A stretch of 33,667 nt of DNA, from contig JAIRQN010000020.1 of the NCBI GenBank assembly GCA_031256445.1, forward strand, positions 1 through 33,667. Reading direction: 5' to 3'. Shown in pieces: positions 1 to 33,667 of the stretch. A program made the translations under genes and the position numbers. Under the pieces are notes generated by a model that did no database searches, had not been told where the DNA came from, and saw only the letters and a program-made list of their open reading frames with translations. Source of the DNA: Treponema sp. GTDB taxonomy: Bacteria > Spirochaetota > Spirochaetia > Treponematales > Breznakiellaceae. Position 1 is the stretch's first letter; every line of letters begins with the position of its first letter.

Positions 1-100
1 CCGAAAGCATGGTTATTACCCGATACAGGTTTTTTAATGTTTCTTTAGCCACAATCAGGTTCATATCGTTATCGTCAACAACAAAAATTATCTTTTGCAA
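1..100 (-). CDS. Response regulator receiver domain, N-terminal fragment (runs off window)
   Basis: The minus strand opens with a TTG at 98-100, preceded by a GAGAGGTGG Shine-Dalgarno. It reads LQKIIFVVDDNDMNLIVAKE and continues to the window edge. The IIFVVDDND stretch is the first beta strand and acidic pocket of a CheY-like receiver domain, and the MNLIVAKETL that follows is typical of receiver domains in hybrid kinases and response regulators. Only about 33 residues are visible, so the phospho-acceptor Asp and any output domain are outside the window. It could be a stand-alone receiver or the start of a multidomain regulator. A 12-bp inverted repeat lies 37 bp upstream. Confidence 0.7.
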   Translation of the reverse strand, partial: MQKIIFVVDDNDMNLIVAKETLKNLYRVITMLS

Positions 101-136
101 CTTGCCACCTCTCGAATGCACACAAAATATCAGATT

Positions 137-177
137 AATTGAGCTTTTCCAAACACAAAGATTTTAAAAGCTCAATT
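137..177. repeat. 12-bp perfect inverted repeat upstream of the response regulator
   Basis: AATTGAGCTTTT at 137-148 is exactly complementary to AAAAGCTCAATT at 166-177, with a 17-nt spacer. It lies between hsdM (ends at 312) and the response regulator start (100, minus strand), so it is in that gene's 5' region. It could be an operator, an attenuator-type hairpin or the scar of an element. No U-rich tail follows on either strand, so it is not an obvious intrinsic terminator. Confidence 0.6.
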
Positions 178-311
178 ATGTCTGTTTTTATTATATACTG
201 GTTGAAAGTATGAGGCAAGGCAAAAAAAGCAAAAAACATGCCATAATTACTCAAAATGGACATAAATTCCATAAAATAAAATCGCAAAAGGAAATCGCAG
301 GTTTAGGATTA

Positions 312-1658
312 TCATTTTAATATTTTCAAAGCCTCATTAATCTCTCTTTGTTTTTCTTCGATCAAGGCAATCAATTCTTCAGGCGTTCTGGTATCTTCTT
401 CGACCTTACGGTTAGGATTAACCGCTTTTAGATCAAATTCGTTTTCTTCAATTGTTTTTCGATCAACTGACCAACTTCTATCACTGTCTGTTCTTTTTGG
501 TAATAATAAGAAAAAATCATCAAATCTGTCTATTGTGAAAGGAGTACGTTTACCAACTTTAATATCCGACAAATCGTAATACCAAATTTTATTAGTTTTA
601 CTGCCTTTTTCAAAGAAGATAATATTCGCTTTTACGCCTGCGCCTGCAACTGTAAAAACTCCTTGCGGTAATGATACAATGCAATAGACATTACATTCTT
701 CCAGTAATTTTCTTTTAGTTTGAACAAATGCGTTTTCATTAGATCGAAATAAAACTCCTTCGTCAATAACAATTCCGCATCTGCCTTTATCTTTTAGACT
801 GTCAATAACATGTTGCAAAAATAATATTTGGGTTGCGCCTGTTTTATACGCGAAATTTGTCTGCGCTTCTTTGCCTTCTTTGCCGCCAAACGGCGGATTG
901 GTTAAAATGACATCATATTTACTTGATGTACTGGAAAATAAACCTCCAAAAGTTTCGTTTCCTGTAAGTGTATTGCCGTGCCAAATTGCGGGCTGTTCAA
1001 TTCCGTGTAAAATCATATTTGCCAATGTAATCGGATAAATAAGATTTTCTTTTTCGCGCCCGAAAAAAGTATCATGTTTTAATGTATGTAAATCATCAGC
1101 TTTGTTTTTAGCTTTTTCAAGCATATAAACATAAGATTGAACCAAAAATCCGCCCGTCCCGCAGCATGGATCGTAAACTGTTTCGCCAACTTTTGGATTA
1201 ATTGTTTTTACCATTGCCCGAATTACTTCTCTTGGAGTAAAGAACTGACCGCCGTCATTTCCTTTCTCTCCCATTTTTAATAATAGACCTTCGTATATCT
1301 GTGATAAAGTAAAAATATGGGTATCATCAACATTATCATTTGTAATTTCATCAATTTTATCGCAAATATCAAGAAAGTTTTTTTCTGTGTCTATTCTAAC
1401 ACGATCCACACCTGACATTATTTCGCTGATAACTTTTTGGCGTGATGTAGCTCTCGGTAATTTACGCAGTGATTTAAGATGTGGTATCAATTCTGTGTTT
1501 ATAAAATCAAAATACGACCCAATAGTTCCTTCGGTCAGTTTATTGCGCTGTTTGCCGTTTTTGTTTCCCCAATCACTCCAACGATACGGTGGCTTTAAAG
1601 AATTGCGAAAATCTATACCCAGGATTTTGGCTTCTTTTACTTCGTTATAAAAATGCAT
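312..1658 (-). CDS. hsdM: Type I restriction-modification N6-adenine methyltransferase (HsdM), N-terminally truncated
   Basis: The 448-residue product carries the N6-adenine methyltransferase core: FFTPREV at about 139-145, the SAM-binding DPCCGTGG at 163-170 and the catalytic NPPF at 254-257. HsdM modifies adenines together with HsdS. Family members usually begin with a helical HsdM_N domain of about 60 or more residues before the PYRWSDW region; here that region is at residue 24, so most of HsdM_N is missing. The only possible start (1656-1658) lies in a family-1 palindromic element, and an in-frame TAA in that element blocks any upstream extension. No hsdS or hsdR is adjacent; the next gene is a response regulator. 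The region is visibly more AT-rich than the sugar operon, suggesting acquisition. It is probably a decaying orphan, although the catalytic motifs are intact. Confidence 0.85.
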   Translation of the reverse strand: MHFYNEVKEAKILGIDFRNSLKPPYRWSDWGNKNGKQRNKLTEGTIGSYFDFINTELIPHLKSLRKLPRATSRQKVISEIMSGVDRVRIDTEKNFLDICDKIDEITNDNVDDTHIFTLSQIYEGLLLKMGEKGNDGGQFFTPREVIRAMVKTINPKVGETVYDPCCGTGGFLVQSYVYMLEKAKNKADDLHTLKHDTFFGREKENLIYPITLANMILHGIEQPAIWHGNTLTGNETFGGLFSSTSSKYDVILTNPPFGGKEGKEAQTNFAYKTGATQILFLQHVIDSLKDKGRCGIVIDEGVLFRSNENAFVQTKRKLLEECNVYCIVSLPQGVFTVAGAGVKANIIFFEKGSKTNKIWYYDLSDIKVGKRTPFTIDRFDDFFLLLPKRTDSDRSWSVDRKTIEENEFDLKAVNPNRKVEEDTRTPEELIALIEEKQREINEALKILK

Positions 1659-1755
1659 TTTTGCCGAACTTTAGTTCGCAGGCTAGCCTGAAAAAATGCA
1701 GGACTTGTGAGACAGCTGACCTCGAACCGAAGGTTCGCAGTTGTCGAACAAGTCC
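1655..1755 (-). mobile_element. Family-1 palindromic MITE-like element, copy A (right end missing or degenerate)
   Basis: Hairpin H1 spans 1701-1755, with outer arms GGACTTG/CAAGTCC, inner arms related to ACAACT/AGCTGT, and a tip made of the 15-mer CGAACCGAAGGTTCG at 1723-1737. Hairpin H2 spans 1655-1699 (arms GCATTTTT/AAAAATGC) and contains two further palindromes, 1665-1678 and 1679-1690. H1 is the same length (55 bp) and nearly the same sequence as copy B at 12075. The ATTTTTATAA next to H2 also follows H2 in copy C, so the element probably extends a few bases into hsdM. The conserved CAACTCT right end seen in copies C and D is absent. Confidence 0.75.
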
Positions 1756-1787
1756 AATACCCAAAGACGTGATTTTTACCTCAAATG

Positions 1788-1822
1788 AATCTGATGAAAA
1801 CAACTGGAGTTTTCATCAGATT
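1788..1822. repeat. 14-bp stem, 7-nt loop inverted repeat
   Basis: AATCTGATGAAAAC (1788-1801) pairs perfectly with GTTTTCATCAGATT (1809-1822) around a 7-nt loop. It lies in the 342-bp gene-free stretch 1659-2000, which otherwise holds copy A and the promoter of the SDR gene. Neither strand has a T-run after the stem. Its sequence is unrelated to families 1 and 2. Confidence 0.65.
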
Positions 1823-1965
1823 GAACGGCAAAATAAATTCGTTTTATTACGATCGTCTACTTGCTGCTCAAAAGAAAGATAAAATGCGTTAAAAATGAGA
1901 TAACCAAAAAGCGCCCCTGATTATATATAAAAAGACCTCTATCCCAAAACTTAAAAAATTAAAAA

Positions 1966-1994
1966 TTGACAAATCAAAGACTACAATGTAAAAT
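1966..1994 (+). promoter_or_regulatory. Sigma70-type promoter of the SDR/transketolase operon
   Basis: A perfect -35 TTGACA (1966-1971), an exactly 17-bp spacer and a -10 TAAAAT (1989-1994) precede the SDR gene. The expected transcription start, 6-7 nt after the -10, falls at or next to the A of the ATG at 2001, so the mRNA would be leaderless or nearly so. No Shine-Dalgarno precedes this ATG. Confidence 0.7.
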
Positions 1995-2000
1995 TTTACA

Positions 2001-2816
2001 ATGCCGGTATCAATCGCTCAAAGTCTGGAAAAGCTGTTCTCCATGGAAAATAAAGTTATACTGCTCACAGGCGCGGCAGGCGGCATTGGCAAAGTACTGG
2101 CCGAAGGGTTTGCGTCGGCAGGCGCGGCGATGGCTTTATGCGATCTGGACGCGGCTAAATTAAATCCCATAACTGACGGAATTAATGCCAACGGCGGTAA
2201 GGCAGGCAGCTATTACCTTGACCTGATCGAAATGGAAAGCATTAAAAAATGTGTTGACGCAGTGATTGCGGATTATGGCCGTATTGATGTGCTGGTAAAC
2301 TGCGCCGGAATAAATGTGCGCGAAGGTTTTTTGGATGTCGAAGAATCAACCTATGACAGGATTATGAACATCAATCTTAAAGGTTTGTACTTTATTTCCC
2401 AGGAAGCCGCAAAACACATGATGAAGCAAAAAAGCGGAAATATTCTGAACATTGCGTCGCATAACTCGGTGGGCATGATGGGGGGATGCAGCGTATATGG
2501 CGCGAGCAAAAGCGCTGTTGCCGCCCTTACCCGGAGCATGGCGATTGAATGGGCGCAGTACGGCATACGCGCAAACGCGCTGGCGCCGGGACATATTCTC
2601 ACCAGCCTTACAACAGTAACATGGGAACATCCTGAGCGCAGCAGGTATCTTCGTGAGCGCATCGCAATGAAGCGTCCAGGCAACCCGGAGGAATTATTGG
2701 GAATCGCGCTGATGCTGGTTTCAGACGCTTCCTCCTATATAACAGGTTCCATGATGCATGTGGACGGCGGGTGCCTCGCCGGCGGCGCTCCATGGCCTTA
2801 CGACACAAAATATTAA
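2001..2816 (+). CDS. SDR-family NAD(P)-dependent oxidoreductase, gluconate 5-dehydrogenase-like
   Basis: This 271-residue classical short-chain dehydrogenase has the Rossmann motif TGAAGGIG at 23-30, NCAG at 100-103 (usually NNAG), a catalytic Ser at 153 and YGASK at 166-170. Such enzymes interconvert a hydroxyl and a keto group on sugars, polyols or sugar acids in the cytoplasm. It is the first gene of a run with a split transketolase and a sugar ABC importer, so its substrate is probably the imported carbohydrate or its first metabolite; the exact substrate is unknown. The start at 2001 is preferred because SDR homologues of this type often carry an LF-x3-KV segment before the Rossmann motif (here LFSMENKV). 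Met15 (2043) is an alternative, also without a clear ribosome binding site. The promoter fits leaderless translation from 2001. Confidence 0.88.
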   Translation: MPVSIAQSLEKLFSMENKVILLTGAAGGIGKVLAEGFASAGAAMALCDLDAAKLNPITDGINANGGKAGSYYLDLIEMESIKKCVDAVIADYGRIDVLVNCAGINVREGFLDVEESTYDRIMNINLKGLYFISQEAAKHMMKQKSGNILNIASHNSVGMMGGCSVYGASKSAVAALTRSMAIEWAQYGIRANALAPGHILTSLTTVTWEHPERSRYLRERIAMKRPGNPEELLGIALMLVSDASSYITGSMMHVDGGCLAGGAPWPYDTKY

Positions 2817-2866
2817 ACGCCATGAAAATAAATCTTTTTCGTGTTATGTGCAACTGGAGGCATTAA

Positions 2867-3703
2867 TTGAACATAAAGGAAATTAAACTGCTTGCTGAAA
2901 AAATCCGCCGCGATATTGTACAGATGATTGGCTGCAGCGGACAGGCCGGGCATCTTGGAGGTTCCTGTTCAAGCGCGGAAATTGTCGCCGCCCTCTTTGG
3001 CGCCAGGCTTCGTTTCAAACCGGAAGACCCGAAATGGGAAGGACGCGACAGGTTCATTTACAGCAAAGGCCACGCCGCTATCGCGCAGTACGCCGTAATG
3101 GCGGAAACCGGCTATTTCCCGCGCGAAGAATTATGGAAAGCAAAGCAGCTTGGCTCGATGCTTCAGGGGCACCCGGACAGGCTGAAAACGCCCGGCATTG
3201 AAGCCGGCACAGGAAGCCTTGGTCAGGGTTTAAGCATCGCGGTTGGTATGGCGCTTGCGATGAGATTGGACAAACACTTTGAAAATAAAGTTTACTGCGT
3301 GATGGGCGATGGAGAGATGGCGGAAGGCCAGATATGGGAAGCGGCAATGGCGGCTGTTAATTTTAAACTTGATAATCTGATTGGCATTGTCGATCGCAAC
3401 GCCATGCAGGCCACAGGCTTTATAGAAGACCGGTTCAACACAAATCCGTTAGCTGAAAAATGGGCAGGTTTCGGATGGCATGTTATGGAAATTGACGGTC
3501 ACGATATTGACGCAATTCTGGCAGCCTATGACGAAGCGGCAAACGTAAAAGGAAAACCGGCTGTTATTATAGCAAATACAATTAAAGGGAAAGGCATCAG
3601 TTTTGCCGAAAAGAAGGCGGCTTTTCACAACGGAGCGCTGACAAAGGAACAGTATGACAGCGCATTGGCGCAGTTGGACGCAAGAATCGCGGAACTGTCT
3701 TAA
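2867..3703 (+). CDS. Transketolase, N-terminal (thiamine-diphosphate-binding) subunit
   Basis: This 278-residue protein matches the N-terminal third of transketolase. GHLGGSCSSAE at about 28-38 and the diphosphate-binding GDGEMAEG motif at 147-154, with its trailing Asn residues near 170-178, are visible. It starts at a TTG 6 nt after CTGGAGG. In split transketolases this subunit pairs with a separate C-terminal subunit, encoded 24 bp downstream, to transfer two-carbon ketol units between sugars. The SDR and ABC importer neighbours suggest a dedicated catabolic pathway rather than the housekeeping pentose-phosphate enzyme. No sugar kinase or aldolase is in the cluster. Known specialised split transketolases act on apulose-phosphate or sulfo-sugars, but nothing here identifies the substrate. 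Confidence 0.9.
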   Translation: MNIKEIKLLAEKIRRDIVQMIGCSGQAGHLGGSCSSAEIVAALFGARLRFKPEDPKWEGRDRFIYSKGHAAIAQYAVMAETGYFPREELWKAKQLGSMLQGHPDRLKTPGIEAGTGSLGQGLSIAVGMALAMRLDKHFENKVYCVMGDGEMAEGQIWEAAMAAVNFKLDNLIGIVDRNAMQATGFIEDRFNTNPLAEKWAGFGWHVMEIDGHDIDAILAAYDEAANVKGKPAVIIANTIKGKGISFAEKKAAFHNGALTKEQYDSALAQLDARIAELS

Positions 3704-3726
3704 AGATTTAATAGGAATATTGATAA

Positions 3727-4665
3727 ATGGAAAAGTGCAATCAACGTACAGCATACGGTGAAACCCTTGTGGCTCTTGGCGCGGAAAATCCCGATATTGT
3801 CGTATTGGAAGCTGACCTCGGCAAATCCACCATGTCCTCAATGTTTCAGGCTGCCTATCCGGATCGTTATTTTGAAATGGGTATTGCAGAAGCGAATATG
3901 ATCTCGACAGCAGCCGGTCTGACCGCATCGGGGAAAATCGCTTTCTGTTCATCATTCGCGGTTTTCGCTTCCGGACGCGCTTATGATCAAATCCGCCAAA
4001 CTGTCGCCATCGGCAGGTTAAATGTAAAAATATGCGGCTCTTCCTGCGGCCTTTCCGACTTTGGAGACGGCAGCACGCATCAGGCGGTGGAAGATATCGC
4101 TATCATGACAGCCATTCCAAACATGACTGTCTTTACTCCCGCTGACGCAGAGGAGCTGCGCATGGCGGTACGAGCGGCCGCGGCTATTGAAGGGCCTGTT
4201 TATATCCGCGTTATACGCTGTGATGTGCCAACATATACAAACGGTGAATTTACGCCAGGTAAATTGAGCGTACTGCGTCCCGGCTCAGCCAATGGGTACG
4301 CGGACGCAACCATTATCTCCCACGGCATTATGACAGAGGCGGCAATGAACGCGGCGGACATTCTGCAGCAAAAGGGAATTTCCGTTATGGTGATAAACGC
4401 GGGCACAATGAAACCATTTGATTCAGAGGGCATAGTTGAGCTTTCCAAAAAAGTGAAAGCGATTGTCACCGCCGAGGATCACAGCCGTATCGGCGGACTT
4501 GCTTCGGCCGCCGCGTTCGCGCTTAGAAAAAGCGCGACGCCTATGGACTATGTCGCGATTGAAGATCAGTTCGGGCAGAGCGCGCACAGCCTTGGCGATC
4601 TTCTTGAACACTACGGCCTTACCGCTGAAGCTATTGCCGGGAAAATCACCGCGCTTTTGAACTAA
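3727..4665 (+). CDS. Transketolase, C-terminal (pyrimidine-binding and C) subunit
   Basis: At 312 residues this is the partner of the preceding gene. It contains the Pyr domain, with MGIAEANMIS holding the conserved Glu (about residue 55) that activates thiamine diphosphate, then FAVFASGRAYDQIRQ, and the C-terminal transketolase domain with VTAEDHS and a final GLTAEAI helix. Together the two subunits equal one full-length transketolase. The ATG at 3727 follows a weak AGGA site. A family-2 palindrome begins 6 nt after the stop codon. Confidence 0.9.
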   Translation: MEKCNQRTAYGETLVALGAENPDIVVLEADLGKSTMSSMFQAAYPDRYFEMGIAEANMISTAAGLTASGKIAFCSSFAVFASGRAYDQIRQTVAIGRLNVKICGSSCGLSDFGDGSTHQAVEDIAIMTAIPNMTVFTPADAEELRMAVRAAAAIEGPVYIRVIRCDVPTYTNGEFTPGKLSVLRPGSANGYADATIISHGIMTEAAMNAADILQQKGISVMVINAGTMKPFDSEGIVELSKKVKAIVTAEDHSRIGGLASAAAFALRKSATPMDYVAIEDQFGQSAHSLGDLLEHYGLTAEAIAGKITALLN

Positions 4666-4670
4666 TTTCT

Positions 4671-4711
4671 GGCGGTATCCGAAAAGCTGGAAAACTTTTT
4701 CGGACAGCCCC
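4671..4711 (+). repeat. Family-2 REP-like palindrome, copy 1
   Basis: This is a 41-bp unit beginning GGCGGT and ending CAGCCCC, with a stem built from TCCGAAAAG and CTTTTTCGGA. It lies directly after the transketolase C-subunit stop and before the binding-protein gene. Copy 2 at 16007-16047 has the same length and differs at only a few positions; copy 3 at 24139-24176 keeps the fold with a changed stem. Confidence 0.8.
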
Positions 4712-4778
4712 AGATTACATTAAAATATGTTAAAAGACCTTTAAGGTTTTTTATATATCGCAGTTTCAGGAGGAAAAA

Positions 4779-6068
4779 ATGAAAAGAATCATTGTTCTGG
4801 TTTTGCTGGTATGTTTAACCCTGCCCGTTTTCGCGGGAGGCAAAAAAGATCAGCCAAAAGGACAGGAACAGGTTACCCTGCGGTTCTCATGGTGGGGCAC
4901 CGACGCGCGCCACAAAGCCACGTTAGACGCCATTGCCGCCTTTGAGAAAGCCAATCCAAACATCAAGATTGAAGCTGAATACGGAGCGCAGGACGGCTAC
5001 AACGCGAAGAAAACTACGGAATTCGCGTCAAGGACAGCGCCGGATGTTATGCAGATTGAAACAGGAGCCGGTCCTGAATACTACAGACTGGGAGTAATAA
5101 AAAATCTCTCCCAGCTAAAATCAATCAGCTTCGGCAAATTTGACGCGAATTTCCTTGCCGCAAACGGACAATTCGGTTCCGGCAGCCAATGGACAATCCC
5201 GACAGGAGTAGCCGGCTCCGCGTTGGTTGTAAACAAGACGCTTGCGGACAAACTCGGCATTGATTTCACCAAACCCTATAACTGGGAACAGCTTATCGCA
5301 TGGGGACAGCAGGTGCGCACGGCCGATCCTTCATGTTATCTGTTATCTGTCAATACAAATTACGGAATGGATTTCTTTGTCCGCGCTTACGCCCGTCAGC
5401 TTAACGGTGTGCCCATCATTGATGATGCGAATAAAAAACTCAATATGACAGAAGCGCAGTTTACCCAGTGTTTTGAGTTAATCGACCGTATCTACAAATC
5501 CGGAACCGCGGCTCCTGCCGCCTATAAGGCGCCGTTTGGCGATCAGGATAATAACGATCCCAACTGGATCGCGGGCAAGTATGTCGCCCATGTCGGTTTC
5601 ACATCAAGCGCCGCCAGAATGCAGGCGGCAAATCCCAACGCCGAGTATATTCCCGGACATATGCCGTTACTTGCAAACCGCAAGAGCGACGGTTGGTTCA
5701 ACGACTGCCCTCAGTACATGGGCATTTACGCTGAAAGCAAACATCCCGAAGAAGCCGCCAAATTCCTGGATTTCTTCTTTAACTCAGAAGAAGCCGCCAG
5801 CCTGCTGGGGACTGTCCGCACAGTGCCTCCTACAAAAATGGCGCAGGACATTGTAACCCGCGAGGGCAAGCTCGATAAACTTACAGCCGATGCGACAACG
5901 CTAAGTCTCACCTACAACGGTAAAAGCGACGGCGGATACACCACAGCGAGTGAAGCTCAGGCAATCCTCAGGGACGCATATGAGCAGGTCGCTTTTGGAA
6001 ATGTGACCCCTGCTGCGGCAGCCAGGAATGTTGTCGCACAGCTCAACGATTTTCTTTCCCGGCAATAG
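4779..6068 (+). CDS. ABC transporter sugar-binding protein (family 1 extracellular solute-binding protein)
   Basis: The 429-residue exported protein begins with a signal peptide MKRIIVLVLLVCLTLPVFA followed by GGKKD. There is no lipobox cysteine, so signal peptidase I cleavage is expected. The mature part starts with VTLRFSWWGTDARHKATLDA and AFEKANPNIKIEAEY, the hallmark of cluster-B/CUT1 sugar-binding proteins. It delivers a carbohydrate in the periplasm to the two permeases encoded downstream. The start has a strong AGGAGG Shine-Dalgarno. A pair of stem-loops separates it from the permease genes, an arrangement known from other binding-protein operons to favour higher expression of the binding protein. 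Confidence 0.93.
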   Translation: MKRIIVLVLLVCLTLPVFAGGKKDQPKGQEQVTLRFSWWGTDARHKATLDAIAAFEKANPNIKIEAEYGAQDGYNAKKTTEFASRTAPDVMQIETGAGPEYYRLGVIKNLSQLKSISFGKFDANFLAANGQFGSGSQWTIPTGVAGSALVVNKTLADKLGIDFTKPYNWEQLIAWGQQVRTADPSCYLLSVNTNYGMDFFVRAYARQLNGVPIIDDANKKLNMTEAQFTQCFELIDRIYKSGTAAPAAYKAPFGDQDNNDPNWIAGKYVAHVGFTSSAARMQAANPNAEYIPGHMPLLANRKSDGWFNDCPQYMGIYAESKHPEEAAKFLDFFFNSEEAASLLGTVRTVPPTKMAQDIVTREGKLDKLTADATTLSLTYNGKSDGGYTTASEAQAILRDAYEQVAFGNVTPAAAARNVVAQLNDFLSRQ

Positions 6069-6069
6069 T

Positions 6070-6146
6070 GTCTGTCCGCATAGACAGACTCTAGTCAGTG
6101 TCTTATTGAAAGGGCAGCCGCCAGCAAACTGTCAGGCTGCTCTTTC
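6070..6146 (+). promoter_or_regulatory. Two stem-loops between binding protein and permease genes
   Basis: The first hairpin pairs GTCTGTC (6070-6076) with GACAGAC (6083-6089). The second pairs GAAAGGGCAGCC (6108-6119) with GGCTGCTCTTTC (6135-6146), 12 bp with one mismatch and a 15-nt loop. The sequence after it is AU-rich but has no clear T-run. By analogy with malE-malF-type junctions it may stabilise upstream mRNA or cause partial termination. Confidence 0.55.
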
Positions 6147-6175
6147 ATAAATAATATTTTATAATAAGGAATGAA

Positions 6176-7066
6176 ATGAAAGGCAGAAGCCTTGATAGAC
6201 GGAACAATATAGCATATCTGTATTTATTACCGTGGTTAATCGGAATATTGGGTTTGCAGTTGTATCCGTTTATCGTTTCATTTTACTACGCTCTTTGCGA
6301 TTACAATCCGTTAAGAAATCCAAAATTTATCGGGTTTGGCAATTTTACAAGATTATTTACAAGAGATCCCGAATTCTGGATTTCGCTGCGGGTAACACTG
6401 CTCTACGTGCTCTACACAGTGCCGTTAAAATTGATCATGTCGCTTTTTATCGCCATGCTGCTCAACAAATCCAGAAAAGGAATCGGCGCTTTACGCACGG
6501 CGTATTATCTGCCGTCCCTTTTCGGAGGAAGCGTCGCGGTTGCCGTTCTCTGGCGGATAATGTTTATGGATTACGGAATGATCAACGGCTTTCTGAATTC
6601 CATCGGCATTTCCACCATTTCATTTTTGGGCAACCCCAAAACCGCGCTCCCCACCCTCAGCCTGCTGGAAATCTGGCAGTTCGGCTCCTCAATGGTAATG
6701 TTTCTGGCGGCGTTAAAACAGGTTCCTTCCACCCTGTACGAAGCCGCGCTTATTGACGGCGCAGGCGGCGTCAAGAGGTTTTTTAAAATAACAATGCCGT
6801 ATATCTCGCCGATACTTTTCTTCTGCATAATCATGCAGACGTTAAACGCCATGCAAAATTTTACATCTGTTTTTGTAATCACAAGGGGAGGCCCTTTAAA
6901 ATCCACATACATGCTTGGTTTGAAACTTTATAACGACGGATTTCAGTTCTGGAGGATGGGGTACGCAAGCGCTACATCCTGGATAATATTTTTTGTGATA
7001 GCTCTTTTTACCCTTTTGCTGTTCACAAGCCAAAAACACTGGGTTTTTTACAGTGATGAAAATTAA
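6176..7066 (+). CDS. Sugar ABC transporter permease, MalF-like
   Basis: The 296-residue inner-membrane protein has six predicted hydrophobic segments, beginning NIAYLYLLPWLIGILGLQLY. It carries the cytoplasmic EAA loop EAALIDGAGGVKRFFKITMP at about residues 190-209, which docks onto the ATPase. It forms the translocation pore with the next gene product. The ATG at 6176 follows ATAAGGA. No ATPase gene is in the operon, as is common for CUT1 importers that use a shared MsmX/MsiK-type ATPase encoded elsewhere. Confidence 0.93.
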   Translation: MKGRSLDRRNNIAYLYLLPWLIGILGLQLYPFIVSFYYALCDYNPLRNPKFIGFGNFTRLFTRDPEFWISLRVTLLYVLYTVPLKLIMSLFIAMLLNKSRKGIGALRTAYYLPSLFGGSVAVAVLWRIMFMDYGMINGFLNSIGISTISFLGNPKTALPTLSLLEIWQFGSSMVMFLAALKQVPSTLYEAALIDGAGGVKRFFKITMPYISPILFFCIIMQTLNAMQNFTSVFVITRGGPLKSTYMLGLKLYNDGFQFWRMGYASATSWIIFFVIALFTLLLFTSQKHWVFYSDEN

Positions 7067-7087
7067 AATAACGGAGATACAGGCTTT

Positions 7088-7933
7088 ATGCTTTTGACAA
7101 AAAAAAGATTAACATCAACGCTCTCCTTTATCATTTTAGTTTTATTCGCGTTCTTCCTGTGTTATCCCCTGTTGTGGATGTTTTTCGCAAGTTTCAAAAC
7201 AAACGCGGAAATATACGCGGGAGCGAATTTATTCCCTCGGGAATACAGCCTTGACGCGTTCCGTGACGGCTGGAAAGGCGTCGCAAATAATACATTTACA
7301 AGATTTTTTGCCAATTCTTTTATTCTGGTAATACCTACCGCGCTTTTCACAATTATTTCCAGTACACTGGTCGCGTATGGATTTGCGCGTTTCGAGTTCA
7401 GGGGAAAGAAAATCCTGTTTGTAATTCTGCTCTCCACCCTTATGCTTCCCAATTCAATTCTGATTATCCCCCGTTATACGATTTTCCGCTCTTTGAATGT
7501 ACTGGACAGCTATAACCCGTTCTACCTGATGGCGGTTTTCGCGTGTTACCCGTTTTTCACCTATATGCTTGTGCAATTTATACGCGGAATCCCGAAGGAA
7601 CTCGATGAATCGGCGCTTATTGACGGCTGCGGTTCATTCAGAACTCTTGTCAGCATTTTGCTGCCGCTTCTGAAACCGGCATTATTCTCCGCAGGATTGT
7701 TTCAGTTTTTATGGACGTACAACGATTATTTCAACTCATTAATTTATATCAACAGCGTAAAAAAATTCCCTGTTTCTCTCGCATTGCGCCTGACGCTGGA
7801 CGCGGAAAATGTGATTATCTGGAAAAATGTAATGGCAATGTCCAGTCTGGCGGTATTGCCGGTCGTTCTGTTATTCTTCGTCTGCCAAAAATATTTTGTA
7901 GAAGGAATTGCGACAACAGGGTTAAAGGGATAA
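7088..7933 (+). CDS. Sugar ABC transporter permease, MalG-like
   Basis: The 281-residue inner-membrane partner of the preceding permease shows the MalG-type layout: an N-terminal hydrophobic segment, a periplasmic region (SLDAFRDGWKG), and the EAA-type loop ELDESALIDGCGSFRTLVSI near residues 173-192. It ends GIATTGLKG, a C-terminus typical of this family. It starts 21 bp after the MalF-like gene, so the two are probably co-transcribed and assemble as a heterodimer. Confidence 0.93.
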   Translation: MLLTKKRLTSTLSFIILVLFAFFLCYPLLWMFFASFKTNAEIYAGANLFPREYSLDAFRDGWKGVANNTFTRFFANSFILVIPTALFTIISSTLVAYGFARFEFRGKKILFVILLSTLMLPNSILIIPRYTIFRSLNVLDSYNPFYLMAVFACYPFFTYMLVQFIRGIPKELDESALIDGCGSFRTLVSILLPLLKPALFSAGLFQFLWTYNDYFNSLIYINSVKKFPVSLALRLTLDAENVIIWKNVMAMSSLAVLPVVLLFFVCQKYFVEGIATTGLKG

Positions 7934-8009
7934 GCGTTAAAACCGCGAAAACCAGAGTACTGGCGCAACCGGGTTAATTATCATATACTAAAATAAGGAG
8001 CAGCTTTAT

Positions 8010-9197
8010 ATGTTTGATACTCGCATTCTTCTTATTATCGCCTTGATCCTTCTTACGACAAAGGCATTTTCCATTGCCATGAAAAAGATCCATATGCCGC
8101 AGGTAATAGGCGCGCTCATCGCGGGGGTTTTATTGGGACCTGCCGTCTTTAAGCTGGTTGAACCTAACGATACTATTGGAGTAATCGCCGAATTTGGAGT
8201 TATATTCCTGCTTTTTGCCGCCGGATTGGAAACCGACTTCAGGCAGCTGAAAGGAATGTTAAAACCATCGCTTTTAATTTCAGTTCTGGGCGTGGTTGTG
8301 GCATTGGGCGGAGGTTTTGGCCTGGCGCTCCTGTTCAGCAAAACGCTTGGACTTTCGGTCTTTCAGAGTTTCTATATCGGCGTTGTCATCGCGTCAATGT
8401 CAACAAGCATAACAGTGGAAGCTCTCTCAGAAATGGGAAAACTTAAAACAAAAACAGGAACTGCGCTTTTGGGCGCGTCTGTTTTCGATGACATTCTGGT
8501 TATTATGGTACTCGCGGTTACCATGGGCATAGGCTCAAACGGTTTTTCTCTTGTTACTTTGGGAATTATTATTGTAAAAATAATCGTCTTTTTTGCATTC
8601 GCTACCGGAGCGGGTTTTCTTGTTAATAAATTGTTTAATTGGGCTTACGCAAGAATGGGCGAAAAAAGAAGGTTTACGGTCTTTGCAATCGCTTATTGTT
8701 TTCTTATGGCGTATCTTGCCGAACTTTTTGGACTGGCGGATATCACAGGGGCATATATCGCGGGCGTCGCTTTTTGCAGTACGCGATGCGTCGAATTTCT
8801 TGAATCAAAAACACACTGGCTTTCCTATATGTTATTTACTCCCGTATTCCTTGCGAATATTGGCATTCACACATCGTTCAGCGGCATGACAAGCAGTCTG
8901 ATTCTATTCACGCTTTTACTCGTTCTTGTCGCGATATTGTCAAAATTGATGGGCTGCGGTCTTGGCGCAAAGTTCAGCAAATTTACAAACAGGGAAAGTC
9001 TGCAGGTTGGCGCCGGCATGGTAGCCCGCGGCGAAGTTTCAATCATTGTCGCTTCCAAAGGCATAGCATTGGGATATTTAGGCTCCATCATGTACCCAAG
9101 CATTATAGTAGTAGTGCTTGTAACAGTGCTTATTGCGCCATTGATGTTAAAAGCGGCCTATCCCAAAGAGCCAATACAGCCTGTTTCCGGGCAATAA
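8010..9197 (+). CDS. CPA2-family cation:proton antiporter (KefB/GerN-like), membrane domain only
   Basis: The 395-residue polytopic membrane protein has about 11-12 hydrophobic segments. Family-typical stretches include IHMPQVIGALIAGVLLGP, LFAAGLETD, ASMSTSITVEALSEMG and the late AGMVARGEVSIIV. CPA2 members exchange Na+ or K+ for protons. The protein stops after the membrane domain and lacks the cytosolic TrkA-N/RCK module of Kef channels, so it is closer in layout to GerN/NapA-type antiporters. It begins 76 bp after the permease with an AAGGAG site and may be read through from that operon, but no functional link to sugar uptake is evident. Confidence 0.9.
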   Translation: MFDTRILLIIALILLTTKAFSIAMKKIHMPQVIGALIAGVLLGPAVFKLVEPNDTIGVIAEFGVIFLLFAAGLETDFRQLKGMLKPSLLISVLGVVVALGGGFGLALLFSKTLGLSVFQSFYIGVVIASMSTSITVEALSEMGKLKTKTGTALLGASVFDDILVIMVLAVTMGIGSNGFSLVTLGIIIVKIIVFFAFATGAGFLVNKLFNWAYARMGEKRRFTVFAIAYCFLMAYLAELFGLADITGAYIAGVAFCSTRCVEFLESKTHWLSYMLFTPVFLANIGIHTSFSGMTSSLILFTLLLVLVAILSKLMGCGLGAKFSKFTNRESLQVGAGMVARGEVSIIVASKGIALGYLGSIMYPSIIVVVLVTVLIAPLMLKAAYPKEPIQPVSGQ

Positions 9198-9278
9198 GAC
9201 GGGAATGTGTTACAAGCGATCAATTCGGTAAATTATTAAGAGAAACAACCTCATCAATATTTATCAATTCAGAGCATT

Positions 9279-9361
9279 TACCGGCGATGAGACTTGAACT
9301 CATACACACTCGCGTGCGGCAGATTTTGAGTCTGCTGCGTCTGCCATTCCGCCACGCCGGC
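9279..9361 (-). tRNA. tRNA-Leu (anticodon CAA)
   Basis: Read on the minus strand, an 83-nt tRNA folds with acceptor arm GCCGGCG/CGCCGGT (the first pair is G-U) and discriminator A. The D arm contains GGAATGGCAGACGC, the anticodon stem is GCAGA/TCTGC around loop CTCAAAA (anticodon CAA), and there is a long class II variable arm and a T arm with GTTCAAGTC. The CCA end is not encoded. It decodes UUG. It lies 16 bp downstream of yjbQ with its own promoter. Confidence 0.93.
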
Positions 9362-9371
9362 ATGAAAAATT

Positions 9372-9401
9372 ATTATACTATTCTCCGATAATCTTAATCA
9401 A
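9372..9401 (-). promoter_or_regulatory. Promoter of tRNA-Leu, overlapping the 3' end of yjbQ
   Basis: On the minus strand, -35 TTGATT (9396-9401), an 18-bp spacer and a perfect -10 TATAAT (9372-9377) precede the tRNA. Transcription would start near 9365, a few bases before the mature 5' end. The -35 box is inside the last codons of yjbQ. Confidence 0.6.
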
Positions 9402-9794
9402 TAGCCGCTTTTTTCGCTGCCCGTCAAACTCACCGTAAAAAATCTGCTCCCATGGGCCAAAGTGCAGCTTGCCGCCGGTTACGGCGATTACCGCTTCACG
9501 GCCCATAATTTGCCGTTTCATGTGGGCATCGGCGTTTATTTCGCCGGTATTGTGGCGGTAAAACGCAACTGGCTCATGAGGAGCGAGTTTTTCCAGCCAG
9601 ACATCAAAATCGTGATGCAGGCCGGATTCATCGTCATTGACAAACACGCTGGCGGTAATATGCATGGCGTTCACCAGGCATAATCCTTCCTGAATGCCTG
9701 ATTCACGAAGCAGAGATTCCACTTCTGCGGTAATATTGATAAACTCTCTGGGCTTTTTGGTGTTCACCCACAATTCTTTGGTAAAAGATTTCAT
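9378..9794 (-). CDS. yjbQ: YjbQ/UPF0047 family protein
   Basis: The 138-residue protein matches the YjbQ family in length and motifs: [28 protein letters not shown] at about 37-64, with conserved His and Asp residues, then [21 protein letters not shown] and the near-terminal [13 protein letters not shown]. Family members have been reported with weak thiamine-phosphate synthase activity; the physiological role is unsettled. The ATG at 9794 has no Shine-Dalgarno, and a TAAAAT lies 5 nt upstream of it, so this start too may be used on a very short leader. Confidence 0.92.
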
Positions 9795-9917
9795 AATTCA
9801 TTTTACAATATGTTATTAAATTTTGCATACTCACGTTTCCAGCGTATTTACAGGAATTACATATAAATCACGATAAATATCACCAAAAAATGCTGTACAG
9901 GCGGGATAATGTATTTC

Positions 9918-9949
9918 TTGACATTAGCTCCAAATCAGGGCAATATATA
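9918..9949 (+). promoter_or_regulatory. Possible promoter of the EF-G-like gene
   Basis: A perfect TTGACA is at 9918-9923. The matching -10 is poor: CAATAT at 17-bp spacing, or TATATA at 20-bp spacing (9944-9949). The AT-rich leader then runs to the AAGGAG site and the GTG at 9976. Only the -35 is convincing. Confidence 0.35.
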
Positions 9950-9975
9950 GGGAATAATATTCTAAGGAGCTTTTT

Positions 9976-12057
9976 GTGAGCTATTCAACAGACAATATTA
10001 GAAATATCGCCATTGCCGGTCATGGACAGACAGGTAAAACCACCCTTTTTGAGCGCTTACTCTTTACAGGAGGCGCAATTCAAAGGGCGGAAACCCTGGA
10101 ATCCGGGAAAACTACCAGCGACTACAGTCAGGAAGAAATAGAGCGGAAAATTTCAATACATGCGGCTTTGGGACATATCGAAAAAAACGGTACAAAGATC
10201 AATTTTTTTGATACTCCCGGTTCTTCAGACTTTACAGGCAATGTTATTCTGAGCTTCCGCGCGGCGGAATTCGCGCTTTTGGCGGTTGACGGAAAATCCG
10301 GCGTTCAGATAGAAACTGTCAAGCTCTGGCGGAACCTGGATACAAGCGGAAAGCCAAGAGGCGTTTTCATTACCAAGCTGGATAATGATCAGGCCGATTT
10401 TAACAGGACTTTGGCTGATATAAAAGAAAAATTTAAAGTGGAACCGGCTGCCATTACGCTGCCCATGGGCACAGGCGGCAGTCTTAAAGGCGTAATTGAT
10501 GTTCTGCATGAAAAAGCATATACGATACAGGGCGATGCCCCGGAAAAAGAAGAGGCAATTCCAGCCGAATTAAAAGACGCTGTTGCCTCCGCTCGTGAAA
10601 AATTGATGGAAGCCGCCGCCGAGGGCGATGACAACCTGATGGAAAAATTTATCGAAAACGGCTCCCTTTCCCCCGAAGAAATAAAAACCGGTCTTGTTAA
10701 AGCGCTTGCCGAAAATAAAATCGTACCGGCTTTCGCTGGCTCCCCGCTTAACAATTGCGGCATAATTCCGTTAATCGACTTTATCATAGACGCGGCGCCC
10801 AACCCGCGCACGGCTAAAGATACAATGATTGACGGAGAAGGCAAAGAGACGCAAATTTCTTTCGATCCGGATAAGCCGATGTCCGCGCTGGTAATAAAAA
10901 CGACATACGATCAGTTTTCGGGAAAACTGTCATGGATAAAGGTTATTACCGGCAAACTTACAGCGGATTCAGAGGCGGTTAATATTTCAGAAAACAAAAA
11001 GGAAAGGGTCAGCAAACTGTACACCTGCCAGGGTAAAAAACTGGAAGAAGTAAAAGAACTGTTCGCGGGCGATGCGGGCATTATTACAAAATCAGCCACT
11101 CTGAAAACAAATGATACATTGGCTGTAATAGATACCGGCAGCAGCTTTATGCCGCTGCGCCTGCCTGAGCCGGTTCACTCTGTGGCGGTAAACGCGGTTG
11201 CGAAAAAAGATGATGACAAACTCGGCGAATTTCTTGTACGCGCGGCGGAAGAAGATAAAACATTCCGCTTCCATTACAATGGCGAGACAAAGGAATCGGT
11301 AATTTCCGGCATGGGCGAACTGCAGATTAATATTATACTGGATAAAATAAAAAACAATCAGAAGATCGAAGTTGAAACCCGCATTCCCAAGATTGCCTAC
11401 CGCGAAACCATCACAAAGAAATCCGGCGCCGAATATACGCATAAAAAACAGACAGGCGGTCATGGACAGTATGGAAAGGTAGTGATAGAAATCGCGCCTC
11501 TTGCGCGCGGCGAAGGATACCAGTTTATTAACGCCATCTTCGGCGGGGCAATTCCAAAGAACTACATTCCCGGCGTTGAAAAGGGCATTATCGAAGGAAT
11601 GGTGCACGGCTCCATGGCGAGTTATCCCGTAGTTGACGTAGAAGTAAAAATCGTGGACGGTAAATTCCATCCGGTAGATTCAAATGAGCTCTCGTTCAAG
11701 CTCGCCGCGCGCAACGCCTTCCGCGAAGCCATGAAGCAGGCAAACCCGACATTGCTTGAACCTATCATGAACCTTACTGTCTTTATCGAAGAAAAATACC
11801 TTGGCGATGTAATGAGCGACCTGTCCGGGAAACGAGGAAAGATACTCGGGCAGGATTCGGCAGGCGGCATCGCGGAAGTACGCGCCGAGGTTCCGATGTC
11901 GGAACTGCTTCGCTACTCGATTGACCTGCGCTCAATTACTTCGGGAACCGGCTCTTTCAATGTTGACTTCAGTCATTACGCGCCAATATCCGGCCGCATA
12001 GCCGACGATGTTATCAAAGCGCGCGCGGAGTTCAAGATTCAGGAAGCTGACGAATAG
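9976..12057 (+). CDS. Elongation factor G-like GTPase (non-canonical EF-G paralogue)
   Basis: The 693-residue protein has the full EF-G layout: a G domain with P-loop GHGQTGKT (15-22) and DTPG (79-82), then domains II-V including HKKQTGGHGQYGKVVIE in domain IV and YLGDVMSDLSGKRGKI in domain V. Canonical translocases carry AHIDAGKT in G1 and NKMD in G4; here G1 is GHGQTGKT and G4 reads TKLD (133-136). It therefore belongs to the divergent EF-G-like group that coexists with a genuine FusA, not the housekeeping translocase. Spirochaetes are known to divide translocation and ribosome recycling between EF-G paralogues, but whether this protein does either is unknown. It starts at a GTG after AAGGAG and is monocistronic, followed by a family-1 element. 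Confidence 0.93.
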   Translation: MSYSTDNIRNIAIAGHGQTGKTTLFERLLFTGGAIQRAETLESGKTTSDYSQEEIERKISIHAALGHIEKNGTKINFFDTPGSSDFTGNVILSFRAAEFALLAVDGKSGVQIETVKLWRNLDTSGKPRGVFITKLDNDQADFNRTLADIKEKFKVEPAAITLPMGTGGSLKGVIDVLHEKAYTIQGDAPEKEEAIPAELKDAVASAREKLMEAAAEGDDNLMEKFIENGSLSPEEIKTGLVKALAENKIVPAFAGSPLNNCGIIPLIDFIIDAAPNPRTAKDTMIDGEGKETQISFDPDKPMSALVIKTTYDQFSGKLSWIKVITGKLTADSEAVNISENKKERVSKLYTCQGKKLEEVKELFAGDAGIITKSATLKTNDTLAVIDTGSSFMPLRLPEPVHSVAVNAVAKKDDDKLGEFLVRAAEEDKTFRFHYNGETKESVISGMGELQINIILDKIKNNQKIEVETRIPKIAYRETITKKSGAEYTHKKQTGGHGQYGKVVIEIAPLARGEGYQFINAIFGGAIPKNYIPGVEKGIIEGMVHGSMASYPVVDVEVKIVDGKFHPVDSNELSFKLAARNAFREAMKQANPTLLEPIMNLTVFIEEKYLGDVMSDLSGKRGKILGQDSAGGIAEVRAEVPMSELLRYSIDLRSITSGTGSFNVDFSHYAPISGRIADDVIKARAEFKIQEADE

Positions 12058-12074
12058 CGGATAGTTCGTTAATT

Positions 12075-12145
12075 GGACTTGTTCGATAACTGCGAACCTT
12101 CGGTTCGATGTCAGTTGTCTCACAAGTCCTGCATTTTTTCAGGCT
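12075..12145 (+). mobile_element. Family-1 palindromic element, copy B (partial)
   Basis: Hairpin H1 occupies 12075-12129, with GGACTTG/CAAGTCC outer arms and CGAACCTTCGGTTCG at 12093-12107. It is followed by TGCATTTTTTCAGGCT, also present in copy A. The rest of H2 and the CAACTCT right end are missing or unrecognisable. It sits 18 bp after the EF-G-like stop and before the phosphoesterase gene. It lacks a T-run, so I do not call it a terminator, although the hairpin could protect the 3' end of the upstream mRNA. Confidence 0.75.
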
Positions 12146-12224
12146 TTCCAAAGCTTGAGTTTTGGGAAAAATTTAATTTCTCCGGGTTTTAAAAAGGCTG
12201 AAACTCCGGGAAGCGGGTAAAAAT

Positions 12225-12908
12225 TTGAAAATAGCCGTGATCAGCGATATTCATCAATCCGCATACTGGAGAAAAATAATAGATCTGAAAGATGAATATG
12301 AAAAGATCATTTTTCTTGGCGATGAGTTTGACTACTGGAGAAACAGGTGGCCTTTCCAGATGAACAACGCTCTTAACATAATTACTTTTAAAAAAAGCAT
12401 TCCGGAGAAAATTGATCTATGCTGGTCCAATCATGCGATAAGTTATTACCTGGACGAAAGATGCAGCGGTTTTCAGTATGTGCATGCCGCGGAAATAAGG
12501 GATTTTTATTACAAATACAGGGATCTGTACAATGTCGTATATATTTACGATAATTGGATTTTTTCGCATGGCGGAGTTTCCAAAAAATGGATGCACAGGT
12601 GCGGAATTACAAATTTGGATGAAATAAATCTATTATTCAGGGAGAGGCCGGATTTTTTCAGGTGGGTTGGACCTGATTCTTACGGGAACAACGCAAATGA
12701 AGGTCCGCTCTGGATTCGTCCGGGAGCGCTGATTAACAATTGCGTAAATGATTACAATCAAATAACCGGTCATACAGAGAGCACAGAACCTCAAATAGCA
12801 AAAAAAAACAACCTGATATTCGTTTTCTGCGATACCGAAGAACATAATTACCTTACCGTTCTGGATACGCAAACCAATTCTGTTGAATTTGTTTATCTGG
12901 AAGATTAA
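12225..12908 (+). CDS. Calcineurin-like metallophosphoesterase
   Basis: The 227-residue protein shows the metal-binding motif series of the calcineurin-like superfamily: D8-x-H10, GDEFD (32-36), an altered third motif SNH (68-70; usually GNH), SHGG (114-117) and GHT (182-184). It therefore probably hydrolyses a phosphomonoester or phosphodiester with a two-metal centre. The substrate cannot be read from the sequence. It starts at a TTG with a weak upstream GGGAAG. It is convergent with the RNase H and RNA ligase genes, ending 9 bp from the RNase H stop. An RNA-end-healing role beside a ligase is conceivable but unproven. Confidence 0.8.
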   Translation: MKIAVISDIHQSAYWRKIIDLKDEYEKIIFLGDEFDYWRNRWPFQMNNALNIITFKKSIPEKIDLCWSNHAISYYLDERCSGFQYVHAAEIRDFYYKYRDLYNVVYIYDNWIFSHGGVSKKWMHRCGITNLDEINLLFRERPDFFRWVGPDSYGNNANEGPLWIRPGALINNCVNDYNQITGHTESTEPQIAKKNNLIFVFCDTEEHNYLTVLDTQTNSVEFVYLED

Positions 12909-12916
12909 TAATTCCG

Positions 12917-13315
12917 TTACCTGCACAACGCGTCAGCGCGTTTCATAAATTCGTTGGAAAGCCGTTTTTCCCATTTAATGGAGAAACTGACAGGCGCGGG
13001 GTTTTCCTTAAATTCTTTTAACAGCGTCTGAATTCCGCGTATATTGGGATTTTTTGTTACATTGGCGATATTGCCGTTAATCTTCGCTATTATCGCCTGA
13101 GAATCGGTTGTCAGAATGTAATTGCCGGGATGCCCGCCGGCGTATTGAATTGCGCGTAATATGCCCTCTGATTCCGTATCATCATTGCTGGTGGAGGCGC
13201 AGATACCGAATGTGCCGGATTTTTCATGAATTATTTTCTTGTCCTTTACGACAACAAAGGCCCATTTTTCAGGGCCGCCGTCTGTGTAAATGTAAACGTA
13301 TTTTCCGGAAGGCAT
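12917..13315 (-). CDS. RNase HI-like ribonuclease H-fold protein
   Basis: The 132-residue protein has the four acidic residues of the RNase H catalytic centre: D12 in YTDGG, E50 in ESEGILRAI, D71 in TTDSQ and D128 in KRADAL. These nucleases cut the RNA strand of RNA-DNA hybrids. It is shorter than E. coli RNase HI (155 aa), lacks the basic protrusion, and has no obvious active-site His before the last Asp. The start follows GGAGG with 6-nt spacing. It lies 24 bp downstream of the RNA ligase gene on the same strand, so the two are probably co-transcribed. Confidence 0.8.
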   Translation of the reverse strand: MPSGKYVYIYTDGGPEKWAFVVVKDKKIIHEKSGTFGICASTSNDDTESEGILRAIQYAGGHPGNYILTTDSQAIIAKINGNIANVTKNPNIRGIQTLLKEFKENPAPVSFSIKWEKRLSNEFMKRADALCR

Positions 13316-13339
13316 TTAATCCTCCGCTTGAACGATTTG

Positions 13340-14572
13340 CTAAAACTTAACGTTTTCCAGCGCGGGAAGCCAGAAATTCCGCAATTCCTTATAATCAATT
13401 TTATTGTAGAGAATCTCAGGATCCGCGTTTTCCTTGATTGCGTCAAACATAAAAGAAGAAAAATTCCTGTACTTTTCCAGAACAAACACCGCATAACGCT
13501 TCTTTGCCTCTTTTGAATCATCCGCGCATTCTTTAAGGCGTTCCTGGTAATACCCAATTCCTTTTTTGCAAAGAGCGTTCACTGCGGCGCGGAATTTTAT
13601 CCATTCGTCTGTAATCTCGTCAGTTCTTGGAACTATCTCCGGCCATGCTACAACCGCGTCATCAATACTGCCCTGCTTGATTGCCAGAAAGAGCCGCTCA
13701 TCGGAAAAATGATCCTCGCCTTTCAGGTAAAATAAACTGCGGTAATGGTCGGTCTTTAATTTTATGCGGTTGAAATTTCCGTCCTGAACAACAACCCCTT
13801 CGCGGTCGTCTGTATCAACAGCCTCGCAATAAGCAAGAACAGAGGTTATATTTTTAAGCTGGTATATCTGGGGAGTAAGAAAAGTCAAACCGAATTTTCT
13901 GGAGACCCATTCAGGAGTATGCTCAAGCCCTTCCGGATCGCGGCATCCAAGCAGAACCATTTTTGTCTCCCTGTACGGAACGATAATTCTGTTATACGGC
14001 GAGATTAACTCAAACATGAAAGTCCAGCCCGCGGGCAGGCGCTTTATTTCCTCCTCGCGACCGCGAAGAGCGTGATCGCGAAGTTTCGCGAAGGTGTAAG
14101 GAGGCTGAATATTTTCATTGGTTTCCGCGGGCAGTAATTCCGGCACTTCAACATTAATGTCAAAGCTGCCGTTGGTTGTCCAAAGATCATTGCCGTCTTC
14201 CTCTTTTAGCAGCTTTAAAAGCGAGCCGTCAAGTTTATCACGGACAAACAGGATGCTGTTCCAGTCAATGGGGTCGGCGCCTTTCTCACCGTAGTTTGAA
14301 AATTTAAAAAAAGGCATCAGGTAAGGTTTTGCAGTGACGGTTCCCGTTTCCGGGTCTTTCTGAATGTTATAAACAGAGCCTCTGCAGCAGCGTACGACCG
14401 GATTGGAAAAATCCGACTCAAACTGGCTATATCTGAACATTACAAGGTTCGGGCGGCTGGGGTGCCGTTTTACCTTGACAGAATAAGGAGGCTTGGCCAG
14501 TTCAGCTTCAAAATCATCCGGATGTTTCAAAATAAAATTTGTCAGGTTATCCCAACTGTCATACTGTCCCAT
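13340..14572 (-). CDS. T4 Rnl1-like ATP-dependent RNA ligase
   Basis: The 410-residue protein has the nucleotidyltransferase motif series: motif I KLDGS with adenylated Lys113 (113-117), an upstream RCCRGSVYN resembling the RG motif of T4 Rnl1, motif III/IIIa FMFELISPYNRIIVPY near 185-200, motif IV EGVVV (258-262) and motif V KLK (271-273), followed by a helical C-terminal domain of about 130 residues. Such enzymes join 3'-OH and 5'-phosphate RNA ends via ligase-AMP and RNA-adenylate intermediates, and typically repair nicked tRNAs. Its own promoter places the transcription start at the ATG. The neighbouring RNase H gene and convergent phosphoesterase suggest an RNA-processing module. No polynucleotide kinase is in the window. 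Confidence 0.85.
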   Translation of the reverse strand: MGQYDSWDNLTNFILKHPDDFEAELAKPPYSVKVKRHPSRPNLVMFRYSQFESDFSNPVVRCCRGSVYNIQKDPETGTVTAKPYLMPFFKFSNYGEKGADPIDWNSILFVRDKLDGSLLKLLKEEDGNDLWTTNGSFDINVEVPELLPAETNENIQPPYTFAKLRDHALRGREEEIKRLPAGWTFMFELISPYNRIIVPYRETKMVLLGCRDPEGLEHTPEWVSRKFGLTFLTPQIYQLKNITSVLAYCEAVDTDDREGVVVQDGNFNRIKLKTDHYRSLFYLKGEDHFSDERLFLAIKQGSIDDAVVAWPEIVPRTDEITDEWIKFRAAVNALCKKGIGYYQERLKECADDSKEAKKRYAVFVLEKYRNFSSFMFDAIKENADPEILYNKIDYKELRNFWLPALENVKF

Positions 14573-14579
14573 AGCCTAC

Positions 14580-14609
14580 AGTATAATATACTTTCCAAAA
14601 AAAGTTCAA
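14580..14609 (-). promoter_or_regulatory. Promoter of the RNA ligase gene
   Basis: On the minus strand, -35 TTGAAC (14604-14609), an 18-bp spacer and -10 TATACT (14580-14585) lie between the citrate synthase stop and the ligase ATG at 14572. The predicted transcription start, about 7 nt past the -10, coincides with the ATG, and there is no good Shine-Dalgarno. This suggests a leaderless ligase mRNA independent of the upstream genes. Confidence 0.5.
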
Positions 14610-15989
14610 TTACAGATGAAAAATTTTCTTTAACCAGGTTAATATGCCTTCCTTTCGTTTATCAATACTCAAATACTCAATACGGGGCTGTACGCACTTG
14701 TATGCGGGACGTATAATACGGCCTCCGGTGGTTATTTCTTCCAGACGGTGGGCGCACCAGCCGGCAATTCGGCTTATGGCGAATATTGGGGTGTTAAGAT
14801 CGGCGGGGATTCCAAGCATTTTATATACAAAACCGGAATAGAAATCGACATTTGTACAGATTTCCTTGTCCGATCCTTTAATTTTTTTAAAAACTTCCGG
14901 CACAAGCCGTTCTATCAGGCGGTAAAGGTCAAATTCCTTCATCAGGCCTTTTTCATCGGCAAGCGCTTCAGCTTTGTCGCGTAATAAAACCGCGCGCGGA
15001 TCTGATACTGTATAAACGGCATGCCCCTGGCCGTAAATCAGCCCTGTGCCGTCATACGCCTCGCCCTGGAGTATTTTTACAAGATAGTTCGAGACTTCTT
15101 CCTTGCTCTCCCAGTTTTTGATATTACGCATAATATCATCCATCATGCCCATAACCTTGGCATTCGCTCCGCCGTGCTTGAAGCCTTTAAGCGAACCGAG
15201 CCCTGCGGCGATGGTGGAATATGTGTCGGTATCGGCGGAAGAAACAACATGGACGGCAAATGTAGAGTTATTGCCGCCGCCGTGTTCCGCGTGAAGCACA
15301 AGGGCCAAATCCAGAAGCTGGGCTTCATAATGGGTATATTTCTGATCCGGCCTGATGAGCGAAAGCAAAGTTTCCGCGCTGGAAGCTGTCGGTTCGATTG
15401 GGTGGATTACAAGGCTCTCATGATCAAAATAGTGTTTTTTGGACATGTATGAATAAGCGGTAATAGTCGGCAAACGCGCGATAAGCTCAATACACTGGCG
15501 CACCACATTTTCAGGAGACTGGTTTTCAGGATCTTCATCAAAAGCATACAGGGCAAGAACTGAAGATGTCAGTTTGTTCATTATGTCGGGAGAAGGTATT
15601 CTCATTATTACATCTTCAGCGAAATTTTTGGGGAGCGCTCTGTTGCGGCCGATTAACTCGGTAAATTCCGCAAGCTGTTTTGCGTCCGGAAGCCTGCCGA
15701 ACAAAAGAAGGTAGATCGTTTCTTCAAAACAGAACCGGTCATCTTTCGCGGCTGATGCCGCAATATCTTCTATATCGATTCCCCTGTAATAGAGTTTACC
15801 GGGAACGGCGACTTTTTCGCCCTCATCCACAATATAGCCGTGAACTTCGCCTACGCGCGTAAGACCGACAAGCACGCCGGTGCCGTCCGCGTTACGCAGC
15901 CCGCGCTTTACATTGTACTTGCCGTACAATTCGCTGTTTATGTAATTTTCATCGGTAATTTCACTTAACTGGCTTTTAATATTTTCCAT
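14610..15989 (-). CDS. gltA: Citrate synthase
   Basis: The 459-residue protein condenses oxaloacetate and acetyl-CoA. Catalytic motifs are present: LHAEHGGGNNS (His233/His236), GQGHAVY with His323, and VDFYSG with Asp382. The start is set at 15989 (MENIKSQL) because AAGGAG sits 5 nt upstream; the longer frame to 16052 only translates a family-2 palindrome. The gene lies 60 bp downstream of an acyl-CoA synthetase on the same strand. No aconitase or isocitrate dehydrogenase is in the window, so it may serve glutamate synthesis through a partial TCA branch. It has the longer N-terminal region seen in the Firmicutes/Bacteroidetes-type enzyme. Confidence 0.93.
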   Translation of the reverse strand: MENIKSQLSEITDENYINSELYGKYNVKRGLRNADGTGVLVGLTRVGEVHGYIVDEGEKVAVPGKLYYRGIDIEDIAASAAKDDRFCFEETIYLLLFGRLPDAKQLAEFTELIGRNRALPKNFAEDVIMRIPSPDIMNKLTSSVLALYAFDEDPENQSPENVVRQCIELIARLPTITAYSYMSKKHYFDHESLVIHPIEPTASSAETLLSLIRPDQKYTHYEAQLLDLALVLHAEHGGGNNSTFAVHVVSSADTDTYSTIAAGLGSLKGFKHGGANAKVMGMMDDIMRNIKNWESKEEVSNYLVKILQGEAYDGTGLIYGQGHAVYTVSDPRAVLLRDKAEALADEKGLMKEFDLYRLIERLVPEVFKKIKGSDKEICTNVDFYSGFVYKMLGIPADLNTPIFAISRIAGWCAHRLEEITTGGRIIRPAYKCVQPRIEYLSIDKRKEGILTWLKKIFHL

Positions 15990-16006
15990 GTTTTTCTCCT
16001 TGCTAT

Positions 16007-16047
16007 GGCGGTGTCCGAAAAGTTGGAAAACTTCTTCGGACAGCCCC
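16007..16047 (-). repeat. Family-2 REP-like palindrome, copy 2
   Basis: The 41-bp unit (plus strand GGCGGT...CAGCCCC) has stem arms GTCCGAA-AAGTT and AACTTCTTCGGAC. It lies 1 nt past the acyl-CoA synthetase stop and just upstream of the citrate synthase ribosome binding site, in the opposite orientation to its upstream gene compared with copies 1 and 3. Confidence 0.8.
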
Positions 16048-16048
16048 A

Positions 16049-17836
16049 TCATGAATATGAACTGTCTTCTTCCCTGATCTGTACGCGGCGTATTTTTCCG
16101 CTGATGGTTTTGGGAAGTTCGCTGACAAATTCAACAATACGGGGGTATTTGTACGGAGCGGTAGTTTTTTTCACATGATTCTGCAGTTCCAGTTTAAGTT
16201 CCTCCGAAGCGGAAAAACCTTTCGCGAGCACTACTGTCGCTTTTACTACAGTGCCCCTGTCTGGATCGGGGACGCCTGTAATAGCGCACTCAAGCACCGC
16301 CTGATGCTCCATTAAAGCGCTTTCTACCTCGAAAGGCCCTATCCTGTATCCGGAACTCTTAATCACGTCATCGTTGCGTCCAACGAACCAATAATAGCCG
16401 TCTTCGTCTCTCCACGCGACATCGCCCGTATAATAGATATCGTCTTCCCATACGCTCGCTGTCAGAACATCATCGCGGTAATAACCGCCGAACATTCCCC
16501 ACGGCCTGCGTTTTCCTGTACGGACAACAATCTGCCCTTCTTCGCCCATTGCGCATGAAGACCCGTCTTCGCGTAACAGATCGATATCGTAACCGGGAGC
16601 GGGTTTCCCCATGGAGCCTGGTTTCGGCTCCAGCCACGGCCATGTGCAGAGAGACACTGTAAGTTCTGTCTGCCCGTAACATTCCCTGAGTTTTAGACCT
16701 GTGCCTTCCAGAAACTTATCGTAGATTTCCGGGTTTAACGGCTCTCCAGCGACTGTGCAATTTTTAAGCGCGGAAAAATCGTAGTCTTTCAGATTTTCCT
16801 TTATAAAAAAGCGGTATATTGTGGGAGGAGCGCAGAAACTTGTCAGCCTGTACCTGCTGATAATTTCCAGCATTGCCGAAGGCGCAAAGTGGTCGTAATC
16901 ATACACAAAGATTCCCGCGCCGCACAGCCATTGCCCGTAGATGCATCCCCAGGCCGCTTTTGCCCAGCCGGTATCGGCTACTGTCAGGTGCAATCCGTCC
17001 GGCGTAACCTGATGCCAGTATTTCGCGGTCGCTATGTGTCCCAGCGGATAGGCGAAGTCGTGACGGACCATTTTCGGCATTCCTGTTGTTCCGGATGTAA
17101 AGTACAAAAGCATAATATCAGAGTTGGCATTAACGACATCCGGCTTTTTGAACATATAAGAGGCGTCTTCCATCAGCCGGCTGAAATCCGCCCATGACAC
17201 ATAATTGCCCGCTGCCGAATGTCCGTAAGCCTTGCCTTCTGCGGCTCCGGCAAGCATTTTTTCCGCCGACATCGCCGCAGGATCGTAATCTTTGGGACTG
17301 TGGATTGACCGGACAAAGGCCTTGTATTTCAGATGCCTTATCCCGTGGGATTCGGCGCTTTGCTCCATAATCGCCTCTGCTTCGTCTATACGGCGTATCA
17401 GCTCAAAATCATCGACACAGACAATTCCGTTAATATCCGCGGCATTGCATCTGTAGACAATATCCTTTGTTGTTAAAAGATGAGTTGCGGGAATTGCGAT
17501 TGCTCCCAGTTTATGCAAAGCCAGCAGCGCCGGCCAATATTCCCACCGGCGTTTCAGTATCAGCATCACTGTATCGCCCCTGCCGATACCGGCGTTACAA
17601 AATACATTCGCCGCTTTATCCGAAAGTTTTTTCATCTCGGCGTAGGTAAAGGCGGCTTTCGCTCCCCTTTCATCACACCACTGCAGCGCCCGTTCGCTGC
17701 CTTTTTCTTTTGCAAGAACGTCAACAACATCATACGCAAAATTAAAATTTTTAGGTATTTTAACGTTGTAATTTTTATAAAAATCCCCGTAGGATTCAAA
17801 ATCTGTCTTAGGTAAATATTTGTCAAGCACTGACAT
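16049..17836 (-). CDS. AMP-dependent acyl-CoA synthetase
   Basis: The 595-residue ANL-superfamily enzyme has the P-loop-like YFTSGTTGMPKM (245-256), YGQTE (387-391), the YYTGDVAWRDEDGY hinge region and the C-terminal catalytic PKTISGKIRR (Lys581). It activates a carboxylate to an acyl-AMP and then an acyl-CoA. Overall it resembles ACSM/medium-chain-type AMP-binding proteins rather than AcsA; the acyl substrate is undetermined. The ATG at 17836 follows CAGGAG. The XRE-cupin regulator gene immediately upstream is a recurrent partner of such synthetases in anaerobes and probably controls it in response to a small ligand. Citrate synthase follows. Confidence 0.9.
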   Translation of the reverse strand: MSVLDKYLPKTDFESYGDFYKNYNVKIPKNFNFAYDVVDVLAKEKGSERALQWCDERGAKAAFTYAEMKKLSDKAANVFCNAGIGRGDTVMLILKRRWEYWPALLALHKLGAIAIPATHLLTTKDIVYRCNAADINGIVCVDDFELIRRIDEAEAIMEQSAESHGIRHLKYKAFVRSIHSPKDYDPAAMSAEKMLAGAAEGKAYGHSAAGNYVSWADFSRLMEDASYMFKKPDVVNANSDIMLLYFTSGTTGMPKMVRHDFAYPLGHIATAKYWHQVTPDGLHLTVADTGWAKAAWGCIYGQWLCGAGIFVYDYDHFAPSAMLEIISRYRLTSFCAPPTIYRFFIKENLKDYDFSALKNCTVAGEPLNPEIYDKFLEGTGLKLRECYGQTELTVSLCTWPWLEPKPGSMGKPAPGYDIDLLREDGSSCAMGEEGQIVVRTGKRRPWGMFGGYYRDDVLTASVWEDDIYYTGDVAWRDEDGYYWFVGRNDDVIKSSGYRIGPFEVESALMEHQAVLECAITGVPDPDRGTVVKATVVLAKGFSASEELKLELQNHVKKTTAPYKYPRIVEFVSELPKTISGKIRRVQIREEDSSYS

Positions 17837-17852
17837 ATTATTACTCCTGTTT

Positions 17853-17872
17853 AGGCGGCGGATTCGCCGCCT
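17853..17872 (-). promoter_or_regulatory. GC-rich 8-bp palindrome in the regulator/acyl-CoA synthetase intergenic gap
   Basis: AGGCGGCG and CGCCGCCT form an 8-bp stem with loop GATT between the regulator stop (17892) and the synthetase ribosome binding site. No T-run follows on the minus strand. It could be an operator for the XRE-cupin protein, a translational attenuator or another dispersed palindrome. Confidence 0.45.
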
Positions 17873-17891
17873 GTTAATTATAAAATAAAAC

Positions 17892-18452
17892 TTAGAACAC
17901 TATTGCCAAAAAGCGCGCCGTTTTCCCGCCCAGTGCCTTCATGCCATGAAGCTCGCTTGAGTCGTAGTAAACGCAGTCGCCGGGATTAAGTTCAATTTCA
18001 TGGCCGCTGATCGATATCAGCAGCCGCCCCTCCAACACATAGTTAAACTCCTGCCCCGGATGCGTATTTAAACTGATGGGCTTTTGCTCTGTCTCCGCGG
18101 CGGCTTCTACCAAAAACGGTTCCGCTTTTTTGCGGTGAAAATTATACGCAAGATTCCAGTATCCGTACATGGGACGGCGGCTGACTTCCGGCGCCTGCCC
18201 ATTGCGCGTAACGCAGAATGTTTTTAATTTGGAAGCCGCCCCGCTTATCAGTTCCGAAAGATCCACTTTAAAGCGGGACGCTATTTCTACAAGCGCGCCT
18301 ACCGGAAAATCTTTTTCTCCGGATTCCCATGCGGCGTATTCCGCAGGATCAAAACCAAGCTCTTTGGCAAGTGTTTCAGATGAAATTTCTTCAATTTCCC
18401 TTAATACCCGCACACGGGCCGTAATTTCTTTTACATTTTCTTTTTCACTCAT
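17892..18452 (-). CDS. XRE-family transcriptional regulator with C-terminal cupin domain
   Basis: The 186-residue protein joins an N-terminal helix-turn-helix of Cro/C1 type (about 9-65; ETLAKELGFDPAEYAAWESGEK) to a cupin sensor domain (about 105-186; THPGQEFNYVLEGRLLISISGHEIELNPGDCVYYDSSELHGM) with conserved His and Glu metal or ligand positions. This layout is typical of MmsR/PuuR-like regulators that sense a small metabolite. The ATG overlaps the rpiA stop by 4 bp (ATGA), so translation is coupled. The next gene is the acyl-CoA synthetase, its most likely target. Confidence 0.9.
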   Translation of the reverse strand: MSEKENVKEITARVRVLREIEEISSETLAKELGFDPAEYAAWESGEKDFPVGALVEIASRFKVDLSELISGAASKLKTFCVTRNGQAPEVSRRPMYGYWNLAYNFHRKKAEPFLVEAAAETEQKPISLNTHPGQEFNYVLEGRLLISISGHEIELNPGDCVYYDSSELHGMKALGGKTARFLAIVF

Positions 18453-19192
18453 GGTTTTTTCCTTATTTCTACAGTTCCTTTTGAACAGGCAATATAAACC
18501 ACCGGAGGATTCCGGGTAAAAAATCCGTTTTCCACAACACCCGGGATTCGATTCAATTCCGTTTCCATAAAAGCGGGATCTACAGGAGAGCCAAAGCGGG
18601 CATCCAGAATTACATTTCCATGCTCGGTGATTACCGGACCGGCTTTGCGAAGCGCTTCTCTAAGATAAACAACCGCGCCCATTTTGTCAAGCGCTTTCGC
18701 CGCCTGCACTCTCGCCTCCGGAACGACTTCCACCGGCACGGGAAATCCCGTTCCAAGATTCTCAACTATTTTTGATTCGTCAACAATAATTGCGTATAAT
18801 ACAGAAGCGTACGCGGCTAATTTTTCTATCAGCATCGCGCCGCCGCCGCCCTTGATAAGCCGGCTTTGAGGATCAACTTCATCGGCGCCGTCAATTGTAA
18901 GATCAAGCCCTGAAGACAGTTCGCGCGAGTTAAGCGTATAAAATGGAATGTCCAGTTTTTCACATTCTATTTCAGTCTGAAAACTTGTGGCAAAGACGCT
19001 GATGTCACATAACTGTCCCTGCGCCAAAAGCTCGCCGGTTCTGCGGACAGCGTGTATTGCGGTAGAACCTGTGCCAAGGCCGAGTTTCATCCCGCATTTT
19101 ACCATATCATCCACGACAGCCCTGCCTGCCGACATCTTCAGTTGTTGAAGCTGCCCCTCATCTTTCGTCATCCTGTTTGAATCCTGTTCCAT
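18449..19192 (-). CDS. rpiA: Ribose-5-phosphate isomerase A
   Basis: The 247-residue enzyme interconverts ribose 5-phosphate and ribulose 5-phosphate. It shows GLGTGSTA, the DGADEVD motif with active-site acids, and KGGGGAMLIEK. The start is placed at 19192 because GGCAGGAG lies just upstream; the frame is open to 19312, but that extension is inside the aroDE coding region and is not RpiA-like. The first 24 nt overlap the end of aroDE and the last 4 overlap the regulator, indicating an operon. Confidence 0.93.
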   Translation of the reverse strand: MEQDSNRMTKDEGQLQQLKMSAGRAVVDDMVKCGMKLGLGTGSTAIHAVRRTGELLAQGQLCDISVFATSFQTEIECEKLDIPFYTLNSRELSSGLDLTIDGADEVDPQSRLIKGGGGAMLIEKLAAYASVLYAIIVDESKIVENLGTGFPVPVEVVPEARVQAAKALDKMGAVVYLREALRKAGPVITEHGNVILDARFGSPVDPAFMETELNRIPGVVENGFFTRNPPVVYIACSKGTVEIRKKP

Positions 19193-20706
19193 ATATTTTC
19201 TCCTGCCATTATTCTCGATAAAAACTGCTGGGGAATTTCCCTGCCAATGTAATGCGAAAACTGCAGGCAAGCCTGCCGAATTACCATATCGTAACCGTTT
19301 ATGGTTCTGCACCCTGCGGCGGCGGCTCTTGCAAGGAACGGAGTCACAGCGGGCGTATAAATTAAATCCATCACCGCTTCCTTTCCTGTAAATTTGAACA
19401 GTTCAGCAGGATCCGACTTATCGTGCCCTTCCATTCCCGCAGAGCTTGCCTGTATTATTACATCCGAATATTTGGACATTACTTCCATTCCTGCGGAATC
19501 CAGGCCTCCCCACCGGAATTTATACTGTGATGCGACATTTCTGGCTTTATGCACAGAACGGTTTAATATAAGCGCTTTGCCTTTCAGCCTGAAAATTTCA
19601 GCGGCCGCGGCTCTCGCGACGCCTCCTGAGCCAATAATGGTAATTTTATAATTTTTGAGATTTTTCTCGCCCAGAAAATTAAGCAATGAGTCGGAAAAGC
19701 CCGTGCAATCGGTATTTTCCCCGTACCAGCCTTCGTCAGTATGTATCAGCGTATTGCACGCTCCGACAGACTGAACCATTTGAGAGCTTTTGGAAAGGAA
19801 AGGAAGTATCGCTTCTTTATACGGCACTGTTACAGAGAGGCCCTGAACATTTAATTCTTCGACAAGCTCCAAAAGCTCGGGAACTGAATCGGCGGGGAAA
19901 GGAACATAAACCATGTCGGAATTTTCCAAACAGAAAATATTATTGAAAAACCACGGGCTTATGCTGGCATTCAGGGGAAAACCCGTAATGCCGTATACCT
20001 TTGTTTTTTTTGTTATTCTGCGGAAGCGGTATAAATACGCAAGTTCCTGCACATCCATCTGACCTGACGCTCCGGGGATTTCATTTTCATATAACGCGCT
20101 TGCGTATGTTAAAAAAGAGCCGAATCTTTCCGCGAGGATTCTTGAACATACGCCGAAATGCCCCATGCAGATAAGAATTTTATCCTGACCGGCGCACGCT
20201 TTGGACGCGCGGAAAACGCGCAGAACATCGCCGGAAGATTTAACAGAGACGGCTACTTTGGCAATTTCATCAACGGAGCGCTGCATGAATTTTATCTTTG
20301 CGGGTATATCATCAATTATCCCGTTTAAATTATGACAGGAGCGGATAATACGCGTCCCGAACGTGCGGGCCGCTTCTTCCAGGCTTGGCACAACAAGATC
20401 ATCTTCTATGTCAACATACGCGAAATTATGCCTTGAATCCTCATTGGCGAACGCAAGGCCTCTTGCCATCAGTTTAACCCTTGCTCCTTCGCCTCCTGAA
20501 AAATGCCCGCCGTCAATATCACGCCTGATTGTAAGGATTACCGGCAAACCCGCCAGTTCGGGAAAACGGCGTATCAGCAGACGTTCATCGGAATCAAGGC
20601 AATCCACCCGCAATTCCGCCAAATCAGCGGACTGGCGGTATTTACTGAGTATTTCCAGATTTCGGCCAATTGTTTTTGCTGTCAAACACAGGCATATCTT
20701 TGCCAT
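19168..20706 (-). CDS. aroDE: Bifunctional 3-dehydroquinate dehydratase (type I) / shikimate dehydrogenase
   Basis: This 512-residue fusion covers two consecutive steps of the shikimate pathway. The AroD half (about 1-230) has ELRVD (31-35), His125 in SCHN and the Schiff-base Lys150 in AKVAV. The AroE half (about 235-505) has NASISP (246-251, shikimate-binding serines), TVPYK with catalytic Lys297, NTD with Asp333 and the NADP-binding GSGGVARA (359-366). The AroD-AroE order matches the plant and chlamydial fusions. The upstream secreted-protein gene stops 16 bp before the start; rpiA overlaps the end. Confidence 0.95.
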   Translation of the reverse strand: MAKICLCLTAKTIGRNLEILSKYRQSADLAELRVDCLDSDERLLIRRFPELAGLPVILTIRRDIDGGHFSGGEGARVKLMARGLAFANEDSRHNFAYVDIEDDLVVPSLEEAARTFGTRIIRSCHNLNGIIDDIPAKIKFMQRSVDEIAKVAVSVKSSGDVLRVFRASKACAGQDKILICMGHFGVCSRILAERFGSFLTYASALYENEIPGASGQMDVQELAYLYRFRRITKKTKVYGITGFPLNASISPWFFNNIFCLENSDMVYVPFPADSVPELLELVEELNVQGLSVTVPYKEAILPFLSKSSQMVQSVGACNTLIHTDEGWYGENTDCTGFSDSLLNFLGEKNLKNYKITIIGSGGVARAAAAEIFRLKGKALILNRSVHKARNVASQYKFRWGGLDSAGMEVMSKYSDVIIQASSAGMEGHDKSDPAELFKFTGKEAVMDLIYTPAVTPFLARAAAAGCRTINGYDMVIRQACLQFSHYIGREIPQQFLSRIMAGENIWNRIQTG

Positions 20707-20721
20707 GTTACCCTCGTTTTT

Positions 20722-21231
20722 TCAGAAATCAGGACGGTAAATAAAAATTGAGGCGGCCCGTCCAGCGCTGTTTAAATTCACCCTTATCATTAATGGCCAG
20801 TCTTTGCTCTGCACCGGTAAGATCAGATGATCCCCTTTATCCTCGGCAGACTCTCCCAGAACCAATAAAACCGCCTGTTTTGGATCTCCGGGCGAAATAC
20901 CGTAAGCAGACGTAAATTTTACCTGCCATACCCGGTCTTTGAAAATAAAAAAATCGCCTTCGTTATATTGAAACACAACATCATCCTGCCAGAGTTCATT
21001 TCCCCTCGCGGCAGAAACAGACTTCGGCGCCCCTAAACGTTCAATCAGCTCAGGCAGCTTTAATCCAATATAGGAAAATTCGCGGCGAGGCTCTTCGGTA
21101 ACAGCCGCGCTTACAACTGCGTTTGCAGCTGCAGATGCAGACTGCTCCTGCGCGGGAAGCATAACTGCATTAGGTGAAAACGAAGGGAGAATGAAAAGAA
21201 AAACAAATGAAAAAAATAAAAAATACTTCAT
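20722..21231 (-). CDS. Secreted protein of unknown function
   Basis: The 169-residue protein has an N-terminal hydrophobic signal (MKYFLFFSFVFLFILPSF), an Ala/Ser-rich linker near 30-48, and a compact domain from about 52 that begins FSYIGLKLPELIERLGAPKSV and ends in RAASIFIYRPDF. The GL.L.EL.ERLGAP opening resembles small periplasmic SmpA/OmlA-like folds, but I do not recognise the family. There is no lipobox. It begins 6 nt after the stop of a 32-codon membrane ORF, without its own Shine-Dalgarno, so it is probably translationally coupled. Confidence 0.7.
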   Translation of the reverse strand: MKYFLFFSFVFLFILPSFSPNAVMLPAQEQSASAAANAVVSAAVTEEPRREFSYIGLKLPELIERLGAPKSVSAARGNELWQDDVVFQYNEGDFFIFKDRVWQVKFTSAYGISPGDPKQAVLLVLGESAEDKGDHLILPVQSKDWPLMIRVNLNSAGRAASIFIYRPDF

Positions 21232-21237
21232 AACGGA

Positions 21238-21336
21238 CTAACGCTGCCTCATCATTTTTACGCACATTACAATTAATTTAATACTAAGAACAAGAACAAC
21301 AGCATATAAAGCAAGTTTAATAATATCCCATACCAT
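21238..21336 (-). CDS. Small membrane protein, 32 aa
   Basis: An ATG at 21336 follows AAGGAG with 5-nt spacing and encodes 32 residues. Residues 4-26 (DIIKLALYAVVLVLSIKLIV and the following residues) form one transmembrane helix, ending in a basic KMMRQR tail. It lies 9 nt after the stop of the interrupted small gene and 6 nt before the secreted protein. The ribosome binding site and tight packing support a real gene. Function is unknown. Confidence 0.6.
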   Translation of the reverse strand: MVWDIIKLALYAVVLVLSIKLIVMCVKMMRQR

Positions 21337-21345
21337 AATTACTCC

Positions 21346-21667
21346 TTAAAACCAATTAATAATAATATCAATTGACCCAATTATAGCAAAAACACTGGCT
21401 GCCATTCCAGCTATTGCCAATGCCTTTATAAAGGGATGCTCCGGCTTTGCCATAACTTTCAACATTTTCTCCAGTGTATCATTTATATTAGAGTTGTTCG
21501 ATAACCTCAGTTATAGAACCAAACGAAGTTTGAAACTTCCTTATAAAAATGGCATTTTCGCAGTCTTCAGACGAGAAAATGCTGGACTTGTGAGACAACT
21601 AACCCGAACCAAAGGTTCGCAGTTGCCGAACAAGTCCATTATCTAATTTATCTGCGATTTTTGCCAT
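21346..21667 (-). pseudogene. Small membrane protein gene split by family-1 element C
   Basis: The 5' part starts at 21667 after a strong GGGAGGAG and reads MAKIADKLDN, then enters the element and meets a TAG. The 3' part resumes after the element as NDTLEKMLKVMAKPEHPFIK followed by a hydrophobic helix and ends IIINWF at 21346. Removing the 148-bp element plus one 3-bp AAT joins ...KLDN to INDTLEK... in frame and gives a clean 56-residue protein with one transmembrane helix. As it stands the gene makes only a 22-residue peptide. It lies between a lipoprotein gene and another small membrane protein gene. Confidence 0.8.
21490..21637 (-). mobile_element. Family-1 MITE-like element, copy C (complete, 148 bp, AAT duplication)
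   Basis: In the gene's orientation the element starts GGACTTGTTCG and ends CGAACAACTCT, imperfect terminal inverted repeats of about 16 bp. It is bordered by AAT on both sides. Inside are H1 (21584-21637, tip CGAACCAAAGGTTCG at 21605-21619), H2 with GCATTTTC/GAAAATGC arms, a 15-bp palindrome at 21525-21539, and the terminal hairpin near 21490-21518. It encodes no protein, so any transposition would need a transposase supplied elsewhere. Confidence 0.8.
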
Positions 21668-21686
21668 AGAATTCACTCCTCCCGGT

Positions 21687-22523
21687 TCAATTTTTAAACT
21701 CCGTAAATATCCAGGTTTCGCCGCTGCATTTTAAAATCCCCTGCGCAGAAACCCAAACGTTAATGCCCGAACGAACAGGAAAAACAGGCATTTCGTTTTC
21801 ACTGAAAGACAGCGGCTCCGCGAAAGGGGAAACGCCGTACCAGATGCCAGGAGGCACAGGGATAGCTGTAATTTTAACGGCTTCGGGAACAAGACGGCAG
21901 CGGTCAAAATTTGCGGCGATTGTCCTTTCCGCCACAAAACGCCAGTCAATCAGCCAGGGGTCGCGTAGCACCCAGGGATCGCGAAGCGCCTCATTTTGAA
22001 GAGTTGATTCCTGCGGGGAGAATAATTCCCTGAACCTGGGCCAGTTAAAATTAGGAGGGGTTTTTACATGATTTTGGTTTACGGCGCCGGAAGAGCAAGC
22101 GCGGACCAGTTCCCAATAAAGAACAATATCCGGTCCGGCCTCCCAGCTCAGGCGGATACGCGCTTTTTTGTTACCGGCGGAGACATCTAACGGGAAAAGA
22201 GCCCCCGCAGGTTTAAAAAGCCCCGGACTCAAGTTATAACCGGGCCAATAGGGCCATGCGGTGACAGGATTAGTCCAGGTAACGGGCAGTTCAATTTCAT
22301 ACGAATTTCCAGGGCCATTTCCGCAGGAAATATCAACAATGCGCCTATTCCCGTTCGGATCTACCCATTCAAGACGCCAGTCAGGATCGCCAAGCAGAGA
22401 AATCCATGATTCAGGAAGAACCGGCAAGTCCGCAATGTAATTTGCGGATTGATTTTCCCCGCAACTGAGAAACAACGGGCAAAAAAGCAATGCAAAGGTA
22501 AAAACCCAAAGTAATATTTTCAT
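21687..22523 (-). CDS. Lipoprotein of unknown function
   Basis: The 278-residue product has a type II signal peptide ending in the lipobox LFLSC (Cys21), so it is membrane anchored. The mature part is rich in Trp and Pro. It contains a tandem duplication (two RDPW repeats, near residues 179-189) that looks like slippage of a short direct repeat. No catalytic motif is recognised. A 7-bp perfect palindrome (22429-22448) encodes residues just after the lipobox. The ATG at 22523 has no clear ribosome binding site. It appears to be the first gene of the long minus-strand run. Confidence 0.7.
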   Translation of the reverse strand: MKILLWVFTFALLFCPLFLSCGENQSANYIADLPVLPESWISLLGDPDWRLEWVDPNGNRRIVDISCGNGPGNSYEIELPVTWTNPVTAWPYWPGYNLSPGLFKPAGALFPLDVSAGNKKARIRLSWEAGPDIVLYWELVRACSSGAVNQNHVKTPPNFNWPRFRELFSPQESTLQNEALRDPWVLRDPWLIDWRFVAERTIAANFDRCRLVPEAVKITAIPVPPGIWYGVSPFAEPLSFSENEMPVFPVRSGINVWVSAQGILKCSGETWIFTEFKN

Positions 22524-22645
22524 ACATATACATAGGCGCGCTCCCGCACAGCGCTTTAGTGAGATTAAGAAAAACCAAAAAAACCTCTATAAGCGTCAAA
22601 TTTTGCGTTTTTAAGGCACATTCAACATAAAGATAATTACCATAA

Positions 22646-22680
22646 TTGTAATTTTTACATTTTTATATCATACTTATAAT
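22646..22680 (+). promoter_or_regulatory. Possible promoter abutting the start of the coiled-coil gene
   Basis: A perfect TATAAT (22675-22680) directly touches the ATG at 22681, with TTTACA 15 bp upstream (22654-22659). Alternatively TTGTAA (22646-22651) plus CATACT (22669-22674) at 17-bp spacing would start transcription at the ATG. No Shine-Dalgarno is present. The rest of the divergent region 22524-22680 is AT-rich with nothing else that I recognise. Confidence 0.35.
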
Positions 22681-24129
22681 ATGGCAGAGAATAATTCAAA
22701 TTACGTTGAGACGCTTCAACAAGCCCTTGAAGCCAGAAAGGACTGGATCGAAAGGGAAGAAATGGGGAAACTCAAGGATGAATTGCGGATATATCAAACC
22801 TCATTTGCGTCATTGTATAATATCTATCTTAAAAAGAAGCTGATAGACGAAGACCCTTATAAACAGGAAGCAAAAATTACCGAACTTGAGGTACCCGACT
22901 CAAGCGCGTTCAATGAAAATAAACGGGTCGAACAGTTGTCAATAAGACTTTCCAATTACGACAGCCAACTGGATTTCCTGGTCAATTTCTACCAGTTGGG
23001 CATTGATTTTCTTAACCTGGACCGGATAAAACGCATTGTTGGGCTTGTCCGCTATATTGACTGGATTAATTTAACTCCGGACGCTCAGCCGCATATGACA
23101 AAAGCAGTCTCGGAAATGTCAAATCAGTCCAAAGCGGGCGTAGACCCGATCACATTAAGCATAATTGGAGAAAGTCTTTCAAGATTATCAAAAACGACAG
23201 CTCAGGTAATGAATATTTTGAAAGAACTGAGCACCTACTACAGGGAAACATATAAATTAAATGTCCGTTTAAAAGCGACTCAGGGCATGTCAGCTTCCGA
23301 AGCCACTTTGGAAAATATCAGGAAAAAAGTACAGCAAACAATGCCCGGAACGCCCTTTTATAAAGAGCTGGCAGATGAGATTATAAAAGAAGATTATTCT
23401 TCCAGCGGCGCTGATCTGAAAGAATCAATTTTAAATTTACTAAAAGTCGCGCAGGAAAAACCAAAAACGGTAAAACCGTCTGTAAATTTCAAAAACATTC
23501 TGCTGGACGGCATTACAGTAATCGGCGGCGCTTCAAACTCGTTAACGGAAATCGGCGCGAAATTCGATGAAAACCAGGCAATTCTGGAGAGTCATAAAAA
23601 GGGATTTCTCGCGGCTATTAAAGAGCTGATCAGGCAAATAACAAAAGCCGCGCCGGAAGAGGTGATTTACAATGTTGAATATTTGGACTCAACCAAAGGA
23701 TTACCGGTAAAAGAAAAAGTGTATTTTCATCAGTTCAGGGAAGACATGAACAAAAAATCGAGAATCCTCGCAAGTTTTGTGCGCGGACAGGCCTATAACA
23801 AGCTTGCCGCCATGACAGAAGAGCAGATAATTGGTTATTTGGAAAGAAATATAAAAGATGTTGGAAACCTTCATAAAACTTTAAACGCGCTTGATGATTT
23901 TTTCAAGGCAAACGCTCCGGCTGAGGAAAGGGATAAAATTAAAGGGGTAAAGCCTGAATTATCAGCGATGAAAAATTCAATGGTTAAAGCAAATCAATTG
24001 CGTTATGAATACAGCGCGCAAAAAGAAGAGGAAGAGCAGTTAAAACGTCTGGGAGTCTCTCCCGTCTCTGGCGCGCCGCCTGTTCCGGCTCCTGCTCCAA
24101 CACCCGCTCCTGCTCCCGCCGCAGGATAA
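22681..24129 (+). CDS. Cytoplasmic coiled-coil protein of unknown function
   Basis: The 482-residue protein has no signal peptide or membrane segment. Long charged helical stretches (about 10-60, 165-215, 400-460) suggest coiled coils, and it ends in a low-complexity Pro/Ala tail (PVPAPAPTPAPAPAAG). I do not recognise the family; it looks like a lineage-specific spirochaete protein, possibly structural. The ATG at 22681 lacks a ribosome binding site. Met28, preceded by AAAGGGAAG, is an alternative start if transcription begins inside the annotated gene, but residues 1-27 look normally coding. It is divergent from the lipoprotein gene. Confidence 0.65.
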   Translation: MAENNSNYVETLQQALEARKDWIEREEMGKLKDELRIYQTSFASLYNIYLKKKLIDEDPYKQEAKITELEVPDSSAFNENKRVEQLSIRLSNYDSQLDFLVNFYQLGIDFLNLDRIKRIVGLVRYIDWINLTPDAQPHMTKAVSEMSNQSKAGVDPITLSIIGESLSRLSKTTAQVMNILKELSTYYRETYKLNVRLKATQGMSASEATLENIRKKVQQTMPGTPFYKELADEIIKEDYSSSGADLKESILNLLKVAQEKPKTVKPSVNFKNILLDGITVIGGASNSLTEIGAKFDENQAILESHKKGFLAAIKELIRQITKAAPEEVIYNVEYLDSTKGLPVKEKVYFHQFREDMNKKSRILASFVRGQAYNKLAAMTEEQIIGYLERNIKDVGNLHKTLNALDDFFKANAPAEERDKIKGVKPELSAMKNSMVKANQLRYEYSAQKEEEEQLKRLGVSPVSGAPPVPAPAPTPAPAPAAG

Positions 24130-24138
24130 TTAGAGTCT

Positions 24139-24176
24139 GGAGGTGTCCGTGAAGTAACCAACTTCCCGGACAGCCC
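24139..24176 (+). repeat. Family-2 REP-like palindrome, copy 3 (diverged)
   Basis: GGAGGTGTCCG opens and CGGACAGCCC closes this 38-bp unit, with stem GTCCG-GAAGT/ACTTC-CGGAC around loop aacca. It starts 9 nt after the coiled-coil gene stop. The outer arms match copies 1 and 2, while the inner stem has changed on both sides and kept pairing. Confidence 0.65.
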
Positions 24177-24190
24177 TGGACACTGTTTAA

Positions 24191-24245
24191 TGTCCAAAAG
24201 TACAGTTCAAACTGTCCAAAAGTACAATTGAAATTGAACTTTTTT
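24191..24245 (+). repeat. 22-bp tandem direct repeat with possible weak terminator
   Basis: TGTCCAAAAGTACA occurs at 24191-24204 and 24213-24226, a 22-bp period. ACAGTTCAAACTGT between them is a palindrome. AGTTCAA (24204-24210) can also pair with TTGAACT (24234-24240), which is followed by a T-run, so the unit may act as a weak terminator after the coiled-coil gene. The pattern could be the remnant of an insertion end or a binding site. Confidence 0.5.
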
Positions 24246-24320
24246 CCAATCTTTTAATTTTTGTTTATAGTAAAATTATATATTTAAAAGTGTTTTTTAT
24301 GAAAATTAAAGGTGTTCCTG

Positions 24321-25490
24321 ATGAAAAAGTTATTTTTAGCATTAATTGCATTACTTTTACCGGTTAATACCTTTGCACAAACGCAAACCCTGTTTGTGCC
24401 GTCAAATGAAGAAGCAAAAGGAAAGCTCTTTATTCATGGCGGAGCAGGAACAAACGCCAACCAATGGGATCCGTTTATTGCTCTTGCAGGAGGTATTGGC
24501 GCTAAAATTTTAGTGGTTCCTTTTGCCGCTGAACCGCCCTATACTCCGCAGGAAAGAGGACCTTATTTTGTAGATTTTCTAAATAGGCGCGGAGCCGTTG
24601 CTGATTATGCCGCGTTTACCAGAGAGAATGCCGATTTACCTGAAAATCTAAGAAAACTGAACGGAGTAGCTGGAGTTTGGTTTTCAGGCGGAAGCCAGAC
24701 CCTCTTAAGAAACCATTTACGGGGTACAGTTTTTTTGGAGCGTATAAAGGAAATTTACCGTAACGGCGGAGTGATAGGCGGAACCAGCGCGGGAGCTTCC
24801 GTAATGGGTAAAGTTATGCCGGCCGGCGGCGTTACAGAAGGATTCGGGTTTATTGATTTTGCCATAATCCACCAGCACTTTTCTGAACTAAACAGACAGG
24901 GCGTACTGCTTGACGCTGTACAAGAGCAGAATATTGCCGGAATAGGCATTGACGAAAAAACTGCGGTTATTTTTAACGCTGTTACCAAAACTTTTGAGGT
25001 GGTTGGCGAAGGGAAGGTAACGGTATACGAACCTCAATCTACAGGAATTAGAACGCAAATATATAGAGCCGGGAGCCGTTTTACAATTAATACCTCCTTT
25101 ACATCAGGCGTAATAAATACAGGCGGTTACGGTATGGGATTATCGGCTTTTACCGCCAGCAGCGCTTCCATTGCCCGAAATGAACAATTTACCGTTTCAT
25201 TCAGACTGAGAAATATGGAACAGAACGCGTTTCCCGGAGGACAAAATGGTATAGCATTGGTAAATAATAACGGTAATATTGTAGGGCAGGTTATGGATGT
25301 CAGAACTACGCAAACAAGAAACCCCGGCACACAGACTTCAGTCTTAACAAGAGATTGTTTTATCCCCGGTTTTACAGCGCCCGGACGCTACCAATTAAGA
25401 ATTGTAATTAGACCCGCAGGCGGCGAATGGAGAATTGCCACATTGTCTCATAATAATGCTCCCACAAGCATTGATTTTACGGTTAGGTAA
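24321..25490 (+). CDS. Exported cyanophycinase-like peptidase (family S51) with C-terminal Ig-like domain
   Basis: A signal peptide (MKKLFLALIALLLPVNTFAQ) precedes an S51-type alpha/beta domain with the nucleophile elbow GGTSAGAS (Ser156), IIHQHFSELNRQG (about 182-194) and GIDEKTAV (Glu212). Cyanophycinases cleave beta-Asp-Arg units; the usual DQHF is HQHF here, so specificity may differ. After about residue 258 a beta-rich domain of about 125 residues begins GGYGMGLSAF and ends GGEWRIATL...TVR; it recurs three times in the C10 protease. The start is placed at 24321 after AAAGGTG; the upstream GTG (24312) lacks a suitable site. An 8-bp palindrome (24375-24399) spans the signal cleavage junction. 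It probably degrades a peptide or polymer outside the cytoplasm. Confidence 0.85.
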   Translation: MKKLFLALIALLLPVNTFAQTQTLFVPSNEEAKGKLFIHGGAGTNANQWDPFIALAGGIGAKILVVPFAAEPPYTPQERGPYFVDFLNRRGAVADYAAFTRENADLPENLRKLNGVAGVWFSGGSQTLLRNHLRGTVFLERIKEIYRNGGVIGGTSAGASVMGKVMPAGGVTEGFGFIDFAIIHQHFSELNRQGVLLDAVQEQNIAGIGIDEKTAVIFNAVTKTFEVVGEGKVTVYEPQSTGIRTQIYRAGSRFTINTSFTSGVINTGGYGMGLSAFTASSASIARNEQFTVSFRLRNMEQNAFPGGQNGIALVNNNGNIVGQVMDVRTTQTRNPGTQTSVLTRDCFIPGFTAPGRYQLRIVIRPAGGEWRIATLSHNNAPTSIDFTVR

Positions 25491-25529
25491 TTAAAACATA
25501 TTCATATAAAACCAAAAGGAGAAAAGAAA

Positions 25530-26396
25530 TTGAAAAAAATTATTTTGAAAGGTGCTGCCAGCCTCTGGCTGGTAGCAGTAATCATCGTAATTATCACAAT
25601 GGCTTTCACAGCCTGCACAAAAAAAAGTGAAACACAAACCGCCGCTTCTTCTGCTCCCTCCAACCCACACCCTGAAATCCTTAACGGAGATTTATCCGCA
25701 TTTGCGGGAACATGGGTTAACGGTCATGATGAAAGGGTACAGCTAAAATCAGATGGAACAATTAATAACATGGAAATATCCAGAAATTTTTTATTTTTAT
25801 CATCAACCGGTAATTATATGTGGGAAAATGCTGTGCCTGGGGAATTTGCTTATGATGTTTATTTTATTCCAAAAGGTATCGAATTTGTTAATTATTACGG
25901 GAATATTCAAACAGATATTACAAAAGACCGTATTTATTTTATTATTTCTGCGGCTGAACGTATTACGACAAGCGATGATGTATATTATCGAGAATCGGAT
26001 TTAGAAGATGAAAAACGGGCGAATTTTGCGAGAATGTGGGCGCAACAAGACGCGGCGGGAGAATATGATCCTAATGTCTTTAACTATGATAAAATCTTAA
26101 ACGGAGATTTATCAGAGTTTTCGGCATATTGGATAAACGGAAGAGGCGAGAGACCCTGGCTTTATTCAAACGGAACATTTTCTTCTAATCAAACAGCAAG
26201 CGGTTTTCGTAAACATGGAGACGCTTATACATGGAACGTATCGCAGGGGGATTTTGGCGGTTTTGGGGTAATGTTATACCCTGTCGATGTGGATGTCTTA
26301 TTAGGCAGAAGTATTCTTAAAACTGATAATACAAAAGTCCGTTTAACTTATGGGCATGATCTTCCCGATGATCCTAAAGATTATTTTTATTTATAA
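25530..26396 (+). CDS. Lipoprotein with two copies of the locus-specific ~110-residue repeat
   Basis: The TTG start follows AAGGAG. A signal peptide ends in the lipobox MAFTAC (Cys29). The mature protein has two repeat units, each opening ILNGDLS-F--W-NG--ER and continuing through a Y-W core and a T-K-R motif. The same unit recurs in the lipoproteins at 28995, 30198 and 31477, always in this locus. It is probably a surface or periplasmic beta-rich module; no enzyme motif is visible. The second unit ends abruptly at a TAA, after which the same frame stays open for another 132 codons. Confidence 0.75.
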   Translation: MKKIILKGAASLWLVAVIIVIITMAFTACTKKSETQTAASSAPSNPHPEILNGDLSAFAGTWVNGHDERVQLKSDGTINNMEISRNFLFLSSTGNYMWENAVPGEFAYDVYFIPKGIEFVNYYGNIQTDITKDRIYFIISAAERITTSDDVYYRESDLEDEKRANFARMWAQQDAAGEYDPNVFNYDKILNGDLSEFSAYWINGRGERPWLYSNGTFSSNQTASGFRKHGDAYTWNVSQGDFGGFGVMLYPVDVDVLLGRSILKTDNTKVRLTYGHDLPDDPKDYFYL

Positions 26397-26792
26397 TTTG
26401 ATATAGGATCTTCGCCAAATATTGCAATTATTCAGATAGGATTTTCTCGTGATAAGCATTTTACTTTTAGGAAAGTTCACGAATTTGAAGATAAAGGCAA
26501 CCTCGGCGATGTGATTGCGATAACATCAGACATCACGATTAAGGATTTTAGTTTTATAGTTGTCGATTATGATTATGAAGCCGATTCCTGGATAGTAGAA
26601 AGAACATTGTTTACAATCCCCGAATTAAAATCTTCTGAATACGGGGAAGCGTTTCAGGCAAATACAACTGTCGGCGGCGGAATGCCATCTCGCGGAATAA
26701 CCTTTATAGACGGAAATACAAGAAGATATTTTTATATAGGCGAGAGCGACGTTGACGGATCGCTTTCGCTGACAGAGTTTCATCTTAGGTAA
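26397..26792 (+). pseudogene. Open frame in phase with the preceding lipoprotein, without its own start
   Basis: Directly after the TAA at 26394-26396 the same frame runs without a stop for 131 sense codons, from FDIGSSPNIAIIQIGFSRDK through SDITIKDFSFIVVDYDYEAD to ESDVDGSLSLTEFHLR. The only early start candidate is a GTG at 26511 with no ribosome binding site. The residues look like a real protein domain, with hydrophobic alternation and Gly/Asp turns. It is most likely the 3' remnant of a longer lipoprotein, either severed by a nonsense change or left by recombination between lipoprotein genes. Stop readthrough is possible but less likely. Confidence 0.6.
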
Positions 26793-26809
26793 CAATAGAA
26801 GAAATATTT

Positions 26810-28879
26810 ATGAAAATAAAATTTGGTTTAGCAACATTTTTATTAATGCTCATGCTGTCACTTTCCAACAGCGGTTTCCTGTACAACCCTGTTGGGTTGT
26901 ACGCGCAGGAATCCGGCGACAGAGACGACTCGCCGCAGGTAGGGGGCGGACTTGTAATCATACCAGGCGATGACGAACTTCAATCGCTTTTAAGGGAAAC
27001 GCCGAATCCCCGGACCGTTGTTGGGCCGCTTCTGCAAACAAAGTGGAGTCAGGGCGCTCCGTATAATAGCATGTTACCTGGCGGTAATGTACATTTAATT
27101 CCCGGCTGCGACGTAATTGCTGCGGCTCAAATAATGAAGTTTCACCAACATCCGGTTCGAACCAACGGGCAAAGCGAAGCCTATACAATGAGAACAAGCA
27201 GAGTGAATGTACCGTCAGTGAATTTAAATGCCGCCTATGACTGGAACAATATGCTTAATAGCTATCGCAGTGACGGCGGGGACAGTAACGAACAGCAGCG
27301 AAACGCCATTGCCCGGTTGATATATCATATCGGAGTACTTAGAAAAAAGGATTTTACTACCGGCTATAGCGATGAAGGAGGAATTGATTATCCGGCAATG
27401 CTGACAACCATTTTTGGATTTGACAAAAACATTCAACATCTCTCACGCGCAGACTATAGCGATGCTGCCTGGGAGAATATAATAAGGTCTCAATTAAATG
27501 CCGGTTTGCCGGTATTTTATTGGGGTAATAATCAAACAAATACATCCCCTCACACTTTTATAATAGATGGGTACGAAGCGGCAGCATCGTACGATAATAC
27601 AGGCAGGTTTCATATAAACATGGGGTGGGGAGGAAGGTATGACGGGTGGTATTCTCTTAATGCGATAAGTCCCGGTAGTTCTGATTTTAATTATGCTCAT
27701 AATATGTATATTAATGTTAAGCCTGATGCAGGCGGGGCTGGCAGTAACGAATGGTCCTTAAATAGTTTTACTGCCGGAAAAACTTCCGTATCCCAAAATG
27801 AAATGTTTACTGTCAGTTTCAGGCCAAGAAGCGCAGGTTTTTTCCCCAGTGGTCAGCTGGGAATGACGCTGGCAGATAATAACGGTAATATTGTAGAAGT
27901 TATCGGAACCAGAAATACAGGAGTAATGAATCCCGGCAGCGGATGGGTAACAAGTATTATAGAAATGAATTGTTTTGTACCTGAAACCGTAAGGCCGGGG
28001 CAATACCGGTTGATGGCCATTTCCAGAGCAACCGGCGGAGACTGGAAAACAATAACAGTTTCCAATATCAGCAGCAATGTTCCCAGTGCAATTAATTTAA
28101 CTGTTACGGCAGAAAGAGGCGCGGCCGGCGGCGGTTATGGAATAGCGTTAGTAACTTTTAATACCAGTAAAACAACAGTATCTCAAAATGAACTTTTTAC
28201 TGTCAGTTACAGACCAAGAAGCCTGAACAATTTCTCCGGCGGTCAGGTTGGCGCAGCGTTAGTCGACAGCAACAACAATATTGTGCAAATAATCGGAACT
28301 ATGAACAGGGGAGCGTTAACCGCCGGGCAAAATTGGAATCTGTCTCACGATCCTCTTGTAATAAATTGTTATGTACCGGAAACCGTAAATGCGGGACAAT
28401 ACAGATTAAGGATTGTTGTAAGGCCGACCGGCGGTGAGTGGAGAGTTGCCACGCTGGCTATTGCAGATATTCCTACCGCCATTAATTTTACTGTTACCGC
28501 CGGGATAGCAAACAGCGGCGGTTATGGATTGGCATTTGCGTCTTTAAACATTGACGGCGACATAGTTTCAGCATCACGAGGCGCTCGATTTAATGTCAAT
28601 TACAGCATTAGAAATCCAGGCACAGAGTCATTTGAAGGTTCGCTGCGTGCGGTGTTGATAGATAATGCGGGCAATGAAACCGTTATCGGAACAAGAACTT
28701 CCACTTCATTTGATGCAGGCTCCGGGCGCACTTCATTTGTAGGCTGCACTATTCCCAATACAATAGCCCTGGGAAATTATCAATTAAGAATTGCTGTCAG
28801 ACCCGCAGGCGGAGAATGGAGAATTGTAACGATGTCTATTGACGGTGTTCCCGCCAGCATTGGCTTTATGGTGAGGTAA
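26810..28879 (+). CDS. Secreted C10-family (streptopain-like) cysteine protease with three C-terminal Ig-like repeats
   Basis: The 689-residue exported protein carries the C10 signature: catalytic Cys100 in PGCDVIAAAQIMKFHQHP and His248 in SPHTFIIDGYE, followed by the family motif RFHINMGWGG (266-275). Only about 65 residues separate the signal peptide from the catalytic region, so the usual prodomain of about 120 residues is short or absent. From about 310 three repeats of about 125 residues follow, each ending in a GGEWR or GGDWK strand and a FTV-like close; they match the C-terminal domain of the cyanophycinase-like protein. A 9-bp perfect palindrome (26881-26902) lies in the signal-peptide end. 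It probably degrades proteins outside the cell, with the repeats mediating surface binding or stability. Confidence 0.88.
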   Translation: MKIKFGLATFLLMLMLSLSNSGFLYNPVGLYAQESGDRDDSPQVGGGLVIIPGDDELQSLLRETPNPRTVVGPLLQTKWSQGAPYNSMLPGGNVHLIPGCDVIAAAQIMKFHQHPVRTNGQSEAYTMRTSRVNVPSVNLNAAYDWNNMLNSYRSDGGDSNEQQRNAIARLIYHIGVLRKKDFTTGYSDEGGIDYPAMLTTIFGFDKNIQHLSRADYSDAAWENIIRSQLNAGLPVFYWGNNQTNTSPHTFIIDGYEAAASYDNTGRFHINMGWGGRYDGWYSLNAISPGSSDFNYAHNMYINVKPDAGGAGSNEWSLNSFTAGKTSVSQNEMFTVSFRPRSAGFFPSGQLGMTLADNNGNIVEVIGTRNTGVMNPGSGWVTSIIEMNCFVPETVRPGQYRLMAISRATGGDWKTITVSNISSNVPSAINLTVTAERGAAGGGYGIALVTFNTSKTTVSQNELFTVSYRPRSLNNFSGGQVGAALVDSNNNIVQIIGTMNRGALTAGQNWNLSHDPLVINCYVPETVNAGQYRLRIVVRPTGGEWRVATLAIADIPTAINFTVTAGIANSGGYGLAFASLNIDGDIVSASRGARFNVNYSIRNPGTESFEGSLRAVLIDNAGNETVIGTRTSTSFDAGSGRTSFVGCTIPNTIALGNYQLRIAVRPAGGEWRIVTMSIDGVPASIGFMVR
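26881..26902. repeat. 9-bp stem palindrome inside the protease signal-peptide coding region
   Basis: GTACAACCC (26881-26889) and GGGTTGTAC (26894-26902) are exact complements with a TGTT loop. The unit is read in frame as YNPVGLY just before the probable AQ-ES cleavage point, lengthening an already long signal peptide. Confidence 0.6.
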
Positions 28880-28887
28880 TTAAAACC

Positions 28888-28990
28888 AAAAGGAGAAATC
28901 GTCTCCGCTTTGCGGAGCCAGCAAACTAAAGGTTCGACAATTTAAATGCCGCTTCAAACCTGCGGTTTGGCGCGGCTAAAAAAGGAGAAA
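28888..28990 (+). repeat. Palindrome block between duplicated ribosome-binding sequences
   Basis: AAAAGGAGAAA occurs at 28888-28898 and again at 28980-28990, directly before the next lipoprotein ATG. Between them lie CTCCGCTTTGCGGAG (28903-28917), a GGTTCGACA fragment of family 1, and a long hairpin with CAAACCTGCGGTTTG (28955-28969) inside GCCGC/GCGGC arms. The first AAGGAG copy no longer precedes a start codon. Confidence 0.65.
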
Positions 28991-28994
28991 AGAA

Positions 28995-30143
28995 ATGAAA
29001 AGATTTAATCTAAGTGGTGCTGCCAGCCTCTGGCTGCTAGCAGCAATCATCGCAATTACCGCAATGGCTTTTACAGCTTGCAGTAAAAAAAGCGAGCGAA
29101 CCGAAGGTTCGACACAACAGCAAACAGCCGCTGCACCCGTCAACCCGCACCCTGAAATCCTGAACGGAGATTTTTCCGCTTTTGCCGGAATTTGGGCAGC
29201 CGGTAATGGTGACAAAAGACAACTCAGAGCTGATGGATTTTACAGTGACGGTTCTTACGGAGATCATGGTATTAAACCTTACCGTTTCGATATTAACGGC
29301 AACGGTGCAAATATGCATTATTCATGGATGATATTGGACGGCATGGATATAAATCTGTATCCTGCCGGAGCTGATATAATAACCGAGGATAATCAGGTTA
29401 TTCAATCGGATACAACAAAAGCCCGTATTACAATGTATCCCAAATCAAGCGATGATATATTTTATCTTGTCGATGCCGGCTATTCTGGTACTTATGTAAA
29501 CCCTTACGCATTAATAATGAACAGTGATTTTTCAGCTTTTGCCGGAAGATGGGTAAACGATCATGGCGGCGGCTCAGTAGAGCTGACACCGGATGGACTT
29601 CTTCGCGACATTGGTTATGGTATATCCAATTTAAGAAGAATCGGCAACGCTTATTCATGGGATTTATCTACTGGAGTCGTTAGTATGCCGGTATTTCTGT
29701 TTCCTGCCGGAGTGGAAGTAACAGACGAAGATAACCGGCGTGTTCAAACCGATACAACAAAAGACCGTATTGCTATCGACAGACGCTATAGTAATCAAGT
29801 CTATTACCGGCAAGGCGAAGCGCAAGTCGCGCTTGACCATGAGGAACTGCGCGCCGGATCATCAGTAACAGGAGTTGTAGGCGGAGACTGGAAAGAGCGT
29901 TATAACATAAGATCAGTTGATACATTCTATATATCATTGGTAATCGAAAGCGAAGTTGAAATATTGCTGGATGTTTATAACGGTCAGCAGTTTATTAAAT
30001 CAAGCATTGACGACAGCGGTGAATATCATTCAAGAATTGAAATCGCGGCACAGCCCAATACCGTCTATCTTTTGGAAGTATCATCTTATGTCCGCGATGT
30101 AACAGAAGCCAAATTTCGAATATCGGCGCATTTAAGTCAATAA
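28995..30143 (+). CDS. Lipoprotein with two repeat units and a C-terminal beta domain
   Basis: The 382-residue lipoprotein has lipobox MAFTAC and a linker SERTEGSTQ encoded by the family-1 core palindrome. Two copies of the locus repeat follow (ILNGDFSAFAGIWAAG and MNSDFSAFAGRWVND). After about residue 277 there is a domain beginning ELRAGSSVTGVVGGDWKERY and ending AKFRISAHLSQ, resembling bacterial pre-peptidase C-terminal-like beta sandwiches. The start follows AAAGGAG. The role is unknown; membrane anchoring and the repeat suggest a surface display or binding protein. Confidence 0.72.
   Translation: MKRFNLSGAASLWLLAAIIAITAMAFTACSKKSERTEGSTQQQTAAAPVNPHPEILNGDFSAFAGIWAAGNGDKRQLRADGFYSDGSYGDHGIKPYRFDINGNGANMHYSWMILDGMDINLYPAGADIITEDNQVIQSDTTKARITMYPKSSDDIFYLVDAGYSGTYVNPYALIMNSDFSAFAGRWVNDHGGGSVELTPDGLLRDIGYGISNLRRIGNAYSWDLSTGVVSMPVFLFPAGVEVTDEDNRRVQTDTTKDRIAIDRRYSNQVYYRQGEAQVALDHEELRAGSSVTGVVGGDWKERYNIRSVDTFYISLVIESEVEILLDVYNGQQFIKSSIDDSGEYHSRIEIAAQPNTVYLLEVSSYVRDVTEAKFRISAHLSQ
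29097..29111. repeat. Family-1 core palindrome in frame within a lipoprotein gene
   Basis: CGAACCGAAGGTTCG is read as part of SERTEGST, immediately after the lipobox and KKSE. The paralogue at 25530 lacks these residues (KKSETQTAA), so the segment behaves as an in-frame insertion of about 18 bp. Identical 15-mers are at 1723, 12093, 30276 and 31312. Confidence 0.75.
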
Positions 30144-30158
30144 AAATTTAAGTCAATA
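30130..30158 (+). repeat. Short tandem duplication at the lipoprotein stop codon
   Basis: ATTTAAGTCAATA occurs at 30130-30142 and 30146-30158, a 16-bp period. The first copy contains the stop codon of the 28995 gene, and the second ends where the solo family-1 element begins. Confidence 0.6.
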
Positions 30159-30176
30159 GAGTTGTTCGACAACTTT
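30158..30176 (+). mobile_element. Solo 19-bp family-1 element (ends only) flanked by AAT
   Basis: AGAGTTGTTCGACAACTTT combines the element's terminal sequences into one small hairpin (AGTTGT-TCG-ACAACT). AAT borders it on both sides (30155-30157 and 30177-30179), as in copies C and D. It looks like an internal-deletion derivative of the larger element. Confidence 0.6.
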
Positions 30177-30197
30177 AATAATAAAAGGAGAAATGAA

Positions 30198-31295
30198 ATG
30201 AAAAGATTTATTCTATTAGTTGCTATCATTGCAGTAATCGCAATGGCTTTCACAGCCTGCACAAAAAAAAGCGAGCGAACCGAAGGTTCGACACAATCGC
30301 AAACAGCCAACCCACACCCTGAAATCCTGAACGAAGATTTATCCGCTTTCGCCGGGATATGGGCAAGCGAGCAGGGCGAAGTCAGCGTGCTGACTTCAGA
30401 CGGACTCTTTGGCGGCGGATATTCGGCTTTCAATTTCAGAAAGGACGATGATATTTACGGATGGGATGTTGCTATGGGTCAGGATTCCACAACAGTATGG
30501 TTATATCCTGTTGGAATAGAAGTTACAGGACGCAGAACAGATACATCAAAAGTCCGTATCTCCGGAATGAGCAATGGAATATTTTACCGCGAAGGAGAAA
30601 TATCGCTTCCCGTTCCGGTTGATCTTAAACCCGGATCATTCATTGACGCATACAGCGAAAAAGATCATATGTACTGGTATGCCGTCACAATTACCGAAGG
30701 AAATCGTCTTGTAGTAGAGACGGACACCTGGAATGTATATTTGACTGCTTACAATCAAAATTATAAAGTTATCGCTAAGGATGATTCTCTTGATGATATT
30801 ACCGCGGACGCCCCTAACCCGTGTATAACAATTATAATTAATAATGAACGTGAATTCGGTACTTATCTCTTCAGTGCATGGAGTCATAATAGTTCAGGTA
30901 ATTACCGCATTATGGCAAGCAATAAAGCCGCTTCACAATCAAAAGTGTGGGAACCAGCCGAGTTGACAGGGGAATGGCATTCCAGATCAATTACCGGCAG
31001 TTGTCACGGACAGGAGCATTATATCTTTACCGCAGACGGCTATTATAGAAAAGGCGATTTATATCAAAAGCACGACGGCACATGGAGTTTGGCAAGAGAC
31101 GCCGCAACGGGTAAATATCACTTAACGCTTCAATATAAACAATTCATTGATTTTGAATCCGGCTGGACGCCTAATGATTTTACTGCATATGGGGAGTATG
31201 AAACAATCGATCCCAATAATATCGACTTGTTATTGCCCGGCACAGGTTGGACTGAATTAACCCGTTGCCATAATCCCGGCTGGTCGGCTCAATAG
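30198..31295 (+). CDS. Lipoprotein with one repeat unit, a PPC-like domain and a C-terminal lipocalin-like domain
   Basis: The start is placed at 30198 (MKRFILL) after AAAGGAG; the longer frame from 30162 translates the element and leader. The 365-residue product has lipobox MAFTAC, the palindrome-encoded SERTEGSTQ, one locus repeat (ILNEDLSAFAGIWASEQGE), a middle domain (LKPGSFIDAYSEKDHMYWYA to GNYRIMAS) like pre-peptidase C-terminal domains, and a last domain (LTGEWHSRSI to GWTELTRC) resembling lipocalin-like beta barrels. The TAG stop overlaps the first bases of element copy D, so that insertion defines the gene's 3' end. Confidence 0.72.
   Translation: MKRFILLVAIIAVIAMAFTACTKKSERTEGSTQSQTANPHPEILNEDLSAFAGIWASEQGEVSVLTSDGLFGGGYSAFNFRKDDDIYGWDVAMGQDSTTVWLYPVGIEVTGRRTDTSKVRISGMSNGIFYREGEISLPVPVDLKPGSFIDAYSEKDHMYWYAVTITEGNRLVVETDTWNVYLTAYNQNYKVIAKDDSLDDITADAPNPCITIIINNEREFGTYLFSAWSHNSSGNYRIMASNKAASQSKVWEPAELTGEWHSRSITGSCHGQEHYIFTADGYYRKGDLYQKHDGTWSLARDAATGKYHLTLQYKQFIDFESGWTPNDFTAYGEYETIDPNNIDLLLPGTGWTELTRCHNPGWSAQ
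30276..30290. repeat. Family-1 core palindrome in frame within the second lipoprotein
   Basis: The same CGAACCGAAGGTTCG in the same frame (SERTEGST) and at the same position after the lipobox as at 29097. The flanking codons match too, so it may have spread by duplication or gene conversion of the 5' end rather than by independent insertion. Confidence 0.75.
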
Positions 31296-31428
31296 ACTTG
31301 TTCGACAACAGCGAACCTTCGGTTCGAGTTAGTTGTCTCACATGTCTTGCAATTTTCTGGGCTAAAGCCCCAAAAATTGCCTTTTTTTAGCGGTAGTTGT
31401 TCAATAACTGAAGTTATCGAACAACTCT
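31294..31428 (+). mobile_element. Family-1 MITE-like element, copy D (complete, 135 bp, AAT flanks)
   Basis: It starts AGACTTGTTCG and ends CGAACAACTCT, with AAT at 31291-31293 and 31429-31431. H1 is 31294-31347 with tip CGAACCTTCGGTTCG (31312-31326); its outer pair is A-T where other copies have G-C, a compensatory change. H2 uses GCAATTTT/AAAATTGC arms and the right hairpin is AGTTGTTCAATAACT/GTTATCGAACAACT. It fills most of the 181-bp gap before the next lipoprotein. Confidence 0.8.
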
Positions 31429-31476
31429 AATAAATAGTATTTTTTAATGTGAAATAAACAGGCAGAAGAGGTTAAA

Positions 31477-32661
31477 ATGAATAGGTGTTTTTTAACAACG
31501 ATCACAATCATCGCAATTACAGCAATGGCTTTCACAGCCTGCAATCGAGGAAGCGGTTCAAGCAATCAAGCAGGTGCTTTTGACGCCGTAAAAACAGCGC
31601 AAGCGGAAAACGCTGGTTCCTCAAATTACGAAGAGCAAAATGATCTTCACGAATATAGTTCACACCAGAAAATTGTACCCGCTTTCGCGGGATATTATGT
31701 AAATGATTCAGGTAATAGTATACATCTTGAACCAGGCGGAACCTTTGTCATGCGGCAGGATGGCAATTCATGGGAGAATGAAATTGTCGGCGTTTTCTTA
31801 AATGTGAATAATCCAGGCAGCGGCAATTATTTTCATTGGGCACATCCAGCCGGAGATTTCGGAATATACCTTGTTCCTGCCGGTGTTGATATAATAATGC
31901 ATGGATCGATTTTACCGACAGATAAAACAAAAATCCGTTTGATAACCGAAGATCTTCATTCTGTGCCTGTTGTGTATTACCAAACAGGAGCGTCATCGCA
32001 AGGAGCATACAACTATTCAAAAATCCTCGCGGGCGATTTATCCGATTTTACGGGAACATGGGTGAACGGGCAAGGCGAAAAAGCGCGCATTACGGCGGAC
32101 GGAGTCTTACAGCATAACATTCTTGCCGGTGGAATTCGCGCTTCCGATTTCAGTAAGACAGACGGCGCAAACACAACTTATTCATGGTGGGTATCCCAGA
32201 CAGGCGATGGTTTTGGCGTAAATCTGCATCCTGCCGGAACTGAGGTATTGGATTATTATGGTCAACCCATTCAAACAGATAAAACAAAAGTCCGTATTAC
32301 CATTCAATCAGTTAGCAGAAGCGATGAAATCTATTACCGTGAAGGGGAACTGCCTCCGGTTACAGTAAACAATGATTTGGTTCTTGGATCATGGATGTTT
32401 AAAAGCGGGAGAAATGTTTATTTCTTTGGGCAAGCTCCTTCAATAGATTTCCTGACTGACAAAACGGTAAATGTTTATGAACAAGGCGATCAATACTTGC
32501 GTTTAGCCCGCTCCGGCATTTGGGGCTATACTCCAGAAGGTCGCTTGTTTGTTGAGTATGACTGGAATACTTATTACTTTTTATTCAGTTCAGACTTGGA
32601 GAATCTAATCATCATAGACTCTGACGGGAACAGGGGCGTCTTTGGCAAGGTTTATGGGTAA
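31477..32661 (+). CDS. Lipoprotein with two divergent repeat units and a C-terminal domain
   Basis: The 394-residue lipoprotein has the shared signal peptide ending MAFTAC, then CNRGSGSSNQ and a longer linker without the SERTEGST insert. The first repeat unit is divergent (VPAFAGYYVNDSGNSIHLE) and the second typical (ILAGDLSDFTGTWVNGQGEK). A final domain of about 100 residues (LVLGSWMFKSGRNVYFFGQ to GNRGVFGKVYG) resembles lipocalin-type stress or binding domains. The ATG at 31477 follows AGAGG. Function unknown. Confidence 0.72.
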   Translation: MNRCFLTTITIIAITAMAFTACNRGSGSSNQAGAFDAVKTAQAENAGSSNYEEQNDLHEYSSHQKIVPAFAGYYVNDSGNSIHLEPGGTFVMRQDGNSWENEIVGVFLNVNNPGSGNYFHWAHPAGDFGIYLVPAGVDIIMHGSILPTDKTKIRLITEDLHSVPVVYYQTGASSQGAYNYSKILAGDLSDFTGTWVNGQGEKARITADGVLQHNILAGGIRASDFSKTDGANTTYSWWVSQTGDGFGVNLHPAGTEVLDYYGQPIQTDKTKVRITIQSVSRSDEIYYREGELPPVTVNNDLVLGSWMFKSGRNVYFFGQAPSIDFLTDKTVNVYEQGDQYLRLARSGIWGYTPEGRLFVEYDWNTYYFLFSSDLENLIIIDSDGNRGVFGKVYG

Positions 32662-32675
32662 TTAAAGGAGTATTT

Positions 32676-33667
32676 ATGAAAAAGTTTTTTTTGACAATCG
32701 CAATTATTGTGATTACAGCAATGGCTTTCACAGCCTGCACAAAAAACAGCGAAACAAAAACATATAAAATCGGAGATACAGGACCTGCCAGAGGAATTGT
32801 TTTCTACGACAAAGGCAATACCGATGGCGGCTGGCGGTATTTGGAAGCGGCGCCAGCCTCCTCGGAATTTTCCGCTGAATGGGGTTTAGCTTTTTTTTCA
32901 CTTAAAACTGATCCGGAAATCGGTACAGGAAGGCGCAATACCGCTCTTATAATAGCCGCTCTCAATAAAATAGGAGAAACCGCAGGCAGAGCCGCCAGGT
33001 TAGTTGACGATATGAATATAAACAGGTTCGACGACTGGTTTCTGCCAAGCTGGAATGAGTTGGATTTGATGTATTTAAATCTGCACAAGCAGGGTTTAGG
33101 GGGATTTAAAAATGACTATTACTGGTCGTCATCGTCATTCAGTTACGGTGATGACGCACTCGGCGCTTATAATATGTTCTTTGACAGCGATGATACAGGA
33201 GACGGCGGATCGGGTTTCGCAAGGTATCAAATTTGCCTTGTCCGCGCTGTCCGCTCTTTCGGCGGCGAGGCTGAACCACTAAATATAGATTTATCTTTTT
33301 TAGAAGAGGAAACACCGGTGCAGACATCTCAAATTGCGCATAACGTAACCTTTAAAAATCAAATAATCCCCATGACTGTTTTTTATCATGACGATGAAGA
33401 CGGGTATTATTTTACAGAAAAAATAACTTTCGATTATAGCGGCAATAATCATACGCTTGATATTCCTGAAGACTGGTTTCCGTATAACTCAATCGGTGAA
33501 GACAGTACATATAACATTGCTGTTGATGATTTTAATTTTGACGGATATATGGACATTGCCATTTATAACGGATCGGGAAATACTACATTCTGGTATAATT
33601 ATTTCATCTATGATAAAAAAGGAAAAAGATACGAGTACAATGAAGAATTGTCAGGCTTGCCGAACAT
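32676..33667 (+). CDS. Lipoprotein with DUF1566-like and XAC2610-like domains (3' end outside window)
   Basis: It starts at 32676 after AAAGGAG and is open to the window end (330 codons visible). The signal peptide again ends MAFTAC. The first domain, YKIGDTGPARGIVFYDKGNT through GGWRYLEAAP, DDWFLPSWNELDLMY and YYWSSSS to ICLVRAVRSF, is the DUF1566/Lcl C-terminal-type fold common in treponemal lipoproteins. The second contains DFNFDGYMDIAIYNGSGNT, a VCBS/FG-GAP-like segment typical of XAC2610-related proteins. It shares its 5' end with the preceding lipoproteins but not their repeat unit. Confidence 0.8.
   Translation, partial: MKKFFLTIAIIVITAMAFTACTKNSETKTYKIGDTGPARGIVFYDKGNTDGGWRYLEAAPASSEFSAEWGLAFFSLKTDPEIGTGRRNTALIIAALNKIGETAGRAARLVDDMNINRFDDWFLPSWNELDLMYLNLHKQGLGGFKNDYYWSSSSFSYGDDALGAYNMFFDSDDTGDGGSGFARYQICLVRAVRSFGGEAEPLNIDLSFLEEETPVQTSQIAHNVTFKNQIIPMTVFYHDDEDGYYFTEKITFDYSGNNHTLDIPEDWFPYNSIGEDSTYNIAVDDFNFDGYMDIAIYNGSGNTTFWYNYFIYDKKGKRYEYNEELSGLPN

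Follow-up and report, generated by a model that had tools for sequence, protein, structure and literature searches.

A conserved small gene of Treponema sp. is interrupted by a 148-bp element that was inserted with a 3-bp target duplication. The element is very probably a MITE with imperfect terminal inverted repeats and a 3-bp ANT target duplication, mobilised most likely in trans by an IS5-family transposase. It belongs to a multicopy family with one target, and in related genomes an IS5-type transposase gene lies beside ends that match those of the family.

The broken gene is read on the minus strand of the window (the whole 33,667-nucleotide stretch of DNA that was analysed). A ribosome-binding site recognised by its sequence, GGGAGGAG (21676..21683, minus strand), precedes the 5' part (21638..21667, minus strand; ATG at 21667-21665), which encodes MAKIADKLDN in the codons ATG GCA AAA ATC GCA GAT AAA TTA GAT AAT and then runs into the element, GGACTTGTTCGG...CGAACAACTCT (21490..21637, minus strand). 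The 3' part (21346..21489, minus strand) resumes with AAT ATA AAT GAT ACA CTG GAG and continues as (N)INDTLEK...IINWF to a stop at 21348-21346. The target-site duplication AAT stands before the element in minus-strand order at 21638..21640 and after it at 21487..21489, both on the minus strand, the latter being the first AAT of the 3' part; the junction in the window thus reads GATAAT, the 148 bp, and AATATAAAT. Removal of the 148 bp and one AAT (151 bp) restores a frame of 56 codons, and the coordinates and frame arithmetic given in the preliminary description are correct. The element has no protein-coding gene of its own, and the frame of the interrupted gene meets a stop after 12 codons within it. 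The insertion cuts the 56-aa protein off after residue 10, since translation would end about 12 codons into the element, and most likely leaves the gene inactive. The membrane segment 3' of the insertion stays open, however, and a downstream ATG (MLKVMAKPEH...) may give a shorter product. Used as a query against the same genome, the 56-residue protein did not reveal any further copy of the gene, and homologues of the protein matched nothing significantly in Pfam, NCBIfam or PHROGs, the best match being a weak one to a PHROG annotated 'hemolysin' (E 0.013). Among 22 copies of the element in this genome, considering only frames that span a copy, there was no clear case of another split gene.

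The empty site is directly visible in relatives. When the 56-residue protein was used as a query against 60 related genomes, full-length unbroken homologues were found in eight, all of the same genus. Seven of these (L062-L068) keep the gene neighbourhood around an intact gene, with a 278-aa protein on one side and a 169-aa protein and a 512-aa dehydroquinase/shikimate dehydrogenase on the other; the further intact homologue is L069. The junction is GATAATATAAA(T/C) in six of the seven syntenic loci, with GATAATATAAAT or GATAATATAAAC as the junction DNA, and reads CATAATATAAAC in L068 and GACAATATCAAT in L069. Set against the duplicated AAT of the window, these intact junctions show that the focal element was inserted here and duplicated 3 bp of its target. 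The preliminary description had proposed just this, and had looked to relatives for an uninterrupted 56-aa homologue at the locus, which the seven syntenic genomes provide; far from all carrying the 148 bp, the relatives are without the insert, and their homologues run across the junction rather than stop at it. This comparison of empty and filled sites was made for the focal copy only.

The imperfect terminal inverted repeats noted in the preliminary description, GGACTTGTTCGG and AGAGTTGTTCGA, agree at RGASTTGTTCG, and the further copies with the same ends for which it suggested a search are numerous and flanked by ANT direct repeats. At an E-value of 0.01 or lower, 47 stretches of the genome of the window (2.79 Mb in 107 contigs, 97.7% complete) match the element; the end motifs, for which as many as two mismatches were tolerated, match 71 + 71 times, as compared with 16 + 21 for a reversed control pattern, and at least 21 copies of about 95-150 bp carry both ends. 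Flanks were tested on copies located by their ends alone. Identical 3-bp flanks were found in 18 of the 21 both-end copies (shuffled mean 6.8, maximum 14), a proportion that none of 5000 shuffles reached, and in 78 of 110 copies over all genomes (shuffled mean 34, maximum 51). In the genome of the window, ANT occupies 19 of 21 left and 20 of 21 right flanks, N being A, T, C or G (AAT, ATT, ACT, AGT), and the duplication in these copies is never longer than 3 bp. The copy closest to the focal element is 95% identical over nearly its whole length and some copies of hairpin A (see below) reach 97-98%, so that the spread of the family dates from fairly recent times.

The search of the same genome also located a second copy in the window, of 135 bp and flanked by AAT on both sides (31294..31428, plus strand), and two partial copies (1675..1759, minus strand; 12053..12140, plus strand). 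Two proteins with DUF6287 matches (28995-30143 and 31477-32661) flank a lipoprotein-like ORF (30162-31295) that resembles them, and a MITE copy lies between this ORF and the second protein. Matches to the family occur in 24 genomes of the genus, this one included, and were absent from 23 genomes outside it. An exact-pattern scan of GTDB genomes matched only Treponema or Spirochaetes MAGs (TD114a_bin7, which had the most, Co333_bin15, Emb289P1bin65, Co191P3bin16 and Th196P1bin3), whose sample names we take to denote termite-gut metagenomes. MITE candidates are by far most numerous in one related genome, G024, with 451. Copies at contig ends in G024 and G029 were considered as parts of an autonomous element and rejected, since they are MITE copies that coincide with breaks in the assembly; a search for a third end type, GGTGTCCGAAAAG, gave only one pair.

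The preliminary description saw a MITE-like palindromic element. The MITE assignment stands, while the single palindrome gives way to three hairpins in series, the element folding in this manner and not end to end. Hairpin A (54 bp; 21584..21637, minus strand) is formed by pairing of the terminal repeat GGACTTGT.. and an inverted copy of itself, ..ACAAGTCC, and hairpin B (21490..21538, minus strand) terminates in the repeat CGAACAACTCT, both being predicted by folding and covariation. Between them lies a core hairpin, GCATTTTC..GAAAATGC (21552..21582, minus strand), predicted by covariation. The focal copy corresponds to a 120-bp form with extra stretches, namely a 16-bp palindromic tip of hairpin A, GCGAACCTTTGGTTCG, that shorter copies are missing, and 14 nt in hairpin B that most copies do not have. 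As single-stranded DNA it folds at -33 kcal/mol (z -7.2) and as RNA at -52.7 (z -4.9), and none of 200 dinucleotide shuffles folded as well in either case. Across 33 full-length copies with target duplications, 96.8% of the cells in the three predicted hairpins are paired and both sides have changed in 15 of 37 pairs; doubly changed cells number 81, compared with 23.5 in shuffles, a signal that is lost when partners are slid, and the covariation score is 0.219 as against 0.101 for shuffles. In the core, for example, the arms GCATTTT/AAAATGC become GCGGTTTT/AAAACCGC and GCAATTTT/AAATTGC. The aligned copies thus show that the predicted hairpin arms stay complementary, and either selection or palindrome correction by template switching in replication may be the source. 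The three hairpins presumably matter for transposition or for a transcript.

Several lines of evidence concern the enzyme. The profiles DDE_Tnp_1 (PF01609) and DDE_Tnp_4 (PF13359) found nothing in the genome of the window, so that no IS5-type transposase was detected in this assembly. Multicopy ISs are often lost from assemblies of many contigs, and since this one has 107, the missing transposase may reflect the assembly. DDE_Tnp_1 was found in 17 of 40 genomes of the genus, and MITE-like ends accompany it at three loci, L149 (G014), L151 (G003) and L168 (G024); the other DDE_Tnp_1 loci had no matching ends and were set aside as mobilisers. As a query, the read-through of the broken L149 copy retrieved related proteins only from G014, G003, G009, G024 and G029, and DDE_Tnp_4 matches occur in G014, G003, G024, G009 and G026. 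The assembled copies of the transposase are all fragments or broken, and NF033581, their best family, gave 113.5 bits with the read-through from G014 and 94.9 with a 190-aa fragment from G024, neither of which attains its curated cut-off of 140. The DDE_Tnp_4 scores of the same two (74.7 and 49.0) are above the cut-off, as is the DDE_Tnp_1 score. From its sequence we therefore provisionally assign the transposase of the relatives to the IS5 family; the ANT target is suggestive of the ISL2 group. The ISL2-group elements described in Amoebophilus have transposases of 275 aa, and their ends measure about 20 bp (PMC3196728).

The IS5-family element of the relatives ends in AGACTTGTTYRAYAACC beside ANT, in agreement with the MITE termini, the matched stretch being only about 16 bp. 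In G024, where several contigs end at a copy of the transposase gene, GGTTATTAAACAAGTCT or GGTTGTCGAACAAGTCT follows within a few bases of the transposase stop and is itself followed by AAT or ATT at nine of nine right ends (also read as ..AAACAAGTCT or ..GAACAAGTCT, then AAT or ATT). The right end at L168, GGTTGTCGAACAAGTCT and then ATT, equals the MITE terminus over about 16 bp, and a left end at L181, also in G024, reads CTATT followed directly by AGACTTGTTTAATAACC. A complete uninterrupted autonomous element was not assembled in any of the relatives. We propose that an IS5-family transposase encoded by a same-ended IS of related Treponema would cut and insert the MITE in trans. Such a source element would have the ends AGACTTGTTCGACAACC and ANT flanks, and may have been lost from the genome of the window, left unassembled or never present there. 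An IS5-family transposase probably moved the focal copy as well.

Other mobilisers can be imagined. It is unlikely that a different, non-IS5 DDE transposase shares the ANT target and that the IS5 ends are coincidental or captured: the failure to find an IS5 transposase in the same genome would fit, and a second family with the same interior (see below) does show that ends can be exchanged, but the identity of the L168 right end to the MITE terminus over 16 bp, at the same ANT target, speaks against it. The layout of inverted-order hairpins at both ends, together with the high copy number, recalls REP/REPIN-like elements, in which a Y1 (RAYT, IS200/IS605-type) transposase moves pairs of inverted hairpins in the form of single-stranded DNA. 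For a Y1 mechanism, however, one expects neither true terminal inverted repeats nor a target duplication of 3 bp, and the termini agree with an IS5-family element, so that we judge this origin very unlikely. We give almost no credence to an ancestral insert precisely excised in the relatives, or to a gene split by design and rejoined by translational bypass or intron-like removal. The exactness of the frame restoration would suit either, yet the same element occupies dozens of unrelated sites with target duplications of their own, the 151 bp to be removed contain one target copy, as insertion predicts, and no Rfam RNA family matches at the element, the sole match in the window being a tRNA.

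The RUP and BOX repeats of Streptococcus pneumoniae are palindromic, modular mobile repeats of about 100 bp that depend on IS transposases, RUP having a TA duplication and an IS630-type transposase. The Treponema MITE resembles them by description in being palindromic, modular and mobile. With REPINs and RAYT it has the inverted hairpin pair and high copy number in common, but a target duplication, here of 3 bp, is unexpected in those systems. The IS5 family offers the transposase match (NF033581, DDE_Tnp_4, DDE_Tnp_1), ends of 16-17 bp and the 3-bp ANT duplication, although the MITE has no transposase gene and the transposase of the relatives falls below the NF033581 cut-off. Bacterial MITEs are likewise short and non-coding, with terminal inverted repeats, a target duplication, many copies and IS-like ends (PMC10969869); here, in contrast, each terminal arm is duplicated inside, giving three hairpins in series, and the host is a Treponema. 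The family was undescribed in the literature on MITEs in Treponema, spirochaetes and Leptospira, a search whose coverage largely excluded subscription journals and in which only the IS605-related stem loops of Borrelia surfaced for spirochaetes (PMC2775950, PMC2674063). The MITE class is well known, and this is likely the first description of the family. It provides a clean pair of empty and filled sites that documents how a MITE broke a conserved gene of an uncultured lineage; its insertions are also numerous within the genus, which comprises about 40 genomes.

Since a sister family has the same interior with other ends and another target, the system lends itself to studying how non-autonomous elements switch the enzyme on which they depend, and whether there is a reason for the retention of the hairpin core. 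In G029, matches to the first family cover the core only. The second family has the same three-hairpin plan, with ends GTGTCTGTCC / GGACAGACTC (GWGTCTGTCC) and flanks TANNTA (copies among L124-L126, L335, L344, L347, L359 and L367-L374); identical 6-bp flanks occur in 15 of the 23 copies bordered by TA at each end, as compared with a mean of 4.3 and a maximum of 11 in 5000 shuffles. Its ends match 175 times in G029 and 10 times in the genome of the window (control 1). One copy in the latter genome, L359, aligns with first-family copies there in the hairpin A loop, the core and the AAGGTAGT junction, with local scores of 52-93 against a shuffled maximum of 25. All four terminal arms differ between the families, the AAGGWAGT junction and the core hairpin being common to both. 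With interiors that align and terminal arms that do not, the families share an interior origin but obey different target rules, ANT with a 3-bp duplication in the first and TANNTA with a 6-bp duplication in the second. A single MITE lineage might have switched its mobilising transposase, its ends being replaced coordinately around a kept, perhaps functional, core, a scenario to which we give somewhat less than even odds. Near the DDE_Tnp_1 genes of G029 there were no matching second-family ends, except for one solitary hairpin. A very short second-family piece, TA-GTGTCTGTCCGCATAGACAGACTC-TA, lies at 6066-6093 of the window, where its first bases supply the stop codon of an ORF at 4779-6068.

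Smaller pieces were also seen. Solitary hairpins of 36-54 bp with first-family ends and identical 3-bp flanks occur at L092:1480-1516, L103:337-372, L043:1502-1555 and L224:6711-6764, and in L026 and L011; short pairs as a class were not above chance for identical flanks (12 of 158, shuffled mean 18). The solitary hairpins could be either the smallest mobile forms or products of internal deletion, and deletion between the repeated arms would explain the palindromes of 36-37 bp. At 30158-30176 of the window, upstream of a lipoprotein-like ORF, a 19-bp palindrome, AGAGTTGTTCGACAACTTT, has AAT on both sides; it may be what a deletion left of a MITE of this family. The tips of many MITE hairpins contain short palindromes, GCGAACCTTCGGTTCGC and CGGACTTTAGTCCG among them, that are also present inside a gene (sites at 30275-30291 of the window and in L140), much as separate small insertions would be.
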